Of a stretch of 46,599 nucleotides of DNA, positions 1 through 46,599 are shown piece by piece. A model generated the notes under the pieces. That model saw only the letters and a program-made list of their open reading frames with translations, was not told where the DNA came from and did not search any database. The translations under genes and the position numbers were made by a program. The number at the start of each line of letters is the position of its first letter. Position 1 is the first letter of the stretch. This DNA comes from Candidatus Allofournierella pullistercoris (GTDB taxonomy: Bacteria > Bacillota > Clostridia > Oscillospirales > Ruminococcaceae). The stretch is from contig JAHLFP010000008.1 in assembly GCA_018883715.1 (NCBI GenBank), forward strand, positions 1 through 46,599. Reading direction: 5' to 3'.

Positions 1-161
1 GTAATTTCTCAGATACAAATCGCTTGCATCCACGAATTACTTGTTTTTTTGGAATTGTTTAACGTGATTTTCCATCACGATAAAGGTTCCGTTCAAGCTT
101 CTTGATATTGTTCAATTTTCAAGGTCCTATAACCGCTGCCCTCTCTCGAGGTAGCTTACTT
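1..161 (-). other. Probable rRNA operon leader (pre-16S); the 16S gene would lie off the left edge
   Basis: No ORF. The minus-strand sequence downstream of a perfect consensus promoter contains 'GGACCTTGAAAATTGAACAATATC', typical of Firmicute pre-16S leaders. The 16S gene itself is not visible, so this is inference. Confidence 0.55.
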
Positions 162-190
162 ATTATATCTCGTCAGTGGCCATTTGTCAA
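162..190 (-). promoter_or_regulatory. Consensus sigma-A promoter (P1), TTGACA-N17-TATAAT, likely rRNA operon
   Basis: Minus strand reads TTGACA AATGGCCACTGACGAGA TATAAT, with a 17-nt spacer. Confidence 0.85.
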
Positions 191-271
191 CCACTTTTTT
201 GAGATTTTTCAACCGGCTTTTCAACCAGCTATTTCAGCTTTTCAGCAGCGCCGCTTCCTTGCGGCTCAGTT

Positions 272-301
272 ATAATACCACACTCCCACCAAAGAAGTCA
301 A
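272..301 (-). promoter_or_regulatory. Second upstream promoter (P2), TTGACT-N18-TATTAT
   Basis: Minus strand TTGACTTCTTTGGTGGGAGTGTGGTATTAT, in tandem with P1; A/T-rich tract further upstream. Confidence 0.6.
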
Positions 302-451
302 CACCTTTTTTAAAAAAATTCTCACTTTTTTTCAAAAAACAATTTCAAAAGCAAAGGCTCGATCCCTTCCTTCTTATTTATATATAGGCTACTACCGTCT
401 AACTTTCAACCTACTACCATGCACAACATTCCACACCCTGACCCGCCAAAC

Positions 452-485
452 ACAAAAAAGGGAAGGCTCTCGCCTTCCCTTTTTC
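452..485 (-). terminator. Rho-independent terminator after the M3 peptidase gene
   Basis: Hairpin AAGGGAAGGC-gaga-GCCTTCCCTT followed by T-run on the minus strand. Confidence 0.85.
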
Positions 486-486
486 C

Positions 487-2190
487 TTAAAGTTTCTTGC
501 ACTGCTCCATGGTCCAGTCGTACACCTGCTGTGCAACCGGTTCAATGCTTCCCTCTTCAAAGGGGACTGCAAAACCGGCGGCCTGCACCAGTCCGGCGTA
601 GGTATCACTTCCGCCCTTTTCCACCAAAGCAACATACCGCTTCCATGCATCCTCTGCATCGTTCAGATGGGCGGCAAAGAACTGCAATGCCACCATCTGC
701 GCCAGGCAGTAATCAATATAGTAGAACGGATACTGATAGATATGCAGCTGCCGCTGCCAGCCTGCGCCCCGGCTGTAACAGGGGATACTGTCAAACTCAT
801 TCCAGGGACGGTATTTTTTCTCCAGTTCCAGCCACACCTGGTTGCGCTCCTGGGCCGTCAGTTCCGGTTTGCTGTACACAATATGCTGGAACTCATCCAC
901 CATACAGCCATAGGGCAGGAAGGTGAGTGCCTCCTGTGCATGGGAAACCGAATACTTCGCCGTATCCTCCCCAAAGAACAGGTGGTGCCAGGGGCTTGTC
1001 AAAAACTCCATGGACATACTGTGGATTTCACAGCTTTCTAGTCCCGGGCTTGCCAGCTCCTGGCACATTCCTTTTTGTGCCGCCACATAAGCCTGGAAGG
1101 CATGGCCCGCTTCATGGGTCAATACATCCACGTCCCCTGCTGTTCCGTTAAAGTTGGAGAAAACAAAGGGTGCACCATATCCCACAATGGTTTCACAGTA
1201 GCCGCCGGGAGCCTTACCGGGACGGCTTTCCAAATCAAACAGCTCACTTTCCGTCATGAACTGGATAAATTCACTGGTTTCCGGGCTCAGTTCCTTGTAC
1301 ATCTGAACCGCCTTATCCAGCAACTCCTGGGCCGTACCCTTGGGCAGGGGGTTGCCGTCCGCAAAGCTGATAGTGGTATCGCTGAACTTTGCCTCTGGGA
1401 TGCCGATGCGCTCAAACTGGGCTTTCATCGCCTTGTGAGCCAAAGGTGTTACATACCGTGCCACCTGTTCCCGGAAACGCTTCACGTCCTCCTCGTTGTA
1501 CCCCAGTCGTCCCATCCGCAGGTAGGACAGGGGGATATAGTTTTCAAATCCAAGTTTCTGTGCCTGAGCATTCCGGTTTGCAATCATCCGGGTGTAAATG
1601 TCGTCCAGTTCCTGCTGATGTTCATCAAAAAAGCGACCGTCTGCCTCAAACGCCGCACGGCGCACCTTGGCATCCATGCTCTGCTTATAGCGTGCCAGCT
1701 GGGGCAGGGTGCAAAGCTTGCCATCAAATTCCACCTGAGCGGTTGCATACAGCTTTTGGTACTGGCTTGCAAGGGCGTTTTCCTCCTGCATCAGTTCCAG
1801 CAGTTCATCGCTGGCACTTGCGGCGGCCACCTCCATCTTTTGAAGCAGGATTTCCCCGTACACTTCAGCCAATGCCCCTTTGTGCTCACTGGCTAAAAAG
1901 GCTCGGTACAATTCCAGCTGGGCATTTTCCACGCTGGGGGAATTGGCATCGAAAAAGTCATTTTCGGTATCATAGAAAGCATCGTTTGTGTCCAGTGTGT
2001 GGCGAATCTGCGCCAGACAAGCGGCGGTGGAAAACACATTGCTCAGCTTGGAATGCTGAACAAACACTTCCAGCAGTTCCTCACCACTGCCTGCGTTCTG
2101 TGCACGCTGGGTCAGCGTCTTATATTCGGCCAGCAATTGCTCCACGTCGGGACGCTGGTACTCCATCTTGTCAAATTTACAAATCTCCAT
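487..2190 (-). CDS. pepF: M3 family oligoendopeptidase
   Basis: 567 aa; zinc motif HEAGHAFQ and M3 family context (GTAGDVDVLTHEAGHAF). Confidence 0.9.
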   Translation of the reverse strand: MEICKFDKMEYQRPDVEQLLAEYKTLTQRAQNAGSGEELLEVFVQHSKLSNVFSTAACLAQIRHTLDTNDAFYDTENDFFDANSPSVENAQLELYRAFLASEHKGALAEVYGEILLQKMEVAAASASDELLELMQEENALASQYQKLYATAQVEFDGKLCTLPQLARYKQSMDAKVRRAAFEADGRFFDEHQQELDDIYTRMIANRNAQAQKLGFENYIPLSYLRMGRLGYNEEDVKRFREQVARYVTPLAHKAMKAQFERIGIPEAKFSDTTISFADGNPLPKGTAQELLDKAVQMYKELSPETSEFIQFMTESELFDLESRPGKAPGGYCETIVGYGAPFVFSNFNGTAGDVDVLTHEAGHAFQAYVAAQKGMCQELASPGLESCEIHSMSMEFLTSPWHHLFFGEDTAKYSVSHAQEALTFLPYGCMVDEFQHIVYSKPELTAQERNQVWLELEKKYRPWNEFDSIPCYSRGAGWQRQLHIYQYPFYYIDYCLAQMVALQFFAAHLNDAEDAWKRYVALVEKGGSDTYAGLVQAAGFAVPFEEGSIEPVAQQVYDWTMEQCKKL

Positions 2191-2320
2191 GCAAATCCTC
2201 CTTTTCAGTTGCCGCCAAAGGGACGGCAGAAGTTCCTTGATAGTTCTATTTTACCCTTTTTTGCCAAAGAGTTCAAATCCGGGAATTTTTATCTTGTAAA
2301 AACGTCTGCGCAAGAGTATA

Positions 2321-2434
2321 ATGGCGGTGCAGAGTAAAGGAATGTGCGTCAAGTGCCGGTTTGACGGGGAGTTGCAAACCGGACGAAAAACCCATGGTTT
2401 GCGGTACATTTCTTGCATCCCGCTGCTGCATAAA
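2321..2434 (+). ncRNA. Tetrahydrofolate (THF) riboswitch-like element
   Basis: Matches the folT-type THF riboswitch consensus from memory: GCAGAGUA...GCGUcAAGUG...GGGGAgUUG...CGAAAA...GCGGuacauuucUUGCAUCCCGCUGC. Immediately upstream of an ECF folate S-component. Confidence 0.85.
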
Positions 2435-2501
2435 CTGTGGATACCGGCTGTGCCGGCCTGCCTTTTTGTGCGGCATTTGTTGACAAAAAGGAGGTTTTCT
2501 T

Positions 2502-3068
2502 ATGGTTGCATTTATCATTTCCCAGTTTCGTCAGTCCTCTGCCCAGCTGGGGCGGAGCAGAACCCTTACCTTCACCGCCTTATTGGTGGGGCTTGGTGTG
2601 GTGCTGGATGCCCTTCATATTCAGCTGCAACTTGGCCCCATGATTCGGGTGGACTTTTCCTTTGTGGGCATTGCCCTAATCGGCCTGCTGTTTGGGCCAG
2701 TACCTGCCATGACCGCAGGGGCGGCCGAGGACTTCCTTGGTTGGCTTGTGAACACCTCCAGCGGAGCCTATTTCCCCGGTTTTACCCTCACCGCCATTCT
2801 GGCAGGGGCAATTTGGGGGGTTATGCTTTACCAAAGACCCCTGCACTGGACAAGAATTCTGTCCGCAAAACTTTGTATCAACCTGTTTTTAAACTGCATC
2901 TTGAACAGCGTTTGGCTGTCGGTATACTATGGAAAAAGCTTTTCGCTGGGGGTATTGCCCCTTCGTTTTCTAAAAAATCTTGCCGCTCTCCCTTTGGAGG
3001 TTCTCCTTGTGTATGCGGCGGCAAAGCTCATGCTTCGGGTGGTTCGCCCAAACGCTTATCGTACTTAA
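2502..3068 (+). CDS. folT: Folate-family ECF transporter S component
   Basis: 188 aa multi-TM; TALLVGLGVVLDAL...GPMIRVDFSFVGIALIGLLFGP matches the family; preceded by THF riboswitch-like RNA. Confidence 0.85.
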   Translation: MVAFIISQFRQSSAQLGRSRTLTFTALLVGLGVVLDALHIQLQLGPMIRVDFSFVGIALIGLLFGPVPAMTAGAAEDFLGWLVNTSSGAYFPGFTLTAILAGAIWGVMLYQRPLHWTRILSAKLCINLFLNCILNSVWLSVYYGKSFSLGVLPLRFLKNLAALPLEVLLVYAAAKLMLRVVRPNAYRT

Positions 3069-3102
3069 AAAAGCCAGGGGATTTTAATCCCCTGGCTTTT
3101 TC
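3067..3102. terminator. Bidirectional terminator between convergent genes
   Basis: AAAAAAGCCAGGGGAT-ttta-ATCCCCTGGCTTTTTC. Confidence 0.9.
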
Positions 3103-3963
3103 TTATCCTGTCACCCTGTGAATCTCCGGCTGGGGTGCTTCCAGCACAAAATGGAGCAACGCTTTTGCCACTCCATCCCCATCGTTTGTGTCGGTGCACA
3201 CATCCGCCTGCTGTTGGATGGCAGGCCGGGCATTGCCCATGGCCACCCCCACGCCAGCGGCGGTGAGCATGGACACATCATTTTCCGAATCGCCACAGGC
3301 CATCACCTGGCTGGCTTTCAGCCCCAGATGCTCCGCAAGCCAGAGCAAAGCCGCCCCCTTGGTGGCATTTTCCGCATTAATTTCCAGATTGTTTTCCAGG
3401 CTGGAGGTAACACAAAGCCCGCTAACAGCTTCCAGCAGCCGCCGGGCCTTCACCCGATTTTCCTCCCTTTGGAAAAATAGCGTCACCTTTTCCAGCGTGT
3501 CCTGCTGGTGGATAAATTCCATGCTGTCCTCCACCTGCCGGCGGGAGGCACGTATGTAGTCCACCATCCCACGGGGTGCCCACTCTTCCACCCGCTCCAT
3601 AGCACTGCGCTGGGTATAACCCCAGCCATTCAGGAACACATCATAGGAAGCATATAACCCCCGGCAGACTTCCAGCACCTGCAACACCTGAGCACGTTCC
3701 AGCCACGCCCTGCGCAGAAATTCCCCGCTGGGCAGTTGCACCACGCTGGCTCCATTGGCAGTAATGGCATACCGCACCCCCGGCAGTTCCAGCAAGGAAG
3801 CGGGCACCCCGCCCAAGGGACGACCGGTGGCAGGGACAATCTCACATCCTTTTTCCAGCACCTGTTCCAGTACCCTCTGGGTAAAAGGGGAAATCTCGTG
3901 CTGGCTGTTCAGCAAGGTTCCATCCATATCAAGGCCCACAAGGCCAATCGCATACCCGGTCAT
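3103..3963 (-). CDS. Cof-type HAD-IIB family hydrolase
   Basis: GLDMDGTLLNS motif I; MACGDSENDVSML motif IV. Confidence 0.92.
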   Translation of the reverse strand: MTGYAIGLVGLDMDGTLLNSQHEISPFTQRVLEQVLEKGCEIVPATGRPLGGVPASLLELPGVRYAITANGASVVQLPSGEFLRRAWLERAQVLQVLEVCRGLYASYDVFLNGWGYTQRSAMERVEEWAPRGMVDYIRASRRQVEDSMEFIHQQDTLEKVTLFFQREENRVKARRLLEAVSGLCVTSSLENNLEINAENATKGAALLWLAEHLGLKASQVMACGDSENDVSMLTAAGVGVAMGNARPAIQQQADVCTDTNDGDGVAKALLHFVLEAPQPEIHRVTG

Positions 3964-4769
3964 TGCTTTGCCAGCTCCTTTGTTTTTTCAAAACTTGCGA
4001 TAACCGCTTCCATGGCGGCACTGCGCAAGCCCGCTTTTTCCAGGGCGCGAACCCCCGCAATGGTGCTTCCGCCGGGACTGCACACCGCATCCTTGAGTGC
4101 GCCGGGATGCACCCCAGTCTGCTTCACCATCTCCGCCGCACCCAGCAGCATCTGGGCGGCAAAGTCCAGCGCTTGCTGACGGGGCAGACCACAGGCCACC
4201 GCACCATCTGCCAGTGCTTCCAAAAACAGATACCCAAATGCCGGGCCGCAACCTGCCACCGCACTGGCAGCATCCATCTGGGCTTCCGCTATCTGCTCCA
4301 GCCGTCCCGCCGCCTGGAAGCCTTCGGTCATCCATGCCAGCTGATTCGGCTGTACCTGGGAATTTGCGGTGTACAAAATCAGTCCCTGTCCCACTGCCAC
4401 CGGGGTATTGGGCATAATCCGCACCATGGGGGCTTCCCATCCCAGCTTTTCCGCCAAGGATTGCAGGGTCAGCCCCGCCGCCATGCTCACCAGCAGGTAG
4501 GGCTTGGTTTTTTCGCGCAGTACCGGCTCAATCTCTGCCAGCACCTGCCCCATCTGATGGGGCTTTACCCCCAAAACGATGACCTGGCTTTTTTCCGCCA
4601 GCGCCCGGTTGTTTTCGCACACCGCACAGCCAAGCTCAGCCGCCAGATTTCTCGCCGTTTCCTGGCTTCTGCTGGTAAGTGCCACCGCCTGACCCGGCAG
4701 GGCTGTCACCGCCTTTGCCAGTGCACCGCCCATATTGCCCGCACCGATAAATCCAAAGGTATATTCCAT
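3960..4769 (-). CDS. proC: Pyrroline-5-carboxylate reductase
   Basis: Starts MEYTFGFIGAGNMGGALAKA; GPAFGYLFLEALADGAVACGL and C-terminal SPGGSTIAGVRALE motifs. The upstream 94 codons of the ORF call are non-homologous; the ATG at 4769 has RBS AGGAGG. Confidence 0.95.
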   Translation of the reverse strand: MEYTFGFIGAGNMGGALAKAVTALPGQAVALTSRSQETARNLAAELGCAVCENNRALAEKSQVIVLGVKPHQMGQVLAEIEPVLREKTKPYLLVSMAAGLTLQSLAEKLGWEAPMVRIMPNTPVAVGQGLILYTANSQVQPNQLAWMTEGFQAAGRLEQIAEAQMDAASAVAGCGPAFGYLFLEALADGAVACGLPRQQALDFAAQMLLGAAEMVKQTGVHPGALKDAVCSPGGSTIAGVRALEKAGLRSAAMEAVIASFEKTKELAKQ

Positions 4770-4852
4770 TTGTTTCTCCTCCTTTTTCGCTACATTTTTT
4801 GTATCTTGAGCATACACCCCACCCCGAAAGTTGTCAAACACCTTACTCCACA

Positions 4853-4890
4853 CAAAAAATCCCCCGGCTGGCCCGCCAGGGGATTTCTGC
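4853..4890 (-). terminator. Terminator downstream of the efflux operon
   Basis: Minus strand ATCCCCTGGC-gggc-CAGCCGGGGGATTTTTTG. Confidence 0.75.
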
Positions 4891-6150
4891 TTATTCGTAA
4901 CGCAATGCTTCGATGGGGTCCATCTTGGCGGCCTTGTTGGCGGGGTAGTAGCCAAAAAACACGCCAATTGCCATGGAAAAGCCCACCGCAGTTGCAATGG
5001 CGGACAAACTGGGACGTACCGCATAGCCCAGCAATGCTGCGCCGGAAGCACCCATAATCAGCCCCAGCAGGATGCCAATGATACCGCCGATGGAGCAAAT
5101 TACCACCGCCTCGGTGATAAACTGCATCCGAATGGCAATGCCCGGCGCACCCAGCGCCTTGCGGGTGCCAATCTCTCGGGTACGTTCGGTGATGCTCACC
5201 AGCATAATGTTCATTACACCGATGCCGCCCACCAAAAGGCTAATGGCCGCAATGGCACTAATGGCCACCTGTACGGTGCCAAGCATGGAGGTCATCATCT
5301 CCACCATGGCCTCCATATTGGAAGCGGTAGCGGTATAACTGGGGTTGCGGGTGTAGTAACTGGAAAAGAAGGACTTGGTTTGCTCCAAAAGCCAGCTTGT
5401 ATCCGCCGAAGCCGAAGCCACCACGGTAAAACTCTGGTATCCTTGGGAAGCACCGCTCACCTTGCGGGCGGTATCCAAGGGAATATAGAAATCCGTCACC
5501 GGGTCCTCGCCTGTCAGGCTCAAAAAGCCATTGTCCTCGTATTCATAGATGCCCACCACATAAAAACGGAGCAGCTGGTTGTTCACCGTCATCTCAAACT
5601 CACGCCCCAGCACCTGGCTGGAGGAAGTTCCAAAGATGGTTTCACAGAACAAATCCGAAACCACTGCAATCTGACGCTCTCCGTCCGTGTCCTGAATAAA
5701 CCGTCCTGCAAGCAGGGTCACATCGTTGGCATTCATGTAGTCTGCATTTACACCTGTTACGGTCACATTGGCGCTGGTGTCCTGCTGTGTCACCTGCCCA
5801 ACGCCCACCGACTGGGTCAGGGAGATGGCGGCAATCTGACCCTCAAAGGCATCCTGATACTCGGCAATCATTTCATCGGTAATCAGATCGCTTTCCTCCG
5901 GCTGGGATGGCCCAAACAGATGCACCATATCCCCGCTGTCCTCGTTTTTTTGCTGTAAGCTTACGGTAATGTTACTTACCCCAAGCCCCTGCAAATCCTC
6001 GGTGATGTTTCCGGTAAGGGAATCGCCCAGGGTGACAATGGCGATAACCGAACCAATGCCGATGATAATCCCCAGCATGGTAAGCAGTGCCCGCATCTTG
6101 TTGGCCCAAAGGCTGGTCAAGGCCAGCTGTACATTATCAAATAACTGCAC
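4891..6150 (-). CDS. MacB-like ABC transporter permease (FtsX-like fold)
   Basis: LALTSLWANKMRALLTMLGIIIGIGSVIAIVTLG N-terminus; VGGIGVMNIMLVSITERTREIGTRKALGA. Confidence 0.92.
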   Translation of the reverse strand: MQLFDNVQLALTSLWANKMRALLTMLGIIIGIGSVIAIVTLGDSLTGNITEDLQGLGVSNITVSLQQKNEDSGDMVHLFGPSQPEESDLITDEMIAEYQDAFEGQIAAISLTQSVGVGQVTQQDTSANVTVTGVNADYMNANDVTLLAGRFIQDTDGERQIAVVSDLFCETIFGTSSSQVLGREFEMTVNNQLLRFYVVGIYEYEDNGFLSLTGEDPVTDFYIPLDTARKVSGASQGYQSFTVVASASADTSWLLEQTKSFFSSYYTRNPSYTATASNMEAMVEMMTSMLGTVQVAISAIAAISLLVGGIGVMNIMLVSITERTREIGTRKALGAPGIAIRMQFITEAVVICSIGGIIGILLGLIMGASGAALLGYAVRPSLSAIATAVGFSMAIGVFFGYYPANKAAKMDPIEALRYE

Positions 6151-6850
6151 TGGGTCCCGCCCCCTTTCGCTCGCCGATAAACTGCCCGTCTCGCAGGGTC
6201 AAAATCCGACTGCATTCCTCCGCCAGTTGCTGGCTGTGGGTAATCAACACAATGGTCATGCCACTGCGGTGTAGCTGATGGAACAAATCCATCACGGTGC
6301 GGCTGGTGGCGGAGTCCAATGCGCCGGTGGGTTCGTCCGCCAAAAGCAGAGAGGGATGGTTTGCCAGAGCACGGGCAATAGCCACACGCTGTTTTTGTCC
6401 ACCGCTCAACTCGTTTGGCTGGTGCTTTTCCCGCTGGTCCATCTGTACCAGATGCAACAACTCTCTGGCCCGCTGGGTGCGCTCCTTTGCGCCAATCCCC
6501 GCGTACAGCATGGGCAGTTCCACATTTTTCAGGGCACTGGTACGGGCAATCAGGTTAAAGGTCTGGAACACAAAGCCAATCTTCTGGTTGCGAATCCGGG
6601 ACAGCTCCTTGTCCCCGGCCTGGGCAATGTCCAGCCCATCCAGAATATAGCTGCCCTTGGTGGGGCGGTCCAGTGCACCAATGATGTTCATTAGGGTGGA
6701 CTTACCACTGCCGGACTCGCCCACGATGGCCACAAACTCGCCGGGATAGACGGTCAAATCCACCCCATGGAGAATCTCCAGCTCGTTGGGCTGTCCCACA
6801 TTATAGGTTTTGACAATGCCCTTCATCTCGATAATGGGTTGTTGACTCAT
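6137..6850 (-). CDS. MacB-like ABC transporter ATP-binding protein
   Basis: Start MSQQPIIEMKGIVKTY; Walker A GESGSGKST; signature LSGGQKQRVAIARAL; Walker B LLLADEPTGALD. Confidence 0.93.
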   Translation of the reverse strand: MSQQPIIEMKGIVKTYNVGQPNELEILHGVDLTVYPGEFVAIVGESGSGKSTLMNIIGALDRPTKGSYILDGLDIAQAGDKELSRIRNQKIGFVFQTFNLIARTSALKNVELPMLYAGIGAKERTQRARELLHLVQMDQREKHQPNELSGGQKQRVAIARALANHPSLLLADEPTGALDSATSRTVMDLFHQLHRSGMTIVLITHSQQLAEECSRILTLRDGQFIGERKGAGPSAVI

Positions 6851-6854
6851 GGCA

Positions 6855-8576
6855 TCAGCCTCCCATACCCGGGCCACCCTGTCCGCCACTGGGACGAGCC
6901 GGCTCAGCTTGACCGCTTGCCTCTTGTATTGCGCCACCCATGCTTGCCTCTTGTATTGCGCCACCCATATTGATCCGGATGAAGGCATCGTCCTCGGTGA
7001 CAGCTTCCTCGGTGACGGAAGCCCGCACCTGCATGCCCTCGCTCAGTTCACTGCCGGAAATCTCAGCATAGTAATCATTTTCCTGACCCACGGTGACGGG
7101 AACGGCCTCAAAGACCTGCTCGCCGTCCTTTTCTCCAGTCTGGACATAAATCACATGGGTGCCGTCCTCCTGCTCTTCAATGGCATCCAAGGGCACGCTG
7201 AACACGTTGTCACTGCTGGACAGAACAATCTCCACCTTGGCGTTGGTGCCAATCAACAGACCGCTGTTGGCATCATTCACGGTAACCTCGGCGGCAAAAC
7301 CACTGGAAGTCTGTCCGCCGCCGGTGGCGGTGGGGGAAATCTGGGTCAAAGTGCCCTGAATGGTGCCATCCACTACGTCGCTGGTAATCCGGGCGGGCAT
7401 ACCCACCTGCACCTTGTCAATGTCGTACTCTGCAATGCTGATGGCAATTTTCAGCTGGTCGGTGTTCTGGATGGTGGCGGCAACCCCGTCGATGGTGTTG
7501 CCCACGGTGGCATTCAGGGCAGTTACCTTGCCGCTGGTTTCCGCAGTCAGAACACAATTTTCCAGTTCCTCCTGCAACTGTTCCAGCTCATCGCTTTCGG
7601 TTGCTTTGTTGTAGGCATCCAGAGCATCGCTCCGGCTGGATTCTGCATTTTCTGCGGTTTTCAGTGCCTGGTCATAGGCCATCTGTGCCTGTTCCAGTGC
7701 CTGCTGGCACTGCTGGTACTGCTGGGATACAGCAGTAAAATTCACGGTGCTCTGTGCTTCCATCAGCTGTGCGGACAGCCGCTGGTATTCCTGTTTTGCC
7801 GTATCCAGCGCCTGCTGGGCGGGCTGAATGGCGGACTGAGCCTGGTCCAGCTCCATCTTTGCGGAATCCATATTGGCCTGCAACTGGGTGGCATCCTGTC
7901 CCTGGTCTAGCGCCTGTTGCCACTGCCAGCAAGCAACGCTGTAAGCGCCCTGCTTCTGGTTCACCTGCTCCATGGCGCTGTTCAGCTGGGCCAGAGCGTC
8001 CTGTTGTACCGCATCCGCCTCATCCACCTGGCTTTGGAATGCGGTGGTCTTGCTGGTGGCATCGTCGTAGGCCGCCTTGGCGGTGTCATACTCCTGTTGT
8101 GCCTTAGTCAGCTTGTCGGCGGCTTCGCTGAATGCCTCCTGGGCTTCGGTGACGGCAGTCTGGCTCTTTTCGTATGTAGCCAGCGCCCGCTCCTTGCTCT
8201 CCTGCAGGTTTTCGGTCAGCTTTGCAATGTTCTTTTCCAGGCTCTCGGTGTCCAGGGTGCAGATTACATCCCCTGCCTGTACGGTATCGCCCACCTGCAC
8301 GTTCACCTCTTTCACGGTGTAGCGCAGGGTGGTGGTTACGCTGGAAACATCCTCGCTTTGCACCGTTCCGGTGGCGGAAATGGACTCGTCCAACGTGCCA
8401 CGGGACAGGGTCACGGTACGAATCACACTTTGCTGCATCTGGGGCATTCCTGCATTTTTGGAGCGGGTTGCCCAGAAGATACCCGCCGCAACAAAGGCAA
8501 GCACTGCCCCCGCTATAAACCAACGTTTATGGCTTGCTACAAAGCCCAGCGGGCCGCTCTTTTTCTGTTCACTCAT
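6855..8576 (-). CDS. HlyD/MacA-family periplasmic adaptor (efflux membrane-fusion protein)
   Basis: N-terminal TM, long coiled-coil, GTVQSEDVSSVTTTLRYTVKEVNVQVGDTVQAGDVICTLD lipoyl-like half-motif; operonic with the MacB-like pair. Confidence 0.88.
   Translation of the reverse strand: MSEQKKSGPLGFVASHKRWFIAGAVLAFVAAGIFWATRSKNAGMPQMQQSVIRTVTLSRGTLDESISATGTVQSEDVSSVTTTLRYTVKEVNVQVGDTVQAGDVICTLDTESLEKNIAKLTENLQESKERALATYEKSQTAVTEAQEAFSEAADKLTKAQQEYDTAKAAYDDATSKTTAFQSQVDEADAVQQDALAQLNSAMEQVNQKQGAYSVACWQWQQALDQGQDATQLQANMDSAKMELDQAQSAIQPAQQALDTAKQEYQRLSAQLMEAQSTVNFTAVSQQYQQCQQALEQAQMAYDQALKTAENAESSRSDALDAYNKATESDELEQLQEELENCVLTAETSGKVTALNATVGNTIDGVAATIQNTDQLKIAISIAEYDIDKVQVGMPARITSDVVDGTIQGTLTQISPTATGGGQTSSGFAAEVTVNDANSGLLIGTNAKVEIVLSSSDNVFSVPLDAIEEQEDGTHVIYVQTGEKDGEQVFEAVPVTVGQENDYYAEISGSELSEGMQVRASVTEEAVTEDDAFIRINMGGAIQEASMGGAIQEASGQAEPARPSGGQGGPGMGG
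6915..6968. repeat. Perfect 27-bp tandem duplication at the 3' end of the adaptor gene
   Basis: gcttgcctcttgtattgcgccacccat repeated twice, giving MGGAIQEAS x2. Confidence 0.97.
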
Positions 8577-8685
8577 GGCGATTTGACTCCCCCTATTGGT
8601 TGAATTTACCTTTTATGGTTTTGTATTATACCCACGGATTGTGGGCAACCGCTGAAAAAGTGGTGAAAGAAATGTGAAAAAAATC

Positions 8686-8728
8686 GACCTGCACCCCCAC
8701 TGAATTGCTGGGCGCAAGCCGATTTTTT
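8686..8728 (-). terminator. Terminator after ftsH
   Basis: Imperfect hairpin (AAATCGGCTTGCGCCC...GGGGGTGCAGGTCGATTTTTTT) just past the gene. Confidence 0.55.
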
Positions 8729-8734
8729 CCATGT

Positions 8735-10657
8735 TTATTGATTGCTTTCAGGCTTCTCTTTCTCTTCCTCAGATGCCTGTGTCCCTTCCTCAGATGCAGG
8801 ACGGTTCAGAATTTCCATGAATTCCTCCCCGGTGATGGATTCCCGTTCCATCAGGAAAGCGGACAGTTCATGGAGCTTATCCAGATTTTCCTCCAAAATC
8901 TTCCGGGCCTTGGCGTGGGCAGATTTGATAATCCCCAGCACCTCGTCGTCCACCTTGGCGGCAGTCCCCTCACTGCAAACAAGGGAGCTATCCCCGCCCA
9001 GATACTGGTTGTTCACCACACTGAGGGCCATCATGTCAAACTGGTCACTCATACCAAGGCGAGTCACCATATTCCGTGCCAGACGGGTGGCCTGTTCAAT
9101 ATCGTTGGAAGCACCGGTGGTATAACTGCCAAAAATCAGTTCCTCCGCCGCTCTTCCTCCGGTCAGGGTTGCAATCTTGTTCAGCACCTCTTCCCGGCTC
9201 ATCAGGTTGGTTTCCTGCTCCGGCACCTGCAAGGTGTAACCCAGTGCACCGCTGGTGCGGGGTACAATGGTGATTTTGGCCACCGGGGCGCTTTCGGTCT
9301 GCTTTGCCGCAACCAGCGCATGCCCAATCTCGTGGTAAGCCACAATCCGCTTTTCTTTGGGGCTGAGCACCTTGTTCTTCCGCTGGTAGCCTGCGATGAC
9401 GGTTTCCACCGCTTCCATCAAATCTTCCTGATTTACAATCCGGCGGTTGTGCTTTACCGCCCGCAGTGCCGCCTCATTAATCATGTTGGCAAGCTCTGCA
9501 CCGGATGCACCGCTGGTGGCTCTGGCAATGGCCATAAAGTCCACATTTTCATCCACCAAAACCTTTTTGGCGTGCACTTTCAGGATGGCGGCACGGCCCT
9601 CCAAATCCGGCAGTTCCACCGGAATCCGGCGGTCAAATCGACCGGGACGAAGCAAGGCTTTATCCAAGGTTTCGGGACGGTTGGTTGCCGCCAGAATGAT
9701 AACACCCTTGCTTCCGTCAAAACCGTCCATTTCGGTCAAAAGCTGGTTCAGGGTCTGCTCCCGCTCGTCGTTGCCGCCGCTCACCCCTGCCGCATTATCA
9801 CGGCTTTTACCGATGGTGTCAATCTCGTCGATAAAGACGATACAAGGGGCTTTTTCGGCGGCCTGTTTGAACAAATCACGGACACGGGCCGCACCCATGC
9901 CCACAAACATCTCCACAAACTCACTGCCTGCGATGCTGAAGAACGGTACACCCGCTTCTCCTGCAACCGCCTGTGCCAGCAGGGTTTTACCAGTACCCGG
10001 AGGGCCCACCAGCAAAGCACCTTTGGGCAGTTTTGCGCCAATGCTGTTGTACTTCTTGGGATTGTGCAGAAAGTCCACAATCTCTTCCAATGCTTCCTTG
10101 GCTTCATCCTGACCCGCAACATCCGCAAAGGTTTTTCCGGTCTGGGCCTGTACATACACCTTGGCGCTGGACTTACCAAAGCTCATGGCACCCGGGCCGC
10201 CCAGCCGCTTCATTAAAAAGCGGCCTAAAATCTGTCCAATGGCAACCATCAGAACAAGAGGGAGCACAAAGCTGAGCAGGATACGCATCAAAGGGGAGGT
10301 GTGGGGCGGCTCCACCCCGCTGAACTCCACCGCTTTCCCATCTGGGCCGGTGGCATCCAGCAGGCGCTGAACCCGGTCCGGGTCATCCACCCAGGCGGTT
10401 TCGAAAATGGCTTTGTTGCCCTTATCGTCCACCGCTTCATAGGTGATGGTTCCTTGGTTTGCATCCTCTTCCACTGCAATGATTTTACCTGCTTCCAAAT
10501 CACTTACAAACTGGTTGTAGGTGACCGGGCGCACCGCACCCTCCAACAAGCCAGGCATCAAAAATGCGTTGACTGCCAGCAGCAACACCAGCATGCCAAT
10601 GTAATAGAAGATAATTGCTTGTCTGGGATTTTTTGGCTTTCCTGTTTTCATACCCAC
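8735..10657 (-). CDS. ftsH: ATP-dependent zinc metalloprotease FtsH
   Basis: GPPGTGKTLLAQAVAGEAGVPFFSIAGSEFVEMFVG; HEIGH zinc motif (AYHEIGHALVAA). Confidence 0.97.
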   Translation of the reverse strand: MGMKTGKPKNPRQAIIFYYIGMLVLLLAVNAFLMPGLLEGAVRPVTYNQFVSDLEAGKIIAVEEDANQGTITYEAVDDKGNKAIFETAWVDDPDRVQRLLDATGPDGKAVEFSGVEPPHTSPLMRILLSFVLPLVLMVAIGQILGRFLMKRLGGPGAMSFGKSSAKVYVQAQTGKTFADVAGQDEAKEALEEIVDFLHNPKKYNSIGAKLPKGALLVGPPGTGKTLLAQAVAGEAGVPFFSIAGSEFVEMFVGMGAARVRDLFKQAAEKAPCIVFIDEIDTIGKSRDNAAGVSGGNDEREQTLNQLLTEMDGFDGSKGVIILAATNRPETLDKALLRPGRFDRRIPVELPDLEGRAAILKVHAKKVLVDENVDFMAIARATSGASGAELANMINEAALRAVKHNRRIVNQEDLMEAVETVIAGYQRKNKVLSPKEKRIVAYHEIGHALVAAKQTESAPVAKITIVPRTSGALGYTLQVPEQETNLMSREEVLNKIATLTGGRAAEELIFGSYTTGASNDIEQATRLARNMVTRLGMSDQFDMMALSVVNNQYLGGDSSLVCSEGTAAKVDDEVLGIIKSAHAKARKILEENLDKLHELSAFLMERESITGEEFMEILNRPASEEGTQASEEEKEKPESNQ

Positions 10658-10821
10658 TCTCCGCCTTTGTTCAGAATTCTTGTTGCATCCAGCGAGGGAT
10701 TACACCTTAATTGATAACATCTGTTGACTCTTAGCATACCCCAGTGATATGAAAAAACTATGAACGTTTTTAAACATTTTCCCAAAAAGGCTAACATTGA
10801 CAGATATTTGTAATTTTTTGC

Positions 10822-13800
10822 TCACTGTAGCTGTGCCAAAACCTGCCCACTCACCGGCCCAAGGGCGGCCAGGGCTTCTTTCAGCACCTGTAATACATCA
10901 TCGTTGTTTCGCAGTTGAATCATCAAATAGGGCTTGCTTCCCGCATTCAGCCGCACCATACCCGGCAGTTCCGCCATCACCTGCTTAATTCTGGGCGCGC
11001 TAAGGGCATCGGAATACAAGAGCAAATATCCTTTTTTCTGGCCAATTTCATAGACAGCAGCCTGTGCAGCCTGCACCCGAATCAGGGAAATATCCACAAG
11101 ACCGCCCACACTTTTGGGCACATCCCCGTACCGGTCAATCAGTTCATCCAGCACATCCTGGGCGTCCTCCTGGGTTTGAATCGCCGCAATCCGCTTGTAT
11201 GCCTCGATGCGTCCCGCCGCCTGCTCAATGTAATATTCCGGTATATAGGCATCCACCGCAATATCCAGCAGACAGTCGCTTTTGTCCGCCACCGGCTCTT
11301 CCCCTTTTGCAAGGGCGATGGCGTTGTTCAAAATTTTCAGGTACAGCTCATAGCCCACTGCTTCCATATGCCCGTGCTGGCTCTGCCCCAGAATGCTTCC
11401 CGCACCCCGAATCTGCAAATCCCGCATGGCAATGCGAAAACCGGAACCAAAACTGGTAAATTCCCGGATTGCGGACAGCCGTTTTGCCGCCACATCCGTA
11501 AGAACCCGGTCCTTCTGGAAGGTAAAATAGGCATAGGCCTTACGGGAGGAACGTCCCACCCGTCCCCGAATCTGATACAGCTGGGCAAGTCCCATTTTAT
11601 CCGATTGCTCAATAATCAGGGTGTTGCAGTTGCGCACGTCAATTCCGGTTTCAATGATGGTGGTACAAACCAGGATATCAATTTCCCCATCCAAAAGCTG
11701 CTGCCAAACCTGCCCCAGTTGTTCTTCGTTCATCCGTCCGTGGGCGGTGGCAATCCGGGCATCCGGCGCCATCTGTGCCACCCTGGCGGCGCAGGTTTCG
11801 ATGGTATCCACCTGGTTATGCAGGTAATACACCTGTCCCCCACGGGCCAGCTCTTTTTGAATAGCCTGGGCCACAATGCCCCAATCGTATTCCATCACAT
11901 AGGTTTCAATGGGCTGGCGCTCCACAGGCGGCTCCTCGATGGTACTCATGTCCCGGATGCCGCTCATGGCCATGTTCAGGGTACGAGGAATGGGAGTTGC
12001 GGACAGGGTCAGCATATCCACCCCTAAAAAGGCTTCTTTCAGCTTTTCCTTGTGCTTTACCCCAAAACGCTGTTCCTCGTCAATGATTACAAGCCCCAAA
12101 TCACGGAACTTCACATCACTGCTGAGCAAACGATGGGTACCCACCACCACGTCCACCGTGCCATCCCGCAGTCCTTTCAGGGTTTCTTTCTGCTGGGCGG
12201 GGGTACGGAAGCGGTTGAGCAGTCCCGCTTTCACCGGGAAGGCCTCCATTCGAGCCATCAGCCCGTTGTAATGTTGCCAGGCAAGCAGGGTTGTGGGTGC
12301 CAAGATGGCGCACTGCTTGCCGCCCATAATGCACTTAAAGGCCGCACGGAGTGCCACCTCGGTTTTGCCCACACCCACATCGCCGCAAAGCAGACGGTCC
12401 ATGGGCCACATCTTTTCCATATCCGCCTTAATTTCCCCAGCGGCTTTCAGCTGGTCGGCGGTTTCATCGTACTCAAACCGGGTTTCAAAACCCCTCTGCC
12501 AGTCCCCATCCTCCGGGAAAGCAAACCCTTTTGCCTGTCTGCGTTTTGCATACAGCTCAATCAGTTCCTGTGCCATCTCTGCGGCGGCGGTCTTGACCCG
12601 TTTGCGGGTTTTCACCCATTCGGTTCCGCCCAGCTTTGCCAGCTTCACCTTGTCCGAATCTCCGGGGGCGGTGTACTGGCTGAGCAAGTCCAGCTGGGTG
12701 ACCGGCACATACAGGGTATCCCCCTTGTCATAGCTCAGTTTCAGGTAATCCTTTACCACCCCCTGAACCTCCAGCCGCTGGATTCCGGTGTACATACCAA
12801 TGCCGTGGTTCTGGTGTACCACATAGTCGCCGGGCTTTAAATCCGTAATGCTGGAAAGGGCATTTTTGTTCCGCTTGACCCGCTTTTTGCTTGTCTGTTC
12901 CTCTCCCGCTTTCCGGCTGGTTAAAAGGGCATACCGGGCAAAGGGGTACTCCACTCCAGCGTGGGTGTGTCCCGGCCGAACCGCTATCACGCCTGGCCCT
13001 GGGCGCACGTCCTTGGCCGCTGTGGCCGCAAACCCTTTTGCCGCCAAATCCTTGGCCAGTGCGGTGGCGGCACGGGCCGTACCCGCCAGTAACTCCACAC
13101 ACCAGCCCTGCCGGGTCAATGCCTGCAAATCCTCACACAGGCTTGCCAGCTCCCCATGGAAAGGAGGATGTGCATGGGCGGCGGCATGTACCACCTGCAC
13201 CAGCTTCACATCCGGCAAACTGCGGGAAAAATTCTCACAGCACAGGGTGGACTCCTGCCCAATCCGGCTCATGAGCCAGGACATCTCCAAATACAGGGTG
13301 TCCAGTCCGGGGCAGAGTACCCCCTGCTCGTACAGTCCTTTCATTTCCTCCTGTCGGCGGAACTGGGTCGCCTTGTGGCTTTCCCGGATGGCAGTCAGCT
13401 CCTGCAACAGCACAATGGGCTGATGCAGATAGTCCAGCAGGGTGGCGGGCTTTGGATACCGAATCCCCAGATACTTATCCAGTCCGGTGGGCATCACTCC
13501 TGCATCCAGCTGTGCCAAATCCTGCTCCATGCACTGCTCCATCTGGCGGCGCACTCGGTCGGTTTGTGCTCCAAGGGCATTTCTTAAAATCTGGGCGGTT
13601 TGTGCCGCATCCCCAAACAGTACTTCCCTTGCCGGGGCAATGGCAAGCTCTTCCACCGGGTCTTCCCGGCGCTGACTGATGACATCAAAGCTGGCCATGG
13701 TGTCAATTTCATCGCCCCAGAACTCCATTCGCACCGGCTGTTTGCTGTCCGGGGAGAACACGTCCACAATTCCCCCTCGGCGGCTGAACTGTCCCGGTCC

Positions 13801-14289
13801 TTCCACCTGACTGCGTCGGTGATAGCCCGCCTGTAACAGCCGCTCCACCAGCGCTTCAATGCCAATCTGACTGCCCGGCGCAATCCGCAGGGTGTTGTCA
13901 GAAAATTCCTGGGGCGGCAGGGTGTACTGGAGCAACGCTTCCTCGCTCAGGCACACCGCCTGCAAACGGTTCGCCACCAAATCCCCCAGCACCGCCAGCC
14001 GACGGTGCTCGTATTCATGGCTTGCCCCCTCCAGCGAGCGGAGCATAAAATCCCTGGCCGGGAACACATCCGCCTTACAGCCTATGGCCTGTAAATCCAG
14101 GGCAAATCGGCTGGCCTGTCCCTCGGTGGCGCACACCACCAGCAGGGGACGCTGTAAGCTGTTCGCCAGTTGAGCAGCCACCTGCACCTGTCCCATGGGC
14201 GGCAGACCAAACAAGGCGGATACCCCCGGCTGTTGCAGTGCCGTTTCCAGTCGTTGCACCTCATCGGTATGTTTTAACAGCTCGAACAT
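10822..14289 (-). CDS. mfd: Transcription-repair coupling factor
   Basis: About 1155 aa; RRGGIVDVF, GDYVVHQNHGIG, DRLLCGDVGVGKTEVALRAAFK, DEEQRFGVKHKE motifs. Start placed at MFELLK (14289). Confidence 0.96.
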   Translation of the reverse strand: MFELLKHTDEVQRLETALQQPGVSALFGLPPMGQVQVAAQLANSLQRPLLVVCATEGQASRFALDLQAIGCKADVFPARDFMLRSLEGASHEYEHRRLAVLGDLVANRLQAVCLSEEALLQYTLPPQEFSDNTLRIAPGSQIGIEALVERLLQAGYHRRSQVEGPGQFSRRGGIVDVFSPDSKQPVRMEFWGDEIDTMASFDVISQRREDPVEELAIAPAREVLFGDAAQTAQILRNALGAQTDRVRRQMEQCMEQDLAQLDAGVMPTGLDKYLGIRYPKPATLLDYLHQPIVLLQELTAIRESHKATQFRRQEEMKGLYEQGVLCPGLDTLYLEMSWLMSRIGQESTLCCENFSRSLPDVKLVQVVHAAAHAHPPFHGELASLCEDLQALTRQGWCVELLAGTARAATALAKDLAAKGFAATAAKDVRPGPGVIAVRPGHTHAGVEYPFARYALLTSRKAGEEQTSKKRVKRNKNALSSITDLKPGDYVVHQNHGIGMYTGIQRLEVQGVVKDYLKLSYDKGDTLYVPVTQLDLLSQYTAPGDSDKVKLAKLGGTEWVKTRKRVKTAAAEMAQELIELYAKRRQAKGFAFPEDGDWQRGFETRFEYDETADQLKAAGEIKADMEKMWPMDRLLCGDVGVGKTEVALRAAFKCIMGGKQCAILAPTTLLAWQHYNGLMARMEAFPVKAGLLNRFRTPAQQKETLKGLRDGTVDVVVGTHRLLSSDVKFRDLGLVIIDEEQRFGVKHKEKLKEAFLGVDMLTLSATPIPRTLNMAMSGIRDMSTIEEPPVERQPIETYVMEYDWGIVAQAIQKELARGGQVYYLHNQVDTIETCAARVAQMAPDARIATAHGRMNEEQLGQVWQQLLDGEIDILVCTTIIETGIDVRNCNTLIIEQSDKMGLAQLYQIRGRVGRSSRKAYAYFTFQKDRVLTDVAAKRLSAIREFTSFGSGFRIAMRDLQIRGAGSILGQSQHGHMEAVGYELYLKILNNAIALAKGEEPVADKSDCLLDIAVDAYIPEYYIEQAAGRIEAYKRIAAIQTQEDAQDVLDELIDRYGDVPKSVGGLVDISLIRVQAAQAAVYEIGQKKGYLLLYSDALSAPRIKQVMAELPGMVRLNAGSKPYLMIQLRNNDDVLQVLKEALAALGPVSGQVLAQLQ

Positions 14290-14466
14290 GATGTGCACCT
14301 CTCCTTAAAAAGCCGTCCTTTTACCCCCGTTCTTCTTTTTTGGGGACAAAACAAGCCTGCCCAGCTTTTCAGCCGTAACAGGCACACAGGATGCGGCTTG
14401 TGTCTCACAATTAAATCTCCATTCATTTTACCCATTTTTTGCCTTTTGTGCAACAGCTCAAAACCG

Positions 14467-14513
14467 AAAAAAAGACCCAGCCGTGACCATTCGTCAAGCT
14501 GAGTCTTTTTTCT
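14467..14513 (-). terminator. Terminator downstream of the zinc operon
   Basis: Minus strand AAAAGACTCAGC...GCTGGGTCTTTTTTT. Confidence 0.75.
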
Positions 14514-14529
14514 ATATTCTTCGACGCTG

Positions 14530-15078
14530 TTACCAGCTTACGGAATCCGCCACAATGCGGTAGCCGTCCATTCCCTGGTTGTCGTACCGTTCATATCGGC
14601 CGGTCACCACCACCGTCTGTCCCGGTTCTGGATAGTCCTCCGGGTAGCTATGCTCCCCGGTCCAGACAAATTCCATTCCCTGCTGACAGCAGGCAAGGGC
14701 ATCCGCCACCATAACGGTAAACACCAGCCGATTGGGGTCCAAATCGTCATACACGGTGAACTGCCCAGCCAGGCGCAGGGTTTTGCCCACATAGTCCTCC
14801 GGCACCATCATAATCTCGTACATCTGGGCATACATCATGGTTCCGCTCAAGCCCACCAAATCCACGTCAATTCCACTGGAATTTTCGGCGGACTGGCTGT
14901 CCGGCTCGCTTTGTTGGCTACTTTCCGGACTGCTGTCCGTGTCCTGACTATACGGCTCCGGCGCAGACCAGGGCTTCATCTGGGTTTGGCTTTGTGCAGG
15001 TTCAGAAGGCTGGGATGTGGCGGAACATCCTGCAAAGCAGAGGGCACAAAGCACCCCAGCCCACCACAGCCGGCTCAT
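14530..15078 (-). CDS. Putative lipoprotein, last gene of the zinc operon; C-terminal domain resembles TIGR03943/YcgQ-type proteins
   Basis: MSRLWWAGVLCALCFAGCSAT lipobox; S/E/P linker; ...VFTVMVADALACCQQGMEFVWTGE... Homology assignment is from memory. Confidence 0.6.
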   Translation of the reverse strand: MSRLWWAGVLCALCFAGCSATSQPSEPAQSQTQMKPWSAPEPYSQDTDSSPESSQQSEPDSQSAENSSGIDVDLVGLSGTMMYAQMYEIMMVPEDYVGKTLRLAGQFTVYDDLDPNRLVFTVMVADALACCQQGMEFVWTGEHSYPEDYPEPGQTVVVTGRYERYDNQGMDGYRIVADSVSW

Positions 15079-15929
15079 GCCCGGCCTCCTTTCAGGCAAG
15101 CACCTGCCAGCCAGCAGGCACCGAATGCCACCAGGTCCACCGCCACAATGGTGGAACCCACCGGAGTACCCGCCAAGATGGAGATAATGATGCCCAAAAA
15201 GGCGCAAACCACACCCAAAACCGCCGAGCAGATGGTAACGGACAAAAAGCTCTTAAACAGCCGCATGGCGGACAGGGCGGGGAAGATAACCAGAGCGGAA
15301 ATGAGCAGCGAACCCACCAGATTCATGGCAAGCACAATGATAACCGCAATCACCACCGCAATCAGCAGGTTGTACCGTCCCACATGCACCCCAGCGGCCT
15401 GAGAGAAAGCCTCGTCAAAGGTGACAGCAAAAATCTTGTTGTAGAAGAACACAAAGGTTGCCACCACCGCAATGGACAGAATCACACACAGCCAAACCTC
15501 GCTCAGGCTCAGCGTCAGGATAGAGGTAGAACCAAACAGGGTGGTACACACATCCCCCGCCAGGTTACTGGAGGTGGAAAACAGGTTCATCAGCAGGTAG
15601 CCAATGGCCAAGGAACCCACCGAAATCATGGCCACCGCCGCATCACCCTTGATTTTTGCATTCTGGCTGGTACGAAGCAGCAGGATGGCACACACAATGG
15701 TGGCAGGTAGCACAAAAAGCATCTCGTTGGTGAGATTCAACACGGTGGCCACCGCAATGGCACCAAATGCGGTATGGGACAAACCATCCCCAATAAAGGA
15801 AAACCGCTTCAGCACCAATGTTACCCCAATCAGCGAGGCACACAGGGCAATCAGCACGCCCACAATCAGAGCATACCGAACAAAGGGATAGGATAAATAC
15901 TGGGTTAAGGTTGCAATCATCTGGGTCAT
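15075..15929 (-). CDS. znuB: Metal (zinc) ABC transporter permease
   Basis: RYALIVGVLIALCASLIGVTLVLKRFSFIGDGLSHTAFGAIA is characteristic of the ABC-3 permease family. Confidence 0.92.
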   Translation of the reverse strand: MTQMIATLTQYLSYPFVRYALIVGVLIALCASLIGVTLVLKRFSFIGDGLSHTAFGAIAVATVLNLTNEMLFVLPATIVCAILLLRTSQNAKIKGDAAVAMISVGSLAIGYLLMNLFSTSSNLAGDVCTTLFGSTSILTLSLSEVWLCVILSIAVVATFVFFYNKIFAVTFDEAFSQAAGVHVGRYNLLIAVVIAVIIVLAMNLVGSLLISALVIFPALSAMRLFKSFLSVTICSAVLGVVCAFLGIIISILAGTPVGSTIVAVDLVAFGACWLAGACLKGGRA

Positions 15930-16636
15930 ACGTCCTCCTTTTGGGCGGCAACAAAGGCCTGCCCCAAGGCACTGGCCCGGTATTCCTCCACCGTACCAAA
16001 AAAGGTCTTTTTGCCAAGATGCAGTACATGGCTGGCACTGGGCAAGGCGGCCTGAATATCGTGGGAAATCATCACCACGGTGATGCCGTCCTTCTGGTTG
16101 ATGTGCTGAATCAAACGGTACAGTTCCGCCGTTGCGGTGGGGTCCAGCCCCGCCACAGGCTCATCCAACAGCAGCATGCTCTGGCTAGCGCACAAAGCAC
16201 GGGCAAGCAGTACCCGCTGTTGCTGACCGCCGCTCAGTTCCCGATAGCATCGGTCTGCCAGATGTTCCGCAGCCATGCGGCGCAGGTTTTCCATCACTGC
16301 CTGTTTTTCCTGTTTTGTGTAAAAGGGGCGCAGTCCGCACCGACCTTGAAAGCCAGACAGCACAATCTCCCGCACCGAAGCAGGAAAATCCCGCTGTACT
16401 GCACTCTGCTGAGGCAGATAACCAATGCTCCCCGGCTGAATCTGGCTGGAACGCTCCACGGTTCCTTTCAAGCTGGGGATAAGACCCAGCAGGGTTTTCA
16501 TCAGGGTGCTTTTACCTGCTCCGTTTTCGCCCACAATGCAAAGGCAGTCCCCCTGCTGGATGGTGAAGTTCAGTCCCTCCAGCACCGGTTTGCCCTCATA
16601 TCCAATGGAAAGATTTTTCGCCGTCAACTGTACCAT
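15926..16636 (-). CDS. znuC: Metal (zinc) ABC transporter ATP-binding protein
   Basis: GENGAGKST, LSGGQQQRVLLARAL, LLLDEPVAGLD. Confidence 0.92.
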   Translation of the reverse strand: MVQLTAKNLSIGYEGKPVLEGLNFTIQQGDCLCIVGENGAGKSTLMKTLLGLIPSLKGTVERSSQIQPGSIGYLPQQSAVQRDFPASVREIVLSGFQGRCGLRPFYTKQEKQAVMENLRRMAAEHLADRCYRELSGGQQQRVLLARALCASQSMLLLDEPVAGLDPTATAELYRLIQHINQKDGITVVMISHDIQAALPSASHVLHLGKKTFFGTVEEYRASALGQAFVAAQKEDV

Positions 16637-16658
16637 AGCTAGGCGCCTCCTTTTTGCC

Positions 16659-17735
16659 TTAGTTCAATGCCTGACGCAGTACCTCAAGGTTTTGCTCCAT
16701 AATGCCAAGATAGCTTGCGCCCTCGTCCATCTGCTGGCTGGTGACAGCCTGCATGGAGTTCATGCTCAAAATCTGCTGGTTCTGGCTCTTGGTGCTGGCA
16801 ATTACGGTATCTGCAATTTTATGCTGGGCGTTGTCGATGGTCAGCACCGTGCCCAGGTTCAGTTCATCGGTTTTTTCTGCCAGGAACGCCACAGTGGCAA
16901 AGCTTGCCTCGGTTTCCGCAGAGCATCCCACAAATGCGGCGTAGTAGTTCAGGCCGTAGTCATCCACCAGATAACGGAAGGGGAAGCGGTCGGCAAACAG
17001 CAGGGTACCCCGCTGAGCAGTGGAAACCATCTGGGCATACTCCCCGTCCAGTGCCTGCAACTTTTCTGTGTAGGCTGCCGCATTTGCCTGATACTGGGCG
17101 GCATTCTCGCTGTCCAGCTGGCACAGGGCATCGGTGATGGCCTGACAGAGCACCTGTGCATTTTTCAAGGACAGCCAAACGTGCTCATCCAGTTCTTCAT
17201 GTTCGTGGTGCTCTTCCTCGTGGCCATGCTCCTCCTCGTGGGCGTGTGCTTCTTCCTCGTGGGCGTGTGCTTCTTCCTCGTGATGGTGGTCGTGGTCATG
17301 CTCTTCCATGCCCTCCACCACTTCTTCGTTTTTCACAGCATCCCCCAGCACCTGGGTCAAAGCCAGCACCTGGCGATTGGGATTACCCTGGTTCTCCAAC
17401 GCATCCTGTACCCACTCGTCGGAAATACCACCCACATGAATCAACAGGTCCGCATTGGCGATGGTCATCATGTCGGCGGCGGTGGGCTGGAAGCTGTGCA
17501 GGTCCACGCCATCCTTCATCAAGAGGGTCAGTTCCACCTCATCTGCCTTATCGCCCAGAATGTTTCTTACCCAGTCATATTCCGGGAAGATGGTGGTTAC
17601 AATCCGCAGGGGCTGCTGGGTGCTGTTCATAGCATCTGCCTGCTGGCTGGAAGCGGGGGCGGACTGGCAAGCGGTAAGATTCAAAGCCATAGCAGCGGCG
17701 GCAAGCCAGCTGGCAAAACGAATGGATTTCTTCAT
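16659..17735 (-). CDS. znuA: Zinc ABC transporter substrate-binding lipoprotein with His-rich loop
   Basis: Lipobox LNLTACQS; His/Glu-rich segment EEHDHDHHHEEEAHAHEEEAHAHEEEHGHEEEHHEHEELDEHVWLSLKNA. Confidence 0.93.
   Translation of the reverse strand: MKKSIRFASWLAAAAMALNLTACQSAPASSQQADAMNSTQQPLRIVTTIFPEYDWVRNILGDKADEVELTLLMKDGVDLHSFQPTAADMMTIANADLLIHVGGISDEWVQDALENQGNPNRQVLALTQVLGDAVKNEEVVEGMEEHDHDHHHEEEAHAHEEEAHAHEEEHGHEEEHHEHEELDEHVWLSLKNAQVLCQAITDALCQLDSENAAQYQANAAAYTEKLQALDGEYAQMVSTAQRGTLLFADRFPFRYLVDDYGLNYYAAFVGCSAETEASFATVAFLAEKTDELNLGTVLTIDNAQHKIADTVIASTKSQNQQILSMNSMQAVTSQQMDEGASYLGIMEQNLEVLRQALN
17234..17275. repeat. 21-bp tandem duplication in the His-rich loop of znuA
   Basis: cctcgtgggcgtgtgcttctt x2, encoding (EEEAHAH)x2. 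Confidence 0.93.
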
Positions 17736-17761
17736 ATAAAATGGATTCTCCTTTTTGTGGT

Positions 17762-18238
17762 TCAGTGATGGTTGCAATCGCAACAGGTGTGGGAATGGGA
17801 AGTGTGTGCCGTTTGTTCTTGTTTTTGCCGACAGCTTTGGCAAAGGCCGTACAGCACCGTGCGCATGGGGTTAATGACAAATCCGTGGTGTTCCATCAGA
17901 TGGGCGGTCAGCTGTTCCAGCTGTCCACACTCCAGATGAATCAGCGCCCCACAGCAATCGCACTTGCAATGGAAACTCTGTCCACATCCCTCCTGCTGGG
18001 ACTCTGGTTTATACACAAAGCAGGCTGGCGTTCCCGCATCCACGGTATATTTATGGACCATTCCCTGCTCCACCATCCGTTCCAGATGGCGGTACACCGT
18101 TGCCACGCCAATGCTACGGCCTTGGCTGGAAAAATGCAGGCAAATATCATTCACCGTGCAGTGCTGTCCCGGTATGCTTTGCAGATACTGAAGCAGTTCC
18201 TCCCCCTGCCGGGTTCGATAGCCTTGTTTTGGTGCCAC
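17762..18238 (-). CDS. zur: Fur-family transcriptional regulator (Zur-like)
   Basis: GTG start with RBS AAAGGAGC; VNDICLHFSSQGRSIGVATVYRHLERMVEQGMV and C-terminal HCKCDCCGALIHLEC; His/Cys tail. Upstream of znuACB. The ORF-track start at 18397 extends through the promoter and is rejected. Confidence 0.9.
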   Translation of the reverse strand: MAPKQGYRTRQGEELLQYLQSIPGQHCTVNDICLHFSSQGRSIGVATVYRHLERMVEQGMVHKYTVDAGTPACFVYKPESQQEGCGQSFHCKCDCCGALIHLECGQLEQLTAHLMEHHGFVINPMRTVLYGLCQSCRQKQEQTAHTSHSHTCCDCNHH

Positions 18239-18276
18239 CCTGCTCGCTCCTTTCTTTTGAAAATCGAAATTAAAAT

Positions 18277-18319
18277 TGAAAACCATTTTCATATTATACA
18301 AAACCGGCCCATCTGTCAA
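18277..18319 (-). promoter_or_regulatory. Zinc operon promoter with overlapping Fur/Zur-type operator
   Basis: Minus strand TTGACA-N15-TATAAT followed directly by near-palindrome TGAAAATGGTTTTCA (18277-18291). Confidence 0.7.
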
Positions 18320-18491
18320 GCCCCCAGGGGTATACCGCCGGGCGGGAGTCCTCAACCCGCTCCATTCCCCCAAATATACCCGCCGGAACAAGCCCACCGG
18401 GGAAACAATTTCTCAAACGGCATTATGCCTAAAAACATACCGCCGGGTGTTCCCTCTTTTCCCGCCTACCCTCCACTTGCCGGCTGTGCAA

Positions 18492-18533
18492 ACAAAAAAT
18501 CGACCTCCCAAAGGAGGCCGATTCGCTTATCCG
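18492..18533 (-). terminator. Terminator downstream of pth
   Basis: Minus strand AATCGGCCTCC-tttg-GGAGGTCGATTTTTTG. Confidence 0.85.
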
Positions 18534-19099
18534 TTGAATTTATTCTGTGCCTGGGCAAGCTGACCCTTCATAATCAGCCGCACCGCCTGCTCAATGTCCG
18601 GCAGACGCTTTTCAAAGGCAGTTCGGTCTGCCCCGTCCATCCGACCCAGCACCCAATCCGCCAGATTGTACTCCGGATGGGGCTTTTGTCCAACCCCAAT
18701 CCGCACCCGGGGGAAGGCATCCGAGCCATACCGGGCAATGATGTCCTTCAGGCCGTTGTGGCCACCTGCGGAACCACTGGGACGGATGCGCAACTTGCCC
18801 GGTGCCTGGGTAATATCATCGCAAAGCACCACCACCCGCTCCAGCGGAATCTTATAAAACTGTGCCAAAGCCTGAATGCTTCGCCCGGACAGGTTCATAA
18901 AAGTCTGAGGTTTCAGCAGGATTACCTTGTGGTCGTCCACAATGCCCTGCCCGTACAGCCCCTCAAACTTACCCTTGTTCACCGGGATGCTCCACTCTTT
19001 TGCCAGCCAGTCAATGGCATCAAACCCCACATTGTGCCGGGTCAAATCATAGGTAGAACCGGGATTGCCCAGTCCCACCACCAGCCATTCTGTATCCAT
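18527..19099 (-). CDS. pth: Peptidyl-tRNA hydrolase
   Basis: VVGLGNPGSTYDLTRHNVGFDAID; KPQTFMNLSGRSI; GSAGGHNGLKDI. Confidence 0.95.
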   Translation of the reverse strand: MDTEWLVVGLGNPGSTYDLTRHNVGFDAIDWLAKEWSIPVNKGKFEGLYGQGIVDDHKVILLKPQTFMNLSGRSIQALAQFYKIPLERVVVLCDDITQAPGKLRIRPSGSAGGHNGLKDIIARYGSDAFPRVRIGVGQKPHPEYNLADWVLGRMDGADRTAFEKRLPDIEQAVRLIMKGQLAQAQNKFNG

Positions 19100-19126
19100 C
19101 TTTCTTCCTCCTTGCAAACACTGCTG

Positions 19127-20239
19127 TTACAAAGCATACCACAGTCCCAGCAAAATAACCAGTAAAACCAGGTTCATCCCGCTGAACACCAGCAGATACC
19201 GGCGTTTCTCCTGGGGGAACTGCGCCACCAGTATTTTATAAGAAATCAGGCTGGCCATAGAGGCAATCAAGGTTCCAAGCCCTCCCAGGTTACAGCCCAC
19301 AATCAGCCTGTTCCACTGCTGGGTAAAACCGCTGAGCAACAGTGCGGCGGGTACGTTGCTGATGCACTGGCTGGCGATTACCGCCACCAATTCCACCCCG
19401 TGGGACAGCCATTGTTCCAACAGACTGCGGAACACATCCACCCGCCCCAGATTGCCGATAAAGATAAAAAAGCCCACAAAGGTGGCCAGCAAACCATAGT
19501 CCAGTTGCAACAGTAGCTTTCGCTCTTTTACAAGCAAAAACACCAGAACCACTCCCGCCGCCAGCAAGGGGGAAATCAGCTTTCCAATGGCGGCAAGGCT
19601 CAGGGCAAATCCCACACTGCTTACAAGTACATCCTGCTTGTGGATGGGTTTTGCTTCCCATTCCAAAAGCTCCACCTTTTGGCCTTTGCCCCACAAGATT
19701 CCCACTCCAAGGCAGATGCCACTCACCAGCACATAGGGCAGGGTAACACCACAAAATTCCACAAACCCCATGCCGGACTGCTGGTATAAGTACAAGTTTT
19801 GCGGGTTTCCCATGGGTGTGAGCATACTGCCCAGGTTCGCCGCCAGTGTCTGCAACACCACAAGGCGCACCGCCAAATCCGTTCGCCCTGCCATCCGAAG
19901 CACCGCAAGCCCAAAGGGCACGAAGGCAATCAATGCCACATCGTTTGTAATGACCATGCTTGTGAAAAAGGGCAGAAAGACAAGCACCGCCAGAACCCCT
20001 TTGCTTGCATGGGTCAGGCGCAACAGCCCCGCCCCCATGGTTTCAAACACACCGGCACGGCTGTACTCTTTCATCACCGCCATCAAGGCAAACAGCAACG
20101 CCAAGGTATGCCAATCGATGTAAGCAAGATACGCCCCATCTGGCGGCACCAAAAAACAGGAAAGAATCGCCAGCACCCAGGAGATGGTCAGCACCATATC
20201 CCCTTTCAGCCAGCCTTTAGCCTGTCTCAATCCATTCAT
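19127..20239 (-). CDS. SLC13/ArsB-superfamily anion transporter
   Basis: Hydrophobic multi-TM; SMVITNDVALIAFVPFGLA, SMLTPMGNPQNLYLY motifs typical of the ion transporter superfamily. Confidence 0.85.
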   Translation of the reverse strand: MNGLRQAKGWLKGDMVLTISWVLAILSCFLVPPDGAYLAYIDWHTLALLFALMAVMKEYSRAGVFETMGAGLLRLTHASKGVLAVLVFLPFFTSMVITNDVALIAFVPFGLAVLRMAGRTDLAVRLVVLQTLAANLGSMLTPMGNPQNLYLYQQSGMGFVEFCGVTLPYVLVSGICLGVGILWGKGQKVELLEWEAKPIHKQDVLVSSVGFALSLAAIGKLISPLLAAGVVLVFLLVKERKLLLQLDYGLLATFVGFFIFIGNLGRVDVFRSLLEQWLSHGVELVAVIASQCISNVPAALLLSGFTQQWNRLIVGCNLGGLGTLIASMASLISYKILVAQFPQEKRRYLLVFSGMNLVLLVILLGLWYAL

Positions 20240-20261
20240 AAACTTTCTTCTCCCTACTTAT

Positions 20262-21158
20262 TTATATACATGCCATAAGGCGAATAAACTCTTTGGCATA
20301 CTGGGGCAATGCTTCCCCCTTACGCCATGCGGCCACATACTGCATCTGTCCCGCGTCTTTCAACCGGTAGGCATCAAACGGGCCAAGCTCTTTCAGATAG
20401 TCAAGAAAACTCCGGCTGATAAAGGCCACACCGTACCCGCCTGCTGCCATGGACACCGCCGCCCGTATATTGGAGGTTTCCAAAATCTTTCGCGGACTTA
20501 CCCCCTGCATCGCCATCAGGTTATACAGATATTCCCCCTGTCGCTGGCTGGGCTTTTGCAACAAAAAGGGCAGATGGGCAAGCTGACCCAGGGACACCAC
20601 CGGACATCCGTTCTCATCCCGCTGTCCACTTTCCAGTTGCTGGGTACAAGCCACCACCGCATACACCGGCTCTGCCCCCAAAATCTGATATTCCAGTAAG
20701 AGACAGTACTTGGAGAGATTATAAAAATTCAAATCCAGCTCCCCCTGCACCAGTGCTTGTTCCAATTGCTGGCTGTCCTGTTCCACAATGGACAATTCCA
20801 CCTGGGGATACAGCTTGGAAAAAGCCGGAACCACCTTGGGCATTGCCACACTGCACCGTACCGAGGGAATCCCTACCCGGAGTTTACCCGCCTTATCCTG
20901 TCGAATCGCCGCAAGTTCGCTGTCCAGTTCCTCCTTGCGCTGTAGCATGTCCACCGCCCAGGCAAGATACCGCTCCCCCGCATAGGTCAGCTCCATGCTG
21001 CCACCCTTGCGCTCAAACAAGGCCAGTCCCACCCGCTGTTCCAGCCGTTGCAGGAACTTGGTTAAGGTGGGCTGGCTTACATACAACTTTTGTGCCGCAT
21101 GGGTGATATTCTGCTGGTGTGCAATGGCCACAAAGTATTCCAGCTCCCGCAAATCCAC
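20262..21158 (-). CDS. LysR family transcriptional regulator
   Basis: GTG start after RBS AAGGAGG; MDLRELEYFVAIAHQQNITHAAQKLYVSQPTLTKFLQRLEQRVG HTH. Confidence 0.95.
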   Translation of the reverse strand: MDLRELEYFVAIAHQQNITHAAQKLYVSQPTLTKFLQRLEQRVGLALFERKGGSMELTYAGERYLAWAVDMLQRKEELDSELAAIRQDKAGKLRVGIPSVRCSVAMPKVVPAFSKLYPQVELSIVEQDSQQLEQALVQGELDLNFYNLSKYCLLLEYQILGAEPVYAVVACTQQLESGQRDENGCPVVSLGQLAHLPFLLQKPSQRQGEYLYNLMAMQGVSPRKILETSNIRAAVSMAAGGYGVAFISRSFLDYLKELGPFDAYRLKDAGQMQYVAAWRKGEALPQYAKEFIRLMACI

Positions 21159-21242
21159 AATGGTACCTCCTTGTTATGTTGACCCCGAATGTAAACTTAT
21201 GTCCCAGTATAGCATAGCCTATTCCTAAAATCTATGGCTTGT

Positions 21243-21286
21243 ATAAATAAAATTCATTTCATTTATCATTTACTTTTTGCTATACT
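21243..21286. promoter_or_regulatory. Candidate LysR operator and promoter in the divergent intergenic region
   Basis: 24-bp imperfect palindrome ATAAATAAAATTCATTTCATTTAT (20/24 symmetric) just upstream of a TATACT -10. Confidence 0.45.
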
Positions 21287-21342
21287 GATTTGTGAAAATC
21301 ATGGCAATGTCCATCAAGGACCAAAAGAAAGGACGAACCCAG

Positions 21343-22838
21343 TTGAAACACAAGATTTTACGTTCCGCCGCTTGCAGTTTGCTGGCTGCGGCTGTACTGC
21401 TCACCGGCTGTCAGGCAGGCAACGCTGGCTCCAGCTCTGGCGCCAGCTCCGCCGCTATGCAGACCCTCACCGCAAGTGCCAAGGGCATCGTAGGTGACGT
21501 GGTGGTACAGGTGGCGCAGGTCTGACCGCCGCTGCCCAGGCTTCCCAGCAGGGCGCCAGCGTGGTAGTTCTGGAAAAGATGCCCATCCTGGGCGGTAATA
21601 GCCTGAAAGCAACCGGCGGCATGAACGCTGCTGGCACCAAGTTCCAGGCTGAGCTTGGCATCACCGACAGCGGTGTGCAGGAATTCATCGAGGACACCAT
21701 GAACGGCGGCCACCAGGCCAACGACCCCGAACTGGTTGCCACCATGGCAGAAAACAGCAGTGACGCTGTGGACTGGCTGGAAAGCATTGATGCGGCTCTG
21801 CCCAAGGTGGAAGCCACCGGCGGCACCAGCCACAAATACCTGCACCAGCCGGAAGACGGCAGTGCAGTTGGCACCTTCCTAATTGAAAAACTCAGCCAGC
21901 AGATGGATAAGCTGGGCATTGAGGTACTGACCGAAACCGAAGCCACCGAGCTTCTGGTGGAGGACGGCGCAGTGACCGGTGTCAAGGCCCACAACGCCAC
22001 CACCGACTACACCATCCAGGCCAAGTCGGTCATTCTGGCTACCGGTGGCTTTGGCGCCAACATGGAGATGCTGGCAGAGTACAACCCCTCTCTGGCAGAC
22101 GCTGTAACCACCAACCATCCCGGTGCTACCGGTGACGGCATCCAGATGGCCACCAAAATTGGTGCTGCCACCGTGGACATGGAGCAGATTCAGCTGCACC
22201 CCACCGTTTACCAGGAGAATGGCCTGCTGGTATCCGAAAGCGTGCGTAGCATGGGCGGTATTCTGGTGAACAGCGACGGCAAGCGTTTCTGCAACGACAT
22301 GGCTACCCGTGACGCTGTATCCGCCGCCGAGCTGGAACAGGAAGGCAGCTATGCTTACATCATCTTTGACCAGCGCATCGTGGATGATCTGGCTTCCTGC
22401 AAAAAGTACATTGACGCTGGCCTGACCGTACAGGCAGACAGCTATGAAGACTTGGCAAAAGAAATGGGTCTGAGCGAGGAAGCTTCCGCCAACTTTGTGG
22501 AAACCATGAATCGCTGGAACGAGAGCGTTGCCAACGGTGTGGACGAGGAATTCGGACGCAACAACGGCATGGACGGCGACCTGTCCACCGCTCCCTACTA
22601 TGCCATCAAGATTGCCCCCGGTGTGCACCACACCATGGGCGGCCTGAAGATTGACACCACCACCCAGGTCCTGGACGAAAACGGCCAGGCCATCCCCGGT
22701 TTGTTTGCCGCAGGTGAGGTAACTGGCGGTGTTCATGGCGCAAACCGCATCGGCGGCAACGCTGTATGTGACTTTGTGGTCTTTGGACGCATCGCTGGCG
22801 ATAGCGCCACCGCTTTTGCAGGCAAAACTGCTGAATAA
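21343..22838 (+). pseudogene. Frame-broken lipoprotein FAD-dependent flavoprotein (fumarate reductase / flavocytochrome c family)
   Basis: TTG start with RBS AAAGGA gives lipoprotein signal MKHKILRSAACSLLAAAVLLTGC; the frame ends at a TGA (21523-21525) and the homologous frame resumes (GLTAAAQASQQGASVVVLEKMPILGGNSLKATGGMNAAGTK...GLFAAGEVTGGVHGANRIGGNAV). Confidence 0.85.
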
Positions 22839-22848
22839 TCCCTTTCTC

Positions 22849-22876
22849 CAGCTTCGTATTGTAAGCTGGAGGATTT
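22849..22876 (+). terminator. Weak terminator-like hairpin
   Basis: CTCCAGCTT-cgtattgt-AAGCTGGAG then GATTTATTC. Confidence 0.5.
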
Positions 22877-22916
22877 ATTCTATCCACAATATTAAATAAG
22901 AAAAGGAGTGTTCCCA

Positions 22917-23291
22917 ATGATTGACTTCAAAAACGCCGCATACCTGAAACTGAGCCCCACATCCCCCTCCACCTATTCCAAGGCAGTTGACCCCATGCTG
23001 ATTGCCGGCGAGGAAGTGGTGGCTTGCTTCCAGGCCATCCGAGACGGAGTGGTGTTCACCAACAAACGGATTATCGCCATCAACGTGCAGGGAATCACCG
23101 GCAAAAAGGTGGACTGCACCAGCCTGCCTTACAGCAAGGTTCAGTCCTATTCCATCGAAACCGCCGGCACCTTTGACCTGGACAGCGAGCTGGACGTGTG
23201 GTTCTCCGGCCTTGGCTCCGTTCGGTTTGAGTTTGTCCGGGAAGTGAACGTGGCAAAACTGTCCACCCTGATTTCCCAGGCAGTGCTGTAA
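22917..23291 (+). CDS. PH-domain (bacterial PH, DUF1696-like) protein
   Basis: RBS AAAAGGAG; DGVVFTNKRIIAINVQGITGKKVDCTSLPYSKVQSYSIETAG is characteristic of bacterial PH domains. Confidence 0.85.
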   Translation: MIDFKNAAYLKLSPTSPSTYSKAVDPMLIAGEEVVACFQAIRDGVVFTNKRIIAINVQGITGKKVDCTSLPYSKVQSYSIETAGTFDLDSELDVWFSGLGSVRFEFVREVNVAKLSTLISQAVL

Positions 23292-23417
23292 CCCTGTTCC
23301 CATGGGGTGGGCGCTTGTCCGGGGATTTCCCCTATAAAACTGTCCGTAAGCCTGTCTCCGCAGGACATCCCGGTCATACAGTCCACACACAGCACAAAAT
23401 ACCACCACAAAGCAATC

Positions 23418-23447
23418 GAGCCAGAGGTATCCCCTCTGGCTCTTTTC
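23418..23447 (+). terminator. Terminator downstream of the PH-domain gene
   Basis: GAGCCAGAGG-tatcc-CCTCTGGCTCTTTTCT. Confidence 0.85.
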
Positions 23448-23763
23448 TCATTTATACAATATCAAAGGCTTGCTGGCAGTGCCCAGCGGCATAGGCAAGG
23501 CCACACGCAACAGCAGATACCCCCACAGGCATACGCAAGCAAACCCACACAGCCAAGACCGCCTATAATCATCGTTCCCCATTACCCCGTGGCTGGGTCA
23601 CACGCATGCCCGTGCTGTTCCATTTTTCCATGGATTCTGCTTTTACACTTGCAGGAAAAGCCAAAATATGATAAATTTAAAACAATAGTAAGGTAAAGCA
23701 TCTGCCCCTTTGGAACACCGTTATGCCCCTGCGCAAACTTTTGTTATCTTGGGAGGAACCGCC

Positions 23764-24486
23764 ATGCTTCAGATTCTTCTGTACGATACCAACCCGGAAT
23801 TTGCAAAGGCTCTGGCTGATAGGATTTCTGGTCTTTCCTGCTTTTGCAAAAACACCATGGAGATTTCCTATCTCACCGATGCAAAAGCACTTCTCGCCAA
23901 GGCCAGCAGTCGATGCGACCTGTTGCTTTTAGAGATGCCGGAGGATGCCTTTGTTGGGCTGAATCTGGTACGGCAGATTCGTGTGAAGAACCCCAATCTG
24001 GTGGTTATTTTTATCTCGGATTATTTGGAACTGGCCCGTTTTGGATACGAGGTACAAGCCTTTCGCTATCTGGCAAAATCCGAACTTTGCCACCATCTGG
24101 AAGAATATATACGGGATGCCATCCAGCAGTGCCAACCCCAAGAGAACTTTATCACGGTTTTGTCCGGTGGAGAATGGCTACACCTTCCCATCCAAAACCT
24201 TATCTACATCCACTGCCAAGGGCCGGAGCAACACCTTCACCTGCACAACACACCCCGAACCCCATTGCCGGTGCGCAAAACCCTTCTGGCACTGGAACAG
24301 GAACTGCGTGGCCAAGGATTTTTGCGCATCCACAAAAGTTACCTTGTGAACATGGCCTATCTGGAATTCCTGCAAAGCACCTGTGCCATGTTGACCACCG
24401 GGCTAAAACTGCCCTCCGGGACACGGGATTACCGCAAGAAGCTGAAGCAATATCTGGCATGGAAGCAAGCACAGGGCAATCTGTGA
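23764..24486 (+). CDS. Orphan LytTR-family response regulator with atypical receiver
   Basis: Receiver-like N-terminus and LytTR domain (LIYIHCQGPEQHLHLHN...FLRIHKSYLVNMAYLEFL). Confidence 0.85.
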   Translation: MLQILLYDTNPEFAKALADRISGLSCFCKNTMEISYLTDAKALLAKASSRCDLLLLEMPEDAFVGLNLVRQIRVKNPNLVVIFISDYLELARFGYEVQAFRYLAKSELCHHLEEYIRDAIQQCQPQENFITVLSGGEWLHLPIQNLIYIHCQGPEQHLHLHNTPRTPLPVRKTLLALEQELRGQGFLRIHKSYLVNMAYLEFLQSTCAMLTTGLKLPSGTRDYRKKLKQYLAWKQAQGNL

Positions 24487-24574
24487 ACATGGCCTATCTG
24501 GAATTCCTACAAAGCACCCTGCGCCATGTTGACCACCGGGCTAAAACTGCCCTCCGGGACACGAGATTGCCGCA
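24345..24574. repeat. Direct duplication of the 3' end of the LytTR gene (24345-24436 and 24482-24574)
   Basis: tgtgaacatggcctatctggaattcct.caaagcacc..gccatgttgaccaccgggctaaaactgccctccgggacacg.gatt.ccgca in both, with a few mismatches and one indel. Confidence 0.93.
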
Positions 24575-24655
24575 TAGCATCCAGTACCCCGTTCCAGATA
24601 CAGCCATACCACACCAGATATGAGCCAGCAGGCGGAAATCTCTGCCAATGTGGAT

Positions 24656-24862
24656 TTACCCCACTGTCAGCGGGCTATAATACCTTTTAATCCTATCCAT
24701 ACGAAACCAAACAGACCCATCTTGATTCAAAGGTACATCTACACGCCGCACGTCTAAATAGATTGCTTGAACCCACCCCCACCTTGCACCAGCAATCCCA
24801 GGGTATTTCCACCTTGTTTCTAAATGAATGTCCAATCCAGATGCATTTTGGCATTCAGTAAT
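24656..24862 (-). pseudogene. Protein-coding remnant, 68-aa open frame without start codon
   Basis: Minus-strand frame ITECQNASGLDIHLETRWKYPGIAGARWGWVQAIYLDVRRVDVPLNQDGSVWFRMDRIKRYYSPLTVG*; protein-like composition, stop-bounded, no ATG so absent from the ORF track. Confidence 0.5.
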
Positions 24863-24880
24863 CTAAATCTAGAGTTAGCC

Positions 24881-25131
24881 TACACCTGCAACCGGAACCC
24901 CGTTGCCCGCCTTGTATCCCCAATCTCCAAGGCAACGCAATGTTACTCTCGGTAAGCTTCATGCCCACGCTACAGCCAGTACCTCAGCAAGCGCACGTCA
25001 TTTCTGCCACTTACCGCTGGCAAGCCCCAAGCCATACCCAGCTTACACCTGCAACCGGAACCCCGTTGCCCGCCTTGTATCCCCAATCTCCAAGGCAACG
25101 CAATGTTACTCTCGGTAAGCTTCATGCCCAC
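24881..25131. repeat. Perfect 88-bp direct repeat (24881-24968 and 25044-25131), 163-bp offset
   Basis: tacacctgcaaccggaaccccgttgcccgccttgtatccccaatctccaaggcaacgcaatgttactctcggtaagcttcatgcccac, identical in both copies. Confidence 0.97.
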
Positions 25132-25210
25132 CTTATACCCAGCAGGCACGTCCCTGGCTTAATCCTATTCCAGCACACGAACTGCACCCAAACCTTACCC
25201 TCTCTATTCC

Positions 25211-25248
25211 AGACAAAACAAAAAGGTAGACATTTTCATGTCTACCTT
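25211..25248 (-). terminator. Terminator of tRNA-Tyr
   Basis: Minus strand GGTAGACA-tgaaaa-TGTCTACCTTTTTTGTTTTG. Confidence 0.85.
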
Positions 25249-25250
25249 TA

Positions 25251-25335
25251 TGGTGGGAGCGGGTGGATTCGAACCACCGAAGCAAAACGCAACAGATTTA
25301 CAGTCTGCCCCCTTTGGCCGCTCGGGAACACTCCC
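25251..25335 (-). tRNA. tRNA-Tyr (GTA)
   Basis: GGGAGTGTTCCCGAGCGGCCAAAGGGGGCAGACTGTAAATCTG...GGTTCGAATCCACCCGCTCCCACCA, with long variable arm and encoded CCA. Confidence 0.97.
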
Positions 25336-25642
25336 ATATTCACTTGTTCAGCGCTTTGTTTTTTTCTCATCGCTGACTGCTTGTTTATTATAGCAGGCAT
25401 TTTTCAAAAATGCAACCCCTTTTTTAAAATTTTTTTGAAAAATTTTCGCTTCTTTTCTTTTCACTGGTTTAGGCCGTTGCTTTATGCGGCTTGTGAGCGG
25501 ATTTGTCGCCCCTCTTCTCCAGCTTAGAACCATTGTCTGCCTTAGAATTTTCCATTTGTTCACACTTTTCGCTTTAGTTTTATGCTATATTAAAAGATAA
25601 GGAATCTTATTTCCCCCAAACTCAATAAGGAGGAATTATTTC

Positions 25643-27016
25643 ATGGCAGCAATTTCGGAATACTCGCAAGTTACCCCTGCACTCCGTGAGCTGACGGAGA
25701 TTTGTCTTGAAAACAGCCGGATTAACCCGGAGGATTACATTCGCTACCAGGTCAAGCGTGGCCTGCGGGATTTGGATGGCACCGGTGTTGTTGCCGGATT
25801 GACGGAAATCAGCGAAATCGTCAGCAGCCGCATGGAGGACGGCAAAAAAGTCCCCTGTGAAGGTCAGCTGTTTTACCGTGGCTATGCCATCGAGGATTTG
25901 GTCCAGGGCTTTTTGCAGGATGGTCGTTTCGGCTTTGAGGAAACCGCCTATCTTTTAATGTTTGGACAACTTCCAAGTCAACCCCAACTGGACGGCTTCC
26001 GGGAGCAACTTGCTTTTTATCGCAGCCTTCCCACCAATTTTGTCCGAGATGTGATTTTGAAAGCCCCCAGCCCGGATATGATGAATACCCTGGCCCGCTG
26101 TGTGCTTACCATGTCCAGCTATGACGAAAATCCCAACGACATCCAGCTCGCCAACGTGATTCGCCAATGCGTGGATTTGATTGCCATCTTCCCCCTGATT
26201 GGGGTATACGGCTACCAGGCTTACAACCATTACCAAAACGGGCAAAGCCTGTACATCCACACCCCTCTGACAAAAGGCTCCACCGCTGAGAACATCTTGG
26301 CCCTTTTGCGGACGGACCAAAAATACACCCCGCTGGAAGCCCAGATTCTGGACCTTTGCCTTGTACTGCATGCGGAACACGGTGGCGGCAACAACTCCAC
26401 CTTTACCACCCATGTGGTCACCAGCTCCGGCACCGACACCTACAGCTGTATGGCCGCCGCTTTGGCCAGCCTAAAAGGCCCTCGTCACGGCGGTGCAAAC
26501 ATCAAGGTGGTGCAGATGTTTGAGGACATGAAGAAAAACATTGCGGACTGGACCGACGAGGACGCCATCCACCAGTACCTGTCCGACCTGCTGGAGGGCA
26601 AAGCCTTTGACCGAAGCGGCCTTATCTACGGCATGGGCCATGCAGTCTATTCCATCAGTGACCCCAGAGCCCGGATTCTGCGCCAGTTTGTGGAAAAACT
26701 CAGCGAGGAAAAGGGCCTGCACGAGGAATACGCCCTCTACTCCACCGTGGAGCGTCTTGCACCCCAGGTGATTATGGAAAAGCGGAAAATCTACAAAGGT
26801 GTTTCCGCCAACGTTGACTTTTACAGCGGCTTTGTCTACCGTATGCTGGAACTTCCCCCGGAACTGTACACGCCCCTGTTTGCCATGGCTCGTATCGCTG
26901 GCTGGAGCGCCCACCGGATGGAGGAACTTATCAATATGGGCAAGATTATCCGTCCGGCCTATGTGGCAGTCCAGCCCCGCAGAAGCTACTGTCCCATGAA
27001 AAACCGTCCCCAATAA
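25643..27016 (+). CDS. gltA: Citrate synthase
   Basis: LFYRGYAIEDL, LHAEHGGGNNSTFTTHVVTSSGTDTYS, LKGPRHGGANIKV, YGMGHAVYSISDPRA. Confidence 0.95.
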   Translation: MAAISEYSQVTPALRELTEICLENSRINPEDYIRYQVKRGLRDLDGTGVVAGLTEISEIVSSRMEDGKKVPCEGQLFYRGYAIEDLVQGFLQDGRFGFEETAYLLMFGQLPSQPQLDGFREQLAFYRSLPTNFVRDVILKAPSPDMMNTLARCVLTMSSYDENPNDIQLANVIRQCVDLIAIFPLIGVYGYQAYNHYQNGQSLYIHTPLTKGSTAENILALLRTDQKYTPLEAQILDLCLVLHAEHGGGNNSTFTTHVVTSSGTDTYSCMAAALASLKGPRHGGANIKVVQMFEDMKKNIADWTDEDAIHQYLSDLLEGKAFDRSGLIYGMGHAVYSISDPRARILRQFVEKLSEEKGLHEEYALYSTVERLAPQVIMEKRKIYKGVSANVDFYSGFVYRMLELPPELYTPLFAMARIAGWSAHRMEELINMGKIIRPAYVAVQPRRSYCPMKNRPQ

Positions 27017-27059
27017 GGCAACTATTCCATGACAAATCATCTCCAGCGGCCAATCTCAT

Positions 27060-27104
27060 AGAAAAAAGCCCCCAATTCCAAACGGAATCGGGGGCTTTTT
27101 GTTA
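27060..27104. terminator. Bidirectional terminator between convergent gltA and rnf operon
   Basis: AAAAAAGCCCCCAATTCC-aaac-GGAATCGGGGGCTTTTTG. Confidence 0.9.
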
Positions 27105-27893
27105 TCATGCAGGGATAATTACCTTTTTGGGGCAAACACCCACACAAGCGTTGCATCCGGTGCAACGTTCGTAATCAATTCGAGCCAGGCTGTCCTTCAC
27201 ATGGATGGCATCACTGGGGCAGGTTTTTTCGCACTTCATGCAACCAATGCAACCAGTATCGCACTCCTTCATGACCTGAGGGCCCTTCTCGTTGCTGTTG
27301 CAACGCACCTGAGGTTTGCCCTCGGTGTGGCCGCAGATGTCAATGACAAAGTGGGGGCAGACCTTGGCACAAGCACCACAGCCGGTGCAACGGTCATAGT
27401 CCACCTTGGCAATGCCGTCCACAATGTGGATGGCATCAAAGGGACAAGCCCGCTCGCAGTCGCCCAGACCCAGACAGCTCTGGGAGCAAGCCTTGGGGCC
27501 GCCCTGCAACATAGCAGCCGCCGCACAGGTGCCAATGCCCTTGTACTCAAAACGCTGTTTGCAGACACCGGGCTTGCCCTGGCATCCCACTACAGCTTTC
27601 AGCTGAACGGCCTCTTCTGCGGTGGTGCCCATAACCTGAGCCACCTGAGCAGAACAGCTCTGACCGCCGGGAACACACTTGTTCACCGGAGCGCCGCTTT
27701 CCACAATGGCTTTTGCATAGTCTGCACAGCCAGCATAGCCACAGGCGCCACAGTTTGCGCCGGGCAGGCACTGCTGTACCTCCTCGATGCGGGGGTCTTC
27801 CTCCACCGCCATAAACTTAGCGGCCAGAACCAGAATCACCGCACCCAGAAAGCCAATGACTGTTACAACAGCAATCGCAATTCCAATCGTCAT
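27105..27893 (-). CDS. rnfB: Rnf electron transport complex subunit B
   Basis: N-terminal TM, CLPGANCGACGYAGCADYA, multiple CxxCxxCxxxCP ferredoxin motifs. Confidence 0.95.
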   Translation of the reverse strand: MTIGIAIAVVTVIGFLGAVILVLAAKFMAVEEDPRIEEVQQCLPGANCGACGYAGCADYAKAIVESGAPVNKCVPGGQSCSAQVAQVMGTTAEEAVQLKAVVGCQGKPGVCKQRFEYKGIGTCAAAAMLQGGPKACSQSCLGLGDCERACPFDAIHIVDGIAKVDYDRCTGCGACAKVCPHFVIDICGHTEGKPQVRCNSNEKGPQVMKECDTGCIGCMKCEKTCPSDAIHVKDSLARIDYERCTGCNACVGVCPKKVIIPA

Positions 27894-27908
27894 AGTTTTG
27901 GCCTCCTT

Positions 27909-28532
27909 TTACACAGTGCCAAAGATGTTTTCAATCATGCCCGCAAAACCGCCAAAGCTCAAGGCAGTGGCAGAAGCGGCCACCAAAGTGATGGGCAGTC
28001 CCTCAAAACACTTGGGGGGCTGGGCATCCTCCAGACGTTTGCGAACGCCGGAGAAGATAACCATAGCCAGCAGGAAGCCTACACCTGCACCCACGGCGCA
28101 AACGATGGACTCCACAAAGTTGTAACCGCTGTCAATGTTCAGCACGGTTACACCCAGCACAGCACAGTTGGTGGTAATCAAGGGCAGGTAAACACCCAGC
28201 GCCTTGTGCAAAGGGGGCATGTATTTTTTCATTGCCACCTCCACCAGCTGTACCAGCACGGCGATGATTAAGATAAATACAATGGTTTGCAGATAGCCCA
28301 AATCCCACTTCAGATTACCCTCAGCGTCCACCGGGGTAAGCAGGAAGTTCTGGATGGGCCAAGTCACAGCGGTGGCCAGGGTCATAACAAAGATAACCGC
28401 CGCACTCATACCCACTGCGGAGTTCAATTTTTTGGACACGCCCAAAAAGGGACAGATGCCCAAAAACTTTACCAGCACATAGTTATCCACCAAAATCATG
28501 GTGAAAAAGATTGCCGCCAGTTTTGCAGCCAT
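27909..28532 (-). CDS. rnfA: Rnf electron transport complex subunit A
   Basis: Multi-TM; NYVLVKFLGICPFLGVSKKL, VLLITTNCAVLGV-like ITTNCAVLG motif. Confidence 0.95.
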   Translation of the reverse strand: MAAKLAAIFFTMILVDNYVLVKFLGICPFLGVSKKLNSAVGMSAAVIFVMTLATAVTWPIQNFLLTPVDAEGNLKWDLGYLQTIVFILIIAVLVQLVEVAMKKYMPPLHKALGVYLPLITTNCAVLGVTVLNIDSGYNFVESIVCAVGAGVGFLLAMVIFSGVRKRLEDAQPPKCFEGLPITLVAASATALSFGGFAGMIENIFGTV

Positions 28533-29203
28533 TATTCGTCCCCTCCTTTCATGCCACAGCTACCCTTGGAAGGACAGCCTTCACAGCCGATGCTCCGGTC
28601 TACTTTCTTGCCAGTCTTTTCTTCCAGCCAGATGACCAGCGCCATCAGCACGCCAAAGGTGAAGAAGCCGCCAGCAGGGCTGGTCATAAAGGTAAAGCGG
28701 TCGATGCTTTCGGGGATAATGGTGATACCAAACCAGCTTCCCGCACCCAGAATCTCTCGGATGGAAGCCATGCAGACCAGCGCAAGGGTAAAGCCCAGTC
28801 CCATGCCAAGACCGTCCAGAGCGGAATCCAAGGGTTTGTTCTTGGAAGCAAACATCTCGGCACGGCCCAGAATGATGCAGTTTACCACTATCAGGGGCAG
28901 GAACACGCCCAGCGCCTTATCCAGCTGGGGCACAAATGCCTTAACCAGCATCTGAACCACCGAAACAAAGGTGGCAATAACAGTGATGTAAGCCGGCAGG
29001 CGAACCTTGCCGGGAATCACGTTGCGCAGCATGGAGATTACCAGGTTGGAGCAGATTAGCACAAAGGTGGCGGCAATGCCCATGCCAAGGCCGTTGAAAG
29101 CCACGGTGGTAACCGCCAGTGTGGGACAGGTTCCCAGCACCAGACGGAGCACCGGATTTTCTTTCACGAGGCCGTTGGTTACAATATTTAATTTGTTCAT
29201 CAA
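28532..29203 (-). CDS. rnfE: Rnf electron transport complex subunit E
   Basis: NGLVKENPVLRLVLGTCPTLAVTT; LPLIVVNCIILGRAEMFAS. Confidence 0.95.
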   Translation of the reverse strand: MMNKLNIVTNGLVKENPVLRLVLGTCPTLAVTTVAFNGLGMGIAATFVLICSNLVISMLRNVIPGKVRLPAYITVIATFVSVVQMLVKAFVPQLDKALGVFLPLIVVNCIILGRAEMFASKNKPLDSALDGLGMGLGFTLALVCMASIREILGAGSWFGITIIPESIDRFTFMTSPAGGFFTFGVLMALVIWLEEKTGKKVDRSIGCEGCPSKGSCGMKGGDE

Positions 29204-29215
29204 GACCAGCCTCCT

Positions 29216-30712
29216 TTAATTTGCAAGTCCTGCTGCGTAGGCTTGCAAGCACTTACGCACCAATTTTTTCACGCCACGGCTGGACTCGGTGGCCCCTGCG
29301 ATGGTGTCCACGCCGTCCAAATCCGCTTCCTGGGCAAGGCCCACATACTGGCTCAGATAGTCACTGCCAGCCGCCTTGTCGCCAATGCCAGCAGTCTGGC
29401 CGGAAGCGTCCACCCACACGCCGGTGGTCTTGCCGCTGGCATCAAAACCAACCGCCACCACCAGAGGGGATTTTTCGTATTCATAGCCCTTGCCCTCTGC
29501 AAACAGCACGGCAGTTCCGTCCTCTGCCTTCCATGCCTGCTGTAAGCCTTCCGGAGCGTCAATCTGGCTCAGGGTTACACCAGGAGCCAGCAGTTCCAGC
29601 ACCTCTTCCTGGCTCAAAGCCTGGGTCTGGGTGGTGGGTGCGCTGGTTGCCTCGCTGGAGGAACTGCTTTCCTCGCTGGTGGTACTGGTGGATTCAGCAG
29701 ACTCCTCTTCCTGTGCCAAAGCGGCCTCGCTGTCCGGCACCAAAGCCACAAATGCCCTGATTGCCTTACGCACCGCTTTCTTCACGCCACGGGTGGACTG
29801 GGTTGCACCTGCGATGGTGTCCACACCATCCAGACCCGGTTCACCCACAATGCCCGTGTACTGGTCCAGATATTCCTGGCCAGCGGCCTGGTCGCCAATG
29901 CCCGGAGTCTGACCGGAAGCATCCACCCACACACCGGTGATGCCGCCGTTGGCATCAAAGCCAACTGCCACCACCATGGGGGACTTGGCATACTCATAGC
30001 CCTTGTCCTCGGTGTAAATCACATAGCCGCCGTTGTCAGCCTGCCAAACCTGCGTTGCAGATTCCACAGGGTCAATCTGGGTCAGGGTTGCGCCGGGAGC
30101 CAGCATTGCACGGACTTCCTCTTCGGTCATGGAACTGGTGTCCACTTCCACAGTGGCCTGCTGACCCAGTGCTACCTCATTGAAGGCATTGATGGCACTG
30201 TTCACAGCGGACAGGGCAGCCTTGGAGCTGACGGTTACACCGCTGATCATGTCCACATCCCCTGCGGCAATGCTGCCACTCTTGCCCACAAAGCTCTCTG
30301 CCAGAGCCTGTGCATCCGGGTCGGTGGCATCTTCCAGCTTTTTGCCGTAACCAGCAGTCTCGCTGTTTTCCATAAACTTCACTTTCAGGACAGCGCCCTC
30401 TTCATCCAGAGCAACTACCACCGGAACATCGCCGCCAAAGCCTTTTCCAAAGCTCTGTACCACCCAGCCTGCGCCGTTGGTTGCCTTCAAAACCTTGGTT
30501 ACATTGCTTGTCTCAAACTCGGTAATTTCCTCAAAGCCGTCTGCCTCGGGCAGAACTTCCAAAAAGGCGGCATTGGCCGCATTGGCTTCCTGCTGGGCAA
30601 TGATGGGAGCGGTCAGCTCGTTGGTGAAGGCCAGTGCGCCACTTGCCACGATGCAGATAACCACCAGAACCACCACTGGTTTAATCATATCTTCCCAGGT
30701 GTTATGTTTCAT
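29216..30712 (-). CDS. rnfG: Rnf electron transport complex subunit G with three FMN-binding domains
   Basis: N-terminal TM; FMN-attachment-like motifs DMISGVT, DTIAGAT and DTIAGAT; position between rnfD and rnfE. Confidence 0.92.
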   Translation of the reverse strand: MKHNTWEDMIKPVVVLVVICIVASGALAFTNELTAPIIAQQEANAANAAFLEVLPEADGFEEITEFETSNVTKVLKATNGAGWVVQSFGKGFGGDVPVVVALDEEGAVLKVKFMENSETAGYGKKLEDATDPDAQALAESFVGKSGSIAAGDVDMISGVTVSSKAALSAVNSAINAFNEVALGQQATVEVDTSSMTEEEVRAMLAPGATLTQIDPVESATQVWQADNGGYVIYTEDKGYEYAKSPMVVAVGFDANGGITGVWVDASGQTPGIGDQAAGQEYLDQYTGIVGEPGLDGVDTIAGATQSTRGVKKAVRKAIRAFVALVPDSEAALAQEEESAESTSTTSEESSSSSEATSAPTTQTQALSQEEVLELLAPGVTLSQIDAPEGLQQAWKAEDGTAVLFAEGKGYEYEKSPLVVAVGFDASGKTTGVWVDASGQTAGIGDKAAGSDYLSQYVGLAQEADLDGVDTIAGATESSRGVKKLVRKCLQAYAAGLAN

Positions 30713-30714
30713 GG

Positions 30715-31746
30715 TTAAGCCGCTCCTTTCTTGTATTTTTTCGCACCCAGAGGCACCTGACGGGTCAGGTCGTTGATGTAGGGCACCAGCAGATTCATAA
30801 ACAGAATTGCATAGGATACACCCTCTGCCATGTTGGCAAAGTCACGGATGGCAAAGGTCAACAGACCCAGGCCGAAGCCAAAGACCATCTTGCCCTTCAT
30901 GGTAAAGGGGCTGGTCACATAATCGGTTGCCATAAACACAGCACCGAACAGCAGACCGCCAGCCAGAAGCTGACGCACCAGCAGTGCACCACCGGCAGTG
31001 AGAGCCGCGGCAAAATCCATCTGCTGGGCATTCATGCCGTCCACCACGCTATGCACCAGGCTGAACACTGCATAGCTGCCCAGGTAGCACACAGGAATGG
31101 TCACCTGGATGGTGCCGGTTGCCACCAGCCATACAAAGCCCAGCAGGATGGCGATGGCGCAGGTTTCACCCATCACACCACCATGCACACCCAGCAACAA
31201 ATCCATCACAGGATACTGGCTCAGCAGGGAGTTACCTTGAGCATCTGCCAGCTGCAAGGGGGTTGCGCTGGCTACCGCATCCAGGTTCTCAAATACAGAC
31301 TGAGCCGCCGCAGGGTAAACCCAGGTGGTCATCCGAGCACCAAAGCCGGTGAACAGCACCATACGGCCCACCAAAGCGGGGTTTACAAAGTTATACCCGA
31401 TGCCGCCAAACAGCTGTTTTACCACCACAATGGAGATAAAAGCACCCACAATGGCAATCCACAAAGGCAGACCCACCGGGAAATTCAGTGCCAGAATCAA
31501 ACCAGTGACCACGGCGGACAAATCTCCCACCGGGTTCACCTTTTTCATCAGGCGGGTATACAGGTATTCAAACCCTACGCAGGCCGCCACGGTCACACCA
31601 ATCAACAGCAGGGCACGCAGGCCAAAAATCCAGGCACTTGCCACCACGCTGGGCAGCAATGCCACCACCACATTGCCCATCAACTTACGGGTGGAGGAAT
31701 GATCCACCATATGGGGCGAGGCGGTTACAATCAAACGGTTTTCCAT
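30715..31746 (-). CDS. rnfD: Rnf electron transport complex subunit D
   Basis: SPHMVDHSSTRKLMGNVVVALLP; multi-TM; DYVTSPFTMKGKMVFG. Confidence 0.95.
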   Translation of the reverse strand: MENRLIVTASPHMVDHSSTRKLMGNVVVALLPSVVASAWIFGLRALLLIGVTVAACVGFEYLYTRLMKKVNPVGDLSAVVTGLILALNFPVGLPLWIAIVGAFISIVVVKQLFGGIGYNFVNPALVGRMVLFTGFGARMTTWVYPAAAQSVFENLDAVASATPLQLADAQGNSLLSQYPVMDLLLGVHGGVMGETCAIAILLGFVWLVATGTIQVTIPVCYLGSYAVFSLVHSVVDGMNAQQMDFAAALTAGGALLVRQLLAGGLLFGAVFMATDYVTSPFTMKGKMVFGFGLGLLTFAIRDFANMAEGVSYAILFMNLLVPYINDLTRQVPLGAKKYKKGAA

Positions 31747-33054
31747 TTAATGTTGTCCCTCCTTCTGGGCAAATTGCTTTGCCAGACTCATCACCTGGGT
31801 CACAGGACGCTTTGCGGGGCAGACATAGCTGCAACTGCCACACACCATGCACAAATCCACCCGAAGCTCTTTCAGCAGCTGGGTGTTTTTGCTGTTAAAT
31901 GCACCTGCAATGGATACAGGGGTCAGACCCATGGGGCAAGCCTCGATGCACCGTCCGCAACGGATGCAGGGGCCCATATCCGGCTTGTTGGCCGCTTTTT
32001 CGCTCAAAGCCAGCAGGCCGTTGGTCTGCTTAATCACCGGGGCTTCCAAGCTGGCCATGGCAACGCCCATCATGGGGCCACCGCTCAGCAGTTTTGCCAC
32101 CGGCTGCTGAGTATCCAGACCGCAGAACTGCAAAACCTCAATGGCGGGAGTACCCACAATCACTTCCACGTTCTGGGGCTTTTGCACCAGGTCGCCAGCC
32201 ACGGTTACACGCTTAGTCATCAGGGGCTTGCCGGTTTGCAGATAGCCACCCAGAACCGAAATAGTGGTCACGTTCATCACCACCACACCCACATCGGCAG
32301 GCAGGCCGCCCTGGGGTACTTCCAGTCCGGTGAGGGACTCCACCAGAATCTTCTCCGCACCCTGGGGGTAACGGCTGGGCAGAACCTTCACGCTGGTATT
32401 GCTGCAACGGGTGGCAAGCTGTTTCAGCACCTGAATGCAGGCGGGCTTGTTGTCCTCCACGCCAATGATGCAACGGGAGATACCCATATGCTTCATAACA
32501 GCCTGAATACCGGCGCAGATGGTGTCACCATGCTCCAGAATTTCACGGGTATCCGAAGTGAGATAAGGCTCACACTCTGCCGCATTCACCAGCAGGGTGT
32601 TTACGTTCTTTGCGCTCTCCAGCTTTGCGGCAGTGGGGAAGCCTGCTCCGCCCAGACCCACAAGGCCGGAATTGCGCACTGCCTGGATGAAATCCTCCCG
32701 GCTTTGCACCACAGGGGCGGTAAACTCCACCTGAGTTTGCTGTCCATCGGGAATAATCACCACCGCAGGCACACGGGTTCCGTTCATCAATGTATAGCGT
32801 TCCACACCGCTTACAGTGCCAGATACACCAGAGTAAATGGGTGCGCTTACCGCACCTTCTGCCTGACCTACCAGGCTACCCACCTGTACTGTGTCACCTT
32901 TTTTTACCACAGGAGTGCAAGCCGCACCAATGTGCTGCTGCATGGGCAGTACAATTTTGCTGGGCAAGGGCATACGCACCGTTGCCTGGTCCGCTGTTGT
33001 TTTCTCGTGTGGGACCTTCGCGCCAAGGGCCGCACGCTTTAATTTCTTCAACAT
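31747..33054 (-). CDS. rnfC: Rnf electron transport complex subunit C
   Basis: GLVGLGGAGFPTAAKL (NAD/FMN-type), CIRCGRCIEACPMGL and CMVCGSCSYVCPAKRP clusters. Start MLKKLKRAALG (33054) after GGAGG. Confidence 0.95.
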   Translation of the reverse strand: MLKKLKRAALGAKVPHEKTTADQATVRMPLPSKIVLPMQQHIGAACTPVVKKGDTVQVGSLVGQAEGAVSAPIYSGVSGTVSGVERYTLMNGTRVPAVVIIPDGQQTQVEFTAPVVQSREDFIQAVRNSGLVGLGGAGFPTAAKLESAKNVNTLLVNAAECEPYLTSDTREILEHGDTICAGIQAVMKHMGISRCIIGVEDNKPACIQVLKQLATRCSNTSVKVLPSRYPQGAEKILVESLTGLEVPQGGLPADVGVVVMNVTTISVLGGYLQTGKPLMTKRVTVAGDLVQKPQNVEVIVGTPAIEVLQFCGLDTQQPVAKLLSGGPMMGVAMASLEAPVIKQTNGLLALSEKAANKPDMGPCIRCGRCIEACPMGLTPVSIAGAFNSKNTQLLKELRVDLCMVCGSCSYVCPAKRPVTQVMSLAKQFAQKEGQH

Positions 33055-33134
33055 GAGTCGAACCTTCCTCCATTCTTCACTATCAAACATTCTTTTTGTT
33101 GGCACAAGCCTTAAAAAAGGACAGTTATTATTCC

Positions 33135-33163
33135 ATTTTAGATGGTTTTTAGCATCAAGTCAA
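33135..33163 (-). promoter_or_regulatory. Candidate rnf operon promoter TTGACT-N17-TAAAAT
   Basis: Read directly on the minus strand, about 80 bp upstream of rnfC. Confidence 0.65.
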
Positions 33164-33213
33164 CCTATATACCAATCCTTGGGATAAATGTTGTAAAATT
33201 TTATATAGCCCCA

Positions 33214-33246
33214 GGGATAAACCCTTATTTTACTAGGGTTTATCCC
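33214..33246. promoter_or_regulatory. 12-bp perfect inverted repeat upstream of rnfCDGEAB, candidate operator
   Basis: GGGATAAACCCT-tattttact-AGGGTTTATCCC; an extra GGGATAAA half-site at 33181-33188. Confidence 0.6.
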
Positions 33247-33340
33247 CGATTTTTCGGACTATATTTTTTGGCCAAACCGTGGTATAATAAGAATATGATT
33301 TTAAACGGTTTATCCATCGGCACAAAGGGAGGTTATTATT

Positions 33341-33472
33341 ATGAAAACTATCATCAAATGTTTCACGCTTATGGCAGTCATCGCCGGCGCCGTTGCAGGT
33401 GTTCTATACCTACTTCAGGAGCATAGTTCCACCTATGTGCCGGTATACGACACCGAGGATACCTTGTTCTAA
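33341..33472 (+). CDS. Small membrane protein (43 aa), not in ORF track
   Basis: RBS GGGAGG; MKTIIKCFTLMAVIAGAVAGVLYLLQEHSSTYVPVYDTEDTLF*; -10 TATAAT at 33283; followed by a terminator. Confidence 0.7.
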   Translation: MKTIIKCFTLMAVIAGAVAGVLYLLQEHSSTYVPVYDTEDTLF

Positions 33473-33487
33473 TTCAAACTAGCATTA

Positions 33488-33520
33488 CACCCGCCCTTTT
33501 CTGGGGCGGGTGTTTTATTC
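33488..33520 (+). terminator. Terminator after the 43-aa ORF
   Basis: ACCCGCCC-ttttctg-GGGCGGGTGTTTTATT. Confidence 0.85.
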
Positions 33521-33551
33521 TTATAACCGAATTATTCAATCTTCTTTTTAA

Positions 33552-34007
33552 TTATTTCTTGGACAGCCCAAAGGCCGCCCGAAGTGCCATATTACCGTCA
33601 TCCCGTGCCGGGGGTGTGCTACCAGTGCCAGCGGCATATAACGGAGGATTTACCCGGAAGAGATACTCATGCTCCTTAGCACACGCATCCAGCGCAGATG
33701 CAATGTCCCGCTCCGCATCCTTGCTCTGGCGCAACGCATCCATATCCAGCACCGCCCTTACCGCCTTTGCGTTGCGACCTCCCGCTTTGGCAATCTCCGC
33801 ATCCAGCGTGGCATCAAACCGGATAGCCTCCACCTTGGCCTGTGCCTCCTGCTCGACCTGGGCAGCCTTAGCCTGCCACTCCGTTGCCGTCTGGACTGCG
33901 GTGTCGTAGTCCGACTTGGACACATATGCCTTGCCGATTTTGTCCGCCACCCGGCTACCGATTTCATCCGTATAGCCATCTGCCAGAATTTCCTTTAACC
34001 AATCCAT
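33552..34007 (-). CDS. Phage Gp20-like minor structural / scaffold protein (prophage remnant)
   Basis: MDWLKEILADGYTDEIGSRVADKIGKAYVSKSDYDTA...coiled coil...FDATLDAEIAKAGGRNAKAVRAVLDMD; family-typical layout. Confidence 0.75.
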   Translation of the reverse strand: MDWLKEILADGYTDEIGSRVADKIGKAYVSKSDYDTAVQTATEWQAKAAQVEQEAQAKVEAIRFDATLDAEIAKAGGRNAKAVRAVLDMDALRQSKDAERDIASALDACAKEHEYLFRVNPPLYAAGTGSTPPARDDGNMALRAAFGLSKK

Positions 34008-34097
34008 TCTTCTTTTCTTGTCTCCTTTCTTGCATATTAAAAGGCCCACCGCCCTTTTAGGGGCGATGAGCCTTTCGTTATTTTGTTAATTACCCAG

Positions 34098-34301
34098 TCA
34101 GTAGTTTCTAAATGGGCAAGTCTTACAGAGTTCTTTCCAATTCTGCTTTTCTCGAAACCGTATAGGAATAGATTCCTCCCGAATGCTTTGATTTTCCATG
34201 CAGTCAATCGGATCAATCCAATCGTCTACAAGCGGACACTTCACACTCATAGCAACGCCGCTGTCATCTGGTATGTATTCAACATTCCCCAAGAAGGCCA
34301 T
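34098..34301 (-). CDS. Small Cys-containing phage-associated hypothetical protein
   Basis: 67 aa; CPLVDDWIDPIDCMENQ...NWKELCKTCPFRNY; located between structural genes. Confidence 0.5.
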   Translation of the reverse strand: MAFLGNVEYIPDDSGVAMSVKCPLVDDWIDPIDCMENQSIREESIPIRFREKQNWKELCKTCPFRNY

Positions 34302-35088
34302 TCTTTCCCATCTCCTCTACCAAAGCTTTGATATAATCATCAAATTCACTTTTAGTGTACGCAGTGCGAATTTCATTTTTAGCAAGGTTAACGTAAACAG
34401 CACCCTCAGCCCCAATATATCGTTCGAATTGTCCATTCCATACAGTAACGGAAATCCCCGCTTCTCGTATGTATTGTTTTGCCTGCGCTACACTGACGTT
34501 GTGAACACGTTCCTTGTTGATATGCGCATCATCAAATGAAAGTGACTCTACATCAATCTGCCTAGGTTTGAGATGAATCTGTGCCGCCTTGGGCAAGTTT
34601 CCTGCTGTTCGAAGGTTTTCTATTAGTATATCACGTTCATGTATTTTTGTATAGTCTCTCACCCATGCACTTGCTTTGCCTGCCTGTTTACGTCCCCAGC
34701 CTGCTATGGTCAGCCTCTCGGCTCGGCTCTTAAACCCCATAGCCCGATTATACCGGGTGTACTCTTGGTTAAGCCGGGTGAGCTTTATCTGGTCGATAAG
34801 CAACTGCTCTTTATCTCCCGCCGCCTCGCTCATCAGTGTCCGCCGCTTTTGTTTGCGAATGGCCCGCTCTATGCGGTTTTGGTACTGGGTTGCCTGATAT
34901 CCGGTCATATGTCGGTCTTCATAGGTTGACCCTTTTGCATTTTCATCCTTAAAATCTTGCAACTCCTGCTCCGTGTACTGAGGACTGCTTACACCCAGTA
35001 AGATAGGCATTGCCACATGACCACAGTTTAGGGTGCCAATCGGACGCTTTAAAGTGGCATTTAGCGGTCGATTTTGTTCGTTTATTTG
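34279..35088 (-). pseudogene. 5'-truncated phage minor capsid protein
   Basis: Open frame QINEQNRPLNATLKRPIGTLNCGHVAMPILLGVSSPQYTEQELQDFKDENAKGSTYEDRHMTGYQATQYQNRIERAIRKQKR... resembles the C-terminal half of minor capsid protein 2; the N-terminal half is absent and a stop lies upstream. Confidence 0.75.
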
Positions 35089-35149
35089 TTAGTTTATGAC
35101 GCTTTTCCAGGTATTTTTAGCACAAATAGAGTTATCTTCAAGATAAAGC

Positions 35150-35190
35150 AAAAAGCCCACAAACGGCTCTACAAGGCCATTTATGGGCTT
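35150..35190 (-). terminator. Terminator of tRNA-Thr
   Basis: Minus strand GCCCATAAATGGC...GCCGTTTGTGGGCTTTTTGC. Confidence 0.75.
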
Positions 35191-35195
35191 TTCTT

Positions 35196-35271
35196 TGGAG
35201 CTGGTGGACGGACTCGAACCCCCGACCTGCTGATTACAAATCAGCTGCACTACCAACTGTGCTACACCAGC
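35196..35271 (-). tRNA. tRNA-Thr (TGT)
   Basis: GCTGGTGTAGCACAGTTGGTAGTGCAGCTGATTTGTAATCAGCAGGTCGGGGGTTCGAGTCCGTCCACCAGCTCCA; anticodon loop TTTGTAA. Confidence 0.95.
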
Positions 35272-35352
35272 ACGGTGTACACGGCATCCGCCGGACATTT
35301 CCTACTGATTATAACACATCCTGCAAACAAGAGCAAGTCTTATTGCAAAATT

Positions 35353-36228
35353 TTACTCCTTATCTCCTGCTTTTTGCTGAGCAATGCACTGTTCCAGCCG
35401 GCACAAATCCTCCAGCGTCAACTGCTCGGGGCGCACGGTGGGACTCAACCCCGCCTGCTGGAGTGCCGCAAGCACCAAATCCTTGGAGATTCCAAGGCCA
35501 CTGCTGATGGAATTGGCGGCAGTCTTTCTTCTCTGGCTGAACGCCGCCCGCACCAGGGCAAAATAGGCTTTTTCATCCCGTGGCTGAACCGCAGGCTCCT
35601 TGCGCACCTGCAACTGAATTACCGCGCTTGTCACCTTGGGCGGCGGGAAAAAGCTGCCTGGCTGAACAGTAAACAGCAGTTGCGGCTGGGAATAATAGGC
35701 CACCGCATAGCTGATGGCACCTGCTTCCCGGGTGGCGGGAGCGGCACAAATCCGGCTGGCGGCCTCCTTTTGCACCATGACGGTGATATGTTCAATGGGC
35801 AGTTTTTCCTCCAACAACCGCATCAGAATGGGGCTGGTGATGTAATAGGGCAGGTTTGCACAGACTGCCACACGCAGACCCGCAAATTTTTCCGCAATCA
35901 AGGCTTGCAGGTCAACTTTCAGTACATCCTGCATCACCAGTTCGATGTTGTCAAACTCCGCCAGTGTTTCGCTGAGCAAAGCGGGCAGACGCTGATCCAC
36001 CTCGATGGCAACCACCTTTTTGGCACGCTGAGCCAGTTCCTTGGTCAAAACACCAATTCCTGGGCCAATTTCAATTACACCAAATTCCTCGTTGATGCCG
36101 GCGGCTTCCACGATTTTGGGACAGATGCCCGGGTTTACAATAAAGTTCTGTCCAAACCCCTTGGACAACGCAAAATTGTGCCGCTGGCACAAATCACGAA
36201 TGGTGGAAATATCGGTAAGATTCGGCAT
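35353..36228 (-). CDS. rsmA: 16S rRNA (adenine1518/1519-N6)-dimethyltransferase
   Basis: GFGQNFIVNPGI; VIEIGPGIGVLTKELA; VCANLPYYITSPILMRLLE. Confidence 0.95.
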   Translation of the reverse strand: MPNLTDISTIRDLCQRHNFALSKGFGQNFIVNPGICPKIVEAAGINEEFGVIEIGPGIGVLTKELAQRAKKVVAIEVDQRLPALLSETLAEFDNIELVMQDVLKVDLQALIAEKFAGLRVAVCANLPYYITSPILMRLLEEKLPIEHITVMVQKEAASRICAAPATREAGAISYAVAYYSQPQLLFTVQPGSFFPPPKVTSAVIQLQVRKEPAVQPRDEKAYFALVRAAFSQRRKTAANSISSGLGISKDLVLAALQQAGLSPTVRPEQLTLEDLCRLEQCIAQQKAGDKE

Positions 36229-36255
36229 AAATTCCGCCTTTCTGTTTTTTCATAA

Positions 36256-36292
36256 AGCGACGCCCTGCGCAGTAAGATGCAGAGCGTCGCCG
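36256..36292 (-). terminator. Terminator after ctpA
   Basis: Minus strand GCGACGCTCTGC...GCGCAGGGCGTCGC then T-rich. Confidence 0.6.
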
Positions 36293-36307
36293 ACAAGTTT
36301 TATTCTG

Positions 36308-37738
36308 TTATTCCTGCGCCGCAGGTTCGCTCTCGTTCAGAGTAGACTGTTCCCCGGCAGGAGCATCTTCACCTTCCGCAGGAGCATCTTCACCTTCCGC
36401 AGGAGCACCTTCTCCCTCGGTGAAGCCAGCCTCCCCTTCAGCGGGAGTAGCTTCCCCTTCTCCAGAGGTAGCTTCACTGGTTGCAGGTGCGTCCCCGCCC
36501 TCAGCGGGGGTGGATTCCGACTGCACGCCGGAGGTGGTCACACCCGCCATGGTTTTGGCCACACCCAGTGCCTTCTGCACCTGGGTATCCTTGTCCACGC
36601 CCAGCAGAACATTGTCGCTTCCGTCTGCTTTTGCAGCAGCTTCCACGTCCACGGTCAGGCCGGTTCCATCAAAGGTGGTTCCGTCCGGCAGAACCAACAT
36701 GGCGGTAGTAAAGACAATGGCGCTTCCGTCGCTCATGCGGTGAGGCTCTGCCTGGATGGTTCCCTTGCCACGGGTGGTGGTTCCCACAAGCTGTGCCCCG
36801 CCTATCTGGCGCAGGCTGTAGGCAAACAGCTCTGCACTGCTGGCGGTATTCTGGTTCACCAGCACCACCATGGGACGGTCCATGGCATTGTCATCGCTGG
36901 AGCCCAGCAGGGTTTTCTGTCCTTCCTTGTCCTGAGCAAAGGCGATGGTTCCTTCCGGCACCAGCATATCAATGGAATTGATTGCCACTTCCAGCAGACC
37001 ACCCTCATTGTCCCGCAGGTCAAACACATAGGCTTTTGCTCCACGCTGATACAAATCATCCACTGCACGGCTCAACTGTCCCTGGGTGGTGCTGTCAAAG
37101 CGGAGAATCTTCACATAGCCATAGCTGTCCTCCAGCATCTGGTACTCCACGCTGGGGATGCTGTACTTACTCCGGTTCAAGGTGAAATCCGAGGTAGTAC
37201 CATCCAACGCCATGTAGGTGATGGTAACGGAAGTACCTGCTTCTCCCCGCAGACGAGCGGTTACGTTGGCGGCGGTAAGACCTTTTACTTCCGCACCGTC
37301 AATGGCAGTGATAAAGCCGCCCACTTCCAGACCCAAATCCGAAGCAGGGCTTGCCTCGTACACCTTGGTAATCCGGGCGTAGCCAGAGGAATCCTTCACC
37401 ACTTCCACACCAATGCCCAGCAGCTTGCCGTTCTGGATGTCCACCAATTCCGCATACTGCTTTGCGCTGTAATAGCTGGAATAGGCATCCCCAATGCCCA
37501 TCATGTAGCCATGGCCAATCATGTCGTTCAGGGTAGCATCCTGAATATCGCCATAGTAGTTGGCACGTACATACTTGTCAATTTCCGCCAGCTTGCTGTA
37601 CATGGTTTCCTTCTCCTTAATGGAGGGAATGGTGCTGTCAAACACCTGACGGGCTAAAATCATGGTGACAGAAAAGGTCACCGTCATGGCAATGATGGCG
37701 ATGGTCAAGGCCATGCTAATGGAAATTTTTTTATTCAT
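36308..37738 (-). CDS. ctpA: S41 family C-terminal processing peptidase with PDZ domain
   Basis: GIGVEVVKDSSGYARITKVYEASPASDLGLEVGGFITAIDG; LVNQNTASSAELFAYSLR; GTTTRGKGTIQ; low-complexity E/A/P tail. Confidence 0.93.
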   Translation of the reverse strand: MNKKISISMALTIAIIAMTVTFSVTMILARQVFDSTIPSIKEKETMYSKLAEIDKYVRANYYGDIQDATLNDMIGHGYMMGIGDAYSSYYSAKQYAELVDIQNGKLLGIGVEVVKDSSGYARITKVYEASPASDLGLEVGGFITAIDGAEVKGLTAANVTARLRGEAGTSVTITYMALDGTTSDFTLNRSKYSIPSVEYQMLEDSYGYVKILRFDSTTQGQLSRAVDDLYQRGAKAYVFDLRDNEGGLLEVAINSIDMLVPEGTIAFAQDKEGQKTLLGSSDDNAMDRPMVVLVNQNTASSAELFAYSLRQIGGAQLVGTTTRGKGTIQAEPHRMSDGSAIVFTTAMLVLPDGTTFDGTGLTVDVEAAAKADGSDNVLLGVDKDTQVQKALGVAKTMAGVTTSGVQSESTPAEGGDAPATSEATSGEGEATPAEGEAGFTEGEGAPAEGEDAPAEGEDAPAGEQSTLNESEPAAQE

Positions 37739-37779
37739 ACCTTCCTTGCATCCTCCCTATCAGTGGCTGACCGACACTG

Positions 37780-37893
37780 TTAAAACCCAAATACAATCTG
37801 CATCAGCAAGCCGCTGAACATGGTAAGACCCATCAGAACGGCAATCGCCAAGCTAATCACACGCACCACGGGCTTGTGCTTTTCGTTGTTCAT
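37780..37893 (-). CDS. Small membrane protein (37 aa), not in ORF track
   Basis: RBS AAAAGGAG; MNNEKHKPVVRVISLAIAVLMGLTMFSGLLMQIVFGF*; between M23 peptidase and ctpA, same strand. Confidence 0.7.
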   Translation of the reverse strand: MNNEKHKPVVRVISLAIAVLMGLTMFSGLLMQIVFGF

Positions 37894-37929
37894 ACAGTGT
37901 CTCCTTTTCCTGGGGTATCCATCGCCCCG

Positions 37930-39090
37930 TTAAAAACTGATATAATTGCGGGGATTTTGCCGTACACCGTTGATGCGTACCTCAAAATGCAGGTGGTTGC
38001 CAGTGGAGCGTCCAGTGGAGCCCACATAGCCAATTACATCCCCTTTTTTCACCTGCTGTCCCACTGTGGCGGCAATGCTGCTCATGTGAGCATACAGGGT
38101 GGTTACTCCGTCCCCGTTGTCCACCATCACCACATTTCCATAGGTCCAGTGGCCTGTGGTGGAGGAAATACGTCCGTCGTGGGCGGCATAGATGGGGGTT
38201 CCCCCCGCCGCGGCAATGTCCATTCCCTTGTGTCCGGTCATGATTACACCGTTCACATTCTGGGTAGCACCAAACTCGGTGGTAACCTGACCAGCAACCG
38301 GCAAAGGCCAGCAGAATCCCTCTGCGGATTGGCCGCTTCCCTGGGAGGACTGGCTCTGTACCCATTGCTCATACTGCTTTTCTGCCTCCTCAGCCGCCTT
38401 TTGCTGCTCTGCCACCACCTTAGCCTGAGCAGTGGCCAAAGCCTGCTGCTCGCTGATGGTTTCATTCTGCTGTTGGATGCTCTGGGCATACTCATTTTTC
38501 TTGGCTTCCAGGTCACTGTAAGCCTGTTCCAGGTCAGCTTTGTCCTGTTCCAGCTCCTCTTTCTGCTCCTCCAGACGCTGTTTTTCCTCGTTCATGGACT
38601 GGAGCACATCTGTGTCCTGCTGGCTGATGCTCTGCAAGGTTTCGGAATAGGTCAGAAGTTCATACAGGCTGTCGGCACTGGCAATCATAGCCACCATGCC
38701 AGAGTCATGCATCATCTGCATGGCCTGTATCCGTTCACAAAAGCCCTGCCAGCGTTCATCAATCAGACCCTGCTGGTCCGCAATGGCCTGTTGCTGGATG
38801 GCAATTTCGCTGGTTTTCTGATTAATCTGGTCAATGGCATCGCTGATTTGACCTTGAATAATCGCCTGCATATTTTCCAGGCTTTTCTTTTTCTCTTCCG
38901 CCTTGGCTTGCTGGTTTTTAATCTCCTGATAAAGGGCTTTTTCCTCTTTCAGTTTCTGTTCCGCTTGTTGCCAGGCTTGTTTGTAATCGGTGGCTGCCAC
39001 CGTTGTCTGACCACAGCTCAAAGCAAGGCAGACCGCCGCCACGGCGAGGGAAACCGGCCTGCGCCAGCCCTTGGGTTTGTGTTTCATCAA
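37930..39090 (-). CDS. EnvC/PcsB-like murein hydrolase activator, M23 peptidase domain
   Basis: Signal peptide, long coiled-coil, C-terminal TEFGATQNVNGVIMTGHKGMDIAAAGGTPIYAAHDGRISS...GSTGRSTGNHLHFEVRINGVRQNP. Confidence 0.92.
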   Translation of the reverse strand: MMKHKPKGWRRPVSLAVAAVCLALSCGQTTVAATDYKQAWQQAEQKLKEEKALYQEIKNQQAKAEEKKKSLENMQAIIQGQISDAIDQINQKTSEIAIQQQAIADQQGLIDERWQGFCERIQAMQMMHDSGMVAMIASADSLYELLTYSETLQSISQQDTDVLQSMNEEKQRLEEQKEELEQDKADLEQAYSDLEAKKNEYAQSIQQQNETISEQQALATAQAKVVAEQQKAAEEAEKQYEQWVQSQSSQGSGQSAEGFCWPLPVAGQVTTEFGATQNVNGVIMTGHKGMDIAAAGGTPIYAAHDGRISSTTGHWTYGNVVMVDNGDGVTTLYAHMSSIAATVGQQVKKGDVIGYVGSTGRSTGNHLHFEVRINGVRQNPRNYISF

Positions 39091-39129
39091 GATGGTAGCT
39101 CCTTTCTGATGGATGCTTTGTACCGGGAT

Positions 39130-40038
39130 TTATACCTTCAGGTGTTTACGCACCGAGGTGGCAGTTCCCACACTGCCCAGCAAACTGCCAAACAGCAAGA
39201 AGCCGCACAGCACCATCCACCAAATCTGGTCCATGGGCAGCAGAATGCTGGTGACCATATCACTCCAAAATGCGGGGAATACCGAGGTGTTCATCAGCAA
39301 CAACTGATAGCCACCCAGCACGATGCCAGCAGAGATAACCCCTGCAATCAGGCCCACCGCAATGCCTTCCACAAAGAAGGGCATCCGGATAAAGCCGTTG
39401 GTAGCACCCACATATTTCATGATATTGATTTCCTTACGACGGGCAAATACGGTCAAACGGATGGTATTACTAATCACCACCACGCTGACAAAGCCCAGCA
39501 CCACAACCAGGCCCACGCTGATGCAGACCACGGCTTTATGTACGTTTACGAATACATCGGACAGCTCCACCGGGGCCAGCACGTTGTCCACCCCTTCGAT
39601 AGCCTGCAACTGGGGTACAATCTGGGAAAGGGCTCCCACATCTTCCAGTACAATCCGATAGTTCACCCGCAGAGGGTTCTGGTCACCTTCCAGCACGTCC
39701 AGAAGATACGCCTTATCTCCCATGGACTGCTTCATCCGCTCCATTGCTTCCTCTTTGGAGATATATTCAATCTCCTTAATGCCGGAAATTTCCCGCAGTT
39801 TTGCGTCCAACTGTGCCAAACCCAGCTCGTCCAGCTCCTCCTGGGGATAGAGTACCAGTTCGTTCTGTCCACGCAGATACTCCATCAAGCTGTTCACGTT
39901 GGCAGTAAACAGACCTGCCACACCTGTAATAATCAGGCAGACGGTCAGAACGCCGATGCTCGCAAAGGTCATTAGCCGGTTTTTAATCAAATTTCCAAGG
40001 CCCTGTTTTGCCAGGTAGAAAAAACTGGACAACATCAT
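39130..40038 (-). CDS. ftsX: Cell division ABC transporter permease FtsX
   Basis: LAKQGLGNLIKNRLMTFASIGVLTVCLIITG; NTIRLTVFARRKEINIMKYVGATNGFIRMPFFVEG. Confidence 0.95.
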   Translation of the reverse strand: MMLSSFFYLAKQGLGNLIKNRLMTFASIGVLTVCLIITGVAGLFTANVNSLMEYLRGQNELVLYPQEELDELGLAQLDAKLREISGIKEIEYISKEEAMERMKQSMGDKAYLLDVLEGDQNPLRVNYRIVLEDVGALSQIVPQLQAIEGVDNVLAPVELSDVFVNVHKAVVCISVGLVVVLGFVSVVVISNTIRLTVFARRKEINIMKYVGATNGFIRMPFFVEGIAVGLIAGVISAGIVLGGYQLLLMNTSVFPAFWSDMVTSILLPMDQIWWMVLCGFLLFGSLLGSVGTATSVRKHLKV

Positions 40039-40763
40039 ACCTCTACCTCCTGCTGGTCATACTCCTGGAAGGACGCAAAGGAATTATCCTGTCCCATGAT
40101 ACGGGAGGAATCGTCCACCACCGTACCGTTTTCAATGGTAATCACCCGCTTGCCAAAATGGCGAGCCAGCTCATGCTCGTGGGTTACAACCACCACGGTA
40201 ATACCCACGCTGTTGATGGCATTCAAAAGCTCCATCATTTCAAGGCTCAGCTCCGGGTCAATGTTACCGGTGGGTTCGTCCGCAATAATCAGTTCCGGGC
40301 TGTGTACCAAAGCACGGGCCAAGGCCACACGCTGCTGCTCGCCGCCGGACATTTCATCCGGGTATTTGTGCATCTTCTCTTTCAGACCCACCAGTTCAAA
40401 CACATAGGGCACCCGCTCCCGAATCTGCTTTTCCGGGATGTTGGTCACACGCATGGCAAAGGCCACATTTTCATAGGCAGTCATGGAGGGAATCAGGCGG
40501 AAGTCCTGGAACACCACGCCCATATTCCGGCGCAGATAGGGCACCTGCCGCTCCTTCATGCGGGACAAATCCTTGCCATCCACCAGAACATGGCCGCTGG
40601 TGGCCTTTTCCTCCCGCAGAATCAGCTTCAAAAAGGTGGACTTACCCGCACCGGAGTGACCCAGGATAAAGACAAACTCCCCTTTTTGGATGTGCAAACT
40701 CACATTTTTCAAAGCGGTGTTCCCACCAGGATACACCTTTGTAACACGGTCAAATACAATCAT
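40035..40763 (-). CDS. ftsE: Cell division ATP-binding protein FtsE
   Basis: GHSGAGKSTFLKLILREE; MGVVFQDFRLIP; LSGGEQQRVALARALV-type signature; ADEPTGNIDP. Confidence 0.96.
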   Translation of the reverse strand: MIVFDRVTKVYPGGNTALKNVSLHIQKGEFVFILGHSGAGKSTFLKLILREEKATSGHVLVDGKDLSRMKERQVPYLRRNMGVVFQDFRLIPSMTAYENVAFAMRVTNIPEKQIRERVPYVFELVGLKEKMHKYPDEMSGGEQQRVALARALVHSPELIIADEPTGNIDPELSLEMMELLNAINSVGITVVVVTHEHELARHFGKRVITIENGTVVDDSSRIMGQDNSFASFQEYDQQEVEV

Positions 40764-40822
40764 TGGTTTCCTCTTTCGCTCTTAAACACTTAAGGCCGCA
40801 AAGCCAAAAACCACACTGGAAT

Positions 40823-41905
40823 TTAGTACTTTGCAGGGTTTGCGCTCAGGTATTTCTTTACCATCAGAGCCACCTTAAAGACAATGGCATCGTCAAATTC
40901 ACGCAGGTCCAAACCGGTCAGCTTCTTAATCTTTTCGAGGCGGTACACCAGAGTGTTACGGTGCACAAACAAGCCCCGGCTGGTTTCGGATACGTTCAGG
41001 TTGTTTTCAAAGAAGCGCTGGATGGTAAACAGGGTTTCGTTGTCCAGGCTCTCGATGCTGCCCTGCTTAAAGACCTCCCGCAGGAACATCTCACACAGGG
41101 TTGTGGGCAGCTGGTAAATCAAGCGGGCAATTCCCAGATGGTCATAGCTGATGATGGGCTGCTCGGTGTCAAACACCTTGCCCACTTCCAAAGCCACCTG
41201 AGCTTCCTTGAAGCTTGCGGCCAGCTCTTTCACCGTAAAGATGGGGGTACCAATGCCCACCACGGTACGGATGTAATGTTCACCGGCCAGGGTGTCCACA
41301 ATGCTGGAAGCCAGCTTTTCCAAATCCCGGGACTGAATGCCCTTTGGAATCTCCTTCACCAGCACGGTGTCTGCCTCGCTGATGTTAAATACAAAGTCTT
41401 TTTGTTTGTCGGGGAACAAGCTGTTCACCACGTCATAGGCGGAAATATCCGTATTGGAAACCACCCGAATCAGGAAAACAACCCGGCACGCATCGGTGGG
41501 GAAGTGAAGTTCCCGTGCCTTGGCATAAATATCGCCGGGCAGGATGTTGTCCAGCACCACGTTTTTCACAAAGTTGGTTTTGTCAAAGCGTTCATCCTGC
41601 AACTTTTTAATGCTGCGCAGGCTGATGGCCACCAAACTGGCAAACTGGCTGGCGGTAGCATCCGCACCTTCCACATATACTGCATAGTCATTGTGGGCAT
41701 TGGAGCTGAACTTGTGGAAACTGCATCCATTTCTTGTAAACACGTCCCCGCTCATCCGCTCTTCAACAAATCCTGGCTGATATTCGCCAATCATGTTCAA
41801 ATCCGAGCAGGCCACAATCGTACCTGTTTCATCCACAACGCCTACAACACGATCAATGGCATCTCGCATCTGGCACACGATTCCTTGAAACACTCTGTTC
41901 GCCAT
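40823..41905 (-). CDS. PucR/CdaR-family transcriptional regulator
   Basis: C-terminal HTH FFENNLNVSETSRGLFVHRNTLVYRLEKIKKLTGLDLREFDDAIVFKVALMV. Confidence 0.9.
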   Translation of the reverse strand: MANRVFQGIVCQMRDAIDRVVGVVDETGTIVACSDLNMIGEYQPGFVEERMSGDVFTRNGCSFHKFSSNAHNDYAVYVEGADATASQFASLVAISLRSIKKLQDERFDKTNFVKNVVLDNILPGDIYAKARELHFPTDACRVVFLIRVVSNTDISAYDVVNSLFPDKQKDFVFNISEADTVLVKEIPKGIQSRDLEKLASSIVDTLAGEHYIRTVVGIGTPIFTVKELAASFKEAQVALEVGKVFDTEQPIISYDHLGIARLIYQLPTTLCEMFLREVFKQGSIESLDNETLFTIQRFFENNLNVSETSRGLFVHRNTLVYRLEKIKKLTGLDLREFDDAIVFKVALMVKKYLSANPAKY

Positions 41906-42172
41906 AATTTGCTCCCCTTTTTCTCTTATACAACTGAATTTTGCCGCAAGTTGTAATTTGTGATTTTGACTAATTCTCTGGGTTTCCTGTGTATATTTTA
42001 CACAACGCTCTCTACTTTTGCAACAGATTTACCAAAAATAACTCCGGGTTTATTGTGTATTTTTCAAGATCAGGGCAGGATGGATTTTTTATGGCGTCCT
42101 TTAAGTGTATGACAAAAATGTGTACAGAGTTTGAACAACCACAAAAAACCTGTATTTTCCAGCCTATTTCCT

Positions 42173-42886
42173 TTACATCTGACAGCTTTCCCGCAGCTGT
42201 TCCACTTCCTGAGGTGTCAAAGCCCGCCATTCCCCCGGCTGTAACCCAGTATCCAGCTCTACCGGGCCGATGGCGGTGCGGTGCAGACGGTTTACCCCTG
42301 CTCCCAGCACCCCAAACATCCGTTTAATCTGGTGGTATACCCCCTGATGGAGCACCACTTCCACCTGATGGGGGTCATCCTGCTGAATAACCAGCTGGGC
42401 TGGCTTCATGGTTTGACCGTCCGCCAGGGTTACGCCTTTTTCAAAGGCTTCCACCATCTGCTGGGTGGCAGGGGTGTCCAGTTCCACCTGGTAGGTTTTG
42501 GGCACATGGCGACGGGGGGCCAGAATCTGGTGGGCAAAGGCTCCATCGTCGGTGAGAAGCACAAAGCCGGTGCTGGTTTTGTCCAGTCGTCCTGCGGGAA
42601 ATAGGTTCCGGCGGGGAAAATGAGATTTTACCAAATCCACCACCGTCACCTGACGCTTGTCGTTGCTGGCACTTACCACGCCTTCCGGCTTGTACAGCAT
42701 CAGATAGACAAACTGGGTTTGGGACAGGCTCTCGCCCCCAGAAGTAATCTCATCCTTGTCTGTTACGTTGGTATCCGCCTTTTTGCACACCTGTCCATTG
42801 ACCCAGATGCCACCACGCAAAATCTTGCTCCGTGCCTCGCTTCGGCTGAGCTGTAAAGCCTGTGCCACATATTTATCCAGACGCAT
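42173..42886 (-). CDS. rsuA: 16S rRNA pseudouridine synthase (RsuA-like)
   Basis: S4 domain MRLDKYVAQALQLSRSEARSKI; FPAGRLDKTSTGFVLLTDDG; YHQIKRMFGVLG. Confidence 0.93.
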   Translation of the reverse strand: MRLDKYVAQALQLSRSEARSKILRGGIWVNGQVCKKADTNVTDKDEITSGGESLSQTQFVYLMLYKPEGVVSASNDKRQVTVVDLVKSHFPRRNLFPAGRLDKTSTGFVLLTDDGAFAHQILAPRRHVPKTYQVELDTPATQQMVEAFEKGVTLADGQTMKPAQLVIQQDDPHQVEVVLHQGVYHQIKRMFGVLGAGVNRLHRTAIGPVELDTGLQPGEWRALTPQEVEQLRESCQM

Positions 42887-43102
42887 TTTTTACTCCTTAC
42901 CGGGGATTTTATCCAGCGGATTCCGTCACTGGAACCCACCCAATTACAATTACATTATAAGACATATTATACCACCTTGCCCCAAAAATTCCTACCCTGC
43001 GCCGTCATAGCTGTGATACTATTGCGAAATCTCTTAACCGGAAATCCGTTACACCAACGGGCCACAAAACCCTTGTACCAAACAAACCACTATATCAAAC
43101 AA

Positions 43103-43141
43103 AAGCCGTCCCCCCTGCTTTTGTCGGCAAGGAGGACGGCT
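43103..43141 (-). terminator. Terminator after the Rrf2 gene
   Basis: GCCGTCC...GGACGGC hairpin with minus-strand T-rich tail. Confidence 0.55.
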
Positions 43142-43156
43142 TGTTCCCTAATGGAA

Positions 43157-43555
43157 TTATTCAACGGTTCCATCCAGCAGCTGCTGAACGGTAATCTTAC
43201 GCATGTTGTCCTTCATGTTGTCTTCAATGTTTTCCAGACAGCTCTGCACCAGCTCCATGGGGATTTCGGGATTATCAATCTCTTCCTCACAGCTCAGCAT
43301 GATGCAGTCTTCCATGCAATCCACAATATCATACAGAGTGATACGATCAGCCTTTTTGCGCAGCTTGTGACCACCCATCACACCACTACGAGCGGTAACA
43401 ATGCCAGCCTTCTTCAGACGGCTCAGTACACGGGGCACCACATTTTCCGGCACCTGGGTAGCTGCGGCAATCTTGCCAGCCTGCACATACTCGGTGTGTT
43501 GTGCCAGGAACAGCACGCAACGAATTCCATAATCAGTTTCCAGTCGTAAACGCAT
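43157..43555 (-). CDS. Rrf2 family transcriptional regulator
   Basis: MRLRLETDYGIRCVLFLAQHTEYVQAGKIAAATQVPENVVPRVLSRLKKAGIVTARSGVMGGHKL; CMEDCIMLSC cluster. Confidence 0.92.
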   Translation of the reverse strand: MRLRLETDYGIRCVLFLAQHTEYVQAGKIAAATQVPENVVPRVLSRLKKAGIVTARSGVMGGHKLRKKADRITLYDIVDCMEDCIMLSCEEEIDNPEIPMELVQSCLENIEDNMKDNMRKITVQQLLDGTVE

Positions 43556-44082
43556 AATCAAACTCTCCCTTTTGCTCTTTTTTCCTCCAGCGTTTTCCAA
43601 AGCTAAGCCGGAGATTGACGGTTTCTGTCCTTCCAAAAGGCGAACAGAGTTCTATCATAGCATCCTAAAAATGTGAAATGAAAAATCCCCGTGTTGGCAG
43701 TCACGCAAGAAACCGCCGTACAGGGTCGAACGTCAAAGGCTTGTTGGGTATTGCTAGGGTAAAAAACATTAACAACCAATTAGGTTATTATGTACAGTAT
43801 AATATCTGTTGTCTTCATGATACTGATTCCACACCTGTTTTGTCAATACGTTTTTTAAAGATTCTCACGATTTTCACAATTTCTACAAATTCGGTATAGG
43901 AAAAACCGAAAGATTACTCATTTTCATTAAAAAACCAGTGTGATTTTATTCCTCATGGATAGGATTACCCTTTTAAGGTAGAATAAAACCGTAAAAATTT
44001 CCCAATTTCTGTAAACTTTTTTAAAAGCACATCCCCAAAACCCCATAAAAAATAAGTGGCAATGGGGATGTACCAGTTTCTT

Positions 44083-45264
44083 TTACTTTTTGTCGAACAT
44101 ATCCTTCAAGTGTTTGAAGAACCCTTTTCGCTGTTCGTAATTTTCGTCCTTTAAGGTGTTTTCAAAGTTTTGCAAGGCCTCACGCTGGGCACGGTTGAGC
44201 TTTTTGGGAATCTCCACGTTCACCCGCACATACTGGTCGCCACGGCCACGGCCTCCCACATAGGGAATACCCTTGCCCCGCATCCGGAACACGGTGCCGC
44301 TCTGGGTGCCTTCCGGCACGGTGTATTCCACCTTGCCGTCCACCGTGGGCACAACCACAGAAGCACCCAGTACAGCCTGGCTGTAAGTGATGGGCACAGT
44401 CACCCATACATCATAGTGGTCCCGCTCGAACACCGCATCCGGGCGCACGGACACAATCACAATCACATCGCCAGCAGGGCCGCCGTTTACACCGGCGTCA
44501 CCCTGACCCCGCAGTGCTATGCTCTGGTCATCGTTGATACCCGCAGGAATCTTGACCTCCAGCGTCTTACGGCTGGACACCTTGCCACTGCCGTGACAGT
44601 GGGCACAGGGGGTCTTCACAATCTTGCCCTTACCTCCACAGCGGGAACAGGGCTGGCGCTGCTGCATGACCATGCCACCCATGCGGATGTTCTTGGTTAC
44701 CTGACCTGTACCGTTACAGTCCGGACAGGTTTCCGGGGCGCTGCCTTTTGCCGCACCACTGCCACCACATTCTGTACAGGTATCCTGCTTGTTGATGGTA
44801 ATGGTCTTGGTGCAGCCATGTACTGCTTCCATAAAGCTCAGGGTTACACCCACACGCACGTCGCCGCCCTTACGGGGTGCATTGGGGTTGGCTCTTGCGC
44901 CGCCGAAGCCGCCACCAAATCCACCACCGAACAAATCACCGAAGATATCGCCCAGGTCCACACCGCCGAAGCCGCCGCCAAAGCCACCAAATCCGCCATT
45001 AAAGCCGCCTGCGCCACCACCAGCGCCATAGTTGGGGTCCACACCAGCAAATCCAAACTGGTCGTATCTGGCTCGTTTTTCCTTGTCACTGAGCACCTCG
45101 TAGGCCTCATTTACTTCTTTAAAGCTGGCTTCTGCCGCTTTGTCCCCCGGGTTCAAATCCGGGTGGTATTTTTTGGCCTGCTTGCGATAAGCGGCCTTTA
45201 ATTCGCTGTCACTGGCGTTTTTTGCAACACCCAGGACCTCGTAATAATCCCGTTTTTCTGCCAT
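44083..45264 (-). CDS. dnaJ: Molecular chaperone DnaJ
   Basis: J-domain [43 protein letters not shown] region; four CxxCxGxG repeats. Confidence 0.97.
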
Positions 45265-45398
45265 AAATTCGGTCACCTCACGCCCGCAAGGCGGGTTTTT
45301 AGATAGAATTCACAAAGGGCCGCCCCAGCAGCCGGCAGCTTTTGCCAGGGCAACCCCCAGTGAAGCACCGTAAGCCGGGACGGCTTTTGATTGGATAA

Positions 45399-46599
45399 TT
45401 AAACCTCTTTGAAGTCAGCGTCGATTACGCCGTCATCGCCGGGAGTGCCAGCGGCAGGGCCTTCCTGAGGCTGCTCAGCCTGAGCCTGCTTATACAGCTC
45501 CTCGCTGATGGCATAGAAAGCCTTCTGCACCTCGTCCTGCTTTGCCTTGATGGCCTCGGTGTCGTTGCCTTTCAGCACTTCCTTCAGCTCGTTCAGCTTG
45601 GACTCTACTTCAGCCTTCTTGCCAGCATCCACCTTGTCGCCCAGCTCGCCCAGAGTCTTTTCGGTCTGGAATACCAGCTGCTCGGCATTGTTGCGGGTGT
45701 CTACCTCTTCACGCTTTTTCTTGTCCTGCTCTGCGAACTGCTCAGCCTCGCGAACAGCCTTGTCGATGTCCTCTTTGCTCATGTTGGTGGAAGCAGTGAT
45801 GGTGATGCTCTGCTCCTTGCCGCTGCCCAAATCCTTGGCGCTTACATGCACGATGCCGTTGGCGTCGATGTCAAAGGTAACCTCAATCTGGGGTACACCA
45901 CGGGGAGCAGCAGGGATGCCGTCCAGCTTGAACATACCCAGGCTCTTGTTGTCCGCAGCCATCTCACGCTCACCCTGGAGCACGTTTACCTCAACGCTGG
46001 GCTGGTTGTCCACAGCGGTGGAGAAAATCTGGCTCTTCTTGGCGGGGATGGTGGTGTTGCGCTCGATAATCTTGGTGCATACACCGCCCAGAGTCTCGAT
46101 GCCCAGGCTCAGAGGAGTAACGTCCAGCAGCAGGATGCCGCCTACTTCCTTGTTCAGAACACCGCCCTGGATTGCAGCACCGATGGCCACGCACTCGTCG
46201 GGGTTGATGCCCTTGAAGGGTTCACAGCCCATTTCCTTCTTAACAGCTTCCTGTACAGCGGGGATGCGGGTGGAACCGCCCACCAGCAATACCTTGCCCA
46301 GGTCGGAGGGGCGCAGGCCAGCGTCCTGCAAAGCCTTGCGGACGGGAACCATGGTGCGCTCCACCAGGTCAGCGGTCATGCTGTCAAACTGAGCACGGGT
46401 CAGGGTCATATCCAGATGCTTGGGACCGGTTGCATCAGCGGTGATGAAGGGCAGGTTGATAGCGGTAGAGGGCACGCCGCTCAGCTCAATCTTTGCCTTC
46501 TCAGCAGCCTCTTTCAGACGCTGAGCAGCCATCTTGTCACTGCGCAGGTCGATGCCGTTCTCCTTCTTGAACTCGTCTGCCATCCAGTCAATGATGCGC
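45399..46599 (-). CDS. dnaK: Molecular chaperone DnaK (partial, runs off right edge)
   Basis: [71 protein letters not shown]. Confidence 0.96.

Follow-up and report, generated by a model that had tools for sequence, protein, structure and literature searches.

An RnfG protein with three FMN-binding domains in the rnf operon of Candidatus Allofournierella pullistercoris

The rnf operon and the domain architecture of RnfG

The analysed window, i.e., the whole stretch of 46,599 nucleotides from Candidatus Allofournierella pullistercoris, carries a complete rnf operon in the gene order rnfC-D-G-E-A-B. The Rnf complex is a ferredoxin:NAD+ oxidoreductase and an ion pump, in which the canonical RnfG serves as an electron carrier connecting the membrane core with RnfD. 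The profile search placed all six products above the cut-offs of the curated families:

31747..33105, minus strand: rnfC (TIGR01945, 434.7 bits)
30715..31746, minus strand: rnfD, with its own flavinylation-like site DAVASATPL (TIGR01946, 269.1 bits)
29216..30712, minus strand: rnfG, encoding RnfG with the domain order A-B-B (TIGR01947 rnfG, 117.5 bits, cut-off 102)
28532..29203, minus strand: rnfE (TIGR01948, 238.3 bits)
27909..28532, minus strand: rnfA (TIGR01943, 245.9 bits)
27105..27893, minus strand: rnfB (NF005503, 258.3 bits; TIGR01944, 114 bits)

Located between rnfD and rnfE, rnfG encodes a product of 498 aa, and the plus strand is not the coding strand there. The initial annotation had given the correct coordinates of the gene but left its strand unstated. 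The possibility that the flavin site of RnfD (DAVASAT) is unusual was also considered and rejected, as the variants SATPL and GATPL are common in the family and the site is ordinary.

The Pfam scan detected three stretches of FMN_bind (PF04205) within RnfG with a total of 138.7 bits, and in the whole-genome scan each of the three domains singly exceeded the Pfam cut-off of 22 bits. The domains, about 130–155 aa long, are of two types, named A (the canonical RnfG domain) and B. The features of the protein are as follows:

30629..30700, minus strand: predicted N-terminal membrane anchor helix, approximately residues 5–28 (hydrophobic stretch MIKPVVVLVVICIVASGALAF; helix 5–53 in the AlphaFold model)
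30188..30442, minus strand: FMN_bind domain 1, type A, the canonical RnfG domain (60.1 bits)
29759..29983, minus strand: FMN_bind domain 2, type B, second position (51.7 bits)
29615..29737, minus strand: S/E/A/T-rich linker between domains 2 and 3, residues 326–366 (composition; pLDDT below 50 at residues 336–363)
29243..29470, minus strand: FMN_bind domain 3, type B, C-terminal position (49.1 bits)

The presence of three FMN_bind domains in one RnfG, the striking likeness of the second and third and the Ser/Thr/Glu-rich linker that joins them had all been pointed out in the initial annotation, and the present results bear them out. Domains 2 and 3 are 64% identical over 130 residues, while domain 1 shares 33% of its residues with domain 2 and 30% with domain 3. 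The alignment scores were 73 for domains 1 and 2, 50 for domains 1 and 3 and 415 for domains 2 and 3, compared with 13 to 26 for the best shuffled sequences. At the DNA level, the repeats of domains 2 and 3, which keep a constant spacing of 513 nt, show identities of about 80% over 246 nt and 70% over another 100 nt. The linker (11 S, 8 E, 7 A and 7 T among 41 residues) is predicted by the model to be disordered.

As the assembly is fragmented into 72 contigs, an assembly or gene-calling artefact, with falsely repeated or wrongly joined domains, was considered. However, 36% of the residues differ between domains 2 and 3, the reading frame is open throughout, and independent genomes, including that of Fournierella massiliensis DSM 100451, encode three or four domains. 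Based on the independent genomes and the divergence of domains 2 and 3, this explanation was rejected as extremely improbable. Taken together, the profile matches and the gene order support the assignment of the gene at 29216–30712 to subunit G of an Rnf complex that has the ordinary set of six genes, with two extra FMN_bind domains placed after the canonical one.

Domain order and history in the genus and family

The scan of named genomes yielded six relatives from the genus (Fournierella/Gemmiger): Fournierella massiliensis DSM 100451, Gemmiger sp. An194, An87 and An50, and two uncultured bins. Two of the seven RnfG proteins of the genus, the window protein and L005, have three domains and the other five have four; the domain order is A-B-B in the window protein and A-B-A-B in five relatives. 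The sister genus g58 and the genus g21 have the order A-B followed by a long S/A-rich C-terminal tail (L064–L068). This tail resembles the linker behind the first B domain of the window protein, as if the second B domain, and in some species a second A domain, might have been added after it. In genus g9 the order is A-B or A-A-B, the RnfG of Subdoligranulum variabile (L086) has two domains, and single-domain RnfG occurs in many other genera of the family. At least two domains per rnfG frame were found in 13 genera (g1, g58, g21, g9, g48, g102, g98, g7, g87, g46, g29, g89 and g31), a count that covers the fetched loci, a non-random sample from which no frequency is derivable. Wherever the locus extended far enough, the multi-domain rnfG was flanked by rnfD and rnfE.

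The phylogenetic analysis of 71 domains showed that domain 1 of the window protein groups with the first domains of the relatives (100/99), to which it is orthologous. Domain 2 joins the second-position domains from L005 and L006 (99/94), and domain 3 clusters with the C-terminal domains from each of the six relatives (96/91). In the tree based on B domains only, the C-terminal domains formed a clade (89/92), and the grouping of the second-position B domains into one clade was weakly supported (55/81). A B duplication private to the window species, which would pair its domains 2 and 3, was rejected in the B-domain tree (p-AU 0.014). Since domain 3 groups with the C-terminal domains of the relatives and the private pair is rejected, the duplication is most likely older than the window species and common to the genus, as far as the domain sequences indicate. 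The later duplication of domains 2 and 3 put forward in the initial annotation is therefore upheld in that B was duplicated after A and B had split, but the event was genus-wide and not private to this species.

The second A domain, which is the third domain of the four-domain relatives, groups with the A domains of genera g9 and g47 and not with the first A domain of its own genus (95/92), with weak deeper support (89/75). On the tree of first A domains, in which supports are moderate (85/70 and 88/91), a gain of the second A domain in the five four-domain species requires fewer steps than two losses.

Two further observations were made among the loci of the family. In two species of one genus, rnfD and rnfG form one open frame of 497 aa (L031, G089:C10, frame 304–1794, minus strand; L088, G178:C23:21949-22707), in which the end of RnfD (...KPFGGKK) continues without a stop into RnfG (MRVARDIVQP...). 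Both flavinylation sites are carried by this fusion, and the two species are 74% identical over the compared region. Moreover, a genome assigned to g58 also contains a near-identical fragment of the four-domain RnfG of the window genus (G322:C15 and G322:C38, L060), which suggests contamination or a mixed bin.

Flavinylation sites, selection and structure

The motif search and the genus alignment located one flavinylation motif in each domain:

30233..30253, minus strand: motif of domain 1, DMISGVT, Thr160, with Val for the usual Ala
29801..29821, minus strand: motif of domain 2, DTIAGAT, Thr304
29288..29308, minus strand: motif of domain 3, DTIAGAT, Thr475

The motifs quoted earlier are all present (DMISGVT at residue 154, DTIAGATQSTRGVKK at 298 and DTIAGATESSRGVKK at 469); they had been listed correctly, but the atypical SGVT of domain 1 had been overlooked. 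Not one but three threonines modifiable by ApbE are retained, and Thr160, Thr304 and Thr475 are invariant in the alignment of the seven genus members. Compared with the strict pattern D-x-x-[S/T]-G-A-[S/T], domain 1 (DxxSGVT) and domains 2 and 3 (DxxAGAT) are each off at one position; the usage stated in the texts of PMC8238504 and PMC10339131 is '[S/T]GA[S/T]-like' or DxxxGAT. An ApbE match, a gene which the initial annotation had proposed looking for, was found at G000:C14:13923-14801 (204.7 bits), on a contig different from that of the rnf operon. Its frame encodes 391 aa with a lipoprotein-like N-terminus.

In domain 1, the Ala before the Thr is replaced by Val in all seven genus members, with L005 additionally showing GGVT, and the same position in the sister genera g58 and g21 reads SGAT, AGAT or TGAT. 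According to a review of motif mutagenesis (PMC12052999), the change of Ala to Val at the motif lowered flavinylation to about 50% in a Klebsiella fumarate reductase. Natural variation at this Ala also occurs elsewhere: TGST is aligned in RnfG of A. woodii (9eri_G), and AGVT is present in L084 (g31). The sequence suggests that domain 1 probably carries the flavin, though perhaps at incomplete occupancy. The Ala or Gly of the motif varies in the B domains of some relatives (AGST, ASAT and ASVT). Every B domain of the genus retains the QTxGIGD and GVKK positions unchanged.

Damaged distal motifs were observed in other multi-domain RnfG proteins, namely DTIANCT in the second domain of L029, and in the third domains of L069, L070 and L077, where the motif is DAIASVT or, as in L077, absent. 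Since distal motifs are damaged in some RnfG proteins, not all of the counted domains need carry FMN.

The dN/dS values calculated with the Nei–Gojobori method were between 0.05 and 0.26 for every domain in every computable pair; the pairs with the window protein had dS above 1 and were near saturation, and the close pairs among G001 to G004 (dS 0.19–0.53) agreed with them. Domain 1 and the second A domain were the most constrained (0.05–0.08) and the B domains less so (0.07–0.26). The extra domains are thus under purifying selection.

In the full-length AlphaFold model, a long helix at the N-terminus is followed by three alpha/beta domains. With a mean pLDDT of 72.7 and a pTM of 0.41, the model is too uncertain for inter-domain distances; its best fold matches are solved RnfG chains. 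Domain 1 with the N-terminal helix matches solved RnfG both by sequence (7zc6_G, E = 3.3e-12; 9eri_G, E = 3.7e-9) and by fold. The isolated B domain was modelled with a pLDDT of 89.1 and a pTM of 0.87, and its fold matches RnfG/NqrC (9eri_G, TM 0.78 on the query). The hydrophobic N-terminus, the modelled helix and the homology to membrane-bound RnfG chains agree with the predicted topology, in which RnfG is anchored by its N-terminus and the FMN domain lies outside.

Known multi-domain systems and the proposed function

Judged by its sequence, the window protein is a member of a kind known since 2021. Multi-flavinylated RnfG proteins came to light in a genome survey, and a second electron route through them to extracytosolic acceptors was proposed by Meheust et al. 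2021 in eLife (Fig. 6, PMC8238504). The proteins described there resemble the window RnfG in their RNF cluster, in having more than one FMN_bind domain and in the proposed role. The Christensenellales subset described in that paper carries a heme domain, whereas the Pfam scan found none in the window RnfG. The typing into A and B, the ABB/ABAB history across the genus and the SGVT shared by its members were not found in the consulted passages of PMC8238504, the supplement of which may list the family.

The canonical RnfG proteins of C. tetanomorphum (7zc6_G), A. woodii (9eri_G) and A. vinelandii (8ahx_G) share the N-terminal membrane helix and FMN_bind with residues 1–180 of the window protein. 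However, they have one domain with an SGAT-like motif (TGST in A. woodii), while the window RnfG has three domains, the first with SGVT. The three-domain FMN_bind protein SaFMN3 was fully flavinylated at all three domains according to mass spectrometry, with a single potential of -184 mV and oxygen as the acceptor for its reduced form (PMC10339131). Like the window RnfG, SaFMN3 and CbFMN4 have three or four FMN_bind domains on flexible linkers, but they are not reported as Rnf subunits, and their domains, prepared as constructs of 84–88 aa, are more than 80% mutually identical, as opposed to the longer A and B domains of the window protein with 30–33% identity (PMC10339131). The beads-on-a-string multi-FMN-bind1 proteins, as presented in PMC11334425, are likewise predicted to form independent domains on flexible linkers; no named membrane complex is tied to these models there, unlike the window protein, which is anchored in Rnf.

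In the mechanism that we propose, ApbE would attach one FMN to each domain. Domain 1 would keep the normal work of RnfG and pass electrons from the membrane core (RnfA/E) to RnfD, because it is fused to the anchor and orthologous to the canonical RnfG. Domains 2 and 3 would be flexibly tethered on the outer side of the membrane and receive electrons from domain 1, and their flavins would act as a short relay or, which is the weakest step, as a side outlet to acceptors in the cell wall or the medium. The service of extra covalent FMNs to external acceptors, which the initial annotation had also raised, is plausible and has already been published for multi-flavinylated RnfG proteins (PMC8238504). 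We lean towards this explanation as a whole, an ordinary Rnf G subunit with distal flavins as a relay or side outlet, based on the domains above the cut-off, the complete operon, the matches of domain 1 and the B domain to solved RnfG, the position of multi-domain rnfG between rnfD and rnfE, the invariant threonines, ApbE, purifying selection and the published precedent. Against this explanation count the SGVT of the gateway domain 1, which may be less fully flavinylated, and the varying B motifs of some relatives, as well as the scan of the window genome (88.6% complete), which found no FMN_bind protein other than RnfG. No electron acceptor or partner for the distal flavins was identified in the window genome.

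The main rival holds that the extra domains carry FMN but transfer no electrons outwards, serving locally to store flavin or to buffer redox changes, or being repeats whose copy number drifts with little effect. The copy number and order do vary freely among relatives (A, AB, AAB, ABB and ABAB), the distal motifs of L029 and of the third domain of L077 are degenerate or missing, no acceptor gene is nearby, and constraint is somewhat weaker on the B than on the A domains. On the other hand, the motif Thr, QTxGIGD and GVKK do not vary in the B domains of the genus, and dN/dS is well below 1. We give this rival a real but clearly smaller chance than the outlet, which is our preferred, though unproven, reading. 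It is also conceivable, but rather improbable, that a distal domain replaces domain 1, or competes with it, in the normal U-shaped path to RnfD, with domain 1 weakened by SGVT. The Val common to the seven first domains of the genus, set against the Ala of the sister genera, and the halved flavinylation of the fumarate reductase variant (PMC12052999) would fit such a replacement. Within the window protein, however, domain 1 shows the strongest constraint (dN/dS 0.07–0.08), it retains its Thr and the SETxG loop with the membrane anchor joined to it directly, and the motif position also varies in other natural RnfG proteins, such as that of A. woodii. A doubtful extension of the outlet reading is that RnfG of the whole genus has been rebuilt: the distal B flavins would carry a branch current out of the Rnf complex, the proximal domain would be slowed or partly flavinylated owing to SGVT, and Rnf would give gut fermenters an adjustable outlet for surplus electrons from ferredoxin.

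The lineage forms a natural series: one domain in other genera of the family, AB in the sister genera and ABB or ABAB in the genus studied here. This series, which includes a deposited strain (Fournierella massiliensis DSM 100451), could allow direct measurement of how additional flavin domains influence Rnf activity and electron export. If the outlet idea is true, these gut fermenters would possess a heme-free route for dumping electrons that is linked to energy conservation.

A reductase partner bearing FMN_bind was found neither in the window genome nor in G005 or G006; since no FMN_bind protein besides RnfG was found in these three, a link to a reductase could not be drawn. Flavoproteins combining FAD_binding_2 with FMN_bind, similar to fumarate reductase, are present in several relatives, and in two four-domain relatives such a gene shares a contig with the rnf operon, at a distance of about 12 kb (L018, G002:C12:16854; L019, G004:C14:56354).

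Elsewhere in the window, at 24345–24574 on the plus strand, the last approximately 90 bp of an open reading frame for a LytTR-like response regulator (23710–24486) recur 137–138 bp downstream, with 95% identity over 57 nt and 97% over 37 nt, which looks like a partial duplication of its 3' end.
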